From Janibacter limosus (GTDB taxonomy: Bacteria; Actinomycetota; Actinomycetes; Actinomycetales; Dermatophilaceae): a stretch of DNA of 64,000 bases. Within the stretch, counting starts at the first letter, position 1; every line of letters begins with the position of its first letter. Shown in pieces: positions 1 through 64,000 of this stretch. The notes below the pieces were generated by a model, which was not told the DNA's origin, made no database searches, and was given only the letters and a program-made list of their open reading frames with translations. Position numbers and translations under genes: made by a program. Location: the NCBI RefSeq assembly GCF_004295485.1, contig NZ_CP036164.1, forward strand, positions 620,001 to 684,000. Reading direction: 5' to 3'.

Positions 1-455
1 TTGAGGAGGGACTCGCCCTCGAGGAGCGTGACGGCGCGTCGGGGCAGCCCGATGCTCCTGGCCACGGCGGTCGCGGCGACGGCATCGGGTGGGGCGACGA
101 TCGCACCGAGCGCGAAGGCCAGGGCGAAGCTGATCGGGAGCAGCGCGCTCGCGACGACGGCGACCCCGAGGGCGGTGAAGAGGACGAGGGCGATGGACAG
201 TCCTGCGATGGCCACGCGCTGCGCCTTGAGGTCGACGAGCGAGGTCGAGATGGCGGTGGCGTAGAGCAGCGGTGGGAGCAGCCCGATGAGCACGACCTCC
301 GACGAGAGGGTGACCTCGGGGAACCACGGGACGAAGGAGGCCGCCGCGCCCGCCGCGAGCAGCAGCAGCGGCGTGAGCAGGCCGAGCCGCGACGCGATCC
401 CGTGCACGAGCAGGGAGGCGACCGCGATGGCCAGGAGGGTGAGGGCGAGGTCCAC
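1..455 (-). CDS. Na+/H+ antiporter, CPA1/NhaP type, N-terminal part
   Basis: The coding strand runs off the left edge, leaving the first 151 codons. The protein begins at a GTG and shows closely packed hydrophobic segments. Around residues 121-150 it has the run PPDAVAATAV followed by a LLEGESLLN motif, which is characteristic of bacterial CPA1 cation/proton antiporters, where the Asp of the first motif lies in the ion-binding helices. It would exchange Na+ or K+ for protons across the cytoplasmic membrane. A CACAAT box ends 6 nt before the GTG, so the start may be leaderless. The C-terminal half is outside the window, so ion specificity cannot be judged. Confidence 0.85.
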   Translation of the reverse strand, partial: MDLALTLLAIAVASLLVHGIASRLGLLTPLLLLAAGAAASFVPWFPEVTLSSEVVLIGLLPPLLYATAISTSLVDLKAQRVAIAGLSIALVLFTALGVAVVASALLPISFALAFALGAIVAPPDAVAATAVARSIGLPRRAVTLLEGESLL

Positions 456-461
456 CCGCTC

Positions 462-467
462 ATTGTG
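462..467 (-). promoter_or_regulatory. Candidate leaderless -10 box of the antiporter gene
   Basis: CACAAT on the minus strand ends 6 nt before the GTG start. The same hexamer sits 6 nt before the starts at 21535 and 35609, which suggests it serves as a -10 variant here. Confidence 0.35.
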
Positions 468-576
468 GCGCCCGTCCGTCGCGGCATCAGTCGGCGGCGT
501 CTCGCCATCTGGCGCGGATCGTCTCGCGATGAGTGAGTGGCCCGGCCAGGGGCGCCGACGGTGCCACGATCGATCG

Positions 577-1374
577 ATGACGTCCTATGTCCACGGCCAC
601 GCCGCCCCCGTCGTCGCCGCCCACGCCGCCCGCACCGTCGACAGCTCGGCGGCCTACCTCGCCGGTCATCTGCGCGAGGGCATGCGCGTGCTCGACGTCG
701 GCTGCGGACCCGGGTCGATCACCCTGGAGCTCGCGCAGCGCGTGGCTCCGGGTGAGGTCGTCGGCGTCGACGCGTCGGAGTCGGTGATCGCCACCGCTCG
801 CGCAGCGGCCGAGGCCGCGGGCGACGAGCACACCCACTTCGAGGTGGCGGACGCGATGCGGCTGCCCTTCGACGACGACAGCTTCGACGTCGTCCACGCC
901 CACCAGGTGCTCCAGCACGTGCCCGACCCGGTGGGTCTGCTGCGCGAGATGGCCCGGGTCGCCCGACCCGGTGGTCTCGTCGCCGCGCGGGACGCCGACC
1001 ACGAGGCGATGACCTGGGCGCCTGCGCACCCCGGGCTGGACCGGTGGCTGGAGCTCTACCGGGCGGCGGCACGCGGCACGGGCGGCGAGCCGGACGCCGG
1101 GCGCCACCTGCTTCGCTGGGCGCACGAGGCCGGCCTCACCGAGGTCACCGCGACCGCCTCGGTGTGGTGCTTCGCCGACGACGAGGCGCGCGAGTGGTGG
1201 GGCGGGCAGTGGCAGCGGCGAGCCGTGGACTCCGGCTTCCGCGACCAGGTCCTCGCCCAGGGCCTGGCCGACGACGGGGAGATCGCTCGCGTCGTCGAGG
1301 GGTGGCGGGAGTGGACGGCGTCACCGGACGGGTGGTTCGTCATCGTGCACGGCGAGGTCCTCGCCCGCGCCTGA
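577..1374 (+). CDS. Class I SAM-dependent methyltransferase
   Basis: A 265-residue protein with a Rossmann methyltransferase fold. Motif I is VLDVGCGPGS near residue 34, then an acidic post-I strand (VVGVDAS), an FDVVHAHQVLQHV motif II near residue 105 and the RPGG turn near 132. It fits the UbiE/Methyltransf_11 group, which moves a methyl from SAM to a small molecule; the substrate is unknown. The frame stays open upstream to 286, but that extension has no methyltransferase similarity and covers the antiporter gene. I therefore start at the ATG just before the conserved fold. Confidence 0.85.
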   Translation: MTSYVHGHAAPVVAAHAARTVDSSAAYLAGHLREGMRVLDVGCGPGSITLELAQRVAPGEVVGVDASESVIATARAAAEAAGDEHTHFEVADAMRLPFDDDSFDVVHAHQVLQHVPDPVGLLREMARVARPGGLVAARDADHEAMTWAPAHPGLDRWLELYRAAARGTGGEPDAGRHLLRWAHEAGLTEVTATASVWCFADDEAREWWGGQWQRRAVDSGFRDQVLAQGLADDGEIARVVEGWREWTASPDGWFVIVHGEVLARA

Positions 1375-1435
1375 TGATCTTCGTCTGATACAAACAGCCG
1401 CAGCCTTGTCCCCCTTCGTCCCCCGGAGTGACCGT

Positions 1436-1984
1436 ATGACCTTGACCGCAGCCGCCGACGGCTCCGCACTCGGCAACCCCGGCCCCGCCGGCTGGGGGTG
1501 GTACATCGACGCGGACCGCTGGGACCTCGGCGGCTGGCCGCACGGCACCAACAACATGGGCGAGCTGACGGCGGTGCTCGACCTGCTGCAGCAGACGGCC
1601 CACCTCGACGAGGACCTGCACGTCATCTGCGACAGCAAGTACGTCATCAACTCGATCACGTCCTGGATGCCGGGGTGGAAGGCCAAGGGCTGGCGCAAGA
1701 AGGACGGCAAGCCGGTCCTCAACCTCGAGATCATGCAGGCGCTCGACGCGGCGATGGCCGGGCGTCGGGTGACCTTCGAGTGGGTCAAGGGCCACGCGGG
1801 GCACCCGCTCAACGAGGAGGCCGACCGGCTCGCGACGACCGCGGCTGCCGCATGGGCGAAGGGGGTCGCCCCCGAGAGAGGGCCCGGCATCCCGGGTGCC
1901 CGGTCGGGTACGGCGGAGGCAGTCGTCGAGCACGCGGTCCAGCAGTCAGAGCAGGAGCCGGACGAGCCGCTGTCGCTCTTCTAG
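1436..1984 (+). CDS. rnhA: Ribonuclease HI
   Basis: A 182-residue RNase H1. It cleaves the RNA strand of RNA-DNA hybrids, clearing R-loops and primers. The four carboxylates are in place: Asp in AADGS near residue 8, Glu in MGELTA, Asp in CDSKY and Asp in EEADRLA. The WVKGHAGHPLNEEAD segment is typical. The ATG at 1436 is preceded by GGAG with 7 nt spacing, so the longer reading from 1406 is unlikely. About 45 residues follow the catalytic domain as an acidic, low-complexity tail. The TAG stop overlaps the stop of the convergent MOSC gene within one CTAG. Confidence 0.93.
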   Translation: MTLTAAADGSALGNPGPAGWGWYIDADRWDLGGWPHGTNNMGELTAVLDLLQQTAHLDEDLHVICDSKYVINSITSWMPGWKAKGWRKKDGKPVLNLEIMQALDAAMAGRRVTFEWVKGHAGHPLNEEADRLATTAAAAWAKGVAPERGPGIPGARSGTAEAVVEHAVQQSEQEPDEPLSLF

Positions 1985-2652
1985 GAGCGGGCGGCGATCT
2001 GCTCCAGCTCCGCCCGGCGCTCGCCGGTCAGCGCGCCGGAGTCGAGTGCGGCCCGGGCGGCGTCACCGTCCCCGAACCATGCGCGCAGGTAGGTCGGCAG
2101 GCTCAGCCCTGACCCCGACGGGGTGACGACGATGGTGTCCTCGGACCGGATCTCGCCGGGCTCGACGACCTGCAGGTAGGCGCCGCTGCGGCCGTGCGCG
2201 GCGAACCGCTTGACCCAGCCGCGCTCGCCCATGCGCTCGCCGAAGGTCGCGCAGGGCACGCGCGGGCCGCGCACCTCGAGGAGGGCCGAGCCCACCTGCC
2301 AGCGGTCGCCGACCTCGCTCGCGTCGACCTCGAGGCCGCGGGTCGTGAGGTTTTCGCCGAACATCCCGTGGGGCAGCTCGCGCCCGAGGGCGCGCTCCCA
2401 CTCGTCGAGCTCCTCGCGGGCGAAGGCGTAGACGGCCTGGTCGCTGCCGCCGTGGTGGCGGCCGTCGCCGACGTGGTCGCCGTCGACCCCGGAGACACCC
2501 GCACCGTCGACCACCCGCTTGGGCCCCGGGTCGCTCACCCGGATGACGTCGACGGGGTGCTTGCCGATGCCCGTGGGTCGACCCTTGGGGATCCGCTGGA
2601 CCATCGGGCGGCCGATGTTGACGGACAGGACGTGGGGGATGGGGGAGGGCAC
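1981..2652 (-). CDS. MOSC domain protein (YiiM-like)
   Basis: A 223-residue protein of the MOSC family, the sulfur-carrier domain found in molybdenum cofactor sulfurases and in YiiM-type enzymes that reduce N-hydroxylated compounds. It shows the family pattern GENLTTRGL near residue 99, then a GPRVPCATF stretch near 130 holding the conserved Cys that carries sulfur or contacts the cofactor. No molybdenum-enzyme gene is nearby. The GTG start lies 6 nt after a TAACCT -10 box, so it is probably translated leaderless. The exact substrate is unknown. Confidence 0.85.
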   Translation of the reverse strand: MPSPIPHVLSVNIGRPMVQRIPKGRPTGIGKHPVDVIRVSDPGPKRVVDGAGVSGVDGDHVGDGRHHGGSDQAVYAFAREELDEWERALGRELPHGMFGENLTTRGLEVDASEVGDRWQVGSALLEVRGPRVPCATFGERMGERGWVKRFAAHGRSGAYLQVVEPGEIRSEDTIVVTPSGSGLSLPTYLRAWFGDGDAARAALDSGALTGERRAELEQIAARS

Positions 2653-2658
2653 GAGGAG

Positions 2659-2664
2659 AGGTTA
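2659..2664 (-). promoter_or_regulatory. Leaderless -10 box of the MOSC gene
   Basis: TAACCT on the minus strand ends 6 nt before the GTG at 2652, placing the predicted transcript start on the start codon. Confidence 0.5.
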
Positions 2665-2725
2665 CGTCGCTCCCTTCGGCAGGTCCGTCGTCGCCCAAGA
2701 CCACCCGCCCGCCGCCCACCACTGC

Positions 2726-2775
2726 TGGTTCGAAGAAGAAGCGCGACCCATGAGCAGCGACTCCTCTTCGAACCA
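2726..2775 (-). terminator. Palindromic terminator-like repeat, copy 1
   Basis: A 50-bp imperfect palindrome whose outer 11 bp (TGGTTCGAAGA) pair perfectly. It lies just downstream of the AbiEi-like gene. The sequence is related to the palindromes at 3853 and 49366, which share a TTCGAAGAAG outer arm. A stable hairpin at a gene end suggests termination or 3-prime RNA protection. Confidence 0.55.
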
Positions 2776-2809
2776 ACGGCATCGTGACCGGTGCACGGTC
2801 GCCACATGC

Positions 2810-3748
2810 TCATCCACGCCGACCAGCGGTCAGCTCCGCGTGGGCCCGCACCACCTGATCGAGAAATTCTTCACGGCCCAGCCGTAGGCCGATGAGGTTC
2901 ATCCTCAGGATGATGTCTCCGCCGAGCGTGATGGCGTTCTGACGGAAGTGGTCGAAGGTGACCTCGAGCCCGGCGGAGTGGGCGGCACCGTCGATCTCGA
3001 GGGCCAGACCGATGTCCTCCCAGCAGACGTCGAGGTATCGGGTGCGGCCATCGACCCGACGGATCGCCTGCCGGGTCGGGGTGGGAAGACCGCGTCGACG
3101 CAGCGCGGGGACGAGGTCGAGCTCGCCGAGCGAGTGGGCGCCGTCGGCGATGTCGTCGATGAGCTGGGCGATCAGTGCGCGCCGACGTCGTCCGGCGTAC
3201 TGGCTGTGCGTCACGTGCAGGGTCTCGGCCGTGGTGATCCGCTGCTGCACGGGGAGCACCAGGAAGAGCGCGGCCTGTCGATCGCTCACGGCCCATTGCG
3301 CGGCGCGCAAGGCAGCGAGTGCCGGCGGGGTCCGCGGGAGGCCGGGCAGCGCGCACTCGTCCGGCAGACGTCGCGAGACCTTGTGCTGGACCACGCCGTC
3401 GATGCAGCGCACCTGGCACAGGTGATGGAGTGAGATGTGCACGACCGTGTCGGTGAGCCCTGTGACGCCGGCGGCCTTGAGGCTCGTGACGCCGTCGACC
3501 CTGGCGTCGCCCGTGCTCTCGTAGACACCCCGCCAGGCGTGAGCGGTGGGTGACAGCTCACCGGTGTGCAGTGCCACGGTATGGCGCCCGTGCAGCCTCC
3601 ATCTGCCGGCGCGGACATGCGAGGACACGCGGTCGCGCCCCACCCCCAGCGCCCGGAGGTCGGCCCGGGACAGCACGCCGTCCCTCGGGTCTGCGGCGTC
3701 GCTCGCCGCCCGCAGCAGTCGGTCGGCGACGTCTCGGCGGATGCCCAT
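2810..3748 (-). CDS. AbiEi antitoxin-like protein with DUF559 nuclease-like C-terminus
   Basis: A 312-residue protein. Residues 1-70 resemble the winged-helix AbiEi antitoxin domain found at the N-terminus of many actinobacterial proteins (RADLRALGVGRDRV, then RAGRWRLHGRHTVAL). The C-terminal 90 residues resemble DUF559/Vsr-type folds, with a YLDVCWEDIGLALEIDG core that supplies the acidic residues expected of a PD-(D/E)XK site. No AbiEii-type toxin is adjacent, so this is an orphan rather than a toxin-antitoxin pair. The reading continues upstream to 3874, into the palindrome; I chose the ATG at 3748 where similarity starts. The function is unproven. Confidence 0.7.
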   Translation of the reverse strand: MGIRRDVADRLLRAASDAADPRDGVLSRADLRALGVGRDRVSSHVRAGRWRLHGRHTVALHTGELSPTAHAWRGVYESTGDARVDGVTSLKAAGVTGLTDTVVHISLHHLCQVRCIDGVVQHKVSRRLPDECALPGLPRTPPALAALRAAQWAVSDRQAALFLVLPVQQRITTAETLHVTHSQYAGRRRRALIAQLIDDIADGAHSLGELDLVPALRRRGLPTPTRQAIRRVDGRTRYLDVCWEDIGLALEIDGAAHSAGLEVTFDHFRQNAITLGGDIILRMNLIGLRLGREEFLDQVVRAHAELTAGRRG

Positions 3749-3852
3749 GGTCACGAGCGTCTCCGCATGTCGGTGCCTGTGGCACCGGGGAGGTTGCGCT
3801 GTGGATGGAGCGCTGCGGACGGTCGCGGTTGTGCACCGGCCAGGGGCGTGGA

Positions 3853-3894
3853 TCGAAGAAGGACCGCGACTCATGAGTCGCGGTCCTTCTTCGA
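3853..3894 (-). terminator. Perfect 42-bp palindrome, terminator-like repeat copy 2
   Basis: An uninterrupted perfect palindrome with arms TCGAAGAAGGACCGCGACTC, lying 26 bp past the stop of accE. It is the best copy of the dispersed palindrome family at 2726 and 49366. Its place at the end of the accD-accE unit favours transcription termination; a dimeric operator is the alternative. Confidence 0.6.
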
Positions 3895-3919
3895 ATCAGC
3901 TGCTGTGGTTGTGCTCGGG

Positions 3920-4180
3920 TCAGCGGGGGAGGCCGGAGGCCACCCAGCCACCGGGCGAGGGGTGCACCTCGTGGCGCACCAGCCGCGCGGGGGCGGACCA
4001 GCGCGAAGGGGGGGCCTGCGGGGCCTCCTCCTCGCCACCACCGAGTCCGGACAGGACCGCGACGAGCGCGGCGACCTGCTCGGGGGAGGCATCACCGAGG
4101 ACCTCGATGCGCGGGCCCGCCGGCGCCGCCGGGCCGTCGACGGACTCGGAGCCTTGAGCCTGCTCGGGAGCGGTGCTCAT
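3920..4180 (-). CDS. accE: Acyl-CoA carboxylase epsilon subunit
   Basis: An 86-residue protein with a disordered acidic N-terminus (about 25 residues) and a short core holding [20 protein letters not shown], ending with SGLPR. This is the pattern of the actinobacterial AccE/PccE epsilon subunit, a small non-catalytic protein that bridges the alpha and beta subunits of acetyl- or propionyl-CoA carboxylase. Its ATG overlaps the accD stop in ATGA, so the two are translationally coupled. Placement after accD and opposite birA matches the Rv3279c-Rv3281 arrangement in mycobacteria. Confidence 0.85.
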
Positions 4181-5817
4181 AGCGGAATGTTCCCGTGCTT
4201 CTTGGGCGGCAGCGTCTCGCGCTTGGTGCGCAGGGCCCGCAGCGCCTTGGAGACATTCATCCGCGTGTTGCTCGGCGAGATGACCGTGTCGATGTAGCCA
4301 CGCTCGGCCGCCACGTACGGGTTGGCCAGGGCGTCCTCGTAGGCGCTGATGAACTCCTGGCGCGCGGCGTCGACGTCGCGCCCCTCGGACTCGGCGGCAG
4401 CCAGCTGCTTGCGGTAGAGGATGTTGACGGCACCCTGGGCGCCCATGACCGCGATCTGGGCCGTGGGCCAGGCGAGGTTGATGTCGGCACCGAGGTGCTT
4501 GGAGCCCATGACGTCGTAGGCGCCGCCGTAGGCCTTGCGGGTGATGACGGTGACGAGCGGGACCGTGGCCTCGGCGTAGGCGTAGATGAGCTTGGCGCCG
4601 CGGCGGATGATGCCGTTCCACTCCTGGTCGGTGCCGGGCAGGAAGCCGGGGACGTCGACGAGGGTGAGGACCGGGACGTTGAAGGCGTCGCAGGTACGCA
4701 CGAAGCGTGCGGCCTTCTCCGACGCGTCGATGTCGAGGGTCCCGGCGAACTGCATCGGGTTGTTGGCCACGATGCCGATGGACTGGCCCTCGACTCGGGC
4801 GAAGCCGCAGATCATGTTGGGCGCGAAGAGCTGGTGCACCTCGAGGAAGTCACCGTCGTCGACGATGGACTCGATGACGGCCTTCATGTCGTAGGGCATG
4901 TTGGCCGAGTCCGGGATGATCGTGTCGAGCGCCAGGTCGGTGTCGGTGACCGCCAGGTCGAGCTCGCCGCCGAAGACGGGCGCGGTCTCGAGGTTGTTGC
5001 TCGGCAGGTACGACAGGAGCGCCTTGACGTAGTCGATGGCGTCCTCCTCGTCGGTGCCCATGTAGTGGGCGACGCCGGACTTGGTGTTGTGCGTGCGGGC
5101 CCCACCGAGGTCCTCGAACGCGACGTCCTCACCGGTGACGGTCTTGATGACGTCGGGGCCGGTGATGAACATGTGCGAGGTCTGGTCGACCATCACGGTG
5201 AAGTCGGTGACGGCGGGGGAGTAGACCGCGCCGCCGGCGCAGGGGCCCAGGATGAGCGAGATCTGGGGGATGACACCCGAGGCGTGGACATTGCGCTTGA
5301 AGATCTCGCCGTAGAGACCGAGGGAGACGACGCCCTCCTGGATGCGCGCGCCGCCGGAGTCGTTGAGGCCGATGACCGGGCAGCCGATCTTCATCGCGAA
5401 GTCCATGACCTTGGTGATCTTCTCGCCGAAGACCTCACCGAGCGACCCGCCGAAGACGGTGAAGTCCTGGGCGAAGATCGCGACCTGCCGACCGTCGACC
5501 GTGCCGTAGCCGGTGACGACACCGTCACCGTAGGGACGGTTGGCCTCCTGCCCGAAGGCGGTCGAGCGGTGGCGCGCGTACTTGTCCATCTCGACGAAGC
5601 TGTCGTCGTCGAGGAGGAGGGCGATGCGCTCACGGGCGGTCTTCTTGCCACGCGCGTGCTGCTTCTCGATGGCTCGCTCGGATCCGGCGTTGGCCACCTC
5701 GGCCACGCGACGCTTGAGATCGGCGAGCTTGCCGGCCGTCGTGTGGATGTCGATGTCAGCGGGGACGTCGGTGCCACCGATCGCCTGAGCGTCTGTGGTC
5801 TCGGTGCTCTGGGACAT
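4177..5817 (-). CDS. accD: Acyl-CoA carboxylase beta subunit (carboxyltransferase)
   Basis: A 546-residue carboxyltransferase that transfers CO2 from carboxybiotin to acyl-CoA, most likely propionyl-CoA or acetyl-CoA, giving methylmalonyl- or malonyl-CoA. The N-half shows the [10 protein letters not shown] segment and the GGARIQEGV oxyanion motif near residue 155. The C-half has [14 protein letters not shown] near 427 and ends KHGNIPL, as in AccD5/PccB proteins. A biotinylated alpha subunit is not in the window. The ATG lies 7 nt after a TAGGCT -10 box, so the message is probably leaderless. That box overlaps the divergent birA promoter. Substrate assignment between AccD4/5/6-like types is not certain. 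Confidence 0.93.
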
Positions 5818-5824
5818 GCTCGGC

Positions 5825-5830
5825 AGCCTA
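5825..5830 (-). promoter_or_regulatory. Leaderless -10 box of accD
   Basis: TAGGCT on the minus strand ends 7 nt before the accD ATG. It shares two base pairs with the birA -10 box at 5829-5834. Confidence 0.6.
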
Positions 5831-5834
5831 GCCT
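5829..5834 (+). promoter_or_regulatory. Leaderless -10 box of birA
   Basis: TAGCCT ends 7 nt before the birA ATG. With the opposite accD box it forms the ten-base string AGCCTAGCCT, so polymerase cannot open both promoters at once. Confidence 0.6.
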
Positions 5835-5841
5835 TGCCGAC

Positions 5842-6630
5842 ATGCTCACTCCGATCGACGTCCAGCGTCTGACCACAGAGTTGCCGACGTCACACGCGTG
5901 GGGCCCGGTCGTGCATCTCGACGTCACCGGATCGACCAATGCCGAGGCGGCCGAGCGCGCCCGGCCGTGGTCCCCCGTCCTGGCAGATCTGCAGACCGCT
6001 GGACGTGGGCGCCTCGGGCGGGCCTGGCAGGAGGTGCCGAGAGCGGGGCTGGCCATGTCCGTGCTCGTCCCCATCCCCCCGACCCCCGGGTGGTTGCCCC
6101 TGGCGACCGGGGTGGCCGTCAGGGCCGCGCTGTCCGACGCAGGAGTCGCGGTCGGGTTGAAGTGGCCCAACGACGTGCTGGCCACCGACGACGGCGACCG
6201 CAAGCTGTGCGGGATCCTCTGCCAGATGCTGCCCGACGGCGCTGGCGTCGTCGTCGGCATCGGGATCAACGTCCACCACGAGCGGGACCAGCTGCCGGTA
6301 CCGACGGCCACCTCCCTTCGCCTCCTCGGTGCCGACGTCGACCGCACGGACCTCGCCGCCGGCGTGCTGCGCCACCTGCGAGCCCGGCACGAGGACCTCG
6401 TGGCCGGCGGGGAGCGGGCGAAGGGGGTCCACGCCGCCTATCGCGTCGCGTGCACGACCATCGGCAAGGAGGTCGACGTGCACCGCCCCGACGGCTCGGT
6501 GGAGCAGGTGGTCGCCACCGGGGTCGACGACGACGGTCGCCTCGTCGTCACCGGCGCCGAGGGCTCCGCTACCGTGGCCGCTGGTGACGTGCAGCACATC
6601 CGCCCTGCGGGAGTGCCGCCTCGCCCCTGA
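5842..6630 (+). CDS. birA: Biotin--[acetyl-CoA-carboxylase] ligase
   Basis: A 262-residue biotin protein ligase that makes biotinyl-AMP and attaches biotin to the carboxylase alpha subunit. Features: GSTNAEA near residue 29, the adenylate-binding loop AGRGRLGR near 53, the catalytic lysine in LKWPNDVL near 110 and KLCGILCQ near 123. A small C-terminal SH3-like domain follows residue 205. There is no N-terminal helix-turn-helix, so this is a group I enzyme with no DNA-binding role. It is divergent from accD, with 24 bp between the two start codons. Confidence 0.93.
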
Positions 6631-6681
6631 CGGGAGCCACCCCCTTCCCGCCCTGCCCGATCCCGACTCGCGGAGGTGCCG

Positions 6682-7755
6682 TTGTCGCACGACGCAGCTC
6701 CCGAGGTCCCCGACGGCGAGCCGGCCCTCGAGCCTGCCGGCACCGAGGCCGACCTCGAGGCCTTCGAGCGCGCGCTCCTGGGGCGGCCCGCATCGATGGG
6801 CCGACGTGAGGTCTCGCGCGGCGCGGGTGTCTCCATCCGCTCGGCCCGCAAGTTCTGGCACGCCATGGGCTTCCCCGTCGTCCACGAGGGCGACACGATG
6901 TTCACCGAGGCCGACCTCGCCGCGCTGAGCAGCGTCGCCGCGATGGTGCGCGAGGAGGGCCTCCCCGAGGACTTCGCCCTGGCGATGACCCGGGCCATCG
7001 CCAGGACCATGGACCGCCTCGCTGCCTGGCAGGTGCAGCTCGTCAGCGAGGAGATCGGTCGCCTGCGTCACGGCGATGCCCCCGACGAGGCCGCCGCCGG
7101 CGACTCCGCCGCGGCCGCTGCCCGGCTGACCTCGCTCACCGACGAGCTGGAGCCGCTCGTCGTCTACGTGTGGCGGCGCCAGCTCACTGCGTCCATCCAA
7201 CGGCTGCTGACCGTCGAGGACGACAGCACCCGGGCCTCGATCATCGGCTTCGCCGACCTCGTCAACTTCACCTCCGTGGTGCGCCGGCTCACGGAGAGCG
7301 ACCTGGCTCGGATGGTCCAGCGCTTCGAGGACCTGTGCACCGACGTGGTGACCGCGCACGGCGGCCGCGTCATCAAGACCGTCGGTGACGAGGTGCTCTT
7401 CCAGACCTTCGAGGTCGCCCCGGCCGCCGCGATCGCGCTCGACCTCGTCGAGGCGATGAGCGAGGACGACCTGCTGCCCTCGGCCCGTGTCGGCATGGCG
7501 CACGGCCCGGTCGTGCGCCGGCTCGGGGACGTCTTCGGCACGACCGTCAACCGCGCGAGCCGCCTGACGGCGGCGGCCCCTCCCGGGGGTGTCTTCGTCG
7601 ACGACGCGCTCGCCCGGCTGCTCGAACCCCTGAGTGGCTTCTCCACCCTGCCCACGCGCCCCCGAGCCCTGCGGGGCATCGGCGAGGTCGTCCCGAGTCG
7701 CCTCGTGCGGGTGACCGGTGTGCGTCGATCTCGAGATGTCACCGCGCATGTCTGA
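6682..7755 (+). CDS. Class III adenylate/guanylate cyclase with N-terminal regulatory domain
   Basis: A 357-residue soluble protein. The C-terminal cyclase domain (about 185-320) has the first metal Asp in GFADLVNFT, the KTVGDEVLF segment with the second metal Asp, and VNRASRL with the transition-state Arg. It would make cAMP from ATP. The N-terminal 150 residues hold a MerR-like helix-turn-helix segment (VSIRSARKFWHAMGF) and helical linkers. This resembles the autoinhibitory architecture of the pH-responsive mycobacterial cyclase Rv1264. A GTG at 6676 overlaps the GGAGG ribosome site, so the TTG at 6682, 5 nt after GGAGG, is the better start. It precedes a two-component pair. Confidence 0.85.
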   Translation: MSHDAAPEVPDGEPALEPAGTEADLEAFERALLGRPASMGRREVSRGAGVSIRSARKFWHAMGFPVVHEGDTMFTEADLAALSSVAAMVREEGLPEDFALAMTRAIARTMDRLAAWQVQLVSEEIGRLRHGDAPDEAAAGDSAAAAARLTSLTDELEPLVVYVWRRQLTASIQRLLTVEDDSTRASIIGFADLVNFTSVVRRLTESDLARMVQRFEDLCTDVVTAHGGRVIKTVGDEVLFQTFEVAPAAAIALDLVEAMSEDDLLPSARVGMAHGPVVRRLGDVFGTTVNRASRLTAAAPPGGVFVDDALARLLEPLSGFSTLPTRPRALRGIGEVVPSRLVRVTGVRRSRDVTAHV

Positions 7756-7766
7756 GGAACTCTTCC

Positions 7767-7772
7767 TATGAT
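7767..7772 (+). promoter_or_regulatory. Leaderless -10 box of the response regulator
   Basis: TATGAT, close to the consensus TATAAT, ends 6 nt before the ATG at 7779. Confidence 0.6.
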
Positions 7773-7778
7773 CCGACC

Positions 7779-8447
7779 ATGACTCGAGTTCTGCTGGCCG
7801 AGGACGACGCCGCCATCTCAGACCCGTTGGCGAGGGCTCTCATCCGTGAGGGATACGAGGTGACCGTCCACGAGGACGGGCGCGACGCGCTCGAGTCCGC
7901 CCTCGGCACGCCTCCCGATCTCCTTGTGCTCGACCTGGGCCTGCCGACGCTCGATGGCCTCGAGGTGTGCCGCCGGCTGCGGGCGACGGGTTCCGACGTC
8001 CCGGTGCTCGTCCTCACCGCGCGTGCCGACGAGGTCGACACGGTCGTCGGCCTCGACGCGGGCGCCGACGACTACGTCACCAAGCCCTTCCGCCTCGCGG
8101 AGCTGATGGCCCGCGTGCGCGCCCTGCTGCGCCGCCGCAGCGACGACACCCTCGAGCCCACCGGACCCCTGCGGATCGACCTCGACAGCCGCCGCGTGTG
8201 GTTCCACGGCGACGAGCTGTCGCTCACCGCCAAGGAGTTCGCCGTGCTCAGCGTCCTCGTCAGGGAGACCGGCCGGGTCGTCACCCGTGAGCAGCTCATG
8301 GCTGAGGTCTGGGAGACCGAGTGGTACGGCTCGACCAAGGCCCTGGACATGCACATCTCGGTCCTGCGCCGCAAGCTCGGCGATGACGTCGCCGATCCCC
8401 GCCACATCGCCACCGTCCGTGGTGTCGGGTTCCGCTTCGACTCGTGA
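7779..8447 (+). CDS. OmpR-family response regulator
   Basis: A 222-residue transcription regulator. The receiver domain has the acidic pair in LLAEDDAA, the phosphoacceptor Asp in LVLDLGLP near residue 50, and the switch Lys in YVTKPFR near 100. A linker leads to an OmpR/PhoB winged helix (about 128-222) that ends GVGFRFDS. It is coupled to the sensor kinase by a GTGA overlap, so the pair is one operon. The target genes and signal are unknown. Confidence 0.92.
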   Translation: MTRVLLAEDDAAISDPLARALIREGYEVTVHEDGRDALESALGTPPDLLVLDLGLPTLDGLEVCRRLRATGSDVPVLVLTARADEVDTVVGLDAGADDYVTKPFRLAELMARVRALLRRRSDDTLEPTGPLRIDLDSRRVWFHGDELSLTAKEFAVLSVLVRETGRVVTREQLMAEVWETEWYGSTKALDMHISVLRRKLGDDVADPRHIATVRGVGFRFDS

Positions 8448-9451
8448 CCTTCTCGACCCAGGTCCACCGCATGGTGGCTGCCGCCGTGGTCGGTGCGGCA
8501 GCCCTCACCGCGTTGGTCCTGGGCGTCGTGGCGATCGCGGCGACGGGCTCGCAGGGGGTGCGGGTCCTCGGGATCGACATGCTGGCGTGGATCCTGATCG
8601 CACCGGCCCTGGCCGTGGCCGCCAGCGGCGGCCTGGCGCTGGTCGTCCTGCGGTCCATCGACCGGCGGCGAGCCCAGGGGATCACCTACATCCACGACCA
8701 GGTGGCGGCGATCCGCGACGGCGGCGGAGCGCTTCCCCGCGCGGTCGTGGGCCTGAGCGACGTCGACGGGATCGCCGGGGAGCTCGCCCGGCTCGCGGGC
8801 GAGCTGGCCCAGCAGCGCGCGCTGGACCGTGACTTCGCCGCGGACGCCTCGCACCAGCTGCGGACCCCGCTGACGGCGCTGCTGATGCGCCTGGAGGAGA
8901 TCGGGCTGACCGACGACATCGAGGTCGTGCGCGACGAGGCGGCCGTCGCGGTGACCCAGGTCGAGCGGCTCACCGGCGTCGTCGACACCATGCGCACCCG
9001 CTCGAAGGGGGAGAAGGCGCAGCTGCCCGAGATCTCCCTGGACTCCGTCCTCGCCGGCCTGCAGCGGGAGTACCAGCCGGCCTTCACCGCGGCCCACCGC
9101 AGCATGCGGGTGCAGGGCCCGCCGGGCCTCGCCGTCCGGGCCGCGCCGGTCGACCTGGCGCAGATCCTGCAGACCCTCATCGAGAACTCGCTCGACCACG
9201 GTGCCGGACGCGTCGAGATCGAGATGCGCGGCTCGGGAGGGTCGGTCGTCATCGAGGTCCGCGACGAGGGGGAGGGCGTGCCCGCGGCCATCGCGCCGCA
9301 CATCTTCGAGCGCTCGGTCACCTCCCACGGCTCCGGCCTCGGCCTGGGCCTGGCCCGACAGCTCGCGGAGCGCAACGGCGGGAGGCTGCAGCTGGTGAGG
9401 ACCCAGCCGGCCGTCTTCGCGCTCTTCCTGTCCGGGCCGGGGAGCCGCTGA
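8444..9451 (+). CDS. Sensor histidine kinase
   Basis: A 335-residue membrane kinase that would phosphorylate the regulator just upstream. Two hydrophobic segments near residues 10-35 and 45-70 are joined by only a few residues, so there is almost no extracellular sensor. A HAMP-like linker leads to the H-box ADASHQLRTPL near 143. The ATPase domain has NSLDHG as N-box, DEGEGVP and GLGLGLARQL. The short outside loop suggests sensing within the membrane or through a partner. GTG start overlapping the regulator stop. Confidence 0.9.
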   Translation: MTFSTQVHRMVAAAVVGAAALTALVLGVVAIAATGSQGVRVLGIDMLAWILIAPALAVAASGGLALVVLRSIDRRRAQGITYIHDQVAAIRDGGGALPRAVVGLSDVDGIAGELARLAGELAQQRALDRDFAADASHQLRTPLTALLMRLEEIGLTDDIEVVRDEAAVAVTQVERLTGVVDTMRTRSKGEKAQLPEISLDSVLAGLQREYQPAFTAAHRSMRVQGPPGLAVRAAPVDLAQILQTLIENSLDHGAGRVEIEMRGSGGSVVIEVRDEGEGVPAAIAPHIFERSVTSHGSGLGLGLARQLAERNGGRLQLVRTQPAVFALFLSGPGSR

Positions 9452-9503
9452 CCTCCGGCCCCGGGGCCAGCCGTGCAGCCGGTCCTGACCACGGCCTGAC
9501 CAC

Positions 9504-10061
9504 TCAGACCGTGGGAGGCTCGTCCAGCTCCTGGACGTCCGGCTCGTGCACCCGGGGCGAGGTGCCCTCGTCCATCGGTTCGTTGGCGAAGACGAAGCGC
9601 TTGTAGGCCCAGAAGCGGAAGAGCGTGCCCAGCCCGATCCCGATCACGGTGGCGATGTTGTCCGCCAACCGAGAGGTGTAGTCGAGGCCGTAGTGCGAGA
9701 GCACCAGGCAGGCCGTGGAGATGATCAGGGCCAGGCCGTTGACGACGAAGAAGAGGGTGACCTCGTGGTGGACCGGTCGCGAGCGCCGGTGGGCGAAGGT
9801 CCAGCTCCGGTTGCCGAACCACGCGAAGGCCGTGGCGGTCACCCCGCTGATGATGCGCGCCGTCGTCACCTTGTCGTCGAGGACGGTGTGCGTCAGGAGG
9901 TTCATCCCGCCCAGGTCGATGACGAAGGAGATCGCGCCGATGAGGCCGAACTTCGCCATCTCGTGCCACACAGTGTCGACAAGGCGTGCGAAGCCGCCTC
10001 GACGGCGCGCGGACGGCGTGCCGGTCGGGGCGTCTCGGGAGGCTTGCGTGGATTCGGACAT
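9504..10061 (-). CDS. GtrA family membrane protein
   Basis: A 185-residue protein with four predicted membrane helices between residues 35 and 160, and disordered charged ends. FGLIGAISFVIDLGGMNLL, FGNRSWTF and FWAYKRFVF match the GtrA/DPMS family, thought to move polyprenyl-linked sugars across the membrane or support their synthases. Its gene faces purK, as in mycobacteria (Rv3277 beside purK/purE). The ATG lies 7 nt after a TACGCT box, so it is probably leaderless. The substrate is unknown. Confidence 0.85.
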   Translation of the reverse strand: MSESTQASRDAPTGTPSARRRGGFARLVDTVWHEMAKFGLIGAISFVIDLGGMNLLTHTVLDDKVTTARIISGVTATAFAWFGNRSWTFAHRRSRPVHHEVTLFFVVNGLALIISTACLVLSHYGLDYTSRLADNIATVIGIGLGTLFRFWAYKRFVFANEPMDEGTSPRVHEPDVQELDEPPTV

Positions 10062-10068
10062 CTCGAGC

Positions 10069-10074
10069 AGCGTA
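10069..10074 (-). promoter_or_regulatory. Leaderless -10 box of the gtrA-like gene
   Basis: TACGCT on the minus strand ends 7 nt before the ATG at 10061. Confidence 0.5.
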
Positions 10075-10102
10075 ATCGCGGGCGGGCCGAATGCGCGCAA
10101 CG

Positions 10103-10108
10103 TATCCT
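10103..10108 (+). promoter_or_regulatory. Leaderless -10 box of purK
   Basis: TATCCT ends 7 nt before the GTG at 10116 and supports that codon as start. Confidence 0.6.
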
Positions 10109-10115
10109 TCGGCAC

Positions 10116-11288
10116 GTGTCGATTCCCCCCCGTGCCCCTGGTGGCTTCCCCGTCGTCGGCATCATCGGCGGTGGCCAGCTCGCACGCATGTGCGCAGGCC
10201 CTGCTGCCGAGCTCGGCGTGACCCTGGCAGTCCTTGCTGAGGCGCCCGACGTCTCCGCAGCGCTCGTCACCCCCTTCGCCCCCGTCGGTGACCACACCGA
10301 CGTCGCGACGGTCCGCGAGTTCGCCAGCCACTGCGATGTCATCACCTTCGACCACGAGCACGTGCCTGCCGAGGTGATCGATGCGCTCCTCGCGGACGGT
10401 GTGGCCGTCCATCCCGGACCGGCAGCGCTCCTGCACGCCCAGGACAAGCTCGTCATGCGTGCGGCCCTCACCGAGGCCGGTGTGCCGTGCCCCCGGTGGG
10501 CGGCGGCGAGCAGCGAGCAGGACGTGATCGCCTTCGCCGACGAGCTGGGTTGGCCGGTCGTCGTCAAGACCCCCCGGGGCGGCTACGACGGGAAGGGGGT
10601 GCTCCTCGCCGAGCGCATCGACGACGTCCGTGAGTGGCTGGCTGCGGCCGCCGAGCGTGGCGAGCAGCTGCTGCTCGAGCAGCGTGTCCCCTTCGTCCGG
10701 GAGCTGTCGGTCCTGCTGGCCCGCAGCCCCTCCGGCCAGGCCGCGGCCTGGCCCGTCGTCGAGACGGTGCAGACCGACGGGGTCTGCACCGAGGTCATCG
10801 CGCCGGCCCCGGGGCTGGACGCGCAGGCCGCATCGGCAGCGACCGTCATCGGTCTCGACATCGCTGCCGCCCTCGAGGTCACCGGCGTCATGGCCGTGGA
10901 GCTCTTCGAGCTCGAGGACGGGTCGGTCGTCGTCAACGAGCTGGCGATGCGACCGCACAACTCGGGCCACTGGAGCATGGACGGCGCCGTCACCGGGCAG
11001 TTCGAGCAGCACCTGCGCGCCGTCCTCGACCTCCCGCTCGGCTCCCCCCGCGCCCGCGAGCCGTGGACCGTCATGGGCAATGTGCTCGGCGGGGAGCCCA
11101 CGGACCTGTACCCGACCTACCGCCACCTCATGGCCCGCGACCCGGAGCTGAAGGTGCACATGTACGGCAAGAGCGTGCGCCCCGGCCGCAAGATCGGGCA
11201 CGTCAACGTCAGCGGCAGCGACCTGGACGACCTGCGGGAGCGGGCCCGGCACGCAGCCGACTACATCCAGGGAGTGATCACCGAATGA
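10116..11288 (+). CDS. purK: N5-carboxyaminoimidazole ribonucleotide synthase
   Basis: A 390-residue ATP-grasp enzyme of purine synthesis. It carboxylates aminoimidazole ribonucleotide with ATP and bicarbonate to give N5-CAIR. Features: the N-terminal [25 protein letters not shown] near residue 150 for ATP binding, and [15 protein letters not shown] near 275 with metal ligands. The GTG start is set by the TATCCT box; the frame is open further upstream but overlaps the gtrA-like gene. ATGA overlap couples it to purE, which uses its product. Confidence 0.95.
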
Positions 11289-11821
11289 CCGCAGCCACGA
11301 GTGTCGACACGACCGCCACGGTCGGTCTCGTCATGGGCAGCGACAGCGACTGGCCCACGATGGAGGCGGCAGCGCTCGTCCTCTCCGACTTCGGCATCGC
11401 CTACGAGGCCGACGTCGTCTCCGCGCACCGGATGCCGACCGAGATGATCGCCTACGGGCAGGAGGCCGCCGACCGCGGGCTGCGGGTCATCATCGCGGGC
11501 GCCGGGGGAGCGGCCCACCTCCCGGGCATGCTCGCCTCGGTCACGACACTGCCGGTCGTCGGCGTGCCCGTCCCGCTGAAGCACCTGGACGGTATGGACT
11601 CGCTGCTGTCGATCGTGCAGATGCCTGCCGGGATCCCCGTCGCCACCATGGCCGTGGGTGGGGCGCGCAACGCCGGGCTGATGGCCGTGCGCATCCTCGC
11701 CTCCGGCGAGGGCGATGAGGCGGCGCGCCTGCGCTCCGCGCTCGCGGACTTCGCGACCGACCTGGCCGCGCAGGCTCACGCCAAGGGTGAGCGGCTGCGT
11801 CGGCAGGTCGCCGGGGACTGA
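11285..11821 (+). CDS. purE: N5-carboxyaminoimidazole ribonucleotide mutase
   Basis: A 178-residue class I PurE that converts N5-CAIR to CAIR. The signature GSDSDWPTM lies near residue 18, the catalytic His in SAHRMP near 45, and the [12 protein letters not shown] loop near 74. The N-terminus is about 10 residues longer than usual and rich in Thr/Ala. It is translated from the ATGA overlap with purK. The C-terminal helix ends in a basic tail. Confidence 0.95.
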
Positions 11822-11833
11822 CCCGGCGCTCGG

Positions 11834-12295
11834 TCAGCGGGAGGCGCCTTCGTTGCGCAGCTGGCGCCACTCGATCTTGGGGCAGGTGTCCATGACGACG
11901 AGCAGCCCCGCCTCGCGGGCACGGTCGGCCGCGGCGGGGTCCTCGACGCCCAGCTGCATCCAGATGGCGTCGATCTTGAGGCGGTCCTTGTTGGCGATGA
12001 CCTCGTCGACGACGGCTCCCACCTCCTTGCTGTTGACGAAGAGGTCGACGACCTTGACGTCACCATCGGGGATGTCGGAGATCGTCGCGTAGCCGGTGTC
12101 GCCGTCGACCTCCTCGGCCTCGGGGTGGACCGGGACGATCGCCTTGTGCATCTCGTGCTTGAGCCACCTGGCGACGCGGTGGGCGTCACGCTCGGTGTTG
12201 TTGCTCAGCCCGACGACCACCCAGGTGCCGGGGTCGGCGATGAGACGTCGCATCGTCTCCGTGTCGTTCTTGTGCGTGAGGCTCATGTGACCCAT
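11834..12295 (-). CDS. CoA-binding domain protein (YccU-like)
   Basis: A 153-residue single-domain Rossmann protein of the CoA_binding_2 family. The nucleotide loop is [20 protein letters not shown] near residue 27, where the usual glycine-rich turn is replaced by [14 protein letters not shown] near 107 and MDTCPKIEW at the end are family hallmarks. It likely binds CoA or acyl-CoA; no enzyme activity is known for stand-alone members. The ATG at 12295 has GGGGAG 6 nt upstream; an internal ATG three codons later is the alternative. Convergent with purE. Confidence 0.82.
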
Positions 12296-12412
12296 CCAAC
12301 GCTCCCCGAGGACGGGAATCAACGGTCCACGCCATGCTGTTCATGGAATGTCCTCCTCCTTCGGTCATACTGCGCCGAGGAACCACCCGCCACCAAGCTC
12401 CGTGAGGATCAT

Positions 12413-13588
12413 GTGACTACCAAGATCGCCGTCGTCGGGACGGGCTACGTGGGCCTGTCCATGGCCGTCCTGCTGGCCCAGCACAACCACGTGGTCGGAT
12501 TCGACATCGACGCCCGCCGCGTGGAGATGCTCAACTCCGGCCGCAGTCCGATCCACGACGAGCAGATCGTCGACTTCCTGGCCAACCGCGACCTGGACCT
12601 GACCTTCACCCTCGACAACGAGCAGGCCTACGCAGACGCCGACTTCGTCGTCATCGCAACCCCGACGGACTACGACCCGGACACCAACTACTTCGACACC
12701 TCGTCGGTCGAAGGCGTGGTGCGCGATGTCATGCGGATCAACCCGCAGGCGGTCATGGTCGTCAAGTCCACGATCCCCGTCGGCTTCACCGCCAGCCTGA
12801 GCGAGCAGCTGGGCACGGACAATCTGGTCTTCAGCCCCGAGTTCCTGCGCGAGGGCCAGGCGCTGCACGACAGCCTGCACCCCAGCCGGATCGTCGTCGG
12901 CGAGGTCAGCGACCGCGGCCAGCAGTTCGCCGACCTGCTCCTGGGCGCCGCCGAGGACAGCGACACCGCCGTGCTGCTGACCCACTCCACCGAGGCCGAG
13001 GCGATCAAGCTCTTCGCCAACACCTTCCTGGCCATGCGGGTGGCGTACTTCAACGAGCTGGACACCTTCGCCGCGCGACTGGGCCTGGACACCCGCCAGA
13101 TCATCGACGGAGTCGGCCTGGACCCGCGCATCGGCACCCACTACAACAACCCGTCCTTCGGGTACGGCGGCTACTGCCTGCCCAAGGACACCAAGCAGCT
13201 GCTGGCCAACTACGAGGACGTCCCGCAGAACCTCATGCAGGCCATCGTCGACTCCAACCGCACCCGCAAGGACTTCGTCGCCGAGGACATCCTGCGCCGC
13301 GAGCCCAAGGTCGTGGGCGTGCACCGGCTGATCATGAAGGCCGGGTCCGACAACTTCCGCGCCTCCTCCATCCAGGGGATCATGAAGCGCCTGAAGGGCA
13401 AGGGCATCGAGGTCATCATCTTCGAGCCGGCCATGGAGGAGGAGACCTTCTTCGGCTCCCGCGTCGTCCGCGACGCTGAGGCCTTCAAGCGCGAGGCCGA
13501 CGTCATCATCGCCAACCGCCGCACCACCGACCTCGCAGACGTCGCCGACAAGGTCTACACCCGCGACCTCTTCGGCACCGACTCCTGA
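12413..13588 (+). CDS. UDP-glucose/GDP-mannose dehydrogenase family protein
   Basis: A 391-residue NAD-dependent sugar-nucleotide dehydrogenase that oxidises a UDP- or GDP-hexose C6 twice, giving a uronic acid. The N-domain has [17 protein letters not shown] at residue 5, the middle has [10 protein letters not shown] and [12 protein letters not shown], and the catalytic Cys is in [15 protein letters not shown] near 250. The sequence resembles UDP-glucose 6-dehydrogenase, and uronic acids would feed surface polysaccharide. GTG start with GAGG 5 nt upstream. The intergenic space before it separates it from the CoA-binding gene, which runs the other way. Confidence 0.9.
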
Positions 13589-13634
13589 CCCGAGCCTGCG
13601 CCGGACGTCCGGGACCGGGTCGGCGAGGCACGGG

Positions 13635-13640
13635 TAGCAT
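13635..13640 (+). promoter_or_regulatory. Leaderless -10 box of the acyl-CoA dehydrogenase gene
   Basis: TAGCAT ends 8 nt before the GTG at 13649. Confidence 0.5.
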
Positions 13641-13648
13641 CAGGCTCC

Positions 13649-14827
13649 GTGAGCGCGAACCCAGACTTTGACCTGTTCCGGACCAACGAGGACCACGAGG
13701 CCATCCGCGAGGCGGTGAGGGCGGTCGCCGAGGCGAAGATCAAGCCCTTCGCCGCGGAGGTCGACGAGGAGTCCCGCTACCCGACCGAGGCCAACCAGGC
13801 GCTCATCGCGAGCGACTTCCACGCGGCCCACGTCGCCGAGGAGCACGGCGGCGTCGGTGCCGATGCGCTCGCCGTCTGCATCATCATCGAAGAGGTCGCC
13901 CGGGTGTGCGCCTCCTCGTCCCTCATCCCGGCCGTCAACAAGCTCGGCTCGATGCCCGTCATCCTCGGCGGGTCCGACGAGATCAACGCCCGGTACATGC
14001 CGCGCCTGGCCAAGGGCGAGGGCTTCAGCTACGGGCTGTCCGAGCGCGAGGCCGGGTCCGACACCGCCGGCATGAAGTGCAAGGCCACCAAGGACGGCGA
14101 CGACTGGATCCTGGGCGGCCAGAAGGCGTGGATCACCAACGCCGGCGAGTCCGAGCTCTACACCGTGCTCGCCGTCACCGACCCCGACGGCGCCCGCGGC
14201 AACAACATCTCCGCCTTCGTCGTCGAGAAGTCCGACGAGGGCTTCGGCTTCTCGGAGAAGGAGCGCAAGCTCGGCATCAAGGGATCGCCCACCCGCGAGC
14301 TGCACTTCGACAACTGCCGCATCCCCGGCGACCGCATCGTCGGCGCCGAGGGCGAGGGGCTGAAGATCGCCCTGCGCACCCTCGACCACACCCGCGTCAC
14401 CATCGGCGCCCAGGCCGTCGGCATCGCCCAGGGCGCCCTCGACGAGGCCCTGGCGTACGTCAAGGAGCGCAAGCAGTTCGGCAAGAACATCGCCGAGTTC
14501 CAGGGCATCCAGTTCATGCTCGCCGACATGGCGATGGAGCTCGAGGCCGCCCGCCAGATGGTCTACGTCGCCGCCGCCAAGTCCGAGCGCCACGACGCAG
14601 ACCTGTCCTTCTTCGGCGCCGCCGCCAAATGCTTCGCCTCCGATGTCGCGATGAAGGTCACCACCGACGCCGTCCAGCTGCTCGGCGGCGCCGGCTACAC
14701 CCGCGACTTCCCGCTCGAGCGGATGATGCGCGACGCCAAGATCACCCAGATCTACGAAGGCACCAACCAGGTGCAGCGGATCGTCATGGCACGTCAGCTC
14801 CTCAAGGGCCTGCCGACCGCTCGCTGA
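13649..14827 (+). CDS. Acyl-CoA dehydrogenase
   Basis: A 392-residue FAD flavoprotein that makes the trans-2,3 double bond in acyl-CoA during beta-oxidation. Features: YGLSEREAGSD near residue 126, WILGGQKAWITNAG near 150, ERKQFGKNIAEFQ near 272, LLGGAGYTRDFPLERMMRD near 347 and the catalytic Glu in QIYEGTNQVQR near 370. It matches the FadE25-type short/branched-chain group, also found next to purE in mycobacteria (Rv3274c). It faces the hydroxyacyl-CoA dehydrogenase of the same pathway across a structured intergenic region. Confidence 0.93.
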   Translation: MSANPDFDLFRTNEDHEAIREAVRAVAEAKIKPFAAEVDEESRYPTEANQALIASDFHAAHVAEEHGGVGADALAVCIIIEEVARVCASSSLIPAVNKLGSMPVILGGSDEINARYMPRLAKGEGFSYGLSEREAGSDTAGMKCKATKDGDDWILGGQKAWITNAGESELYTVLAVTDPDGARGNNISAFVVEKSDEGFGFSEKERKLGIKGSPTRELHFDNCRIPGDRIVGAEGEGLKIALRTLDHTRVTIGAQAVGIAQGALDEALAYVKERKQFGKNIAEFQGIQFMLADMAMELEAARQMVYVAAAKSERHDADLSFFGAAAKCFASDVAMKVTTDAVQLLGGAGYTRDFPLERMMRDAKITQIYEGTNQVQRIVMARQLLKGLPTAR

Positions 14828-14893
14828 GCCCTCTCCCTTCGCCGCCCCGATCGGTTCGTCGCCCCGATCGGGTACGCCGCCTCGATCGGGTAC

Positions 14894-15008
14894 GCCGCCT
14901 CGAGGATGGGGTGGCGCACTGAAAAGTCCGGACCGCTCTACGCATACGTCACGTTGCGTAGACGGTCCGGACTTTTCTTGATGCGCGCCACTCCACACTC
15001 GAGGCGGC
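14894..15008. repeat. 115-bp nested inverted repeat containing a bidirectional terminator
   Basis: Three nested arm pairs share one centre: GCCGCCTCGAG/CTCGAGGCGGC outside, GTGGCGC/GCGCCAC in the middle, and AAAAGTCCGGACCG/CGGTCCGGACTTTT plus CTACGCA/TGCGTAG inside. The inner stem with A and T runs on each side is a bidirectional intrinsic terminator. The extra outer arms are unusual and could mark a small inverted-repeat element. Confidence 0.7.
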
Positions 15009-15027
15009 TTCCCCCCTTGGGCCCGTC

Positions 15028-15081
15028 GTCGTTGTGCACACCCGGTCCCCCCGAGAGGGTGGGCCGGGCGCGCACAACGAC
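15028..15081. terminator. Second inverted repeat in the convergent region
   Basis: GTCGTTGTGC and GCACAACGAC form a perfect 10-bp stem enclosing a further GC-rich CACCC/GGGTG pair. No T-run follows. Confidence 0.45.
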
Positions 15082-15210
15082 GCCAGGCAGCGACGAGGTC
15101 ACTGAGGGCGTGGGTGGAGGTCGGGGCGGCCCGACTCATGACGCAGGCCGTTCACGGCCGGAGTCTTGGGGCCGTCCGAGCCTCCATCCGCACCCGGACG
15201 TGCGCGTCGG

Positions 15211-16071
15211 TCAGCTGTCGTAGGTGTAGAAGCCGCGGCCGGACTTGCGGCCCATCAGGCCGGCGTCGACCATGCGCTGCAGGAGCGGCGGGGGAGCGTA
15301 GAGCGGCTCCTTGAACTCCTCGTAGAGGGACTGGGCGACGGCCATCGTGGTGTCGAGGCCGATGAGGTCGGCGAGGGCGAGGGGGCCCTGCGGGTGCGCG
15401 GCGCCCAGGACGAAGCCCTGGTCGATGTCCTCGGCCGTCGCGAAGCCCGACTCGTACATGCGGATCGCGCTGAGGATGAAGGGGATCAGCAGGCTGTTGA
15501 CGACGAAGCCGGCCCGGTCCTGGCAGGTGATCGCGTGCTTGCCGAGCTCACCGTCGACATAGGTGCGGGCCCGCTCGACGGTGTCGTCCGCCGTCATCAG
15601 CGAGGGGACCAGCTCGACGAGCTTGAGGACCGGCACCGGGTTGAAGAAGTGCACGCCCAGCACGTTGGAGGGCCGCTTGGTGACTGTCGCGAGCTTCATG
15701 ATCGGGATGGAGCTGGTGTTGGAGGCGAGGATCGCGTCGGGTGACGTGACGATCTCGTCGAGCTGCTTGAAGAGCTCGACCTTGGCCCCCTCGTCCTCGA
15801 CGATCGCCTCGACGACCATGTCGCGGTCGGCGAGGTCACCGAGCTCGGTGACGACGCGGATGCGCCCGAGTACCTCGTCGGCACTGTCGAGGCGGCCGCG
15901 CTCCTCCGCGCGGCGCAGCGACTTCTCCAACCGGCCGCGTCCCGCGTCGGCGCGCTCCTGGCTCGACTCGACGACGATGACGTCGGAGCCGGCCCGGGCG
16001 CACACCTCGGCGATGCCGGCACCCATGAGGCCGCATCCCACGACCCCGATCTTCTGCAGCGTGTTGTCCAT
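15211..16071 (-). CDS. 3-hydroxybutyryl-CoA dehydrogenase
   Basis: A 286-residue NAD(P)-dependent 3-hydroxyacyl-CoA dehydrogenase interconverting 3-hydroxybutyryl-CoA and acetoacetyl-CoA. The Rossmann motif GVVGCGLMGAGIAEVCARAG starts at residue 9, SNTSSIPI near 117, the catalytic His in GVHFFNPVPVLKLVELV near 139, and the dimer domain ends GRGFYTYDS. The start is fixed by a TATCGT -10 box 7 nt before the ATG. With scoAB further on it could handle acetoacetate or polyhydroxybutyrate carbon. Confidence 0.93.
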   Translation of the reverse strand: MDNTLQKIGVVGCGLMGAGIAEVCARAGSDVIVVESSQERADAGRGRLEKSLRRAEERGRLDSADEVLGRIRVVTELGDLADRDMVVEAIVEDEGAKVELFKQLDEIVTSPDAILASNTSSIPIMKLATVTKRPSNVLGVHFFNPVPVLKLVELVPSLMTADDTVERARTYVDGELGKHAITCQDRAGFVVNSLLIPFILSAIRMYESGFATAEDIDQGFVLGAAHPQGPLALADLIGLDTTMAVAQSLYEEFKEPLYAPPPLLQRMVDAGLMGRKSGRGFYTYDS

Positions 16072-16078
16072 GGACTGC

Positions 16079-16084
16079 ACGATA
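16079..16084 (-). promoter_or_regulatory. Leaderless -10 box of the hydroxybutyryl-CoA dehydrogenase gene
   Basis: TATCGT on the minus strand ends 7 nt before the ATG at 16071. Confidence 0.55.
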
Positions 16085-16123
16085 TGTCGATGTGACGCGA
16101 CGCACAGCACCGGGTCTGGGGCA

Positions 16124-16129
16124 TAGCCT
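16124..16129 (+). promoter_or_regulatory. -10 box of the lutABC operon
   Basis: TAGCCT lies about 38 nt before the lutA ATG, predicting a short leader that includes the GAAGGGGG ribosome site. No operator for a LutR-type regulator was recognised. Confidence 0.4.
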
Positions 16130-16167
16130 GAGGACCGACCGCCGAACATCGATGAAGGGGGCCACGC

Positions 16168-16905
16168 ATGCGGGTCGCGCTCATGGCCACGTGCATCGGG
16201 GACACGATGTTCCCCGATGTCGCCAAGGCCACTGTCACCGTGCTCGAGCGGCTGGGGGTGGACGTCGACTTCCCTGCGGCACAGACCTGCTGCGGCCAAC
16301 CGATGATCAACACCGGCTACTTCGACGAGGCCGAGCCCGTGGTGCGGGCCTACCACCGGGCCTTCGCGGACCACGACGCCGTGGTGCTCCCTTCGGGCTC
16401 CTGCGCAGGCTCGGTGCGCCACCAGCACGAGATCGTCGCCCGGCGCTCCGGCGACGCCGGCCTGGTGGCCACCGTCGAGCGCCAGGCCCCCCGCGCCTAC
16501 GAGCTCAGCGAGTTCCTCGTGGACGTCCTCGGGGTGACCGACGTGGGCGCGAGCTTCCCCCACACCGTCGCCTACCACCCGACCTGCCACTCGCTGCGCA
16601 TGCTCGGGGTCGGCGACCGGCCCCGCCGCCTGCTCGAGGCGGTCCGCGGGCTCGAGCTCGTCGACCTCCCGGGGGAGCGGGAGTGCTGCGGCTTCGGTGG
16701 GACCTTCGCACTCAAGAACGCCGAGGTGTCCAGCGCCATGGGCCAGGACAAGGCCGCCGGCGTCGTCCACTCCGGGGCCGAGGTGCTCGTGGCCGGCGAC
16801 TCGTCATGCCTCATGCAGATCGGCGGGGTCCTCTCCCGCCAGCGAGCCGGGGTGCGCACCATGCACCTGGCGGAGGTCCTCGCGGCGCAGGAGGAGACGG
16901 CATGA
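16168..16905 (+). CDS. lutA: Lactate utilization protein A (Fe-S oxidoreductase, CCG domains)
   Basis: A 245-residue protein with two CCG domains, which bind an Fe-S cluster or heterodisulfide. The first is QTCCGQPMINTGYFDEA near residue 47; the second, ERECCGFGGTFALKN, lies near 170. It is the LutA/YkgE subunit of the LutABC complex that oxidises L-lactate to pyruvate. The ATG has GAAGGGGG about 10 nt upstream. Its stop overlaps the lutB start in ATGA. Confidence 0.92.
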   Translation: MRVALMATCIGDTMFPDVAKATVTVLERLGVDVDFPAAQTCCGQPMINTGYFDEAEPVVRAYHRAFADHDAVVLPSGSCAGSVRHQHEIVARRSGDAGLVATVERQAPRAYELSEFLVDVLGVTDVGASFPHTVAYHPTCHSLRMLGVGDRPRRLLEAVRGLELVDLPGERECCGFGGTFALKNAEVSSAMGQDKAAGVVHSGAEVLVAGDSSCLMQIGGVLSRQRAGVRTMHLAEVLAAQEETA

Positions 16906-18380
16906 GCACCGACGCACCGACCTTCCTCGGGATGCCGCCCTTCCCCGAGGCGGCCCACGAGGCGCTGGGCAACGAGCAGCTGCGCCGCAACCTGCACCGG
17001 GCGACGAGCACGATCCGGGACAAGCGGGCCCACGTCATCGACGAGCTCGACGACTGGGAGGGGCTGCGGACCCGGGCGGCTCTCATCAAGGACACGGCGC
17101 TGCACGACCTCGACCGGTACCTCGTCGAGCTCGAGGAGCAGCTGGTCGCACGCGGCGTCACGGTCCACTGGGCCCGCACCGCCGAGGAGGCGTGCGACAT
17201 CGTCGGTGACATCGCGCAGTCGCACGACGTCAGCGAGGTGGTCAAGGTCAAGTCCATGGCCACCCAGGAGATCGAGCTCAACGAGGCGCTCGAGGCGCGG
17301 GGCATCTCCGCCTGGGAGACCGATCTCGCGGAGCTCATCGTCCAGCTCGGGCACGACCTGCCGAGCCACATCCTCGTGCCGGCCATCCACCGCAACCGCA
17401 CCGAGATCCGCGACATCTTCCGTTCCGAGATGGGGCAGGTGGGCCGCGCCGCGCCCGAGGACCTCACCGACGACCCGGCGGAGCTCGCCGAGGCGAGCCG
17501 GCTGCACCTGCGCGAGAAGTTCCTGCGGGCCCGCATGGCGGTGTCCGGGGCCAACTTCGCGGTCGCCGAGACCGGGACCCTCGTCGTCGTCGAGTCCGAG
17601 GGCAACGGCCGGATGTGCCTGACCCTGCCCGAGGTCCTCGTCAGCGTCGTGGGGATCGAGAAGATCGTGCCGACGTGGGACGACCTCGACGTCTTCCTCC
17701 AGCTGCTCCCTCGCTCGAGCACCGGCGAGAGGATGAACCCCTACACCTCGACGTGGTCCGGGGTCACCGAGGGCGACGGCCCGCAGGAGTGCCACGTCGT
17801 GCTGCTCGACAACGGCCGCACCCGCGCGCTCGCCGACGAGGTCGGCCGGCAGGCCCTGCGGTGCATCCGCTGCTCGGCCTGCCTCAACATCTGCCCCGTC
17901 TACGAGCGCACCGGGGGGCACGCCTACGGCTCGGTCTACCCCGGACCGATCGGGGCCATCCTCAACCCCCTGCTGAAGGGGGTGGGGCACGACGAGCAGG
18001 TCGACTCCCTCCCCTTCGCCTCCAGCCTGTGCGGGGCCTGCTACGAGGTCTGCCCGGTCAAGATCGACATCCCGACCGTCCTGGTCGACCTGCGTGCGCA
18101 GGTCGTCGACGCCCACCGTGAGGACCGGCGCCCGCACGCGGAGCCGGCCGTGATGCGGGCCAGCGCGTGGGCCCTGAGCTCCTCGCGTCGGATGGCCCTG
18201 GGGCAACGGGCGAGCGGGCTCGCCGGAGCGGTCCTGGGGCGGGTCAGCCGCCGGACCAACTCGTCCGGACGACAGGTCCTGGGCTGGCTCCCTTCGCCCG
18301 GCTCCGCGTGGACCCGCACCCGGGACCTGCCGGTCCCACCCACAGAATCCTTCCGACGCTGGTGGAAGAGGACCCGATGA
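16902..18380 (+). CDS. lutB: Lactate utilization protein B (4Fe-4S ferredoxin)
   Basis: A 492-residue protein. The N-terminal LUD domain (about 75-300) includes VKVKSMATQEIELNEAL and AETGTLVVVESEGNGRM. Two 4Fe-4S motifs follow: CIRCSACLNICPVY near 320 and CGACYEVCPVKIDIP near 370. The C-terminal 100 residues are basic and poorly conserved. It is the electron-transfer subunit of LutABC and sits in the cytoplasm or at the membrane face. It overlaps both neighbours by 4 nt. Confidence 0.93.
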   Translation: MSTDAPTFLGMPPFPEAAHEALGNEQLRRNLHRATSTIRDKRAHVIDELDDWEGLRTRAALIKDTALHDLDRYLVELEEQLVARGVTVHWARTAEEACDIVGDIAQSHDVSEVVKVKSMATQEIELNEALEARGISAWETDLAELIVQLGHDLPSHILVPAIHRNRTEIRDIFRSEMGQVGRAAPEDLTDDPAELAEASRLHLREKFLRARMAVSGANFAVAETGTLVVVESEGNGRMCLTLPEVLVSVVGIEKIVPTWDDLDVFLQLLPRSSTGERMNPYTSTWSGVTEGDGPQECHVVLLDNGRTRALADEVGRQALRCIRCSACLNICPVYERTGGHAYGSVYPGPIGAILNPLLKGVGHDEQVDSLPFASSLCGACYEVCPVKIDIPTVLVDLRAQVVDAHREDRRPHAEPAVMRASAWALSSSRRMALGQRASGLAGAVLGRVSRRTNSSGRQVLGWLPSPGSAWTRTRDLPVPPTESFRRWWKRTR

Positions 18381-19000
18381 GCGCGCGCGACGAGATCCTG
18401 GCCGCGGTCCGCGAGGCCGTCCGGGACGCCCCCCGTGGCCAGCCACCCGCCCCGCAGCCCACGGTGCCTCCCGTCGACCGGGCGGCGATGCTCGAGCGCT
18501 TCGCCGAGCTCGTCGCGGACTACCGGGCCACCGTCGTCAGGTGCGAGTCCTCGCAGGTGTCCGTTCACGTCCTGAAGGCACTGCGTGACGCGCAGCGGGT
18601 GATCCTGCCCGAGGGGCTGCCCGAGGCCGTCGTCGAGGCCGTCGTCGGGCGGTTGGCCGAGGACGCCGTCGCACGGGACGCGGCCGACCACGGCGAGCTC
18701 GAGGGCTTCGACGCGGTCGTCACCACGTGTGCGGCCGGGATCGCCGCCACGGGGACCGTCGTCCTCGACCACGGTGAGGGCCAGGGCCGCCGGGCCCTGA
18801 CCCTCCTGCCGGACCTGCACGTGTGCATCGTGCGCTCCGGGCAGGTGGTCCCCGACGTGCCCGACGCCGTCCGGCGGCTGGACCCCCAGCGGCCCCAGAC
18901 GTGGATCAGCGGACCGAGCGCCACGAGCGACATCGAGCTCAGCCGCGTCGAAGGCGTGCACGGCCCCCGGACGCTCGTCGTGCTGCTCGTCGGTGACTGA
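18377..19000 (+). CDS. lutC: Lactate utilization protein C
   Basis: A 207-residue LUD-domain protein, third member of the LutABC complex. Conserved parts are the N-terminal ARDEILAAVREAV helix, TTCAAGIAATGTVVLDHGEG near residue 119 and WISGPSATSDIELSRVEGVH near 176. It starts on the ATGA overlap with lutB. Its stop directly abuts the stop of the convergent LCP gene, the two reading TGATCA with no base between. Confidence 0.92.
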   Translation: MSARDEILAAVREAVRDAPRGQPPAPQPTVPPVDRAAMLERFAELVADYRATVVRCESSQVSVHVLKALRDAQRVILPEGLPEAVVEAVVGRLAEDAVARDAADHGELEGFDAVVTTCAAGIAATGTVVLDHGEGQGRRALTLLPDLHVCIVRSGQVVPDVPDAVRRLDPQRPQTWISGPSATSDIELSRVEGVHGPRTLVVLLVGD

Positions 19001-20443
19001 TCAGGAGTCGCTGGGCTGCACCACGACCGGACGGTCCTCGCGCAGGTCGTCGAAGAGCTGCTTGGACTTCGCCTCGTCCCACTGGACCGCGGTGCCGGCG
19101 GGAGTCGGCAGCGCGTTGTTGGAGACCGGGACCGTCACGGAGTACCCGTCGCCCTTGGCGATCGAGCGGAAGGCCCAGAAGGCCCGCGCGGTGCCGAAGA
19201 GCGAGTCGTCCTCACCCACGGTGAGTGCTCCGGCGCTCTTGGTGCCGATGGAGTGCACCTTCCAGGGCTGGAGGACGGTGCTCGGCGTGGCGATCTTGCC
19301 CATGAGGGCACCGAGGAACTGGCGCTGGCGCTTGGCCCGACCCAGGTCGCCCTCCGGGTCGGAGTAGCGGGCACGCACGTAGCCGAGGGCGTTCTTGCCG
19401 TCGAGGACCTGGCAGCCCTTCTTGAGGTTGATGTGCGCCTTCTCGTCGTTCATGTCGTTCTTGACGCAGATGTTGACCCCGTCGACGGAATCGACGACAT
19501 TCGCGAAGCCGCCGAAGCCGATCTCCATGTAGCCGTCGATCTTGAGGCCGGTGCTCTGCTCGATCGTCTGACCCAGCAGCTTGGGCCCGCCGATGCTGAA
19601 GGCCGCGTTGATCTTGTTCATCCCCTGGCCGGGGATCTCCACGTAGGAGTCGCGAGGGATCGACATGAGCGTCGACTTGCCGCTGCCGGTGTGCAGCACG
19701 AGGATCGAGTCGGTGCGTGCGCCTCCGGTGTCGGAGCCGGTACCCAGCCGCTTGCGGTCCTCGGCCGACAGACCGGCGCGCGAGTCGCTGCCCACGAGCA
19801 GCACGTTGCGGCCCTGCCCGCCCTGCGGACGATCGCCATCGGGGGTGGCATCGACCTTGGCGACCTCGTTCCACGCGGAGTTGACCGCCCAGACCATGCT
19901 GCCGCCCCAGAGGAGCGCGAGGACCAGCACGACGGTGAGGAAGGTGCGCATCGGTCGGCGACGACGGCCGGAGGGGCCGCCCGCGTCACGAGGGCGGTCG
20001 GCGGGACGTCGTGGTCCCGACCCTCCGGGTGGAGGGGTGCGGCGCTGCGGCCGCTCCGGCCGGTCAGCGGTCGGGCGCGAAGGGGGAGTGCCGGCCGGCA
20101 TGACCCGCGTGCGGGGCTCCTCGGTGGGCCGGCGACCAGAGGACGAGCGAGGGGCCTGACCCTGGCGAGGGGTCTGACCCTGGCGAGGGGCCTGGTCCTG
20201 GGGGCGGGCCTGGTCCGGGGGGGGGGGGCGCTGCGCCCGGGGGCGCGGGGCCTGCTCGGCGGGGTCGGGACGACGAGGGCGCTGGCGCTTGCCGGTGGGG
20301 ATCGCGCGGGCGTCGTCGCCGCTGCGCGGACCCTTGCGGACGTCGAAGGTCATCGCGTCGTCGTCGGGACGACGGGGTCTGGGGCGTCGGCCGCTGGGGC
20401 GCTCGCCGGCGGGCCGGCCGGGACGGGGGGGACGATCAGGCAT
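19001..20443 (-). CDS. LytR-CpsA-Psr (LCP) family cell wall polymer ligase
   Basis: A 480-residue protein. Residues 1-150 form a cytoplasmic Pro/Arg/Gln-rich tail with repeats of the PRQGQ type, one membrane helix lies near 168-188, and the rest is an extracellular LCP domain. The domain shows VGSDSRAGLS, SIPRDSYVEIPG and YVRARYSDPEGDLGRAKRQ, with the Arg and Asp residues that bind the polyprenyl pyrophosphate. These enzymes attach wall polymers to peptidoglycan, as Rv3267 does for arabinogalactan. The ATG at 20443 is supported by a TATCCT box 7 nt upstream. A run of 12 G on the plus strand (20217-20228) encodes part of the tail. Confidence 0.9.
   Translation of the reverse strand: MPDRPPRPGRPAGERPSGRRPRPRRPDDDAMTFDVRKGPRSGDDARAIPTGKRQRPRRPDPAEQAPRPRAQRPPPPDQARPQDQAPRQGQTPRQGQAPRSSSGRRPTEEPRTRVMPAGTPPSRPTADRPERPQRRTPPPGGSGPRRPADRPRDAGGPSGRRRRPMRTFLTVVLVLALLWGGSMVWAVNSAWNEVAKVDATPDGDRPQGGQGRNVLLVGSDSRAGLSAEDRKRLGTGSDTGGARTDSILVLHTGSGKSTLMSIPRDSYVEIPGQGMNKINAAFSIGGPKLLGQTIEQSTGLKIDGYMEIGFGGFANVVDSVDGVNICVKNDMNDEKAHINLKKGCQVLDGKNALGYVRARYSDPEGDLGRAKRQRQFLGALMGKIATPSTVLQPWKVHSIGTKSAGALTVGEDDSLFGTARAFWAFRSIAKGDGYSVTVPVSNNALPTPAGTAVQWDEAKSKQLFDDLREDRPVVVQPSDS
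20217..20228. repeat. 12-base homopolymeric G tract inside the LCP gene
   Basis: Twelve consecutive G on the plus strand, read as a Pro run in the cytoplasmic tail of the LCP protein. A one-base slip would shift the frame before the membrane helix and abolish the enzyme. Short direct repeats (CTGGCGAGGGG) lie just to the left. Confidence 0.9.
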
Positions 20444-20450
20444 GTCAAGG

Positions 20451-20456
20451 AGGATA
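20451..20456 (-). promoter_or_regulatory. Leaderless -10 box of the LCP gene
   Basis: TATCCT on the minus strand ends 7 nt before the ATG at 20443; there is no ribosome site on that strand. Confidence 0.6.
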
Positions 20457-20523
20457 GGAGCAAAGGCTGGCACCCCGCCGTACGAGAGCGGCGAGTCCCC
20501 GAGGAAGCGACGATGACCTTGTC

Positions 20524-20529
20524 CATACT
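20524..20529 (+). promoter_or_regulatory. Leaderless -10 box of the GT2 gene
   Basis: CATACT ends 6 nt before the GTG at 20536. Confidence 0.45.
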
Positions 20530-20535
20530 GAGGGC

Positions 20536-21516
20536 GTGCCTCCCCGTGTCAGCGTGATCATGCCCGTCCTCAACGAGTCCCGGCACCTCGCCGACTCGGT
20601 GGCGATGGTGCTCGACCAGGACTGGCCCGGCGAGCTGGAGCTCGTGCTGGCCCTCGGCCCCTCGAGCGACGCGACCGACGAGATCGCGGCCCGGCTGAGC
20701 GCCGCCGACCCTCGCGTGCGGACGGTCCCCAACCCCTCGGGGCGCACCCCCGAAGGCCTCAACGCCGCGATCGCTGCATCGACCGGCGAGATCGTCGCCC
20801 GCGTCGACGCGCACGCGGAGATCCCCCGTGACTACCTGCGGGACGCCGTGGCGGTCCTCGAGGAGACCGGCGCGGACAACGTGGGCGGGATCATGGACGC
20901 GGTCGGGGTCAGTGCCCTGGAGCGGGCGATCGCCTGCGCGATGAAGAGCCCGCTCGGGGTGGGCGGCTCCCGCTTCCACGTCGGGGGCACGGCAGGCGAG
21001 TCCGACACGGTCTACCTCGGGGTCTTCCGCAGGGAGGCCCTCGAGCGGGTCGGTGGCTACGACCCGCACTTCGCCCGGGCCCAGGACTGGGAGATGAACC
21101 ACCGCATCCGCACGACGGGTGGGCGCGTGTGGTTCACGCCGGACCTGGTGGTCACCTATCGACCGCGCTCGAGCCTGTCGACGCTCGCCGACCAGTACTT
21201 CAACTACGGCCGGTGGCGCCGCGTCGTCGCGCGCCTCCACCCCGGCACGGCCAACTCCCGGTACCTCGCGCCGCCCACGATGGTGGTGGGCACCGTCGCC
21301 GCGACCCTGGTCGGTCTCGCCTGGCGCCCCGCGTGGCTCGTCCCGGTGGGGTATGCAGCGGGCGTCACCCTCGGTGGATGGGCCATCTCGAAGGGGGAGG
21401 ACCCGGCGGTCCGCGTGCGGGTCCCCGTCGCGATCGCGACGATGCACTGGTCGTGGGGCCTGGGCTTCATCACCTCCCCGTCCCACCTGTCAGCAGGGCT
21501 GTCCACGACGGACTGA
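20536..21516 (+). CDS. Family 2 glycosyltransferase
   Basis: A 326-residue GT-A enzyme. VSVIMPVLNESRHL opens the fold, VARVDAHAEIP near residue 88 holds the metal-binding DxD-like DAH, and RAQDWEMNHRIRTTGG near 180 is the acceptor ED motif. Two hydrophobic stretches near 250-300 probably anchor it to the inner membrane. It resembles succinoglycan-type GT2 enzymes that add a sugar to a lipid-linked chain. It is divergent from an LCP polymer ligase, which fits wall or capsule glycan assembly. Confidence 0.87.
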   Translation: MPPRVSVIMPVLNESRHLADSVAMVLDQDWPGELELVLALGPSSDATDEIAARLSAADPRVRTVPNPSGRTPEGLNAAIAASTGEIVARVDAHAEIPRDYLRDAVAVLEETGADNVGGIMDAVGVSALERAIACAMKSPLGVGGSRFHVGGTAGESDTVYLGVFRREALERVGGYDPHFARAQDWEMNHRIRTTGGRVWFTPDLVVTYRPRSSLSTLADQYFNYGRWRRVVARLHPGTANSRYLAPPTMVVGTVAATLVGLAWRPAWLVPVGYAAGVTLGGWAISKGEDPAVRVRVPVAIATMHWSWGLGFITSPSHLSAGLSTTD

Positions 21517-21534
21517 CCGGTGCACAATCACGGC

Positions 21535-23685
21535 ATGCCGGACCCCCTTCGCCGTCGCTGCCTCACCGCCCTCCTCGGCACCGTGCTCACCGTGTCCCTC
21601 GTCCTGGTGCCGTCGACCGGAGCGCGCGCCGCGACCACGTCGGCAGCAGCCGACCACGCGGTCTCGTCCGCCGCACCCGGTCCGTGGACCTTCAGCGGGG
21701 CCGGGTTCGGCCACGGCGTCGGCATGAGCCAGTACGGCGCGCTCGCGCAGGCGAAGGCCGGTCGCAGCGCGCAGCAGATCCTGGCCTTCTACTACCGGGG
21801 GACGACCTACGACGCCGTACCGGACACCCAGACGATCCGGGTCAACATCGTGCGTGGGCGGACCTCGACGTCCGTCGTGGGCCGGACGCGCTCGAGCGGA
21901 GGTGGCGCCGTGCGGGTGACTGCGGGACAGACGAGCATGCGGGCGGACCCGGGGCAGACGATCTCCATCGGGCGCTCGGGAGCCGCCGTGGTCGCCACGT
22001 GCTCCACGTGCACCCCGACGTCGATCCGCGGCACCTCGATCACCGCGACCTGGGACGAGCAACGCACCGAGCTGTCCGTCTCGGGTCGGCGCTACCGTCA
22101 CGCCCCCTTCGTCATCACGCCGACACCGGGTGCGGCCACGCTCGAAGGGGTCCTGCACCTCCGGCTGGCCGACGAATACCTCGATCAATTGCGCGAGGTG
22201 CCTTGGTCCTGGCCGGCCGCCGCACTCGAGGCTCAGGCGGCCGCCGCCAGGGCCTACGCGGTGCGCAAGGTGTCGGCAGGCGTGCGGGCCGAGTGCGCGT
22301 GCCACGTGCGGGACGGAGTCAGCGACCAGGTCTACGGCCCTGTCCCGCTGGGCGGCGAGGCCACGTACTGGTCGCGTTGGCAGTCGGCGGTGGCAGTCGG
22401 TGGGAGCTCGACGACCGGATACGTGCCTCGGTACCAGGGTCAGGTCATCGAGGCCCTCTACTCGTCGTCCTCGGGCGGCCGCACGGTCAACAACGAGGAC
22501 GTCTGGCCGGGCGCCCCCGTGCCATACCTGCGGGGAGTCGCTGACTCGTGGAGCACCACTGCGGACAACCCTCGACGCACGTGGAGCGCCTCGGTGACCT
22601 CGGCGCGCCTGGCCTCGGCCTTCGGCCTGCCCGACGTCGCGTCGCTCGACCTGTCCGAGCGCACGAGCGCCGGGACCGTCCGGCAGGCCCTCGCGACCTC
22701 GAGCGCCGGGACGACCAGGACCCTGGGTGGCGACGAGATGCGGCGGGCCGTGGGGACCTCGTCAGCGGCCATCCACCGCCCGACCACTCGCGTCGCCGGG
22801 TCCACCCCGCCGGACCTCGCCGCCGCGTCCGCACGCACCGCACCCCTGAGCGCGAGCACCGTCGTCATCGCGAGCAGCTACGAGGCGGATGTCGCGCACC
22901 TTGTCATGGCTCGTCCGTTGGCCGGGTCGCTCCAGGCGCCGCTCCTGCTGAGCGGGCGCAGCCAGCTCACCGCGGCAACCCGCCGTGAGCTGGATCGCCG
23001 CGGCTCGCGGGTCAGGCGCGCCTACCTCGTGGCCGGGGGACCCATGGTTGGCACCCCCGTTGTTGCCGAGCTGCGCGCCCGGGGTATCTCGGTGACGCGT
23101 GTCGGGATGAGCAACAAGGACTACACGTCCGCCGCGATCGTCGACCTCATGGCGCAGGGCGGAACGGTGACGAGGGCGGGCGTGACGACGGCGTCGTCGC
23201 TTCTGGAGGCCAGCGCCTTCTCCGCCGTCGCGGGCCTGCGCCACGAGCCCATCGTGTGGGCCGAGTCGACAGGTGTCGGTCCGAGGAGCACCGCGGCCCT
23301 GATCCGGGCCGGGGCGCGCTCGGTGCGGCTGCTCGGGTCGACGACGAAGGTCCCGCCAGCGGTCGAGGCCGACCTCGTGCGTGACGGCTTCCGCACCTCG
23401 CGCTTCGGGGCCGCCACCTCGTCGCAGGTCTCGGCAGATCTGGCGCACTACTTCCGGCGCAGCTATGCAGGCACGAGCGTCGTCCTGGCGAGGACCTCGT
23501 CAGGCCAGACGAGCGACGCGGCCCTCGCGGCGGGGCTCGGCGCCCCCGTTCTCGTGGTGTCCTCGTCCGCATCGTCCCCGACGACCGGTCTCGTGCAGCG
23601 CAGCCCGCAATGGCCTCTCGTCGTGGCCTTCGGCTCGACCACGAGGGTCACGGCCACAGCCCTCGCCCGGGTCAGGGACGCCTGA
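21535..23685 (+). CDS. Secreted SpoIID/LytB domain protein with cell-wall-binding repeats
   Basis: A 716-residue exported protein with a signal peptide (residues 1-32). Residues 40-400 carry a SpoIID/LytB region: [13 protein letters not shown] at the start, [15 protein letters not shown] near 240 and [15 protein letters not shown] near 315. SpoIID proteins cut glycan strands lacking stem peptides, although many actinobacterial members are untested. The C-terminal 290 residues contain about three cell-wall-binding-2 (PF04122) units, for example [21 protein letters not shown] chose the ATG at 21535 since a CACAAT box ends 6 nt upstream; an in-frame GTG at 21520 is possible. Confidence 0.87.
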
Positions 23686-24358
23686 CCGGCGAGGGCTGCG
23701 GATGGCCCGGCGGTGGTCGTCGGTCGAGCTCGACCCGCAGGTCGGCTCCGGTCTTGGCGATGACCTCTTCGGTGGTGATGCCGGGGGCGAGCTCGCGTAG
23801 GACGAGGCCGTCGTCGGTGATGTCGATGACGGCGAGGTCGGTGATGATGCGTTGGACGACGCCCTTGCCGGTCAGGGGCAGCGCGCACTCGCGGACGATC
23901 TTGTGTGATCCGTCCTTGGCGACGTGTTCCATGAGGACGATGACCTTTTTGGCGCCGTGGACGAGGTCCATCGCGCCGCCCATGCCCTTGACCATCTTGC
24001 CGGGGATCATCCAGTTGGCGATGTCGCCGTTCTCGGCGACCTGCATGGCGCCGAGGATCGCGGCGTCGACCTTGCCGCCGCGGATCATGCCGAAGCTGGT
24101 GGCGGAGTCGAAGATGGAGGCGCCCTTGCGCAGGGTGACGGTCTCCTTGCCGGCATTGATCAGGTCGGCGTCGACCGCGTCATCGCTGGGGTAGGCACCG
24201 ACGCCCAGGATCCCGTTCTCCGACTGGAGCACGATCTCGACGTCGTCGGGGACGTAGTTGGGCACGAGGGTCGGCAGGCCGATGCCCAGGTTCACGTAGT
24301 CGCCGTCGGTCAGCTCGCTGGCAGCGCGGGCGGCCATCTCTTCACGGGTGAGTGCCAT
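23672..24358 (-). CDS. scoB: 3-oxoacid CoA-transferase subunit B
   Basis: A 228-residue beta subunit of succinyl-CoA:3-ketoacid CoA-transferase. The catalytic Glu is in [11 protein letters not shown] near residue 46; [12 protein letters not shown] and [15 protein letters not shown] are conserved. Together with subunit A it moves CoA between succinyl-CoA and acetoacetate. AAGGAGG lies 6 nt before the ATG and the subunit A stop is one base away. The gene overlaps the 3-prime end of the convergent SpoIID gene by 14 bp. Confidence 0.92.
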
Positions 24359-24359
24359 G

Positions 24360-25166
24360 TCAGGCCTCCTTATTGCTCGTGACGGTGCGCTTCTCGATGC
24401 GCTTGTCGGCGGCCTGCTCGGGGGTGAGCTGGACGACGCGGTGCACGTAGATCCCGGGCAGGTGGATCGAGTCCGGGTCGAGCTCGCCCGGCTCGACGAG
24501 CTCCTCGACCTCGGCGATCGTCACGCGACCGGCCATGGCGCACAGGGGGTTGAAGTTGCGGGAGGTGGTGCGGAAGACGAGGTTGCCGTGACGGTCGCCC
24601 TTCCAGGCGCGCACCAGCGCGTAGTCGGTCGCGATGGCTTCTTCGAGGACGAACTCGTGCTCCTCGGTGGTCGTGGTGCCGTCTGCTTCTCGGCTGGCGA
24701 CGGCGAAGGTGCGCGTCTCCTTGGCGGGGGAGGAAAGGGTGACCGCGCCCTGGTCGTCGTAGCGCCAGGGCAGGCCGCCGTCGGCGATCTGGGTGCCGAC
24801 GCCGGTGCGGGTCCAGAAGCCGGCGATGCCGGCTCCGCCGGCCCGTAGCTTCTCGGCGAGGGTGCCCTGGGGCGTCAGCTCGACCTCCAGCTCACCGGAG
24901 AGGTACTGCCGCGCGAACTCCTTGTTCTCCCCGACGTAGGAGGAGACCATCCGTCGGATCTGGCCTCCGACGAGCAGGACGCCCAGGCCCCAGTCGTCCA
25001 CGCCGCAGTTGTTGGAGACGCACTCGAGGTCACGCACCCCCTTCGTCTGGAGTTGCGCGATGAGCACGCTCGGGATGCCGCACAACCCGAACCCGCCCAC
25101 CGCCAGGGTTGCGCCGTCGGGGATGTCCGCGACGGCCTCGGCTGGGGTGGTGACGACCTTGTCCAT
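24360..25166 (-). CDS. scoA: 3-oxoacid CoA-transferase subunit A
   Basis: A 268-residue alpha subunit. [13 protein letters not shown] near residue 24 forms the CoA-binding glycine loop, [12 protein letters not shown] follows, and the domain closes with [20 protein letters not shown] near 210. The B subunit supplies the catalytic Glu. The ATG is 6 nt after a TACGGT -10 box, giving a leaderless scoAB message. Close to the hydroxybutyryl-CoA dehydrogenase gene, consistent with acetoacetate use. Confidence 0.92.
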
Positions 25167-25172
25167 GCCGCC

Positions 25173-25178
25173 ACCGTA
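25173..25178 (-). promoter_or_regulatory. Leaderless -10 box of scoAB
   Basis: TACGGT on the minus strand ends 6 nt before the ATG at 25166. Confidence 0.5.
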
Positions 25179-25456
25179 TCCGTCAGGACCACCCCGGCGA
25201 GTGTGGGGGCAGGACATGAACCAGGCAGCCACGCGGGTGCGGACGACACAGCCCGGACGCGTGGTGCGCGTCGGGCACTTGGCAGCAGGAGTGAATTACA
25301 GGGACGTAACTACCCCCGTGGGGCTGGCGTGTCAGGTGTGACTCGTGGAATAAGAGTGACTGGTTGTGATGGCTGGGAGCACTGTGGCAAGTGTGACGAG
25401 ACCGAGCAGCCACCCCTGATCGGGTCCCCTGCCCGCGTCCACACAAGGAGCCTCGC

Positions 25457-27997
25457 GTGTCTCGTTCCGTCCGCATGGTCGGCGCTGTCCTCATCCCGGC
25501 CTTCACCCTGCCGCTGGCTGGCACAGCCACCGCTCGCAGCGTTGACATCCCGCCGCCGCCGACGAACAAGAACCTCCCGAAGGAGCTCGACGTCGCGTCG
25601 CCGTACCTCCCGCAGTCGGTGTGCGACCCGACGCCGAAGCCCGGCGTCACGGCCTTCGCCCGGTTGATGGCCAACAACTACGACGAGTACAACTACGGCA
25701 TCTCCCGCGCCTGCAACTACGGCCTCACGGAGCACTCCGAGGGACGCGCGCTGGACTGGATGCTCGACGCCTCCGACCCGCGTGAGCGGGCCGTCGCCGA
25801 TGGCGTCCTGTCTTGGCTCCTGGCACCGGACTCCGAGGGTCGACCCGCAGCGATGGCGCGCCGCTTCGGGATCATGTACATGATCTTCGACCGCCAGATC
25901 TGGGGCACCTACCAGATGGAGGACGGGTGGCGCCCCTACAACGGCAGCAGCCCGCACACCGACCACATCCACTTCAGCTTCAGCTGGGACGGCGCGATGC
26001 AGCGCACGTCGTGGTGGACCGGGGCCGCGTGGACAGGTGTCACCCAGGGTCCCGGCGGTCCCGTCGTGCCGCTCCCGGACGCGACCTCGTACCCGACCCT
26101 GCGCGAGGGGGCGTCCGGTCCGGACGTCCAGCTCGCCCAGAAGGTCATCGGCGTCACGGCCGACGGAGTCTTCGGTCCGGCGACCAAGGCGGCACTGCGC
26201 ACCTGGCAGAGCAAGAACGGCGTCGCGGTCACCGGGGTCCTGGACGAGGCCACCTGGGACGCGATGGTGAGCAACGGGGACATCCCGGCCCGTGGCGCAG
26301 CCACGCCCGGGGGCGCGCTCGACAAGTACCTCAAGACCACCATCCGCCTGGGGTCCACGGGGGACTCGGTCAAGGCGCTGCAGCGTGAGCTGAAGGTGAC
26401 CGCTGACGGTGCCTTCGGTCCGCAGACCGAGCAGGCGGTCAAGGCCTTCCAGAAGGCCAAGCAGCTCAAGGTCGACGGCGTCGTGGCCCCCAACGTGTGG
26501 CGCGCGCTGGCTGGCCTGTCCTACACCAAGGACGGTGCGACCTCGGGCACCGCCACTGGTCTGGACGCGTACCTGACGACGACGATCCGGTCGGGTTCGC
26601 GTGGGGATGCGGTCAAGGCGTTGCAGCGGGAGCTGAAGGTCACGGCTGATGGTGCCTTCGGTCCGCAGACCGAGCAGGCCGTGCGTACCTTCCAGAAGGC
26701 CAAGCAGCTCAAGGTCGATGGTGTCGTCACCCCCAACGTGTGGAAGGCCCTGGCGGGCAAGACCTACACCAAGGACGGTGCGACCTCGGGTGCCACCACT
26801 GGTCTGGGTGCCTACCTGACGACGACGATCCGGTCGGGTTCGCGTGGGGATGCGGTCAAGGCGTTGCAGCGGGAGCTGAAGGTCACGGCTGATGGTGCCT
26901 TCGGTCCGCAGACCGAGCAGGCCGTGCGTACCTTCCAGAAGGCCAAGCAGCTCAAGGTCGATGGTGTCGTCACCCCCAACGTGTGGAAGGCCCTGGCGGG
27001 CAAGACCTACACCAAGGACGGTGCGACCTCGGGTGCCACCACAGGTCTGGGTGCCTACCTGACGACGACGATCCGGTCGGGCTCGCGTGGGGATGCGGTC
27101 AAGGCGTTGCAGCGGGAGCTGAAGGTCACGGCTGATGGTGCCTTCGGTCCGCAGACCGAGCAGGCCGTGCGTACCTTCCAGAAGGCCAAGCAGCTCAAGG
27201 TCGATGGTGTCGTCACCCCCAACGTGTGGAAGGCCCTGGCGGGCAAGACCTACACCAAGGACGGTGCGACCTCGGGTGCCACCACAGGTCTGGGTGCCTA
27301 CCTGACGACGACGATCCGGTCGGGCTCGCGTGGGGATGCGGTCAAGGCGTTGCAGCGGGAGCTGAAGGTCACGGCTGATGGTGCCTTCGGTCCGCAGACC
27401 GAGCAGGCGGTCAAGGCCTTCCAGAAGGCCAAGCAGCTCAAGGTCGACGGTGTCGTCACCCCCAACGTGTGGAAGGCCCTGGCAGGCAAGACCTACACCA
27501 AGGACGGCGCGACGAGTACGCCGACGACCCGCCCGGCGAGCGCCAAGGTCGTCACCACGACCGAGTTCGACAAGCTGCGCTCGACGGTCCTGGCCAACGG
27601 TGCTCGTGGCGCCGAGGTCAAGGTGCTCCAGCGCGCACTGGGCGGCATCGCGGTGGACGGCTCCTACGGCAGTGGCACCGTCAAGGCGGTCCGTGCCTTC
27701 CAGGAGCAGGAGGGCCTGCGGGTCACCGGCATCGCCGACGAAAAGCTGTGGATCATGCTCGAGCGGCGTGCCTACCCCTTCCTGCGGTACCGCAGCACCG
27801 TCCTCAAGCCGGGCTCGTCGGGTCAGGCCGTCCGCGCCCTCCAGAGCGCGCTGGGCCTGGAGGCGGACGGCAGCTACGGCTCGGCGACGAAGGCCGCGGT
27901 CCGTGAGCTGCAGGCGCGTCACAAGCTCACCCGGACCGGCTATGTCGGCAGCGTGACGTGGCAGGCCCTCGAGCGCGAGATCCGCTCCAAGAGCTGA
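25457..27997 (+). CDS. Secreted LAS-type peptidase-like protein with eight peptidoglycan-binding domains
   Basis: An 846-residue exported protein with a signal peptide ending near residue 27. Residues 45-200 form a small domain with EHSEGRALDW near 95 and SSPHTDHIHFSFSW near 163. This is the H-x6-D plus HxH arrangement of zinc peptidases of the LAS/M15 type. Eight PG_binding_1 domains follow to the C-terminus; domains 2-6 are spaced exactly 81 residues apart and 3-6 are almost identical. It probably cuts or remodels wall peptides while bound to peptidoglycan. GTG start with AAGGAG 6 nt upstream. Repeat number may vary between strains. Confidence 0.85.
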   Translation: MSRSVRMVGAVLIPAFTLPLAGTATARSVDIPPPPTNKNLPKELDVASPYLPQSVCDPTPKPGVTAFARLMANNYDEYNYGISRACNYGLTEHSEGRALDWMLDASDPRERAVADGVLSWLLAPDSEGRPAAMARRFGIMYMIFDRQIWGTYQMEDGWRPYNGSSPHTDHIHFSFSWDGAMQRTSWWTGAAWTGVTQGPGGPVVPLPDATSYPTLREGASGPDVQLAQKVIGVTADGVFGPATKAALRTWQSKNGVAVTGVLDEATWDAMVSNGDIPARGAATPGGALDKYLKTTIRLGSTGDSVKALQRELKVTADGAFGPQTEQAVKAFQKAKQLKVDGVVAPNVWRALAGLSYTKDGATSGTATGLDAYLTTTIRSGSRGDAVKALQRELKVTADGAFGPQTEQAVRTFQKAKQLKVDGVVTPNVWKALAGKTYTKDGATSGATTGLGAYLTTTIRSGSRGDAVKALQRELKVTADGAFGPQTEQAVRTFQKAKQLKVDGVVTPNVWKALAGKTYTKDGATSGATTGLGAYLTTTIRSGSRGDAVKALQRELKVTADGAFGPQTEQAVRTFQKAKQLKVDGVVTPNVWKALAGKTYTKDGATSGATTGLGAYLTTTIRSGSRGDAVKALQRELKVTADGAFGPQTEQAVKAFQKAKQLKVDGVVTPNVWKALAGKTYTKDGATSTPTTRPASAKVVTTTEFDKLRSTVLANGARGAEVKVLQRALGGIAVDGSYGSGTVKAVRAFQEQEGLRVTGIADEKLWIMLERRAYPFLRYRSTVLKPGSSGQAVRALQSALGLEADGSYGSATKAAVRELQARHKLTRTGYVGSVTWQALEREIRSKS
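26320..27534 (+). repeat. Five tandem 243-bp units in the peptidoglycan-binding gene
   Basis: Units begin near 26320, 26563, 26806, 27049 and 27292. The first is divergent; the other four differ at only a few positions. Each encodes one peptidoglycan-binding domain plus the linker KTYTKDGATSG. Confidence 0.9.
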
Positions 27998-28009
27998 CGC
28001 GCGACGGCC

Positions 28010-28060
28010 GCCGAGGGCGTCACCGCGACCGCACGTCGGTCAGGCGGTGACGCCCTCGGC
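28010..28060. terminator. Convergent terminator hairpin
   Basis: Perfect 16-bp arms GCCGAGGGCGTCACCG and CGGTGACGCCCTCGGC with a 19-nt loop. It spans the end of the peptidoglycan-binding gene and the last codons of the convergent TIGR03089 gene. Confidence 0.7.
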
Positions 28061-28744
28061 GTCTGCCCGGCGGGCGAGTGTCTGCTCGTCGGTCGGACCC
28101 AGGTGGACGACCAGCGAGCCCTGCGCCGACCACACGGTGAGGGCCGTGCGCAGGAGGGCCTCGACCGACGGGTCGACGAGCTGGACCCTCGCCCCCTTCG
28201 CCGTGGGGGTGCTCGTGGCGCCGAGGTCCTCATAGCTCGTCTCCTGCCCGGCCACGCGCAGGGCGATGTCATCACCCTGCGGCTCCGCCCAGGCCGCGAA
28301 GAGGTCGCCGTGGGTGGACAGGTCGGCCGCCTCGTCCATGACCCCGTCGGGGAGCGGCACCCCTGCGCTGCGGGCGAGCGCGGCCCGCGTGACGAGCACG
28401 GCCGGCCCGTCCTGGGGCAGCCGGGCCGGGTCGTCGGTCACGACCAGGTCGGGCGAGCCCTCGCCGTCGAGGTCGAGCACGGCGCCGACCGACCAGATCG
28501 CCCACGCCCAGTAGGCCAAGCGCCAGTGCGGCCGCATCGCGAGGTGCACGACGGACCCGGGCTCGATGTCCCACTCCTCCTGCAACGCATTGGCCGCCTT
28601 GCTGACCCAGTTGCCCAGGACCCGCGCCGACAGCTCGACCCGCTCGCCGGCCGTGGGGCCGGGCAGGTCGTCGTAGCAGGTGATCCGCGGCGCCGCGGAG
28701 TCGGTGCGCTGGAGCGTGGCGAGGACCTCTGCAGGAGTGGACAT
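28040..28744 (-). CDS. TIGR03089 family protein
   Basis: A 234-residue protein of the actinobacterial TIGR03089 family, which resembles the N-terminal part of AMP-forming acyl-adenylate synthetases but lacks the catalytic C-terminal domain. Recognisable stretches are ITCYDDLPGPTAGERVELS near residue 21 and NWVSKAANAL near 45. The function is unknown. Members sit next to LCP and glycosyltransferase genes (Rv3268 beside Rv3267), as here. The ATG is 6 nt after a TAGGCT box. Confidence 0.8.
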   Translation of the reverse strand: MSTPAEVLATLQRTDSAAPRITCYDDLPGPTAGERVELSARVLGNWVSKAANALQEEWDIEPGSVVHLAMRPHWRLAYWAWAIWSVGAVLDLDGEGSPDLVVTDDPARLPQDGPAVLVTRAALARSAGVPLPDGVMDEAADLSTHGDLFAAWAEPQGDDIALRVAGQETSYEDLGATSTPTAKGARVQLVDPSVEALLRTALTVWSAQGSLVVHLGPTDEQTLARRADAEGVTA

Positions 28745-28750
28745 GGGCCC

Positions 28751-28756
28751 AGCCTA
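28751..28756 (-). promoter_or_regulatory. Leaderless -10 box of the TIGR03089 gene
   Basis: TAGGCT on the minus strand ends 6 nt before the ATG at 28744. Confidence 0.55.
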
Positions 28757-28780
28757 CGAAGGGAGGGTCGCACCGGCGGA

Positions 28781-28786
28781 TACCGT
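28781..28786 (+). promoter_or_regulatory. Leaderless -10 box of the polytopic membrane protein gene
   Basis: TACCGT ends 7 nt before the GTG at 28794. Confidence 0.5.
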
Positions 28787-28793
28787 GGCCGCC

Positions 28794-30896
28794 GTGGACA
28801 CCCCGACGGCCGAGCGCGCAGACCTGGCCCCCCTGCTCGAGCGCACCGTCGTCGCAGCGGGACTGTGGGTGGTCCTCCTGGGCTTCGTCGGCTCCGTCAT
28901 CGCCTGGCTCGGCGCGTGGATCCCGGCCGTGGGCTTCACGACGGCGCTCGTGACGGCGGCGCTGGCCGTGCGTCTCTCGCGGCATCTGCCCGCGCCCGCG
29001 GGGCGACCGCTGGGACCGGCGGCCGCGGGCGCACTCGTCCTCGGGGTGATCGCGGTGACCGTCTGGACGGGTGCGACGCACTCCGAGCAGGTTCTCCCAC
29101 GTCGGGACTCCGCGAGCTATCTGCAGGCGACGATCTACCTGGCCGAGACCGGCAGCCGGCCGGTGGCCGTCGATGCCGCGACGATCGGTGGGCCGCAGAC
29201 CCTCGCCGAGGACGGGCTGACCCTCGAGGCCCCCGCCTTCTACGAGATCGGTTCCCCGGCCGACCCCTCGGTGCAGCCGCAGTTCATGCCCGGCCCGGCA
29301 CTGGTCTACTCGCTGCCGTGGTGGGCAGGCGGGTCGACCGCCACGTTGTGGACCCCCGCCGTCATCGGTGGCCTCGCGCTGCTGGCCATCGGTCTGCTCG
29401 TCGGTCGGGTCGTGGCACCGTCCGCCGCGGCGCCGGCCGCACTGCTGGTCGGTGCCTGCTTCCCGTGGCTGCACACGGCTCGCTCCACCTACTCCGAACC
29501 CCTCGCCGGCCTCACGCTGGGCGCCGGGTTCCTCGCCCTGACCCTGCTCCTGCGGGCAGCCGACGACACCCGCGAGGAGTCGGCTGCGCAGACTGCGGAC
29601 CGGAGGTTGCGGGGCGCGGCGCTGGTCGCCGGTGCGCTCATCGGGGGGACCGCGATCGTGCGCATCGACGCACTGCGCGAGACGATGCTGCTCATCCCCG
29701 TCGCGGCCGTGCTGCTTGCGAGGTCGAGGGGCTGGGCACGTCATCTCCTGGGCGGTGCGGTCGGCACCACCCTCGCGGGTTTTGCCGTCGCCGGCGTCAT
29801 GAGCTGGCGCTACCTCGGCGAGATCGGCGGGTCGCTCGTGCCGCTCGTCGGACTCGTCGTGCTCATGTCGATCGGCTGCTGGTGGCTGCTGCGCCGCGCT
29901 CGCGCCGGCTGGTCACTGCCGGATCGGCTCACGGCCCGCCTGCCGGTGGTCCTTGCCGGGGCAGTGGTCGTCGTCGGCGTGCTCCTGGCCCTGCGGCCCT
30001 CCTTCATGACGACTCGTCAGGACCCGCGCGACCCCGGGGCCATGTACGTCGCCCGCATGCAGGCCGAGCTGGGTCTGCCGATCGACGGCGGTCGCACCTA
30101 TGCCGAGCACTCCGTCGACTGGCTCGCGTGGTGGATCGGCCCGATCGCCGTCACCATCTCCCTCGTGGTGCTGGCGGTCCTGGCCCATCGCCTCGGGACC
30201 TGGTGGGCGAAGGGAGGTCCCCTCCCGGCGTGGAGCGCGGCCCTCGTGGTCACGACCGGGTCGACCCTGCTGACGCTGGTGCGTCCGGGGATCACGCCGG
30301 ACCACCCCTGGGCCGACAGGCGGCTGCTCATCGCCCTTCCCCTCGCGCTGGTCCTGTGCGTCGCCGCGGCATGGTGGGCCGGGGCCCGCGCCCGGGAGCG
30401 GTGGGGGAGCGCGGCGGGTGCCACCGTCCTCGTCGTCCTCCTGGCCGCGACCGCCGTCCCGACCGCCATGGCGACGTGGCCCCACCGCGCCGAGCGGGTG
30501 GAGGCTGGCGGGCTGGCCGCTGCCAGGACGTACTGCGACGCGCTCGAGCCGGACGACGTCGTGCTGGCCGTGGACGACTGGGCGGTCAACCACTGGACCC
30601 AGGTGACCCGGGGCATGTGCGGGGTGCCCTCCGTGGCGACGACGGGCAAGCTGCGGGACGACCCCCAGCAGGTCCTCGCCGCCGCCAGACGACTGGACGA
30701 GCGCGTCCGCGCGCGCGGCGGCAGGGTGCTGCTCGTGGCCCACAAGGAGCCGCAGACCTTGCAGGACCTGGGTGCCACCGACGTCCGCGTGGTCCTCGAC
30801 ACGCAGCTCATGGAGGACGCCCAAGAACTGACCCGCAGGCCCGAGGGGCTGGACCCGTTGCGCCTCGTCGTGTGGACGGGTCGCGTCCCGCGATGA
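28794..30896 (+). CDS. Polytopic membrane protein, probable GT-C type glycosyltransferase
   Basis: A 700-residue protein with about a dozen predicted membrane helices spread from residue 20 to 570, then a soluble C-terminal domain. The first outside loop carries LPRRDSASYLQATIYLAETG near residue 102, placed like the acidic motif of GT-C enzymes that use polyprenyl-phosphate sugars. No specific family is recognised. It lies upstream of a GT4 enzyme, a flippase-like protein and a methyltransferase, so a role in surface glycan building is likely. The GTG start is supported by its -10 box. Confidence 0.7.
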   Translation: MDTPTAERADLAPLLERTVVAAGLWVVLLGFVGSVIAWLGAWIPAVGFTTALVTAALAVRLSRHLPAPAGRPLGPAAAGALVLGVIAVTVWTGATHSEQVLPRRDSASYLQATIYLAETGSRPVAVDAATIGGPQTLAEDGLTLEAPAFYEIGSPADPSVQPQFMPGPALVYSLPWWAGGSTATLWTPAVIGGLALLAIGLLVGRVVAPSAAAPAALLVGACFPWLHTARSTYSEPLAGLTLGAGFLALTLLLRAADDTREESAAQTADRRLRGAALVAGALIGGTAIVRIDALRETMLLIPVAAVLLARSRGWARHLLGGAVGTTLAGFAVAGVMSWRYLGEIGGSLVPLVGLVVLMSIGCWWLLRRARAGWSLPDRLTARLPVVLAGAVVVVGVLLALRPSFMTTRQDPRDPGAMYVARMQAELGLPIDGGRTYAEHSVDWLAWWIGPIAVTISLVVLAVLAHRLGTWWAKGGPLPAWSAALVVTTGSTLLTLVRPGITPDHPWADRRLLIALPLALVLCVAAAWWAGARARERWGSAAGATVLVVLLAATAVPTAMATWPHRAERVEAGGLAAARTYCDALEPDDVVLAVDDWAVNHWTQVTRGMCGVPSVATTGKLRDDPQQVLAAARRLDERVRARGGRVLLVAHKEPQTLQDLGATDVRVVLDTQLMEDAQELTRRPEGLDPLRLVVWTGRVPR

Positions 30897-30926
30897 CCAC
30901 ACCGGTCGCATAGGCTTCCCCCCGAG

Positions 30927-30971
30927 ATGAGTGAGCCCCACGACACCGAGCCGACCGTCCCCGATGAGTGA
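30927..30971 (+). CDS. Possible 14-residue upstream ORF overlapping the GT4 start
   Basis: ATG at 30927 opens a 14-codon frame (MSEPHDTEPTVPDE) that ends with a TGA inside the first codons of the GT4 gene. A TAGGCT box ends 10 nt upstream, so this ATG would be close to the transcript 5-prime end. It may couple translation into the GT4 gene; it could also be chance. Confidence 0.3.
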   Translation: MSEPHDTEPTVPDE

Positions 30972-32865
30972 CGCCTCGCTGAAGATCGCGATCGTCGGAC
31001 CGACCCATCCCTACAAGGGTGGAGTCGCGTCGCACACCACGACCCTCGCCCACGAGCTCGAGGCCGCCGGCCACGACGTCACCCTGGTCTCGTGGAGCCA
31101 TCTCTACCCGAGCTTCTTCTACCCGGGGGAGCAGTCGGTCCCCAGCTCCGGCGACCCGGACGTCCCTCCCTTCGCCCGCACGGTGCGGGCCCTGTCGTGG
31201 GCTCGCCCGGACTCCCTCGTGCGAGCCGGCCGCCGCCTGCGTGACGTCGACCTGATCGTCGTCGTCCACGTCATCCCACCCGTCGTGCCCCTCCATCTCA
31301 CCCTGCTGCGCGCTGCGGGGGTCGGGCGCACGGCGCTGACCGGCCGCGGTCCGCGCACGGCCGTCATCGCGCACAACGTGCTGCCGCACGAGCCGCACCC
31401 GGGTGACGCGGCCCTGATGCGCACCTTCTTCCGCCGGGTCGACGCCGTCGTCGTCCACTCCGCGGAGCAGTCGCGGCTGGCGCGCGAGCTCGACGCCGAG
31501 CACGTCGTCGTCACGGACCTGCCGCCCCACCTGCCCGGGGGAGACCCCGTCGAGCGCCGCGCCCACCACGGGCCGGCCCGCCTCCTCGCCCTCGGGCTCG
31601 TGCGGGGCTACAAGGGGATCGACGTGCTCCTGCGCGCGATGGTGCGGGTGCCCGACGTGACGCTCACGGTCGCCGGGGAGATGTGGGGCGACACCGGTGA
31701 GGAGATCCGGCGGCTCGCCGAGCACCGCGACCTGCGGGGCCGCGTGCAGATCCACAGCGGCTACGTCCCGGCCGAGCGGATCGCTCCGCTGCTGGCCCAG
31801 CACGACGTGCTGTCGCTGACCTACCGCAGCGCGACCGCCAGCCAGAACGTCCTGCTCGCCCACCAGCACGGTCTGGCCGTCCTGGCCTCCGACGTGGGCA
31901 CCTTCGGTGACCAGGTGCGTGACGGCGTCGACGGTTATCTCGTGCCGCCCGAGGACGAGGACGCGCTCGTCGAGGTGCTGCAGGGGCTGAGCGACCCCGC
32001 CGAGGTCGCCCGCATCCGCGCCGGCGTCACGCAGCCGGACCTGCAGGAGCCGTGGGTCCGCTACGTGGGCACCCTCGAGGCGCTCAGCTCGGCCGACGTG
32101 CTCGCCGACCCCACCCGCCCGGCGCCCGTGCGGCGCCGGTCCCGTCTCGGTCAGGTGGCCGACCGGGCGGAGGACCTCGTGACGCTCGCGAGGCTTGCTC
32201 GGGCCCGTCGCCGCCCCCGGCTGGACCTCGACCGCTCAGACTTCCCGTCCTGGGTGCGCGCCACCGACGTCCTGGTCCACGACGAGGACGCGCGACGTGC
32301 CCACGAGGCCGCCCGTGAGATCGGTCTGCCGCGCGGCGGCGACGAGATCGCCGAGTGGGCCGCACTCGGCGCACTCGAGGTGCTCGTCACCATGCGCGAC
32401 CGGGGCCGGCGCGAGGCCCTGATCATCGACGCCTCCGGAGGCGGGTCCCCCTTCGGCCGGTGGGCCCGGGCCGCCGGGTACGTACCCGTGGAGGTCGAGC
32501 TGACCGGCGCCCGATCGTCCATGACGCTGCTCGACGTCGACACCGCCACCTTGGACTTCGTCACCCGACTGCACCCCGACGACGCCAGTGCCACGGACGT
32601 CGACGAGACGCTCACCCAGGCAGGGTGGGCGCTGCGCGCGGGTGGCCTGCTGTGCCTGACGCTGCCGATCGGCGGCAGCGCCGACGACGTCATCGGCGGG
32701 GCCGCCGACCTGCGGGCCGTCGTCGCACGGGCCGCCGATGCCGGCCTGGACCTCGTCGGCGACGTGGACGGCGACCTCACCGCGCGACTGAGGCATGCCT
32801 CCCGGGTCAGCTCTGACCCGGACGCGGCCCACGCGCTCGTCCGGCTGACCCTGCGCCGCCGATGA
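30964..32865 (+). CDS. GT4 glycosyltransferase fused to a methyltransferase-like domain
   Basis: A 633-residue protein. Residues 1-380 form a GT-B family 4 enzyme: AIVGPTHPYKGGVASHT at the start, LALGLVRGYKGIDVLLRAM near 210, and SQNVLLAHQHGLAVLASDVG near 297, where the usual EPFGL-type motif is altered. Residues 420-633 look like a Rossmann methyltransferase: ALIIDASGGGSPFGRWARA as motif I and DETLTQAGWALRAGGLLCL later. The methyltransferase part lacks a clear acidic residue after motif I. The ATG at 30964 is chosen; an in-frame GTG at 30931 is possible. It couples to the next gene by ATGA. Confidence 0.8.
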   Translation: MSDASLKIAIVGPTHPYKGGVASHTTTLAHELEAAGHDVTLVSWSHLYPSFFYPGEQSVPSSGDPDVPPFARTVRALSWARPDSLVRAGRRLRDVDLIVVVHVIPPVVPLHLTLLRAAGVGRTALTGRGPRTAVIAHNVLPHEPHPGDAALMRTFFRRVDAVVVHSAEQSRLARELDAEHVVVTDLPPHLPGGDPVERRAHHGPARLLALGLVRGYKGIDVLLRAMVRVPDVTLTVAGEMWGDTGEEIRRLAEHRDLRGRVQIHSGYVPAERIAPLLAQHDVLSLTYRSATASQNVLLAHQHGLAVLASDVGTFGDQVRDGVDGYLVPPEDEDALVEVLQGLSDPAEVARIRAGVTQPDLQEPWVRYVGTLEALSSADVLADPTRPAPVRRRSRLGQVADRAEDLVTLARLARARRRPRLDLDRSDFPSWVRATDVLVHDEDARRAHEAAREIGLPRGGDEIAEWAALGALEVLVTMRDRGRREALIIDASGGGSPFGRWARAAGYVPVEVELTGARSSMTLLDVDTATLDFVTRLHPDDASATDVDETLTQAGWALRAGGLLCLTLPIGGSADDVIGGAADLRAVVARAADAGLDLVGDVDGDLTARLRHASRVSSDPDAAHALVRLTLRRR

Positions 32866-33866
32866 GCACGACCGGGACCAGCCCGCGGCCACCGCGCCGC
32901 AGCGGCCGCAAGCGGGTGCTCGACGTGCTGCGCATCGGCTTCCTCGTCGTCGTGCTCGCCGCGGTGGGCATCGCGCTCTGGAGCAACTGGGCGCAGGTCC
33001 GGGGCGACCTGCGCAGGCTGGGGCCGGTGACCCTGCTCAGCGCCACGGCCTTCGCGCTGCTGTCGCCCTTCTTCACCGTCCTGGGGTGGCGGGTGCTGCT
33101 CGCCGACCTCGGCTCGCGTCTGCACATCGCCCCGGCCAGCGGCGTCTTCTTCGTCGGACAGCTGGGCAAGTACCTGCCCGGGTCGGTCTGGTCGGTCGTC
33201 GTGCAGACCGAGATGGCCGCCAAGCTCGGCGTGCCGCGGCGTCGGAGCGCGGTCGTCGGGCTCCTGTGCATCGCGCTGTCGGCGCTCACCGGGATGATCG
33301 CCGGTCTGCCGGCCCTGCCCGTGCTCCTCACCCGCGGCGACACCGTCATCCCGTGGTGGTCGCTGCTGCTCATCATCGTGGCGCTCGGCGTCCTGCTCTG
33401 GCCGCCACTGCTCAACTGGGGCATCCGCAGGATGCTGCGGCTCCTCGGTCGCGAGCCCCTGGAGCACGCGCTCACCCCCGCCGCGGTCGGCCTGTCGAGC
33501 CTGTGGTTCCTGCTGTCGTGGCTCGTGGGTGGCCTGTCCGTGTGGGTCATGGCCCGCAATGTCGCGCCCGACGACGCCGACGCCTCGAGGCTCCTGCTCG
33601 TCGCGGTCTCGGGCTACCTGCTGGCAGCCGGCATCGGCATGTTCAGCATCGTGGTGCCGGCCGGTGTGGGCGTGCGCGACGGCGTCATGGTCCTGCTCCT
33701 CACCACGCAGATGCCGATCTCGGCCGCCACGGCGGTCGTCGTCGTCGCGCGCTTCCTCACCGTCCTCGCCGATGTCGTCTGGGCGGCCATCGGCTGGCTC
33801 TGGGCCAAGTCGCACCACCTGCTGCCCGGCCCCGCGCCGGACCTCGACCCGACTCCCTCCTCGTAA
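32862..33866 (+). CDS. Flippase-like membrane protein (UPF0104/MprF N-domain family)
   Basis: A 334-residue integral membrane protein with about eight helices. VGQLGKYLPGSVWSVVVQTEM near residue 100 and VPAGVGVRDGVMVLLL near 265 are signatures of the lysylphosphatidylglycerol synthetase TM (AglD/UPF0104) family. Members flip lipids or act with polyprenol-phosphate glycosyltransferases. Its ATGA overlap with the GT4 fusion suggests a joint role in moving or building a lipid-linked sugar. Confidence 0.82.
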   Translation: MSTTGTSPRPPRRSGRKRVLDVLRIGFLVVVLAAVGIALWSNWAQVRGDLRRLGPVTLLSATAFALLSPFFTVLGWRVLLADLGSRLHIAPASGVFFVGQLGKYLPGSVWSVVVQTEMAAKLGVPRRRSAVVGLLCIALSALTGMIAGLPALPVLLTRGDTVIPWWSLLLIIVALGVLLWPPLLNWGIRRMLRLLGREPLEHALTPAAVGLSSLWFLLSWLVGGLSVWVMARNVAPDDADASRLLLVAVSGYLLAAGIGMFSIVVPAGVGVRDGVMVLLLTTQMPISAATAVVVVARFLTVLADVVWAAIGWLWAKSHHLLPGPAPDLDPTPSS

Positions 33867-33877
33867 GGTGATCTTCC

Positions 33878-34726
33878 ATGTCTGACTCCACCTCCTCCAG
33901 CCAGGTCGCTGCACCCCCCGGCGGGCGGCTCCTGGCCGTCGCCAAGCGGGGCGCCGAGCACCTCCTGTGGGGCCGGGTGGCCGTCCAGCGACGGATCGAG
34001 GCCCGAACCAGGGGAGCGCGCCCCGTCCCCACGAGCGTCCCGCCCACGGGGGTGCTCACGGATGCCGCCACCTGGCGCCGGGCCACGGCCGAGGCCAAGC
34101 GACTGCGCCTCCCGCTGCACCGGGACCTGCCCAAGAACTGGGATGCGCTCGGTGCCGTCGCCGCCGTCCTCGACCTCGTCGACGACGGGACGCGCAGCGC
34201 GCGGATCATGGACGCCGGCAGCGCGCGGTACTCACCGGTCCTGCCGTGGCTGCGCCTCTACGGCTTCGGCGCAGCAGCCGGCTCGCTCATCGGCATCAAC
34301 CTCGAGTTCGGGTCGCAGGTCACCCGCGACGGCGTCGTCTTCCGCTACGGCGACGTCACCGACACCGGGCTGCCCACCGGCCACCTCGACGCCATCACCT
34401 GCATGTCGGTCATCGAGCACGGGGTGCCGCTCGAGGGCTTCATCGCGGAGTCGGCCCGGCTGCTGCGCCCCGGAGGCGTCCTCGCGGTCTCGACCGACTA
34501 CGACCAGGACCCGCCGGACACGACCGGCAAGGTGATCTACGGGTCCCAGGTGCACATCTTCTCGCCCCAGGAGATCCGCGACCTCGTGGCGATGGCCGAC
34601 CGTCACGACCTCGAGCTGGTCGGCACGCTCGACGACCGGGCGCTGTCGCACACGGAGCGGCCCGTCCACTGGGGCAGGGTCGACCTCGACTACACCTTCA
34701 TCCTCCTGACCTTCCGCAGGCGCTGA
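33878..34726 (+). CDS. Class I SAM-dependent methyltransferase in glycan cluster
   Basis: A 282-residue protein. Motif I is IMDAGSARYSPVLPWL near residue 109, with IGINLEF as post-I, AITCMSVIEHGVPLEGF near 170, and RLLRPGGVLAVSTDY near 195. YGSQVHIFSPQEI is typical of methyltransferases in polysaccharide clusters. It probably modifies a sugar or lipid carrier made by the upstream genes. TAAGGT ends 8 nt before the ATG and could serve as -10 box or, through AAGGTG, as ribosome site. Confidence 0.82.
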   Translation: MSDSTSSSQVAAPPGGRLLAVAKRGAEHLLWGRVAVQRRIEARTRGARPVPTSVPPTGVLTDAATWRRATAEAKRLRLPLHRDLPKNWDALGAVAAVLDLVDDGTRSARIMDAGSARYSPVLPWLRLYGFGAAAGSLIGINLEFGSQVTRDGVVFRYGDVTDTGLPTGHLDAITCMSVIEHGVPLEGFIAESARLLRPGGVLAVSTDYDQDPPDTTGKVIYGSQVHIFSPQEIRDLVAMADRHDLELVGTLDDRALSHTERPVHWGRVDLDYTFILLTFRRR

Positions 34727-34734
34727 GCCGACGG

Positions 34735-35568
34735 TCACCGTGGCAGGGGGACGAGCAGCGGCGCCAGGACCTCCTCGTAGGCGGCGCCATCGGCCGGCCG
34801 GTCGCTGAGCAACCGGAAGATCGCCGCTCGCAGCATCGCCTGCCGCCGCGCGCCCCGGGTCCAAGAGGTCATCGTGTCGGGGTCGGCGGCGAGCCGCAGC
34901 ACGCTGTCGAGCACCGCGATGGCCTCGGCCCACAGGGCCGGCCGCCAGTACGGGCTGACGTCGATCACCACCGGTGCACCGTCGGGATCGAGCAGGATGT
35001 TGCCGGCGAGGTCGCCGTGGACGAGCTGGTCCGGGCCCAGGTCGGTGGTGTCGCGGGCCCACGACAGGCGGCGTAGCAACCGCTCACCGGCTGCGTCCAG
35101 GGTGCCTGAGGGCAGCGGCAGCTGCTCGAAGGCGGTCCGCTCCGCCACCGACCAGCGATCGGCCACGGTCGGGTCGGTGGGCAGGCGGTCGGCTGGCGGC
35201 CACGACGAGACGGCACGGGCCAGCTCCGCGTGGAGGATCGCGCCGACCGCTCTGGTCGCCGTCAGGTCCCTCAGCTGCTGGGTCCCCGGCTCGTAGCGGG
35301 TCGCGCCCCACCCCTCGACGACCCAGCTGCCGTCGCGTGCCGGGACGGGCATGGCGATGCGCAGGTCGCGGCGGTCCCTCCCCGGACGGGTGTCGAGGTC
35401 GGCCGCCAGCCGCGCCAGGGCCGGGTTGAGCCGGTCCAGGGTGGCTGGGTCGCGGTCCGGCGACAGGACGAGGTCGCCGGCGCGCACGCTGCGGCCCTGC
35501 CCGCCGGGTACCGGTGCGAGGTCGCCGGGCACCGCGAAGAGGTCCAGCACGTGCTCGCTCGGTCGCAT
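34735..35568 (-). CDS. TIGR02569 family phosphotransferase-like protein
   Basis: A 277-residue protein of an actinobacterial family related to aminoglycoside phosphotransferases. It keeps the catalytic loop LVHGDLAGNILLD near residue 183 and the metal Asp in VVIDVSPYWRP near 203. The kinase N-lobe is abbreviated (residues 20-100) and lacks an obvious P-loop Lys. The substrate is unknown. The ATG lies 7 nt after a TACCGT box. Confidence 0.75.
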   Translation of the reverse strand: MRPSEHVLDLFAVPGDLAPVPGGQGRSVRAGDLVLSPDRDPATLDRLNPALARLAADLDTRPGRDRRDLRIAMPVPARDGSWVVEGWGATRYEPGTQQLRDLTATRAVGAILHAELARAVSSWPPADRLPTDPTVADRWSVAERTAFEQLPLPSGTLDAAGERLLRRLSWARDTTDLGPDQLVHGDLAGNILLDPDGAPVVIDVSPYWRPALWAEAIAVLDSVLRLAADPDTMTSWTRGARRQAMLRAAIFRLLSDRPADGAAYEEVLAPLLVPLPR

Positions 35569-35575
35569 GCGCGTC

Positions 35576-35581
35576 ACGGTA
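35576..35581 (-). promoter_or_regulatory. Leaderless -10 box of the TIGR02569 gene
   Basis: TACCGT on the minus strand ends 7 nt before the ATG at 35568. Confidence 0.5.
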
Positions 35582-35596
35582 GGGCACGCGGGCAGG

Positions 35597-35602
35597 CACA
35601 AT
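35597..35602 (+). promoter_or_regulatory. Candidate leaderless -10 box of the DNA glycosylase gene
   Basis: CACAAT ends 6 nt before the GTG at 35609. Confidence 0.4.
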
Positions 35603-35608
35603 CGAGCC

Positions 35609-36535
35609 GTGAGCACGCAGGCCGCAGCGATGACCCGACGGCACCGACCGTCCGCTCCCGTGGATCTCGATCTGGTGCTTCCCCCCTTCGTCCGGGGGGC
35701 GGGCGACCCCACGAGCCAGGTCGGCCGGGACGGCTGGTGGTTCGCCTGGACGACGCCGGACGGGCCCGTGACGCTCCACCTCGTCGACGAAGGGGGCGAA
35801 GCCGCGGCCTCCGCATGGGGCGAGGGGGCGGGCTGGATGCTCGAGCGGGTGCCCGACCTGCTCGGCGCGCGGGACGACGCGAGCGGCTTCAGACCGCACC
35901 ACGACGTCGTCGCCCGGGGCTGGCCGCGCTTGTCCCGCTGGCGGGTCCCGGCCAACGGCCTCGTGGCGCAGATGCTCGTCTGCTCCGTCCTGGAGCAGAG
36001 GGTCACCGGACGCGAGGCCTTCTCCAGCCAGCGCCAGCTCGTGCGCCGCTTCGGCACGCCGGCCCCGGGCGCTGGCGAGGCCCTCGGCCTGGTCTGCCCT
36101 CCGAGCGCCGCCGACTGGGCGCAGATCCCCTCGTGGGCCTGGCTGCGGGCCGGCGTCGACGGAGCCCGCTCGCGCGTCGTCGTCCGCGCCATGCGCGTGG
36201 CAGGACGCCTCGACGAGTGCGCCGACCTGCCCCTTGAGCAGGCGCACACCCGGATGCGCTCACTCCCGGGCATCGGTGTCTGGACGGCCGCCGAGGTCGC
36301 GCAACGAGCCCTCGGAGATCCCGACTCGCCGAGCTTCGGCGACTACCACGTCGCCAAGGACGTGACCCTGGCGCTCGACGGCGAGATCGGCGATGACGCC
36401 CGCATGGCCGAGCTGCTCGCGCCCTACGCGGGGCACCGGTACCGCGCGCAGCGGATCATCCAGGCCACGGCCGGCCACCGCCCTCGTCGCGGGCCCCGAC
36501 GCTCGCTGCCCACGCACCTGCCGACGCGCTTCTGA
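35609..36535 (+). CDS. DNA-3-methyladenine glycosylase-like (HhH-GPD family)
   Basis: A 308-residue protein. Residues 120-300 form a helix-hairpin-helix GPD fold: VCSVLEQRVTGREAF near residue 125, the hairpin LPGIGVWTAAEVAQRALGDP near 222, and the catalytic Asp in FGDYHVAKDV near 249. It excises alkylated bases as AlkA/MagIII-type enzymes do. The N-terminal 100 residues form an AlkA-like beta domain. No 4Fe-4S cluster cysteines are seen at the C-terminus. Confidence 0.85.
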   Translation: MSTQAAAMTRRHRPSAPVDLDLVLPPFVRGAGDPTSQVGRDGWWFAWTTPDGPVTLHLVDEGGEAAASAWGEGAGWMLERVPDLLGARDDASGFRPHHDVVARGWPRLSRWRVPANGLVAQMLVCSVLEQRVTGREAFSSQRQLVRRFGTPAPGAGEALGLVCPPSAADWAQIPSWAWLRAGVDGARSRVVVRAMRVAGRLDECADLPLEQAHTRMRSLPGIGVWTAAEVAQRALGDPDSPSFGDYHVAKDVTLALDGEIGDDARMAELLAPYAGHRYRAQRIIQATAGHRPRRGPRRSLPTHLPTRF

Positions 36536-36582
36536 CGCGTGGGGACCTGACCGACGGCGCGGACGGCTGGCTGGCTGAAGGA

Positions 36583-36694
36583 GCGGGCGACACCGGGGTG
36601 GCCCGACTCATGGGCGAAGCCGGCTGGCGAACCAGCGTGAGGCACAGGGAGACGGGCCGGCTTCGTCCTTAGGGCCACCCCGGTCGTCGCCCGC
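36583..36694. repeat. 112-bp nested inverted repeat between convergent genes
   Basis: Outer arms GCGGGCGAC-a-CCGGGGTGGCCC and their complement pair over 21 bp. Inner arms GGGCGAAGCCGGC and GCCGGCTTCGTCC pair over 12 of 13 bp around a 30-nt loop. It lies between the DNA glycosylase stop and the CofD-like stop. It can serve as a bidirectional terminator but is far longer than needed. Confidence 0.65.
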
Positions 36695-36696
36695 GA

Positions 36697-36729
36697 CGGA
36701 CGAGAACTGGCCTCGGACGAGAACTGGCC
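36697..36729. repeat. Two 16-bp direct repeats
   Basis: CGGACGAGAACTGGCC occurs twice, separated by one T, directly beside the large inverted repeat and just before the CofD-like stop. Confidence 0.8.
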
Positions 36730-36740
36730 CCTGAGCGTGG

Positions 36741-37580
36741 TCAGCCGGTCCTGGTGATGGCGAGGACGTCAGCGGGGGAGGCGTCCGCGGGGAGCCAGGT
36801 GATGCGCAGGTCGCGGTAGAGCGAGGCGACGCCGTCGGCGGTGCGCTCGACGTCGACGGCCGCGAGGGAGGGGCCGAGGTCGGCGAGATCGGGGGTGACG
36901 CCCACGATCGGGGCAGAGGTGCCACGCAGGGCGTCCCGGACACCGGCGACACCGAGCACGATGCCGATCGACAGGACGGGGTCGGCCGGCGCCAGCACGA
37001 CGACGTCGGCCTCACGGAGGGCGTCGAGGACGCCGGGGGCGGCGGTGGCCCGGTCCATCCCGGCGACGATGAAGCGGGTCGCGGGGGGAGCGCCGAGGTC
37101 GTGCCGCCACTGCTGGACGTGGACGGCCTGCTGCTCCTGCTCGCCGTCGAGGACGGCGTGCGTCTCGACGGGCACGTCGCTCATCGGCAGCAGCCGGACG
37201 CCCCGCTCGGTCAGGCCTCGTCGCTCCGCCAGCGTGGCGGTGACCTCGCTGAGCGTCGCGCCCTGGCCCAACCAGGCCGTGCGGGCCAGCTGGACGGCGA
37301 GCTCGCCGTCGCCCACCCGGTACCAGTCGGGGTGCACGCCGAGCGAGGTGAGCTCGTCGCTCACCACGGTCGTGGCGGCGGGCGAGGCGTCGGACAGCTG
37401 CGCGAGCAGTGCATCGAGATCGGGACAGGCGCGAAGTCCCGCGAGGGTGATGTCGTCGCCGGTGTTGGCGATGACCGTCACCTCCGCCCGGTCGTGCGAG
37501 TCCTGCAGCTGGTCGACGAGGCCGCTGACGAGCTGGGCGCCGGCGAGCCCGCCGGAGATCACGGTGATGCGCATGCGCAC
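36741..37580 (-). CDS. Divergent CofD/FbiA-like protein
   Basis: A 279-residue protein related to 2-phospho-L-lactate transferase (CofD/FbiA) of F420 synthesis. Shared parts are ITVISGGLAGAQLVSGL, ANTGDDITLAGLRACPDLDA near residue 37, RLLPMSDVPVETHAVL near 130 and LAPADPVLSIGIVLGVAGVR near 195. It is about 50 residues shorter than typical FbiA. The HGL after GDD and the GGxPVRGxAD region are replaced, and the C-terminus is missing. No fbiB is adjacent. Position opposite whiB2 matches fbiA in mycobacteria. The ATG at 37580 or the one two codons later may be used. F420 activity is doubtful. Confidence 0.7.
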   Translation of the reverse strand: MRMRITVISGGLAGAQLVSGLVDQLQDSHDRAEVTVIANTGDDITLAGLRACPDLDALLAQLSDASPAATTVVSDELTSLGVHPDWYRVGDGELAVQLARTAWLGQGATLSEVTATLAERRGLTERGVRLLPMSDVPVETHAVLDGEQEQQAVHVQQWRHDLGAPPATRFIVAGMDRATAAPGVLDALREADVVVLAPADPVLSIGIVLGVAGVRDALRGTSAPIVGVTPDLADLGPSLAAVDVERTADGVASLYRDLRITWLPADASPADVLAITRTG

Positions 37581-37647
37581 ATCGTCGCAGGCCGGCGGTC
37601 GGGGCGGTGACTCGGCTACCGTTCGCAGACTCCATAGCCTGCTCGGC

Positions 37648-37677
37648 TTGACGACGCACGCATGACACGCATGTAAT
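37648..37677 (+). promoter_or_regulatory. SigA-type promoter of the whiB2-like gene
   Basis: TTGACG at 37648-37653 and TGTAAT at 37672-37677 are separated by 18 bp. The -10 box lies inside the dyad at 37660-37693. The predicted leader is about 70 nt. Confidence 0.55.
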
Positions 37678-37693
37678 TACAGACATGTCACGC
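37660..37693. promoter_or_regulatory. 34-bp operator-like dyad over the whiB2 promoter
   Basis: The centre TGTAATTACA is a perfect 10-bp palindrome; arms continue as C-x-TGTCA-x-GC on both sides with only a few mismatches. It is AT-rich for this genome and covers the -10 box. It looks like a site for a dimeric regulator; no protein is assigned. Confidence 0.55.
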
Positions 37694-37753
37694 ACCGGGA
37701 CCATCGGTGCTGGCGTGAAGGACAGGGTCGGGTGCCGAGGTCGAGGAGGGACC

Positions 37754-38023
37754 ATGCACGAACTTCAGTTGATCATGGGTGGCGAGACCACCGACGAGTC
37801 GTCAGAGATGTCATGGCAGGAGCGATCGCTCTGCGCGCAGACGGATCCGGAGGCTTTTTTCCCCGAGAAGGGTGGCTCCACGCGCGAGGCCAAGAAGGTC
37901 TGCGTCGGCTGTGAGGTGCGTCAGGAGTGCCTCGAGTACGCGCTGGCGCACGACGAGCGCTTCGGCATCTGGGGCGGTCTGTCCGAGCGCGAGCGTCGCA
38001 AGCTCAAGAAGCGCGCAGTCTGA
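37754..38023 (+). CDS. whiB2: WhiB-family Fe-S transcription factor, WhiB2-like
   Basis: An 89-residue WhiB protein. Four cysteines ligate a 4Fe-4S cluster: one in RSLCAQTD and three in CVGCEVRQEC. FGIWGGLSERERRKLKKR near the end is the GGLSERER turn plus the basic DNA-contacting tail. WhiB2/WhmD binds the housekeeping sigma factor and controls septation in mycobacteria. The ATG at 37754 follows AGGAGG closely (4 nt); in-frame ATGs at 37775 and 37808 are possible. Gene order with the CofD-like gene and manB supports WhiB2. Confidence 0.88.
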   Translation: MHELQLIMGGETTDESSEMSWQERSLCAQTDPEAFFPEKGGSTREAKKVCVGCEVRQECLEYALAHDERFGIWGGLSERERRKLKKRAV

Positions 38024-38037
38024 CCGTTGACGAGGTC

Positions 38038-41000
38038 GTGACGCAGCCCAGCCCCACGTCGCCCTCCGCCTCTCCATCCCGGCGGACGACAGCGCCCCCG
38101 GTGACCGTGACCACGGTCGTCGTGGCACGCACCAGGGAAGACACGGGACAGGTCCTGAGCGCCCTCCTCGCGCAGGACCGTCTCCCCGATCGACTCCTCC
38201 TCGTCGACGGTTCCCTCGACGGACTGGGCGACACCACGGCCCTCCTCGCCCCCGTCGACGAGGCGGGCATCGATGTCCTGACGAGCACGCTGGGACCTCG
38301 CCGAGGCATCCGCCGGGTGCTGCCGGCGATGATCGAGCGCCTCCCGCGCGCCCCGGTCGGACGGGACCTGGTGTGGGTGCTGACCTCACGTGCGCGCCCT
38401 CACCCCCAGGCGCTGAGCCGGCTCGTCGCGGCCTCGGGCCGAGGTGTCGGGATGGCTGCTCCCAAGCTCGTCGACGAGAGCGACCCGACGCTGATCGTGC
38501 GGTTCGGCCTGCAGGTGACGCGTGCCGGTCGCATCGTCCCGGGCCCGATGGCCGGCACGACCGACCAGGGGCAGCATGACGCCGATGTCGACGCGATCGC
38601 CGCGCCGCTCGACGGGCTCCTGGTGGACCGAGGGGTCTACGAGTCCCTCGACGGTCACGACCCGACTCTCGGTGACTTCGGCGGGGACCTCGACCTGGGG
38701 TGGCGCTCGCAGCGCGCGGGCCGTCGCGTCGTCCGCGTCCCCGACGCCCATGTCGCGGTGCGCCCGACCAGCGCGGAGCGACGTCCGACCGCCAGTCATC
38801 GCCGCCAGGCCCGCCGGGTCGCCCTCACGCGCGCCCACGTCACGACGGCCCCCTTCCTCGCCCTGTGGATCGCCGTGAGCAGCCTGCTCACCGGGCTGGT
38901 CCTCGTCGTGCTCAAGCGCCCCGGCATGGGCGCCGACGAGCTGGCCAGCCTCCCCGCAGCCTTCGACCTGCGCACCCTGCGCTCGCGGTTGCGCGGTCGT
39001 GCTCCGCGCGAGGTCTCCCGCGGTGACCTCGACGCACTCTTCGTCTCCGTGCAGGATGCGCGCAGACGCCTGGTCGACGAGGCCCGCGGGTCCGTCGGCG
39101 GGGATGATGGGGTCGAGGCGCGCTCGCTCGAGGTGGAGCGCGGCGGCGGCTGGCTCGCCCACCCCCTCCTGTGGCTGCTCCTGCTCACCAGCCTGCTGTC
39201 CGGCTGGTCCGCCCGGCACATCACCGGAGAGCTGCGTCAGGGCTTCGGCTCCGGCCTGGTGGGTGGCGAGCTGCTCGGCGGTCGGGCCACCGCCGGTCAG
39301 CTGTGGGACTCGTGGTGGATGGGCTGGCGCGGCCAGGGGTGGGGTGGCGCGACCGAGCAGAGTCCCGCGCTCGTGGTGCTCGCCCTGCTGGCCAAGGTCG
39401 TCGAGTGGGTCCCGGGCCTGGGGTCCGCCCACTCGCCGGCGGGTCTCGTGCTCTCCCTCCTCGTCGTGACCGCGCTCCCGCTTGCCGCGGCCGTCGCCTA
39501 CGTCTCCTCCCGCACCTTCACCGAGCACCGGTGGTTGCGTGCCGCCGGAGCCCTCGCGTGGGTGACCTCGGTGCCCGCGGCCATGGCGGTGGGGGAGGGC
39601 CGGATCGGCGCCCTGTGCCTCCTCGTCCTCGCCCCTCGGCTCGCGGCCGGTCTCGTGCGAGCGACCCGGCGCAGCAGCAGGCTGAGCGACGTCGTGCGGA
39701 CCGCCCTGTGGGGCAGCCTGCTGGCGACCGTCGCTCCCTTCGCCGGTGTGGCGATCATCGTGGTCGGCCTGGGCCTCGTGCTCGTGGGTGACGCTCGTCG
39801 GCGCGGCCGCGGCATCGTGCTGGCAGCAACCCCCTTCGTGCTCGCCGGTCCGTGGCTGCTGGCACTCCAGGGCGACCCGCGCCGCCTCCTCGCTGGCTGG
39901 GGCCTGACGGACACCCCCGGAGTCGGCCCGATCGGCCGGCTCGCCCTCGGCCAGCTCCCCGGAGGGGCCGTCACCACGTGGTGGACCGCCGCGATCCTGG
40001 CCCTCGGCCTGGTCGCGCTGCTGGTCCCCGGCCGTCGCCCGGCCTCCTGGGGAGCCGCGCTCCTCGCCGTCCTGGGTCTCGGGTGGGCCGTGGGGGCCCC
40101 GCGCCTCGTCCTCGGTCACCGGCCCGACGGTGTCGCCGATGCGGGGGCTGCCATCACGCCGTGGGTCGGGACCGGGCAGATGCTGCTCGTCGGCGCTGCC
40201 GTGGTGTCGATCCTCGCGGCGGCCGACGTGCTGCCCCACAGTCTGCGCGGTACCGGGCGCCGCCGATGGTTCCTGCTGCCCGCCCTGGTGCTGCCCGTCG
40301 CGGCGATCGGCAGCGGGATCGTCGTCGGGCAGCACTCCTACGGCGACGGCCTGACCACCTGGCGCGACCCTCGCCCCCTCGTGGCGTCGGCGGCGGCCGA
40401 GGGGCCGCAGGCCGCCCGCACCCTCGTCGTCGAGAGCACCGAGACCGGGGTCACCTATCGCCTCGTCGGCTCCGAGCCGGGGGACCTCGTGCGTGACCTG
40501 CCCGTCGCCGAGCCTCCGGTGCCGGGGGAGGAAGAGGTCGCCGCGGCGGTGGCCCAGCTCCTGGGCGCGGGCGAAGGGGACCGGGTCCCGAGCGACGTGC
40601 TCGCTCGCCACGGTGTCTCCCACCTCGTCCTGGTCGGCTCCCGTGACGCGCAACGTCGACTGGTCGACGCCTCGCCGGGGCTTGCCCGGCTCGGCTCGAG
40701 CGGGGGGAGCACCACCTGGGCGGTCCGCGCACCGGTCACCGATGGCGCCACGCCGAGCCGGGTGCGAGCAGTGGCCGGTGGCTCGAGCCAGCCGCTGCCC
40801 AGCCGCAGTCATGGCGACACCGACGGCTCGGTGCCGGTGTCGGGGGCCGACGAGCTGGTGGTGGCCCAGTCCCTCGACTGGGGCGACCGGGTCGAGGTGC
40901 GTGCCGACGGTCGGCTCCTGCAGGCCCAGACCCACAGTGCGATCCCGACCTACGACCTGCCCGAGGGCAGCGACGGGGTGAGCATCGCCGTCGGTGCCGG

Positions 41001-41097
41001 CCACCCGGTGTGGAAGGTCCTCCAGGGCCTGGCCCTCCTGCTCGCCCTCTACCTGGCCCTCCCCACGGAGCGCCGGGTCGACCCGGAGGAGGATTGA
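38038..41097 (+). CDS. Giant family 2 glycosyltransferase membrane protein
   Basis: A 1019-residue protein. The N-terminal 250 residues are a GT2 domain (VTTVVVARTREDTGQVLSAL, DGDLD-like metal site replaced by GGDLDLGWRSQRAGRR near 217). About 12 helices follow between residues 285 and 790, then an outside domain, and a last helix near 995. The frame begins 14 bp after the whiB2 stop at a GTG. Homologues occur next to whiB2 and DUF5719 genes across Actinobacteria but none is characterised to my knowledge. It probably transfers a sugar to an envelope acceptor. Confidence 0.82.
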   Translation: MTQPSPTSPSASPSRRTTAPPVTVTTVVVARTREDTGQVLSALLAQDRLPDRLLLVDGSLDGLGDTTALLAPVDEAGIDVLTSTLGPRRGIRRVLPAMIERLPRAPVGRDLVWVLTSRARPHPQALSRLVAASGRGVGMAAPKLVDESDPTLIVRFGLQVTRAGRIVPGPMAGTTDQGQHDADVDAIAAPLDGLLVDRGVYESLDGHDPTLGDFGGDLDLGWRSQRAGRRVVRVPDAHVAVRPTSAERRPTASHRRQARRVALTRAHVTTAPFLALWIAVSSLLTGLVLVVLKRPGMGADELASLPAAFDLRTLRSRLRGRAPREVSRGDLDALFVSVQDARRRLVDEARGSVGGDDGVEARSLEVERGGGWLAHPLLWLLLLTSLLSGWSARHITGELRQGFGSGLVGGELLGGRATAGQLWDSWWMGWRGQGWGGATEQSPALVVLALLAKVVEWVPGLGSAHSPAGLVLSLLVVTALPLAAAVAYVSSRTFTEHRWLRAAGALAWVTSVPAAMAVGEGRIGALCLLVLAPRLAAGLVRATRRSSRLSDVVRTALWGSLLATVAPFAGVAIIVVGLGLVLVGDARRRGRGIVLAATPFVLAGPWLLALQGDPRRLLAGWGLTDTPGVGPIGRLALGQLPGGAVTTWWTAAILALGLVALLVPGRRPASWGAALLAVLGLGWAVGAPRLVLGHRPDGVADAGAAITPWVGTGQMLLVGAAVVSILAAADVLPHSLRGTGRRRWFLLPALVLPVAAIGSGIVVGQHSYGDGLTTWRDPRPLVASAAAEGPQAARTLVVESTETGVTYRLVGSEPGDLVRDLPVAEPPVPGEEEVAAAVAQLLGAGEGDRVPSDVLARHGVSHLVLVGSRDAQRRLVDASPGLARLGSSGGSTTWAVRAPVTDGATPSRVRAVAGGSSQPLPSRSHGDTDGSVPVSGADELVVAQSLDWGDRVEVRADGRLLQAQTHSAIPTYDLPEGSDGVSIAVGAGHPVWKVLQGLALLLALYLALPTERRVDPEED

Positions 41098-42590
41098 TGA
41101 GCCGAGTCTCCCTGCCCAGCCGCTGGCTGCACGGCGTCGGCCGGGTGGTCGTCGTGGCCGGAGTGGCCACCGGGCTCGTCCTGGGAGCCGGGCGGCTGGG
41201 CGCCGCGCCGACGCAACCACGGACCCCGGCGGCACTGCCGTCCGTGCCCACCTCGCTCACGACCTCGTACTGCCCGGGGGACCCCTTCGCCGCAGGGGAG
41301 AAGGGGACCCCGAAGGCAGACGTCCGAGGGAGCGTGGCCGCGCAAGCGGCACCACCCACCGTCCTCGACGGCGTCGTCACGCCGTCCGACGAGCCCGGTG
41401 AGATCACCATCGAGGACCTCGGCGCAACTCCGCAAGGATCGACCGACGCGAAGCCTCGCAGCGGGCCGATGAGCGAGAGCGTCGAGCGTCTGGACCAGCA
41501 CCCGCAGCGGGTGCGTGGCAACGCCGAGCGTGCGCCGGGTCTGCTCGCCGCGCAGGGGTTCGTGGCCAGCGGCAAGCAGGTCAGCGGGCTCGCAGCCACT
41601 CCCTGCCTCGCACCGACGGCCGACGCCTGGCTGGTGGCCGGCGGCGGAGCGGAGGGGCGTCAGGAGCGACTGGTCCTGACCAACCCCGGCGGCAACCCGG
41701 TGACTGCGAGACTCGATCTCGTGGGGACCAAGACCGCCGACTCCGCCGACCGCTCGATCGTCGTCCCGGCCCACGGCCGAAGCGTCGTCCTCCTCGACGC
41801 GATCGCTGGGACCGACCAGGCCCAGGCCGTGCACGTCACGACGACCGGGGGGCTCGTCGTCCCCACCATCGTCGACCACCACCTCGACGGGCTCACCCCC
41901 GCCGGGGTCGAGACCGTCTCGCCCACTGCGGCTCCGGCCGAGCGGCTCGTCCTGCCGGGCAGCGCCGAATTGAGCGGCAGTGCCGACGCGAGCGCCCGCG
42001 GGGTCGTGCTGGCCGTACCGGGGTCGAAGGACGCCGTCGTCCAGATCCGGCGTCTGGGAGAGGGCGCGTCCCGGGGGGTCAAGGTCGTCACGGTCCCTGC
42101 CGACACCGTGGTGGACGTCGACCTGCCCGACGTCAGCGGGGTGCAGGGCTGGGTCGTCGAGTCGGACGAACCCGTCGTCGGCGCAGCGCACCTGAGCACC
42201 ACGGACGCCGCCGGGCGCTCCGACATGGCCTGGTCCGTGGCGACGCCGTCCGTCGGCAGCCTGGGTGGCACGGCGCTCCCTGCCGTGCCGGCGAGCGGGG
42301 TGCGTCGGTATGTCGACGTCACCGCGACCGCAGGTCCCGCGAGCGTGGACGTGCTCCTGCTCGAGGACGGCCAGGTCCGGACCGAGCGCCTCGACATCGA
42401 GCAGGATCGCAGTGCTCGGGTCGATGCCCGCGGGGCACGTGCCGTCTGGGTGCGACCGAGCCGCGGCCGGGTGCACGCGGCCGTCATGATCGTGGGGGGA
42501 CCCGGGGCCGCGCGCGCTGCGGCGACGTCGCTGCCGGTCCTCCCGGTGCGGGTCGCCGTGCGCGACCGGCCGGTGACCCTGGTGCGGTGA
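41097..42590 (+). CDS. DUF5719 family secreted protein
   Basis: A 497-residue protein with a signal peptide or anchor (residues 15-40) and an otherwise extracellular all-beta region. Segments such as RLVLTNPGGNPVTARLDLVG near residue 180 and VPAHGRSVVLLD near 220 match DUF5719. The function is unknown. It starts in a TGATG overlap with the giant glycosyltransferase, so the two are coupled and probably act on the same envelope component, outside the membrane. Confidence 0.8.
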   Translation: MSRVSLPSRWLHGVGRVVVVAGVATGLVLGAGRLGAAPTQPRTPAALPSVPTSLTTSYCPGDPFAAGEKGTPKADVRGSVAAQAAPPTVLDGVVTPSDEPGEITIEDLGATPQGSTDAKPRSGPMSESVERLDQHPQRVRGNAERAPGLLAAQGFVASGKQVSGLAATPCLAPTADAWLVAGGGAEGRQERLVLTNPGGNPVTARLDLVGTKTADSADRSIVVPAHGRSVVLLDAIAGTDQAQAVHVTTTGGLVVPTIVDHHLDGLTPAGVETVSPTAAPAERLVLPGSAELSGSADASARGVVLAVPGSKDAVVQIRRLGEGASRGVKVVTVPADTVVDVDLPDVSGVQGWVVESDEPVVGAAHLSTTDAAGRSDMAWSVATPSVGSLGGTALPAVPASGVRRYVDVTATAGPASVDVLLLEDGQVRTERLDIEQDRSARVDARGARAVWVRPSRGRVHAAVMIVGGPGAARAAATSLPVLPVRVAVRDRPVTLVR

Positions 42591-42648
42591 CCGGCCGGCC
42601 TCGAGACCATCTGCCGCAGACAGGCGGGCGCAGGTCGGCGGCGTCGGG

Positions 42649-43047
42649 TCAGCGACGGTCCGGGTCCACCTCGTCGGGGTCGACCCCCAGGAGCAGGGCG
42701 ACCTGCTCGACCATGACCTCGTGGACCAGCTCCACCAGGTCTCCGCCGCGGACGATGCTCTCGATCGGACGCCGGTAGACGACGATGCGTGCCGGCATGG
42801 GCCCTTGGGCCGGCCACAGCCGAGCCAGGGGAACGGCGTCCTCCCACCGCGCGGGGTCGGACGGAGGGACGTCCTCGACGGCGAACTCCACGCTCGTCCA
42901 GCGCCGCCCCAGGACTCGGCGGAAGCGCTGTGCCGTGTCGACGACGAGGTCGTCGAAGGCCTCCGCGCGAGTGGGCATGGAGGGCACGGCGGGGTGTGCC
43001 AGCGGCCCTCGCAGGCCCCGGCCGCGACGATCCCGATGGCGACTCAC
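42649..43047 (-). CDS. Zincin-like metallopeptidase family protein, altered motif
   Basis: A 132-residue protein related to the PF06262 zincin family. The expected HExxH helix reads HEVMVEQVALLLG near residue 111, with Gln or Val where the second His should be, so zinc binding is doubtful. The core FRRVLGRRWTSVEFAVEDVPP is typical of the actinobacterial members beside whiB2 (Rv3259). The GTG lies 6 nt after TACGAT. It may be a structural relative with no peptidase activity. Confidence 0.75.
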   Translation of the reverse strand: MSRHRDRRGRGLRGPLAHPAVPSMPTRAEAFDDLVVDTAQRFRRVLGRRWTSVEFAVEDVPPSDPARWEDAVPLARLWPAQGPMPARIVVYRRPIESIVRGGDLVELVHEVMVEQVALLLGVDPDEVDPDRR

Positions 43048-43053
43048 GCCTCG

Positions 43054-43059
43054 ATCGTA
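43054..43059 (-). promoter_or_regulatory. Leaderless -10 box of the zincin-like gene
   Basis: TACGAT on the minus strand ends 6 nt before the GTG at 43047. Confidence 0.5.
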
Positions 43060-43105
43060 GGCTCCAGCCCTCGGCGTGCCTGCGAGGATCGAGGGTGTCG
43101 TGGCC

Positions 43106-43111
43106 TAACCT
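43106..43111 (+). promoter_or_regulatory. Leaderless -10 box of the DUF3499 gene
   Basis: TAACCT ends 6 nt before the GTG at 43118. Confidence 0.5.
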
Positions 43112-43117
43112 GCACGA

Positions 43118-43501
43118 GTGACTCTCTCCCGCCAGTGCTCCCGTGCCGCGTGCGCACGCCCGGCTGCCGGGACCCTCACCTACGTCTACTCCGACTCCAC
43201 GGTCGTGCTGGGGCCGCTCGCCACCTACGCCGAGCCGCACGCCTACGATCTGTGCGAGGACCACGCGCAGCGTCTCACCGCTCCGCGCGGGTGGGACGTC
43301 GTGCGGCTGGCCATCGACCAGCCGGCGCCGGCGACCTACGACGACCTCGTCGCCGTGGCCGAGGCCGTGCGCAAGCGCCCCGAGGCCACGACCGACTCGG
43401 AGCGCACCGCGCACCTGACGACGGCCTCGCGTCCGGAGCCGAGCAGCGTCACCGAGACGGGACGACGCGGCCACCTGCGTGTCCTGCGCGATCTCGACTG
43501 A
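43118..43501 (+). CDS. DUF3499 family protein
   Basis: A 127-residue actinobacterial protein. The N-terminus has RQCSRAACARPAAGTLTY and YDLCEDHAQRLTAPRGW near residue 45; the cysteines and the His form a probable zinc ribbon of the C-x4-C...C-x2-H kind. The C-terminal half is disordered. The function is unknown. It precedes manB in the same order as in mycobacteria (Rv3258c before Rv3257c). Confidence 0.85.
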   Translation: MTLSRQCSRAACARPAAGTLTYVYSDSTVVLGPLATYAEPHAYDLCEDHAQRLTAPRGWDVVRLAIDQPAPATYDDLVAVAEAVRKRPEATTDSERTAHLTTASRPEPSSVTETGRRGHLRVLRDLD

Positions 43502-43547
43502 GACACCACCCCCGCAGGTGCGACGCGGAGCCACTCCCGTGGCGAAC

Positions 43548-43553
43548 TAGGCT
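43548..43553 (+). promoter_or_regulatory. Leaderless -10 box of manB
   Basis: TAGGCT ends 6 nt before the GTG at 43560. Confidence 0.55.
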
Positions 43554-43559
43554 GGCGAC

Positions 43560-44993
43560 GTGACCACCCAGCTCTCTGACTTCGTCAAGGCATACGACGT
43601 GCGCGGCGTCGTCCCCGACCAGCTCAACATCGACGTGGCACACGCCCTGGGTGCTGCCTTCGCCGAGGTCGTCGCGCTCGCAGAGGGGGCCTCGGCCGTC
43701 GTCATCGGGCACGACATGCGTCCGAGCTCGCCCGAGCTCGTCGACGCGCTCGCTCGTGGCATCACGGCGCGAGGAGTCGACGCCGTCCTCATCGGGCTCG
43801 CCAGCACCGACGGGCTCTACTACGCCAGCGGTGCGTTGGGGCTCCCGGGCGCGATGTTCACCGCGAGCCACAACCCGGCCCAGTACAACGGGATCAAGTT
43901 CTGCCGCAGCGGAGCCCGTCCCGTCGGTCAGGACACTGGCCTGGCCCGGGTCCGGGACCTCGCCCAGCAGCACCTCGACCGCGGAGTCTCCGCCTTCGAC
44001 GGCGTGCGTCCCGGCTCGGTCACCCAGCGTGACGTCCTGGCGGACTACGCGGGCTTCCTGCGTGGCCTGGTCGACCTGTCGCGCAGCCGCCCGCTGCGGG
44101 TGAGCGTCGACGCCGGCAACGGCATGGGTGGGCTGACCGTGCCGGCCGTCCTGGGCACCGACTCCGGACTGCCCGAGCTGCCGTTGACGATCGACCCGAT
44201 GTACTTCGAGCTGGACGGCACCTTCCCCAACCACGAGGCCAACCCGCTCGACCCCAAGAACCTCGTCGATCTCCAGGAGCGCGTCCGGTCCCACGGCGCC
44301 GACATCGGGATCGCCTTCGACGGGGACGCCGACCGCTGCTTCGTCGTCGACGAGCTGGGCGATCCGGTGAGCCCGAGCGCCATCACCGCGATGATCGCCC
44401 GCCGCGAGATCGCGCGCGAGGTTGCGGCCGGCCGCTCGGCCTCCGACGTGGCGATCGTGCACAACGCCATCACCTCGGCCGCGGTGCCCGAGATCATCGC
44501 GCAGGACGGTGCCCGTCCGGTGCGCACCCGCGTCGGGCACTCCTACGTCAAGGCGGTCATGAGCGAGCACGACGCCGTCTTCGGCGGCGAGCACTCCGCC
44601 CACTACTACTTCCGCGACTTCTGGTTCGCCGACACCGGCATGCTCGCGGCGATGCACGTCCTGGCCGCGCTGGGCGAGACCGATGCCCCGCTCAGCGAGG
44701 TGATGGCCCCCTTCGAGCGCTATGTCGCGAGCGGCGAGATCAACTCGACGGTCACCGATGCCGCGGCGATCACCCAGCGGGTCCGGGACCGCTGGGCGAC
44801 GGGCGCGACCACGGTCGACGAGCTCGACGGGTTGACGATCACCCAGCCGGGGGACGACGACGAGCCCATGTGGTGGATCAACCTGCGCCCGAGCAACACC
44901 GAGCCGCTCCTGCGTCTCAATGTCGAGGCGGCCGACGAGGCGACGATGGCGCGCGTGCGAGACGATGTCCTGACGATGATCCGAGAGGCCTGA
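43560..44993 (+). CDS. manB: Phosphomannomutase/phosphoglucomutase
   Basis: A 477-residue alpha-D-phosphohexomutase interconverting mannose-6-P and mannose-1-P, which supplies GDP-mannose for lipoglycans and glycoproteins. The phosphoserine loop is TASHNPAQYNGIKF near residue 100, the metal loop FDGDADRCFVVDE near 254, sugar-binding GGEHSAHYYFRDFWF near 340, and the phosphate-binding RPSNTEPLLRLNVEA near 443. Leaderless GTG start. One base separates its TGA from the Trm112-like gene. Confidence 0.93.
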   Translation: MTTQLSDFVKAYDVRGVVPDQLNIDVAHALGAAFAEVVALAEGASAVVIGHDMRPSSPELVDALARGITARGVDAVLIGLASTDGLYYASGALGLPGAMFTASHNPAQYNGIKFCRSGARPVGQDTGLARVRDLAQQHLDRGVSAFDGVRPGSVTQRDVLADYAGFLRGLVDLSRSRPLRVSVDAGNGMGGLTVPAVLGTDSGLPELPLTIDPMYFELDGTFPNHEANPLDPKNLVDLQERVRSHGADIGIAFDGDADRCFVVDELGDPVSPSAITAMIARREIAREVAAGRSASDVAIVHNAITSAAVPEIIAQDGARPVRTRVGHSYVKAVMSEHDAVFGGEHSAHYYFRDFWFADTGMLAAMHVLAALGETDAPLSEVMAPFERYVASGEINSTVTDAAAITQRVRDRWATGATTVDELDGLTITQPGDDDEPMWWINLRPSNTEPLLRLNVEAADEATMARVRDDVLTMIREA

Positions 44994-44994
44994 C

Positions 44995-45186
44995 ATGAGT
45001 GAGTCGACGATCGAGCCCTGGCTGCGCGAGATCCTGCGCTGCCCCGCGTGCCGCGCCGAGCTGCGTGACGAGACCGGGGCGACCGGTCCTGAGCTCGCGT
45101 GCACCAGCGAGTCGTGCGGTCTGACCTATCGCGTGGACGACGGGATCCCCGTCCTCCTCGTCGACGAGGCCCGGCCGAGGGGCTGA
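44995..45186 (+). CDS. Trm112-like zinc-ribbon protein
   Basis: A 63-residue protein with LRCPACRAEL near residue 16 and CTSESCGLTYRVDDGIPVLL near 36. The four cysteines form a zinc ribbon, and the GIPVLL end is typical of the Trm112/YcaR family. Such proteins act as small stabilising partners of methyltransferases or other enzymes. It is co-transcribed with manB and the SIS isomerase. Confidence 0.85.
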   Translation: MSESTIEPWLREILRCPACRAELRDETGATGPELACTSESCGLTYRVDDGIPVLLVDEARPRG

Positions 45187-45193
45187 GGCGACC

Positions 45194-46372
45194 GTGGCTC
45201 CCTTCGACGAGACGCTGCTCGACGACGAAGGGCGCCGCCGCGCCGTCGACCGGGCCGACCTCCTGCGGGCATTCGCGGGCGCTGGTGCCCAGGTGCGCGA
45301 GGCGATCACCCTCGCGGCCGAGAGCGAACTGGCGCGGGTGGCCGGCGGCGAGCGACCCCGGGCCGTGCACGTCGCCGCCGTCGGTGGCGCCGAGAGCGTC
45401 AGCACGGTGCTCGACCTGCTCATCTCCCGCAGCGGTCCCGTCCTGCTGACCTGTGACGGTTCGGGCCCCCTGCCGGGGTGGGTCGGCCCGCTCGACCTCG
45501 TCGTGGCGATCTCCTTGTCCGGTCGCGCCGAGGGTCCCGTCCGCCAGGCGAGAGAGGCGGCTCGTCGCGGTGCGCACGTCCTGACGATCGGGGCCGCTGA
45601 CAGTCCGTTGGCAGCGGCCGCCGCGGCGGCGCGTGGGGTCCACCTGGCGATCGGCCCCGGAGTCGGTCACTCCCGGGCGGCGTTGTGGGGCATGGTCGCT
45701 CGGGCCGTGCTGGCCATCAGCGCCTGCAACGTCATCGACATCCGCCCGGCCGTCCTGTCCGCCGTCGCGGACCGTCTCGACGAGCAGGCGGAGCGGTTCC
45801 GGCCCGACGCGGAGTACTTCGTCAACCCTGCCAAGGTGCTCGCACTGGACCTGTCCGCGCTGACGCCGGTCGTCCTCGGTGACGGACCCGTCGCCGGTGT
45901 GGCGGCCCAGCGGACCAGCGCCATGCTCGCCCGCACCGCGCGTACCCCCGCGACGTGGGGGCGGCTGCCCGACGCGGCAGCCCAGGTGGTCGCCTGTCTC
46001 TCCGGTCCCTACGCGGGTCCGGCTGGAGGGACCGGCGGAGCGCACGACATCTTCACCGATCCCTACCTCGACGGACCGAGCGGACCGAAGCTGGGCCTGG
46101 TGCTGCTGCGCGACCCGGTCCCCTCCGAGGACGCCGACCCCGCCGAGCACGAGCGCCACAACACCGCCCAGTCGGTGGCCGACCGGGCAACCTCGTCCGG
46201 TGTGCGGGTGCTCGAGCACCTGTCCACTCCCGGGCACGACCTGGAGCGGCTGGCCGAGCTGGTCGCCCTGGGTGACTTCGCCGCTGTCTACCTCGCGGTC
46301 GGCCACGGGCTCGACCCGGCGTCGGTCCCCGGGCTCTCCGACCTGCATCTCCCACGGAAGGCAACAGAGTGA
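45194..46372 (+). CDS. SIS-domain phosphosugar isomerase
   Basis: A 392-residue protein related to bifunctional phosphoglucose/phosphomannose isomerases. One SIS domain has the phosphate-binding loop VVAISLSGRAEGPVRQA near residue 106; a second, more divergent half starts near 200. It may interconvert fructose-6-P and mannose-6-P, feeding manB, as suggested for Rv3256c. Catalytic residues cannot be confirmed by eye. GTG start 7 nt after the Trm112-like stop; GTGA overlap with the next gene. Confidence 0.78.
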   Translation: MAPFDETLLDDEGRRRAVDRADLLRAFAGAGAQVREAITLAAESELARVAGGERPRAVHVAAVGGAESVSTVLDLLISRSGPVLLTCDGSGPLPGWVGPLDLVVAISLSGRAEGPVRQAREAARRGAHVLTIGAADSPLAAAAAAARGVHLAIGPGVGHSRAALWGMVARAVLAISACNVIDIRPAVLSAVADRLDEQAERFRPDAEYFVNPAKVLALDLSALTPVVLGDGPVAGVAAQRTSAMLARTARTPATWGRLPDAAAQVVACLSGPYAGPAGGTGGAHDIFTDPYLDGPSGPKLGLVLLRDPVPSEDADPAEHERHNTAQSVADRATSSGVRVLEHLSTPGHDLERLAELVALGDFAAVYLAVGHGLDPASVPGLSDLHLPRKATE

Positions 46373-47793
46373 TCGACGTCGACATCGCCATCATCGGCAG
46401 CGGATCGGGCAACAGCCTGCTCACCGATGACCTGGCGGACCGCACCTTCGCGATGATCGAGGCAGGTGCCGTCTTCGGAGGCACCTGCCTCAACGTCGGG
46501 TGCATCCCCACCAAGATGTTCGTGCACGTCGCCGAGGTGGCCACCACGATCCGCGAAGGGGGCCGCCTGGGTGTCGACGCGACCTTGGAGCAGGTGCGCT
46601 TCACCGACGTCCGCGACCGGGTCTTCGGCCGCATCGACCCCATCTCCCAGGCCGGTGAGGCCTACCGCCGAGACGGCGACAACGTCCACCTCCTGCGCGG
46701 TCGGGCCCGGTTCACCGGACCTCGCGATCTCGAGGTCGAGTTGCGCGACGGCACGACCGAGCACGTGCGCGCCGGGCAGGTCGTGATCGCCACGGGGGCG
46801 TACGCGACCTGGCCGGAGGAGCTGGGCCTCGCCGCCACGCGCGAGGGCATCACGATCCACACCTCCGACACGGTCATGCGGTTGCCCGAGCTGCCCGCCC
46901 GCATGCTCGTCATCGGCGGCGGGTACATCGCCATGGAGATGGCGCACGTCTTCTCCGCCTTCGGTACCGAGGTGGTCGTCTCGGCACGGGGCGACAGCCT
47001 GCTGCGGCACCAGGACACCGACATCTCCGAGGCCTTCACCGCCGCGGCCCGAGAGCAGTGGGACGTGCGCACCGGCACCGTCGTGACCGACCTGCGCCGC
47101 GTGGAGGACGGCATCACCGCCACTCTCAGCGACGGCTCGACCGTGACCACGGACGTCGTCCTCGCGGCCACCGGCCGCCGTCCCAGCACTCGTGACATGG
47201 GGCTCGACCTCGCCGGGGTCGACCTGCACGACGACGCGCGGGTCGTCGTCGACCAGCACGGCCGGACCACCGCAGAGGGGGTGTGGTCCCTCGGTGACGC
47301 CAGCTCCCCCTTCCAGCTCAAGCACGTCGCCAACCACGAGGCCAGGGTCGTCGCGCACAACCTCGCCCACCCGGACGACCTCCGGTCGTACACCCACACC
47401 GCCGTTCCTGCCGCCGTCTTCACCCACCCGCAGATCGCCTCCGTCGGCCTCACCGAGGAGCAGGCGAGGGCGCAGGGCATCGACATCACGATCAAGGTGC
47501 AGCAGTACGGAGACACCGCCTACGGCTGGGCGATGGAGGACACGACGAGCATCTGCAAGGTCATCGCCGACCGTCGCACGGGGCGGCTCGTCGGCGGGCA
47601 CCTCGTCGGGCCGCAGGCGTCCACGCTGATCCAGCCGCTCATCCAGATGATGGCCTTCGACCAGCCGGTGGCCGAGATGGTCAGTGGGCAGTACTGGATC
47701 CATCCCGCGCTCACCGAGGTCGTCGAGAACGCCCTCCTCGGTCTCGACCTCAACCCGAGCGAGGACCTCAGCGAGTCGCCGCCGCTCGCGTGA
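46369..47793 (+). CDS. mtr: Mycothione reductase
   Basis: A 474-residue FAD/NADPH disulfide reductase that regenerates mycothiol from its disulfide. IIGSGSGNSLL binds FAD, the redox pair is in GGTCLNVGCIPTKMFVHVAE near residue 38, the NADPH fold begins LVIGGGYIAMEMAHVFSAFG near 178, and the C-terminal active-site YWIHPALTEVVENAL lies near 440. The mycothione-specific VHVAE context separates it from lipoamide dehydrogenase. This is strong evidence for mycothiol chemistry in the host. Confidence 0.9.
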   Translation: MIDVDIAIIGSGSGNSLLTDDLADRTFAMIEAGAVFGGTCLNVGCIPTKMFVHVAEVATTIREGGRLGVDATLEQVRFTDVRDRVFGRIDPISQAGEAYRRDGDNVHLLRGRARFTGPRDLEVELRDGTTEHVRAGQVVIATGAYATWPEELGLAATREGITIHTSDTVMRLPELPARMLVIGGGYIAMEMAHVFSAFGTEVVVSARGDSLLRHQDTDISEAFTAAAREQWDVRTGTVVTDLRRVEDGITATLSDGSTVTTDVVLAATGRRPSTRDMGLDLAGVDLHDDARVVVDQHGRTTAEGVWSLGDASSPFQLKHVANHEARVVAHNLAHPDDLRSYTHTAVPAAVFTHPQIASVGLTEEQARAQGIDITIKVQQYGDTAYGWAMEDTTSICKVIADRRTGRLVGGHLVGPQASTLIQPLIQMMAFDQPVAEMVSGQYWIHPALTEVVENALLGLDLNPSEDLSESPPLA

Positions 47794-47818
47794 GGCCCAC
47801 CCTTCGTCGTCGCGCGGA

Positions 47819-47824
47819 TACGCT
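47819..47824 (+). promoter_or_regulatory. Leaderless -10 box of the DUF808 unit
   Basis: TACGCT ends 6 nt before the GTG of a 12-codon ORF at 47831, rather than before the DUF808 start itself. Confidence 0.45.
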
Positions 47825-47830
47825 GTGCCC

Positions 47831-47869
47831 GTGCTGATCACCCACGTGACGACCGGATCCCTGCGATGA
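47831..47869 (+). CDS. Possible 12-residue leaderless leader ORF
   Basis: GTG at 47831, 6 nt after TACGCT, opens VLITHVTTGSLR and stops at TGA in ATGA overlap with the DUF808 start at 47866. Transcript start and translation would begin here and re-start on the DUF808 ATG. Confidence 0.35.
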   Translation: MLITHVTTGSLR

Positions 47870-48831
47870 GCGGCGGACTCTTCGCGCTCCTCGACGACAT
47901 CTCTGTCCTGGCAAGGGCAGCGGCTGCATCGATCGACGACGTGGCAGCCGCGTCCGGTCGGGCCAGCGTCAAGGCGGCCGGTGTGGTCGTCGATGACACT
48001 GCGGTCACACCGCGCTACGTGGAGGGGATCGACCCCAAGCGCGAGCTGCCGATCATCAAGCGCATCACCCTCGGCTCGCTGCGCAACAAGCTGGTCTTCA
48101 TCGTCCCGGCGATCCTGCTGCTCAACGCCTTCCTGCCGTGGCTGCTCTCACCACTCCTGATGCTGGGTGGCACCTACCTGTGCTTCGAGGGCGCCGAGAA
48201 GATCTGGGAGAAGCTCTCCGGCCACGGCGCGGACGCGGAGCTCGAAGCCGCCGAGAAGGACGAGGACGAGATCGTCAAGGGGGCAGTCACCACCGACTTC
48301 ATCCTCTCGGCCGAGATCATGGTCATCTCGCTCAAGGCTGTGCTCGACGAGGGTCTCAACGACTCCTTCTGGTACCTGTTGGCCATCATGGTGGTCGTCG
48401 CCGTCCTCATCACCTTCGCCGTCTACGGCACCGTGGGACTCATTGTGAAGATGGACGACATCGGGCTCGCGCTGTCCAAGCGGGAGTCGGGCCTGTCGCA
48501 GAGGGTCGGCCGCGCGCTCGTCGCCGGCATGCCCAAGCTGCTCACCGTCCTGTCCGTCGTCGGGATCGCCGCGATGCTGTGGGTGGGTGGGCACATCATC
48601 CTCGTCGGTCTCGAGGAGACTGGGTGGCTACCGCAGCCCTACGAGTTCGTCCACCGCCTCGAGGTGGTCGTCCACGACGCGACCGGCCCCCTCGGCGGGA
48701 TCCTCGGCTGGCTGACCAACACCGTCGCCTCCGCGGTCCTCGGCGCCATCGTCGGCGCGGTCGTCGTCGCGATCATGCACGTCCTGCCCTTCGGCAAGAA
48801 GGCCGAAGGGGAGAGCGCCGCCGCGCACTGA
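47866..48831 (+). CDS. DUF808 family membrane protein (YedI-like)
   Basis: A 321-residue inner-membrane protein. GLFALLDDISVLARAAAASI at the start and GGTYLCFEGAEKIWEKL near residue 103 are DUF808 signatures. About six helices occupy residues 65-130, 150-200, 220-250 and 280-310. The function is unknown. There is no good ribosome site before the ATG, which is consistent with coupling to the tiny upstream ORF. Confidence 0.87.
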   Translation: MSGGLFALLDDISVLARAAAASIDDVAAASGRASVKAAGVVVDDTAVTPRYVEGIDPKRELPIIKRITLGSLRNKLVFIVPAILLLNAFLPWLLSPLLMLGGTYLCFEGAEKIWEKLSGHGADAELEAAEKDEDEIVKGAVTTDFILSAEIMVISLKAVLDEGLNDSFWYLLAIMVVVAVLITFAVYGTVGLIVKMDDIGLALSKRESGLSQRVGRALVAGMPKLLTVLSVVGIAAMLWVGGHIILVGLEETGWLPQPYEFVHRLEVVVHDATGPLGGILGWLTNTVASAVLGAIVGAVVVAIMHVLPFGKKAEGESAAAH

Positions 48832-48838
48832 GACCGAC

Positions 48839-49363
48839 GTGGACCTGCGCATCACCCCGCTCCGTGTCGAGGACGCGGGGACGATCGCGGTGCTGCAGAA
48901 CAGCTTGTGGCGACTCACCTATGCGGGGCTGCTGCCGCCGGACGTTCTGGCGGCGCGGGATGACGAGACCAACATCGGGGTCTGGCGTGACCGGGCGGCT
49001 GCCCACGAGAGCGCTGGAGTCTCGCCCGAGGGAGCGCGTACCCTCGTGGCGCATGACGAGCGCGGTACGGCCATCGGATGGGCGACGACCGGGCCACCGA
49101 GGGACGCGGACCCGCCGACGGCCACCGAGCTGTGGTCCCTCTACGTGGCTCCCGAGCACCACGGGTGCGGGGTGGCCCGACGACTGCTGGCCGCGGTCCT
49201 CCCTTCGTCCGCCCCCGCGCACCTGTGGGTGGTGAGGGGCAATGATCGGGCCATCACCTTCTATCGCACGGCGGGTTTTGCGCCCGACGGACTGGTCAAG
49301 CGCGACGACCGGGTCGGCGCGGACGAGCTGCGGATGGTGAGGCACGGCGCCGGGCACGACTGA
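48839..49363 (+). CDS. GNAT family N-acetyltransferase
   Basis: A 174-residue single GNAT domain. The acetyl-CoA loop is [18 protein letters not shown] near residue 101 (the usual R/Q-x-x-G-x-G/A reads HHGCGVA) and the C-terminal [17 protein letters not shown] closes the fold. The substrate is unknown. GTG start 8 nt after the DUF808 stop, with no clear ribosome site. Confidence 0.85.
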
Positions 49364-49365
49364 TG

Positions 49366-49413
49366 GATTCGAAGAAGGATCGCGACTGCGAGGTCGCGCT
49401 CCTTCTTCGAACC
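49366..49413 (+). terminator. Palindromic terminator-like repeat, copy 3
   Basis: Arms ATTCGAAGAAGGATCGCGAC and the near-complement pair over about 19 bp with one mismatch and a 6-nt loop. It begins 3 bp after the GNAT stop and shares its arm sequence with the copies at 2726 and 3853. Confidence 0.6.
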
Positions 49414-49454
49414 GCCTCGTTGCCGCCCTGGAGGGCTGCGCCGGCCCGAGCGCC

Positions 49455-49460
49455 TAGACT
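49455..49460 (+). promoter_or_regulatory. Probable -10 box of ahcY
   Basis: TAGACT lies about 85 nt before the GTG start. The leader holds an AGGAG ribosome site. I could not recognise an SAH or SAM riboswitch in it. Confidence 0.4.
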
Positions 49461-49545
49461 GGTCGCAGCCGGCGTGGGTGATGACCCGCGAGAGCCCAGA
49501 AGGGTCGCGCCGGGTCCGAACCCCACCTGTCACAGGAGTTTTCAC

Positions 49546-50994
<1,449 letters not shown>

Positions 50995-51007
50995 GCCGCC
51001 TCGACCT

Positions 51008-51037
51008 CGGCCCCGTGGGCACCTGCCCGCGGGGCCG
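51008..51037 (+). terminator. Terminator of ahcY
   Basis: CGGCCCCGTGGGC pairs with GCCCGCGGGGCCG around ACCT, 14 bp past the ahcY stop, followed by GTTTC. Confidence 0.75.
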
Positions 51038-51052
51038 GTTTCGGGCCTCTGC

Positions 51053-51145
51053 GCGCACCTTGTCCGCATCTCCTTAAGGTCGTGCGCACCTTGTCCGCAT
51101 CTCCTTAAGGTCGTGCGCTCGTGGGGCGCATCTCCCTAAGGTCGT
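51053..51145. repeat. Three 31-bp tandem repeats at the SMR gene end
   Basis: Units at 51053, 51084 and 51115 read GCGCACCTTGTCCGCATCTC followed by CTTAAGGTCGT; the third has some changes. The third contains the stop codon of the minus-strand SMR gene. Each unit carries the palindrome CCTTAAGG or a one-base variant. Confidence 0.85.
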
Positions 51146-51465
51146 GCGCGGCTGGGGACGAGCTTCAGTCCGACGACGGCCGCGACGATCCCCGCGATGA
51201 GCAGGGCCTTGGCGGGGGAGAAGGCCTCCTCGCCGGTGGCCATGGCCCAGATGACGGTGAGGGCGGCACCGACCCCGGTCCAGATGGCATAGCCCGTACC
51301 GATGGGGATGGAACGGACGGCGATGCCCAGGCCGGCCATGCTGATGGCCAGGGCGACGAGGAAGACGACGGTCGGCAGGGGTTTGCTGAAGCCCTCCGAG
51401 TGGCCCAGCGCAGTGGCCCAGACGGCCTCGAAGACGGCGCTCACGAGCAGGATGATCCACGGCAT
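51136..51465 (-). CDS. SMR family transporter, second subunit (Gdx-like)
   Basis: A 109-residue four-helix small multidrug resistance protein. The membrane Glu is in VSAVFEAVWATAL near residue 13, and IPIGTGYAIWTGVG near 57 is the signature of the guanidinium exporter (Gdx/SugE) subtype. Its ATG overlaps the stop of the first SMR gene in TGATG, so the two are co-translated and may form a heterodimer. The stop lies inside a 31-bp repeat. Predicted role: export of guanidinium in exchange for protons, under the upstream riboswitch. Confidence 0.9.
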   Translation of the reverse strand: MPWIILLVSAVFEAVWATALGHSEGFSKPLPTVVFLVALAISMAGLGIAVRSIPIGTGYAIWTGVGAALTVIWAMATGEEAFSPAKALLIAGIVAAVVGLKLVPSRARP

Positions 51466-51779
51466 CAGGCCACGACCTTCAGGCCCGCGACGCAGGCGAC
51501 GAGCAGGGTGATGAGGGCCAGCCGGGCGGGCGAGGCGAGCTCGTCCCCCTTCGCCATGGACCACAGGACGGTGAGCGTCGCGCCGATGCCGACCCAGACC
51601 GCATAGGCGGTACCCGTCGGGATGCTGGCCATCGCCCACGCGAGGCCGAGCATGCTGGCGACGAGCGAGACGAGGAAGAGCACGGAGGGAACGGGGCGGG
51701 TGAACCCGCGGGAGGCGGACAGGGCGCTGGCCCAGACGGCCTCGAGCATCCCCGAGACGATGAGCACGATCCAGGACAT
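51465..51779 (-). CDS. SMR family transporter, first subunit (Gdx-like)
   Basis: A 104-residue SMR protein with four helices. VSGMLEAVWASAL near residue 8 has the central Glu; GFTRPVPS near 25 and IPTGTAYAVWVGIG near 53 match guanidinium exporters such as Gdx-Clo. AAGGAG lies 6 nt before the ATG but is sequestered in a hairpin next to a guanidine-III riboswitch. Paired SMR genes of this kind usually give a dual-topology or heterodimeric exporter. Confidence 0.92.
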   Translation of the reverse strand: MSWIVLIVSGMLEAVWASALSASRGFTRPVPSVLFLVSLVASMLGLAWAMASIPTGTAYAVWVGIGATLTVLWSMAKGDELASPARLALITLLVACVAGLKVVA

Positions 51780-51798
51780 GGGACTCCTTGCCGAGTCC
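51780..51798 (-). promoter_or_regulatory. Hairpin burying the SMR ribosome binding site
   Basis: On the minus strand GGACTC and GAGTCC pair around GGCAAG, covering the AAGGAG of the first SMR gene. The GGACTC arm is also the 3-prime strand of the riboswitch pseudoknot, so the two pairings exclude each other. Confidence 0.65.
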
Positions 51799-51835
51799 GT
51801 CTTGTCGCTGTGCGGGTACGGCTCCCTCGTCCGCA
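51793..51835 (-). ncRNA. Guanidine-III riboswitch (ykkC-III)
   Basis: On the minus strand the leader reads GCGGACGAGGGAGCCG, then TACCCGCACAG, then CGACAAGACGGACTC. These match the guanidine-III class in order and spacing: P1 GCGG/CCGC, the GGACGAGG and CCGTACCC core, and ACAAGACGG closing the pseudoknot. GAGCCGT pairs with ACGGACTC with one bulged A. It lies 14 nt upstream of the first SMR ATG. This class binds guanidinium and turns exporter expression on; here ligand folding would free the ribosome site. Identified from memory of the consensus. Confidence 0.88.
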
Positions 51836-51943
51836 GGCCCGATCGCCGGACCTGCCGTCCACGCTACGGCGCCGGCTCCTCACTGTCACCTGCGGCCTGT
51901 GTGATGATGGGCCGACCGCAGCACCCGTGGGAGAGGGAAGACC

Positions 51944-52621
51944 GTGAAGGGACGTGTCCTCGTCGTCGATGACGACCAGGCTCTGGCCGAGATGCTCGGG
52001 ATCGTCCTGCGCAAGGAGGGGCTCGACGTCGCGCACGTCGCCGACGGCGCCCGGGCGATCGACGCCTTCCACGAGGCCCGCCCCGACCTCGTGCTCCTCG
52101 ACGTGATGCTCCCCGGCATGGACGGCATCGAGATCTGCCGCCGGCTGCGGCAGGAGTCCGGTGTGCCGATCGTCATGCTGACGGCGCGTACCGACACCGT
52201 CGACGTCGTCGTGGGCCTCGAGTCGGGCGCCGACGACTACATCGTCAAGCCCTTCAAGCCGCAGGAGCTCATCGCCCGTCTGCGAGCCCGGCTGCGTCGC
52301 GGTGACGAGCCCGAGCCCGAGCGCCTGACGATCGGGGACCTGACCATCGACGTGGCCGGTCACTCGGTCAAGCGCGGCGAGCAGTCCCTCGCCCTCACGC
52401 CGCTCGAGTTCGACCTCCTCGTGGCGCTCGCCCGCAAGCCGTGGCAGGTCTTCAGCCGTGAGGTGCTCCTCGAGCAGGTGTGGGGCTACCGGCACGCCGG
52501 TGACACACGACTGGTCAACGTCCACGTCCAGCGGTTGCGCAGCAAGATCGAGCACGACCCCGAGAACCCCCAGATCGTCGTCACCGTCCGGGGTGTCGGG
52601 TACAAGGCAGGGCCGTCCTGA
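51944..52621 (+). CDS. mtrA: Response regulator MtrA
   Basis: A 225-residue OmpR-family regulator, the essential partner of MtrB in Actinobacteria, controlling cell wall hydrolases and division. The acidic pocket is VVDDDQALAE, the phosphoacceptor Asp lies in VLLDVMLPGMDG near residue 53, the switch Lys is in IVKPFKPQEL near 100, and the winged helix ends VVTVRGVGYKAG. GTG start with a weak GGGAAG site. The gene leads mtrA-mtrB-lpqB, spaced 2 nt from mtrB. Confidence 0.95.
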   Translation: MKGRVLVVDDDQALAEMLGIVLRKEGLDVAHVADGARAIDAFHEARPDLVLLDVMLPGMDGIEICRRLRQESGVPIVMLTARTDTVDVVVGLESGADDYIVKPFKPQELIARLRARLRRGDEPEPERLTIGDLTIDVAGHSVKRGEQSLALTPLEFDLLVALARKPWQVFSREVLLEQVWGYRHAGDTRLVNVHVQRLRSKIEHDPENPQIVVTVRGVGYKAGPS

Positions 52622-52623
52622 CG

Positions 52624-54339
52624 ATGACCTCGGGCCCCCTCACGGAGGAGACCGAGGCCCCGGACGCGTCCAGCCCCGAGGTCGAGGCAGGCGCCGCGCC
52701 GCGCGGTGACGGTTTCGTCGTGCGTCAGGTCAAGGCACTCGTCGACCTCTGGCGTCGCTCGCTGCGCTTCCGAGTCGTCACCAGCACGCTGATCCTCGGT
52801 CTCGTGGTCGTCTCGATCATCAGCCTGACGATGTACCGGTCGATCGCCGACGGCCTGGTTGACAACCGGATCAAGCTCGCCCAGACCGAGTCCCGCAAGC
52901 TCACGGACGACGCGCAGGCCGGGTTCAACGGCTACACCGGCACCCCTGAGCTGCCGGTCTTCGCGAGCAACCTCGTCAACCGCACCCTCAAGGCGCCGGC
53001 GGGGGACGAGAGCCGCTACGTCATCTTCACCCGCAGCATCGACAACAGCTCTGACGTTCGGATCCCGTCGGAGGAGTCCGACGACGTGAGCCTCGAGTCC
53101 GTCCCGGCCTCCCTGCGCCAGGCGGTCTCGGCAGACCCCAGTCGTCAGCAGACGATGGTCATCGACCTCGATCGACCGACCCCCGATGCCGTCGGGTCCG
53201 CCTTCCCGGGGCAGTCGGCCAGCTCCGAGACCATCCCAGCGGTCGTCGTCGGGTCGCAGGTCGAGGTGCCGAGCGCCGACAAGTACGACATCTACTTCAT
53301 CTACCCGATGGACCAGGAGGAAGCGACCCTCGGCACGATCTCGAGGTCCTTCATCCTCGGTGCGCTCTTCCTCATCGCCCTCGTCTCGGCGATCGCCTAC
53401 ATCGTGACGAGCATGATCGTCACCCCGGTGCGACGTGCCGCGGCGGCCGCCGAGCGTCTCTCCGCCGGCCACCTCAACGAGCGGATGTCGGCGCGCGGCC
53501 ACGACGACCTCGCCCTCCTCGGGCAGTCCTTCAACGAGATGGCCGACAACCTGCAGACGCAGATCCGTCAGCTCGAGGGCCTCTCCCGGGTCCAGCAGCG
53601 CTTCGTCTCGGACGTCTCGCACGAGCTGCGGACACCGCTCACGACGATCCGCATGGCCGCCGACCTGCTCCACTCCTCGCGGGACGAGATGGATCCCATC
53701 TCGGGACGCTCCGCAGAGCTGCTCCACGACGAGCTCGACCGCTTCGAGGAGCTGCTGGCCGACCTGCTCGAGATCAGCCGCTACGACGCGGGCGCGGCGG
53801 TGCTCGAGCAGGACCCTGTCGACCTCTTCGCGATCATCGACCGGGTGGTGGCGTCCACGACGTCGATCGCCGACGCGCGCGGCAGCGAGGTCACCGTGCA
53901 CCGTGCACCGGGGCAGACGGCCATCGCCGAGGTCGATGCCCGCCGCATCGAGCGGGTCCTGCGCAACCTCGTCGTCAACGCCATCGAGCACGGCGAAGGG
54001 CGGCCCGTCAACGTCTGGGTGGGCTCCGACGACGAGGCCGCTGCCGTCCTGGTGGAGGACCACGGCGTGGGGCTCAAGGCAGGAGAGGCCTCGCTGGTCT
54101 TCAACCGCTTCTGGCGGGCCGATCCCGCCCGGACCCGCACCACCGGCGGATCCGGCCTGGGGCTGGCGATCGCGCTCGAGGACGCACGGCTGCACCACGG
54201 CTGGCTGCAGGCCTGGGGCGAGCCCGGGGCCGGGTCGCGCTTCCGGCTGACCGTTCCCAAGGTCGCCGGTGGACCACTCGCGGGTTCCCCCCTTCCGCTC
54301 ACGCCACGTGAGGGAGACCTCCCGGGAGCGAGCGCATGA
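52624..54339 (+). CDS. mtrB: Sensor histidine kinase MtrB
   Basis: A 571-residue membrane kinase. A cytoplasmic N-terminus of about 45 residues is followed by a first helix near 52-72, an outside domain of about 160 residues, a second helix near 237-262, and HAMP. The H-box is DVSHELRTPLTTIRM near 335; NAIEHGEGRP and GSGLGLAIALEDA are the N- and G-boxes. It phosphorylates MtrA in response to wall or osmotic cues, modulated by LpqB. ATGA overlap with lpqB. Confidence 0.95.
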   Translation: MTSGPLTEETEAPDASSPEVEAGAAPRGDGFVVRQVKALVDLWRRSLRFRVVTSTLILGLVVVSIISLTMYRSIADGLVDNRIKLAQTESRKLTDDAQAGFNGYTGTPELPVFASNLVNRTLKAPAGDESRYVIFTRSIDNSSDVRIPSEESDDVSLESVPASLRQAVSADPSRQQTMVIDLDRPTPDAVGSAFPGQSASSETIPAVVVGSQVEVPSADKYDIYFIYPMDQEEATLGTISRSFILGALFLIALVSAIAYIVTSMIVTPVRRAAAAAERLSAGHLNERMSARGHDDLALLGQSFNEMADNLQTQIRQLEGLSRVQQRFVSDVSHELRTPLTTIRMAADLLHSSRDEMDPISGRSAELLHDELDRFEELLADLLEISRYDAGAAVLEQDPVDLFAIIDRVVASTTSIADARGSEVTVHRAPGQTAIAEVDARRIERVLRNLVVNAIEHGEGRPVNVWVGSDDEAAAVLVEDHGVGLKAGEASLVFNRFWRADPARTRTTGGSGLGLAIALEDARLHHGWLQAWGEPGAGSRFRLTVPKVAGGPLAGSPLPLTPREGDLPGASA

Positions 54340-56117
54340 CCCGCCGACCGGGGATGACGCGCCGCGGTGTGCTGGGCCTGGCCGCGGTGGGGGCGCTCGC
54401 CGGGTGCGGCTTGAGCGCGGACCCGACCGTCCGTCCCGGTCTGAAGGTCGACGGCGAGCCGCCCGTGCCGCTCAACCGCATCCCCAACAAGCCCGACGTG
54501 GGAGCCACGCCCGAGCAGATCATCATCGGGTTCCTCCACGCGGGCGCCACGAGCGGGGAGCGGCTCGACGTCACGCGCTCCTATCTGACGGACACCCTCG
54601 CCCGCGGCTGGATCCCGGACAGCAAGACCGTCATCTACGGCGGGGGAGAGCCGCCCGTCCGCGCCGTGAAGGGCCAGAAGGACACCTACCGGCTGAGGGT
54701 CCACGTCCAGGCCACGATCGACACCGAGGGCCGCTACTCGGTGGCCCCGCCCAACCTGTGGGAAACCTTCGACTTCTCCGTGATGACGGTGGGGGGCGAG
54801 TGGCGCATCAGCGAGCTCGACAGCGGCTTCGGGCGGATCCTGCAGGCGCAGGAGGTCGGCTTCATCTTCCGCGACTACCCGGTGCACTACCCGGCCATCG
54901 GGTGGAACACCCTCGTCGTCGACCAACGCTGGTTCCCCCAGGACCAGCTGGCGACCCGGCTGGTCCGAGCCCAGCTGGGCCGGGTACCCGACTACCTCGA
55001 GGATGCCGTGTCCACGGACGTGGGCGCCCGGCTCGTCGTCGACGCGGTCCCGGTCCGGGACGGCGTCGCGCGCGTCGACCTCGACAGCGACTCGGTCTCC
55101 GAGGACGCGACCACTCGCAAGCAGCTGGCCGCCCAGATGGTCGCGACCCTGATGTCGCTACCTGCCGTCACCGAGGTCGTGATCACCCTCTCGGGCAACA
55201 AGATGGACCTCGGGGTCAAGGACGCGCTCACCACGCCCGAACAGCTCGGTTTCGTCGACCGGACGCAGACCAGCACCCCCATCGTCATGGCGCGGAGCGG
55301 CACCAAGCTGGTGCGGGTGGGTGACCGACTCGGGTCGGTCTCACGACAGCACATGACCTCGGCAGCCTCGGCATTCAAGCCGATCCCCGCCTCGTCACGA
55401 CGTCTGGCCCTCCGCCTTGACGGCAAGGAGGTCGCGGCGGTCTCGCGCTCGGGCCGGGACCTCGTGAGGTACCGCGAGGACGGGGACCACATCGACGTCC
55501 CGACCTTCGCCGCAGGGATGTCCGACCCCTGCTACGACTACGGAGGGGTGCTGTGGGTCGGCGGGTCCGGCCTCGGGCGCGAGAGCGGCAACCGGTTGTG
55601 GGCCATCAACGCGACGGTCGACGCGACCGACGTCAAGGCCGCTGCCCCGCGGCACGTCCCCACCCCGTGGCTCGGCTCGCGACTCGTCCAGGCAGCGGTC
55701 GTCTCGCCCGAGGGCAGCCGGATCGCGGTCATCTCCGAGGAGGTCCCCGGCGCAGGCAGCACCCTGGAGGTCACCGGGGTGGTGCGGCGAGCCAACGGCC
55801 TGCCGATCAAGACCTCGCCGAAGACCTTCCGGCTCGGAGCATCGCTCGTCCAGATGATCGACGCGGTGTGGGTCGGTCCCACGACCCTGGCGGTCATCGG
55901 ACGACGCGACAAGCAAGCGGTGCTGCAGCCCTATCTCGTGCACGTGGGAGGGCAGGTCGAGCCGATGACCGAGCGGCCCGGAGCCGTCGACATCACCACC
56001 ACGGGCGATGACAAGGATGTCGTCCTCACGACCGAGGGAGACCGGGTCTTCCAGCGCTCGGGAGGCCGTTGGCAGGAGCTGAAGGCACTCACGGGAGCGG
56101 TCGCGGCAGGAGTGTGA
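54336..56117 (+). CDS. lpqB: Lipoprotein LpqB
   Basis: A 593-residue lipoprotein. The signal peptide ends at the lipobox ALAGC (Cys near residue 24) after a twin-arginine-like TRRGVLG. Residues 60-300 contain GerMN-type folds (for example RLVVDAVPVRDGVARVDLDS near 228), and the second half is a beta-propeller-like region. LpqB acts outside the membrane on MtrB and so adjusts MtrA phosphorylation. It is coupled to mtrB by ATGA. Confidence 0.93.
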   Translation: MTRRPGMTRRGVLGLAAVGALAGCGLSADPTVRPGLKVDGEPPVPLNRIPNKPDVGATPEQIIIGFLHAGATSGERLDVTRSYLTDTLARGWIPDSKTVIYGGGEPPVRAVKGQKDTYRLRVHVQATIDTEGRYSVAPPNLWETFDFSVMTVGGEWRISELDSGFGRILQAQEVGFIFRDYPVHYPAIGWNTLVVDQRWFPQDQLATRLVRAQLGRVPDYLEDAVSTDVGARLVVDAVPVRDGVARVDLDSDSVSEDATTRKQLAAQMVATLMSLPAVTEVVITLSGNKMDLGVKDALTTPEQLGFVDRTQTSTPIVMARSGTKLVRVGDRLGSVSRQHMTSAASAFKPIPASSRRLALRLDGKEVAAVSRSGRDLVRYREDGDHIDVPTFAAGMSDPCYDYGGVLWVGGSGLGRESGNRLWAINATVDATDVKAAAPRHVPTPWLGSRLVQAAVVSPEGSRIAVISEEVPGAGSTLEVTGVVRRANGLPIKTSPKTFRLGASLVQMIDAVWVGPTTLAVIGRRDKQAVLQPYLVHVGGQVEPMTERPGAVDITTTGDDKDVVLTTEGDRVFQRSGGRWQELKALTGAVAAGV

Positions 56118-56228
56118 CCCGGGCGGGCGACCCCGCAGGTGATCCACAGGGGCGATCTGGTCGGACGACGCGTCCACCGCCCCGATGGGTCGGTGGCCGG
56201 GTGCCGCGCGACGGTCGAGACTTCGATC

Positions 56229-56972
56229 GTGGGTGGCGCGAGGGTCGGGGAGACGCTGCGGGCAGCGCTGGACCTCGTGCTGCCCCTCGCCTGCGCGGGG
56301 TGCGGCCGACCCGGTGAGGGGGTCTGTGCGTCCTGCCGCCGGGAGCTGGCTGGTCTCGCCCTGCAGGAGCTCGGTCCGCTGGCTCCGAGCCCGGTGCCGC
56401 GGGACTGGCCCGGGTGCACGGGGACCCTGCGCTACGAAGGGGTGTCCGCCCGCCTGATGAAGGCCTTCAAGGACGGTGGGCGGCGCGACCTGGCCGACCT
56501 GCTCGCGCGGCTGCTCTCGGACGCCGTGGCCCGTGCCGTGGCAGCGGTCCCACCCCACGTCGACCACCGCCCGGTCGTGCTCGTCCCGATCCCGTCCGCG
56601 CCGGCAACCACCCGGCGACGCGGTGACCGCCCGACCGCCATCCTCGTGCGGCGTGCGGCCCGACTCGTCGGGTCGGACGTGGTCATGGCTCCGGTCCTCT
56701 CGATGGCGCGAGGGACGGCGGACCAGGCGGGCCTCGACCGGGCAGCCCGGCAGGACAACCTGGCGACGGCGATGCGCGTGGTGTCACCGGAGGCCGTGCA
56801 CGGGCGGGACTGCGTGCTCGTCGACGACGTCCTCACCTCGGGGGCGACCCTCGCCGAGGGCCACCGAGCACTCCTGGCCGCCGACGCCCGGACGGTGCGC
56901 ATGGCCGTCTGCATGGTCACCCCACGAAGGTTGCCAGCGCTCGCCCTACCTTTATCCAGCCCCCCGGACTAA
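56229..56972 (+). CDS. ComF family phosphoribosyltransferase-like protein
   Basis: A 247-residue protein with a zinc-ribbon CAGCGRPGEGVCASCRREL near residue 21, then a PRT domain. VVLVPIPSAPATTRRRGDRP near 117 and the PRPP loop VLVDDVLTSGATLAEG near 198 are typical of ComF/GntX. ComF helps DNA uptake in naturally competent bacteria; in Actinobacteria its role is open. The GTG at 56229 precedes the ribbon; an in-frame GTG at 56139 would add 30 residues without similarity. Neighbouring hpf and mtrAB match Rv3242c. Confidence 0.83.
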   Translation: MGGARVGETLRAALDLVLPLACAGCGRPGEGVCASCRRELAGLALQELGPLAPSPVPRDWPGCTGTLRYEGVSARLMKAFKDGGRRDLADLLARLLSDAVARAVAAVPPHVDHRPVVLVPIPSAPATTRRRGDRPTAILVRRAARLVGSDVVMAPVLSMARGTADQAGLDRAARQDNLATAMRVVSPEAVHGRDCVLVDDVLTSGATLAEGHRALLAADARTVRMAVCMVTPRRLPALALPLSSPPD

Positions 56973-56975
56973 CGT
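56970..56975 (+). promoter_or_regulatory. -10 box upstream of hpf
   Basis: TAACGT straddles the comF stop and ends 6 nt before the ATG of a 43-codon ORF at 56982, as in leaderless promoters. The hpf leader would then be about 165 nt. Confidence 0.45.
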
Positions 56976-56981
56976 GTCGTC

Positions 56982-57113
56982 ATGGGTCCCTCGTACGGCC
57001 GGACTAACCGGAGCGGCGCAGGGGCCTTCCGCGTCCGCGGGCGGCAGCCCGCGACGATCGCACACCCCGGATGGGTGGTGGTGCCAGGAGCAGGACGCCC
57101 TCGCCAGGCGTGA
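56982..57113 (+). CDS. Possible 43-residue leaderless ORF upstream of hpf
   Basis: ATG at 56982 is placed 6 nt after TAACGT and reads 43 codons to a TGA at 57111, 34 nt before hpf. The peptide starts MGPSYGRTNRSG and is basic and Gly/Pro-rich, with no recognised family. GC at third codon positions is only moderately raised, so coding is uncertain. It could be a leader peptide that tunes hpf. Confidence 0.35.
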   Translation: MGPSYGRTNRSGAGAFRVRGRQPATIAHPGWVVVPGAGRPRQA

Positions 57114-57147
57114 CAACTCGCAACACCGACGTCCCCAGGAGGACTCC

Positions 57148-57816
57148 GTGGAAATTGCCATCACCGGACGCAACGTCAATGTCTCCGATCGACTGCGCGA
57201 GTACCTCGACACCAAGCTGTCGAAGGTCCCGCAACTCGATCCTCGCGTCCAGCGGATCGAGGTCATGGTGAGTCACGAGCCCAACCCACGCAGGGCCAAG
57301 ACGAGTGAGCGGGTCGAGATCACCTGCCGCTCCAAGGGCCCTGTCATCCGCGCCGAGGCCGGCCACGACGACCGTCAGGCGGCCGTCGACCTCGCCGTCG
57401 ACAAGCTCCTCGAGAGACTGCGCCGGGCCCACGACAAGCGCAACGTCCTGCGCGGTCGCCGCCGCACCTCCGTCGCCGAGGCAACCGCCGCGCTGACCGA
57501 GCCGCTCGCGGGCGACCAGCCCACCGAGGACTTCGCGGACGAGCCAGACCCCTTCGGCACGATCGGCGACAGTCCGATCGAGGTCCGCGAGAAGATCCAC
57601 GAGTCGGTGCCGATGCCTCTCGCCGAGGCCGTGCGACGCATGGAGCTCGTCGGGCACGACTTCTTCCTCTTCCACGACTCCGACAACGGCCGCCCGAGCG
57701 TCGTCTACCGCCGACGCGGATGGTCCTACGGCGTCATCCACCTCGACGTGCAGGACCACGACGAGGCCTCGCCGGTCAACGGCACGCCCGTCGAGGAGCC
57801 GGTCTCTGTCCGCTGA
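57148..57816 (+). CDS. hpf: Ribosome hibernation-promoting factor, long form
   Basis: A 222-residue long HPF. The N-terminal domain (1-105) with ITGRNVNVSDRLREYLDTKL binds the small subunit decoding region. The C-terminal domain (about 160-215), with VPMPLAEAVRRMELVGHDFF, dimerises ribosomes into 100S particles. A disordered linker joins them. AGGAGG lies 5 nt before the GTG. The neighbours comF and secA match Rv3241c. Expression is probably shaped by the long leader. Confidence 0.93.
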   Translation: MEIAITGRNVNVSDRLREYLDTKLSKVPQLDPRVQRIEVMVSHEPNPRRAKTSERVEITCRSKGPVIRAEAGHDDRQAAVDLAVDKLLERLRRAHDKRNVLRGRRRTSVAEATAALTEPLAGDQPTEDFADEPDPFGTIGDSPIEVREKIHESVPMPLAEAVRRMELVGHDFFLFHDSDNGRPSVVYRRRGWSYGVIHLDVQDHDEASPVNGTPVEEPVSVR

Positions 57817-57867
57817 CGATCCCATGGCTCAGTGGTCCGGGCGAGGGCTCGGACGGCTCTGACGACG

Positions 57868-57918
57868 AAGCCCGGCTCGGGCGACTGCCACCTCGCGTGC
57901 GGTCGTCCGGCCGGGCTT
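57868..57918 (+). terminator. Terminator of hpf
   Basis: AAGCCCGGC pairs with GCCGGGCTT and the stem continues through GGGCGAC/GTCGTCC around a short loop, 52 bp past the hpf stop. Confidence 0.65.
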
Positions 57919-58003
57919 GGCCCATGAGTCCTGCCGCCCCGACCTTCGCCCTGGGCTCGCGGCCGGATCGAGGATGTCGGTGGGGTACGGCAGTCTTGAC
58001 GAC

Positions 58004-59194
58004 GTGCGCACTCTGACTCCGGCTGCCGCCCGTCGCATCGCCATCGCTGCCCAGGGCTTGGCGCGGCCCAGACCGCAGCACACCCCGACGACCCGGGACC
58101 TGCAGCGAGTGGTCGAGACCGTCGGGTTGGTGCAGATCGACAGCGTCAACGTCGTGGCCCGCAGCCAGTACCTGCCCTTCTTCTCCCGGCTGGGTCCCTA
58201 TGACAGCACGCTCCTGGACCGGATGCGCGATCGCGCACCGCGGCGGCTCGTGGAGTACTGGGCCCACGAGGCGAGCTTGATGCCGCCGAGCACCTGGCCG
58301 CTCATGGAGCACCCGCGGATGCGACGGGCCCTCGACGGCTCCTGGGGTGGGATGCAGCGCGTCGCGCGAGAGCACCCCGAGGTGGTCGCCGCAGTGCTGG
58401 AGGAGGTCAGGTCCGGTCGTCCGCGCACCACCCGCGAGCTGGAGGCCGCCCTCGGGCACCGACGTGACGGGGAGCGAGAGCACTGGGGTTGGAACTGGTC
58501 GCTCGCCAAGCACGCCCTCGAGCACCTCTTCTGGGCGGGCCAGATCTCCTCCGCCGGGCGCACCACGCAGTTCGAGCGTCGTTACGCGGCACTCGAGCGC
58601 GTCGTCCCGCCGGCACATGCACAGGTGTGGCTCGACCCCACGGCCAGGCACTCCGAGCCCGATGCCTACGTCGAGCTGATCCGCATCTCGGCCCGCGCCA
58701 TGGGAGTGGCGACCGAGGCCGACCTCGCGGACTACTTCCGCCTCGAGCGTCGGCAGGTCCGGCCGGCCATCGACACCCTCGTGGAGGTCGGGGAGCTCGA
58801 GCCCGTGGCCGTCACGGGATGGCCGCAGCCGGCGTGGCTGCACGTCGACGCCCGCCGGCCACGGGCCGTGCACGGCAGGGCGCTGCTGTCTCCCTTCGAC
58901 AGCATGGTGTGGTGCCGCCCGCGGGTGGAGCGGCTCTTCGGCTTCCACTACCGGCTCGAGATCTACACACCTGCCGCCAAGCGAGTACACGGGTACTACG
59001 TGCTGCCCTTCCTCCTGGGCGACGAGCTCGTCGGGCGGGTGGACCTCAAGGCCGACCGGGCCGTCGGCGCACTCCTCGCTCGCCGGATCACCTGGGAACC
59101 CGGCCGTGGGGGAGCGGACGACAGGCGGGAGCTGAGCGAGGAGCTGGCCCAGATGGCCCGCTGGCTGGGCCTTACCGACGTCGTCGGTGGCTGA
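58004..59194 (+). CDS. YcaQ-like winged-helix DNA glycosylase family protein
   Basis: A 396-residue protein of the HTH_42/YcaQ family. LVQIDSVNVVARSQYLPFFSRLG near residue 45 contains the conserved QxDxxNxxxRxQ core (here QIDSVNVVARSQ), and two winged-helix units follow. AlkX/YcaQ and its Streptomyces relative unhook DNA interstrand crosslinks. The C-terminal part has HGYYVLPFLLGDELVGRVDLK near 330. The GTG at 58004 follows a CAGTCT box by 7 nt; an ATG at 57974 is possible. Stop abuts the convergent gene in TGATCA. Confidence 0.87.
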   Translation: MRTLTPAAARRIAIAAQGLARPRPQHTPTTRDLQRVVETVGLVQIDSVNVVARSQYLPFFSRLGPYDSTLLDRMRDRAPRRLVEYWAHEASLMPPSTWPLMEHPRMRRALDGSWGGMQRVAREHPEVVAAVLEEVRSGRPRTTRELEAALGHRRDGEREHWGWNWSLAKHALEHLFWAGQISSAGRTTQFERRYAALERVVPPAHAQVWLDPTARHSEPDAYVELIRISARAMGVATEADLADYFRLERRQVRPAIDTLVEVGELEPVAVTGWPQPAWLHVDARRPRAVHGRALLSPFDSMVWCRPRVERLFGFHYRLEIYTPAAKRVHGYYVLPFLLGDELVGRVDLKADRAVGALLARRITWEPGRGGADDRRELSEELAQMARWLGLTDVVGG

Positions 59195-60352
59195 TCAGGT
59201 CAGCCGCTCCCAGTGGATCGACGCTCCGACGCCACCGTCAGGAGCATCGGCCGCCTCCTCACGACCCCACACGGTGAAGCCGGCCTCCTGGAGGACCCGG
59301 TTGCTCGCCTCGTTGTCGGCAGCGGTCTCGGCGAGGAGCCGCCGCAGCCCACGACCGCCCTCGGCCACCGGCAGCAGGGCGTGGTCGGCCGCCAGTCGAG
59401 CGGCCTGTCGGGCCAGGCCACGACCCCGCGCGGTGGGCCGGATCGCATAGCCGAGCTCCGCGGTGCCGCCCACGACCAGGTGCGCGTCGTGCACGAAGAG
59501 GAGCACCTCGCCGAGGGCTTCGTCGGTGGCCGCGTCGGCGATGCACCAGTTGATGCCCCTGCCCAGCGACATCCCCTCCCGTCGCCGCAGCAGCCAGTCG
59601 TCGAAGGTCTGCGGTGTGGGGACCGCCCGTGCCGGCACGAAGTGTGCTGGGTGGTCGTGGGGCTCTGCCATCGCGGAGTCGTCGTCACGGATCGGCCGCA
59701 GCCGCAGCCCGTCGCCCTCGATGACGGGCGGCTCGGACCACGGCTGGCGCGGCGTCATGGGGTGCTCGGGCAGCAGCGAGGCCACCCAGGCGTCGCTGGA
59801 CCCGAGCGCCCGGTGGGGCACCCGACCCGGCAGGCTCCCGTGGTGCGTGAACCCGCAGGCGTGCGCCACCCGCCAGGAGGCGAAGTTGCCGCGCGCTGCC
59901 CACCAGTAGAGGCTCGGCGCACCGTGGTCGAAGGCCCACCCGGCCGCCATCCGGAGCGCACCGGACATGGCACCTCGCCCGCGTGCACCCGGGTGCAGGA
60001 CGAAGCCGGTCTCCCAGGCGCCTCCCTTCGCCCCCGGCCGCAGGTCGATGATCCCGGCGAAGGGGAGGCCGGGCTCGCCGTCGTGGGGGAGCAGCTCGAT
60101 CGCCCAGTGCTTGGTCCCGCCGAGCTCGCTCCACCCGCGCCGGTGGAGGTCGAGGAAGGCGCGCGCCTGCTCGAGGCCGTAGGGCTGCGGGACCGTGGTC
60201 CAGCGGACAGTGGCCGGGTCGTTGCTCTGCTCGACGACGAAGGGGAGGTCCGTCTCGGTCATCGCCCGCAGCCTCACCGCCCCCTGCGTGAGGTCCGGTA
60301 CCACCTCGGGGAACCCGCCGACGGGAACCGGGAGGAGGGCGCGCTCGTTCAT
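59195..60352 (-). CDS. Tandem GNAT acetyltransferase
   Basis: A 385-residue protein with two RimJ/RimL-type GNAT domains. In the first (about 20-190) the acetyl-CoA loop [20 protein letters not shown] lies near residue 131; in the second (210-385) [21 protein letters not shown] lies near 310. Both start with RLRxMTExD-like and RLRPIRDDD segments. It may acetylate an amino group on a protein or small molecule. The ATG at 60352 precedes the first domain directly. Confidence 0.87.
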
Positions 60353-60394
60353 GCCAGTCAGGGTGCCCCGTCGTCCGCGGGGCCCGCAAACGAT

Positions 60395-60400
60395 TAGCCT
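60395..60400 (+). promoter_or_regulatory. Probable -10 box of secA
   Basis: TAGCCT lies 67 nt before the secA GTG, predicting a leader of about 60 nt that includes the AGGAG ribosome site. Confidence 0.45.
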
Positions 60401-60467
60401 GTGGGCAGACTGTTTCGGGCAGCGGTGCTCTGCCGTGCCCGGACAAACCACGTCAGGAGTTCATTTC

Positions 60468-63257
<2,790 letters not shown>

Positions 63258-63271
63258 TCGAGACGGCTCGT

Positions 63272-63307
63272 GTCGGCCCGGGTCCCCGTGAGGGGGCCCG
63301 GGCCGAC
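63272..63307. terminator. Bidirectional terminator between secA and the Rv3235-like gene
   Basis: GTCGGCCCGGG-t-CCCC and GGGG-g-CCCGGGCCGAC form a near-perfect stem with a GTGA loop between convergent stops. Confidence 0.75.
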
Positions 63308-63318
63308 GAATGTCGGGG

Positions 63319-63846
63319 TCAGCCGACCTGGAGCGCGTCGACGACCCAACGACGGTCACGGCCGACCAGGCGCAGGGCGAGTGCCCGCACCCGTCCACCG
63401 TCGACCAGCACCACGGAGGCCTCGGCGACGTGGGGGGAGAGCTCGCACAGGTGCACGCGGATCACCCGGGTGCGGTGCGCCGAGTCACGCGTGGTCCGGC
63501 GCCGCCCCGCACGCGAGCCACGCCGGGCGACGACCGCGTAGACCTCGGGGCTGGTCCAGCGCATGACCTGGCTGGGCGGGCGGACGCCGTGCATGACCTC
63601 GACGAGGCCTTGGGCGATGTGTGCCGCCCAGTCGCGGGCATCGGGCAGCTCGGCTGCCAGGCTCGTCTGCGGACCGAAGACCTGCTGGTCGGTCGCTGCC
63701 GCGAAGTCGACGGCCAGAGCGTCCTGCACGTAGGGAGTCGCGGCCCGAGCCCGCTCCTCGCGACCCTGTGCGTGGGTCGGGAGCGGGACGCCCTCCGGGC
63801 AGTGACGTGGTGCCGGGAGTACCCGCAGTGGTGGCGTGGCGGTCAT
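63319..63846 (-). CDS. Rv3235 family protein
   Basis: A 175-residue protein. The C-terminal half has SAHRTRVIRVHLCELSPHVA near residue 115 and VVLVDGGRVRALALRLVGRD near 138, matching the uncharacterised actinobacterial Rv3235 family located beside secA1. The N-terminal 50 residues are disordered. It starts on an ATGA overlap with the LysM protein. The function is unknown. Confidence 0.8.
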   Translation of the reverse strand: MTATPPLRVLPAPRHCPEGVPLPTHAQGREERARAATPYVQDALAVDFAAATDQQVFGPQTSLAAELPDARDWAAHIAQGLVEVMHGVRPPSQVMRWTSPEVYAVVARRGSRAGRRRTTRDSAHRTRVIRVHLCELSPHVAEASVVLVDGGRVRALALRLVGRDRRWVVDALQVG

Positions 63847-64000
63847 CGTGTCCCCTTCGTGGCCGAGGTCGCCCCCGGGTCGTGGTGGTGATCGGGCGGA
63901 CTCAGGCGAGTCCCGGGCAGCAGGAGGTGAGGGTCGGGGCCGATGCGATCGGCGTTGGCCTCGTGCCACCGGGGCCAGGCCTGCGCGATCTCCGCGGCGG
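63843..64000 (-). CDS. LysM domain protein, C-terminal fragment
   Basis: Only the last 52 codons are in the window. AWPRWHEANADRIGPDPHLL then LPGTRLSPP is the second half of a LysM repeat, a peptidoglycan-binding module. Usual LysM proteins of this locus carry several hydrophobic segments at the N-terminus, which cannot be seen here. It overlaps the Rv3235-like gene by 4 nt. Confidence 0.75.
   Translation of the reverse strand, partial: AAEIAQAWPRWHEANADRIGPDPHLLLPGTRLSPPDHHHDPGATSATKGTR

Follow-up and report, generated by a model that had tools for sequence, protein, structure and literature searches.

A guanidine-III riboswitch preceding a paired Gdx-like exporter operon in Janibacter limosus, with a predicted hairpin that competes for its pseudoknot strand

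Janibacter limosus carries a guanidine-III riboswitch that probably activates the translation of a guanidinium exporter made of two subunits. The element lies in a 64,000-nucleotide stretch of contig NZ_CP036164.1 (assembly GCF_004295485.1, positions 620,001 to 684,000), referred to here as the window, whose own numbering is used throughout. In the proposed mechanism, the 3' strand of the pseudoknot helix P2 would pair, without guanidine, with the sequence at and just after the Shine-Dalgarno (SD) site (GGACTC with GAGTCC) and would hinder the 30S subunit. Guanidinium would stabilize the pseudoknot, which would take over this strand (ACGGaCTC with GAGCCGT), so that the hairpin would open and the SD would become exposed. 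The second subunit would then be made through translational coupling at a TGATG overlap. From sequence we infer ligand binding, the ON direction, heterodimer assembly and guanidinium transport at this locus, and the “complete translational ON switch” named by the first-pass annotation is best read as a model prediction. With an OFF state this specific, and with the comparative support described below, a short RNA would be enough to test how guanidine binding leads to ribosome access.

The class of the element was established with the Rfam covariance model RF01763 (Guanidine-III), a check on which the assignment could have failed. This model matched window positions 51856-51790 of the minus strand, on which all leader and exporter features described below also lie, with 51.7 bits against a gathering cut-off of 36. 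The match spans model positions 1-67, the full family length, with significance values of E 8.2e-8 for the 64-kb window and E 1.1e-9 for the whole genome. It is the single place above the cut-off in the 3.55-Mb genome, the runner-up place scoring 17.6 bits. Both helices of the H-type pseudoknot are present in the window: P1 joins GCGG (51831-51834) to CCGC (51812-51815), and P2 joins GAGCCGT (51818-51824, placed by the Rfam alignment) to ACGGaCTC, that is, to the strand ACGGACTC at 51793-51800, in which A51796 is a bulge. The three conserved core segments of the class, CGGACGA, CGUACCCG and GACAAGACG, are all found. Two-sided changes in P2 occur among relatives, with GAGCCGT/ACGGaCTC exchanged for GAGCAGT/ACTGaCTC in 6 of 15 Janibacter leaders. 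The element is therefore a guanidine-III riboswitch by class, and the earlier description of a class-III core with P1 and a pseudoknot holds. The span given in that description, 51780-51835, takes in P1, the core, P2 and the SD and omits the 5' stem-loop of the Rfam model, which alignment and folding place at 51837-51851, extendable to 51855-51833.

The aptamer stands 5' of two small multidrug resistance (SMR) genes, with 10 nt between the Rfam match and the ATG at 51779. SMR gene 1 (ORF1, 51465-51779) encodes a Gdx-like protein of 104 aa, and SMR gene 2 (ORF2, 51136-51465) encodes one of 109 aa. The start of ORF2 overlaps the stop of ORF1 as TGATG. Both proteins match PF00893 (72.6 and 68.1 bits; cut-off 23.7), and they are the only PF00893 matches in the genome. 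Their nearest solved structure is 6wk5_B (E 1.2e-18 for ORF1 and 1.1e-18 for ORF2), well ahead of the EmrE chains, whose best values are 3.1e-10 and 2.9e-6. The entry 6wk9 is listed together with the 6wk5_B sequence, and because 6WK9 is assigned to Gdx-Clo in excerpted text of PMC9574504, the 6wk5_B sequence can be taken as Gdx-Clo. SugE is the top NCBI model for both ORFs, which score 91.9 bits (ORF1) and 79.8 bits (ORF2), below its cut-off of 126 bits; the model is intended for close relatives of SugE, which makes “Gdx-like” the more cautious label. Gdx-Clo, a SugE-type guanidinium exporter of the SMR family, is the top solved relative of both subunits, and the alignments showed that the central Glu13 and the GxG of TM3 are retained in both. 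Gdx-Clo is a homodimer, whereas the Janibacter locus has two overlapping genes. The Arg/Lys charge bias, computed by the formula of PMC9574504 with approximate loop borders, is opposite in these adjacent genes (-2 for ORF1 and +3 for ORF2). According to excerpts of the same source, paired SMRs carry opposite charge bias, and paired genes yield about 20% of Gdx transporters (PMC9574504). ORF1 and ORF2 look like a fixed-topology heterodimeric Gdx pair; the overlap, the PF00893 matches, the precedence of 6wk5_B over EmrE and the bias values bear out the TGATG-coupled Gdx-like pair first read at this locus.

Within the leader, the sequence GGACTC (51798-51793), a candidate anti-SD strand inside the P2 3' strand, is shared by two mutually exclusive helices, since it can pair either in the pseudoknot P2 or with GAGTCC (51786-51781). 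The SD, AAGGAG (51784-51789), lies 4 nt 5' of the ATG. The alternative hairpin folds at -10.5 kcal/mol, with six pairs around the 6-nt loop GGCAAG (51792-51787), and the base that is bulged in P2, A51796, is paired in it. In leader folds, the pair probability of this hairpin was 0.75-0.80 for RNA running from 51858 to the start codon and rose to 0.99-1.0 once the RNA extended 27 or 57 bases past it. The first-pass annotation had the hairpin burying the whole AAGGAG; it does form in the predicted folds, where it covers GAG, the last three SD bases, and leaves AAG in the loop. Holding both P2 strands out of pairing, as a rough proxy for the RNA with bound ligand, made GAG more accessible. Its values rose from 0.19, 0.20 and 0.09 to 0.78, 1.0 and 0.28 in the RNA that stops at the start codon; in the RNA reaching 51750 they started near 0 and rose to 0.22, 0.60 and 0.71. 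In the longer RNAs the same treatment made the AAG of the SD less accessible (its first base, for example, went from 1.0 to 0.26) because other local pairs form. The two helices are close in energy, at -7.4 or -9.0 for the P2 duplex and -9.4 or -11.0 for the hairpin helix, depending on the strand length used.

Randomized spacers place this hairpin in perspective. Free shuffles of the spacer were as stable in 57 of 20000 cases, shuffles with the SD fixed in 2165 of 20000, and spacers that kept the SD but were otherwise random at 72% GC in 814 of 20000. With the SD held fixed, the hairpin is not unusual in the window alone, where the evidence for it is weak. Chance could thus account for it in the window sequence by itself, and relatives were therefore compared.

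Among 15 Janibacter leaders, the same GACTC/GAGTY hairpin folds in 11, and the P2 3' strand adopts other pairings in three (L066, L071 and L074); leader L072 produced no such hairpin on folding. One hairpin pair is changed on both sides in L076 (AACTC/GAGTT), and at that pair L064, L067 and L073 have G-U. Within the genus, P2 3' strands folded with their own spacers reached -6.96 versus -6.04 with swapped strands, and none of 300 swaps was as low. Janibacter loci in which the P2 3' strand pairs with at least two SD bases made up a share of 0.667 with own strands and 0.708 with swapped ones. A MAFFT alignment of the 15 leaders placed the spacer out of register, so hairpin pairs were not counted on it. 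As a separate observation, L072, L075 and L076 carry ACACGACG just 3' of P1, where the conserved core has ACAAGACG, and L072 and L075 are followed by one SMR match, not two. Decay or altered sensing is possible in these core variants.

The comparison was extended beyond the genus to 292 loci, a number reached after dropping L046 and L294, in which the core was unmatched. Of these, 5 lacked a called start and 21 had a spacing below 10 or above 30 nt; with both groups removed, 266 were left. The collection is not a random draw. It includes 175 loci, among them the window's own, that are mostly the best-scoring among the matches listed; the loci from a contig scan were chosen by the GCGG pattern, again among the matches listed. 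Some scan loci come from the same genomes as other loci (L229 and L070, for example). Thinning at 70% identity on the first SMR protein, which reduces 266 loci to 66, removes these genome copies, and counts over 266 loci keep them. A start could be called in 287 loci, and in 224 of these the start codon lies 16-21 nt past the conserved ACG.

In the 66 thinned loci, the P2 3' strand folded with its own spacer reached -4.56 kcal/mol versus -3.73 kcal/mol for swapped strands, a difference attained in 0 of 5000 permutations. Both subtypes contributed (24/5000 for GCGG, n=35; 37/5000 for CCGG, n=31). An 8-mer slid along the leader as a control gave z -3.36 at the P2 3' strand and values from -1.71 to +0.96 at 16 other offsets. 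Harsher thinning to 24 loci gave 2/5000, its CCGG part (n=9) gave 1036/5000, and the harshest thinning, to 12 loci, gave 194/5000. In 45 of the 66 thinned loci, the P2 3' strand makes four or more pairs with the start codon or the sequence preceding it. The SD-region duplex equals or exceeds P2 in stability in just 18 of the 66. Pairing of at least two SD bases to the P2 3' strand occurred at 0.453 versus 0.372 swapped in GCGG-type loci and at 0.515 versus 0.426 in the thinned set; CCGG-type loci showed no such excess (0.367 own versus 0.372 swapped). Measured against shuffled spacers, the 66 loci showed only a slight shift (mean rank 0.417, median z -0.06, Wilcoxon p 0.013). No common register emerged when gapless classes were searched for fixed-register covariation.

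In other orders, a strict filter that kept 10 of 24 loci revealed no own-strand excess (z +0.2, 2767/5000). A relaxed filter, set after the strict result, kept 21 loci and gave z -0.59 to -1.36 over four strand widths, not significant; three non-SMR starts were hand-chosen in it, and L313, L314 and L321 were left out. Long hairpins do fold in single loci of these orders, namely L306, L307, L324 and L329. As a possible mark of selection on exclusive pairing, the excess is present in the 66 thinned loci, is not significant in other orders and has no fixed register. The hairpin platform thus appears supported within the order-centred and GCGG-pattern set and not established for the class, and the evidence that the predicted hairpin exceeds chance comes from the relatives, not from the window sequence.

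A further signal lies directly before the start codon. The triplet GTC occupies the three preceding bases in 142 of 266 loci and in 30 of the 66 thinned loci. As controls, 494 other ORFs were taken from the window and from the fetched scan loci; 144 of them have an SD-supported start, and GTC stands before 7 of these, so that the thinned loci show a marked excess (Fisher p 6e-12). Such a GTC may pair with the conserved GAC of AAGACG, a pairing that would close off the hairpin at many of the loci. In the window, these three bases are CCC.

Other accounts of the leader have to be weighed against strand exchange. The aptamer could be real and the GGACTC/GAGTCC match incidental, with control exerted by a pseudoknot formed beside the SD or by a block to RNase E scanning. 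Because P2 5' strands and SDs are alike rich in G, some match between a P2 3' strand and the SD is to be expected, and the 2165 of 20000 SD-fixed shuffled spacers that equal the hairpin in stability, the lack of a significant own-strand excess in other orders and the lack of a common register all fit this explanation. RNase E protection has moreover been described for guanidine-III in a review that cites Richards and Belasco 2021 (PMC12186494, from excerpts), and the genome encodes an RNase E/G (500 bits); since the enzyme is present, SD release and RNase E protection could add to one another. An incidental match nevertheless sits poorly with the advantage of own over swapped strands in the 66 thinned loci (0/5000), confined to the P2 3' strand, with the pairing of the otherwise bulged A51796 in the hairpin, and with the GTC excess. 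We consider this account unlikely, while giving it real weight.

Two further alternatives were judged far less probable. Masking of the SD by another strand, the CTCC just 5' of P1 in many CCGG-type leaders, is suggested by the frequency of CTCCCGG before P1 in relatives and by 8-mers from that region, which pair with the SD region at mean energies of -5.0 and -5.1 kcal/mol, compared with -5.0 for the P2 3' strand. These 8-mers showed no own-strand excess (z -1.06 and -0.33), though an invariant strand could not show one, and the window carries GGCCTGCGG 5' of P1, with no CTCC; for this locus the explanation is highly improbable. Control of transcription ending instead of translation is likewise highly improbable for this leader, although guanidine-I and -IV act on transcription according to excerpts of PMC12186494. 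A stretch of 10 nt that includes the SD separates the end of the aptamer from the start codon, and no terminator-like site was found in 51000-52000.

Strand exchange is a familiar principle among translational ON riboswitches, in which one strand is common to the aptamer and to an anti-SD hairpin. The arrangement proposed here is the same as in those general cases, and only the particular aptamer differs. For the guanidine-III class, the closest described system is the ykkC-III riboswitch of Thermobifida fusca (5NWQ), which in excerpts of PMC5696562 has the same H-type P1/P2 pseudoknot and conserved core as the Janibacter element. It likewise adjoins an SMR gene and a ribosome site, and competing structures were suggested for it, their destabilization being thought to expose the nearby ribosome site (PMC5696562). 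A review also states, in its excerpted text, that guanidine frees the SD in this class (PMC12186494). The Janibacter element differs in having GCGG/CCGC as P1 and a bulged A in P2, and its SD begins 3 nt past the P2 3' strand, whereas the ribosome site of T. fusca is 16 nt from the 3' end of the riboswitch (PMC5696562, from excerpts). A specific anti-SD partner is named here, unlike in the excerpted T. fusca account (PMC5696562). No anti-SD model for guanidine-III was seen in the excerpts covered by the literature search, and no priority is claimed for the hairpin. The class, the kind of target and the SD-freeing mode were thus already known or proposed; what is added here is the particular exchange of strands, together with the support it receives from relatives.

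The riboswitch is widespread among relatives. RF01763 matches above the cut-off were obtained in 103 of 186 family genomes, in 182 of 396 drawn from the order and in 42 of 396 drawn from the phylum. Among the genus members listed, a match reaches E 0.01 or lower in 15 of 16, and the one without is a genome 79% complete. Across the 266 loci, two SMR genes follow 131 of 137 GCGG-type aptamers and 8 of 128 CCGG-type aptamers, one further locus being of TCGG type; among loci not selected by pattern the counts are 23 of 25 and 8 of 128. The proteins follow the same division, with opposite charge bias in 142 of the 146 readable two-gene loci (of 155) and a bias of 0 in 107 of 127 single SMR genes. 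The RNA subtype is therefore informative about whether a locus encodes a single or a paired exporter. Its role as an independent predictor of target type was rejected, as the two traits, aptamer subtype and gene number, change only 3 and 2 times on a tree of 149 first-SMR proteins, in which few forks are well supported (a star marks 12 of the 146 inner branches). So few changes on the SMR tree indicate that riboswitch and operon were co-inherited.

A broader proposal, for and against which we find the case evenly balanced, is that actinobacterial guanidine-III switches share one platform. The 3' segment, made of GAC and the P2 3' strand, would swap between pseudoknot and ribosome site; the SD region would nearly copy the P2 5' strand, and GTC would close the OFF hairpin in about half of the loci. 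GCGG/CCGC would go with heterodimeric Gdx pairs and CCGG with a single Gdx.

Some loci of other orders have features of their own. L307, L325, L302, L313 and L314 have Guanidine-III matches without an SMR match in the next 1.1 kb. The ORFs after L307 and L325 begin alike, and another target gene family may be under guanidine-III control there. A distinct subtype, found in L316-L318, L323, L324 and L326-L328, has P1 CCCG/CGGG and a core ending in AAGACGACGCA; its spacer to the start is 33-56 nt, and it fits a simple search pattern poorly.

The surroundings of the operon were also inspected. A divergent response regulator and a histidine kinase (51944-54339) lie on one side, and a convergent S-adenosylhomocysteine hydrolase gene (49363-50994) on the other. 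A promoter-like pair was noted by eye at 51861-51889 on the minus strand, comprising GTGACA (51889-51884), a 17-nt gap and TAGCGT (51866-51861). With this pair as promoter, transcription would begin immediately ahead of the aptamer, and TAnnnT is seen by eye at about the corresponding position in 14 of 15 Janibacter leaders; a consensus scan of 51000-52000 found no promoter-like site. In the interval that separates the riboswitch from the divergent response-regulator gene, ATCATCACACAG (51896-51909) is kept by eye in 13 of 15 Janibacter loci and is perhaps part of the promoter or operator of that gene. At the other end, SMR gene 2 and the S-adenosylhomocysteine hydrolase gene converge, and a tandem array (51053-51149) with 3.1 copies of a 31-bp unit lies between their ends. 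Its 18-mer CGACCTTAAGGAGATGCG has 209 genome copies at one mismatch or fewer (130 forward and 79 reverse), compared with 0 for the reversed control, and these copies, often in 31-32-bp steps, constitute a genome-wide repeat family.
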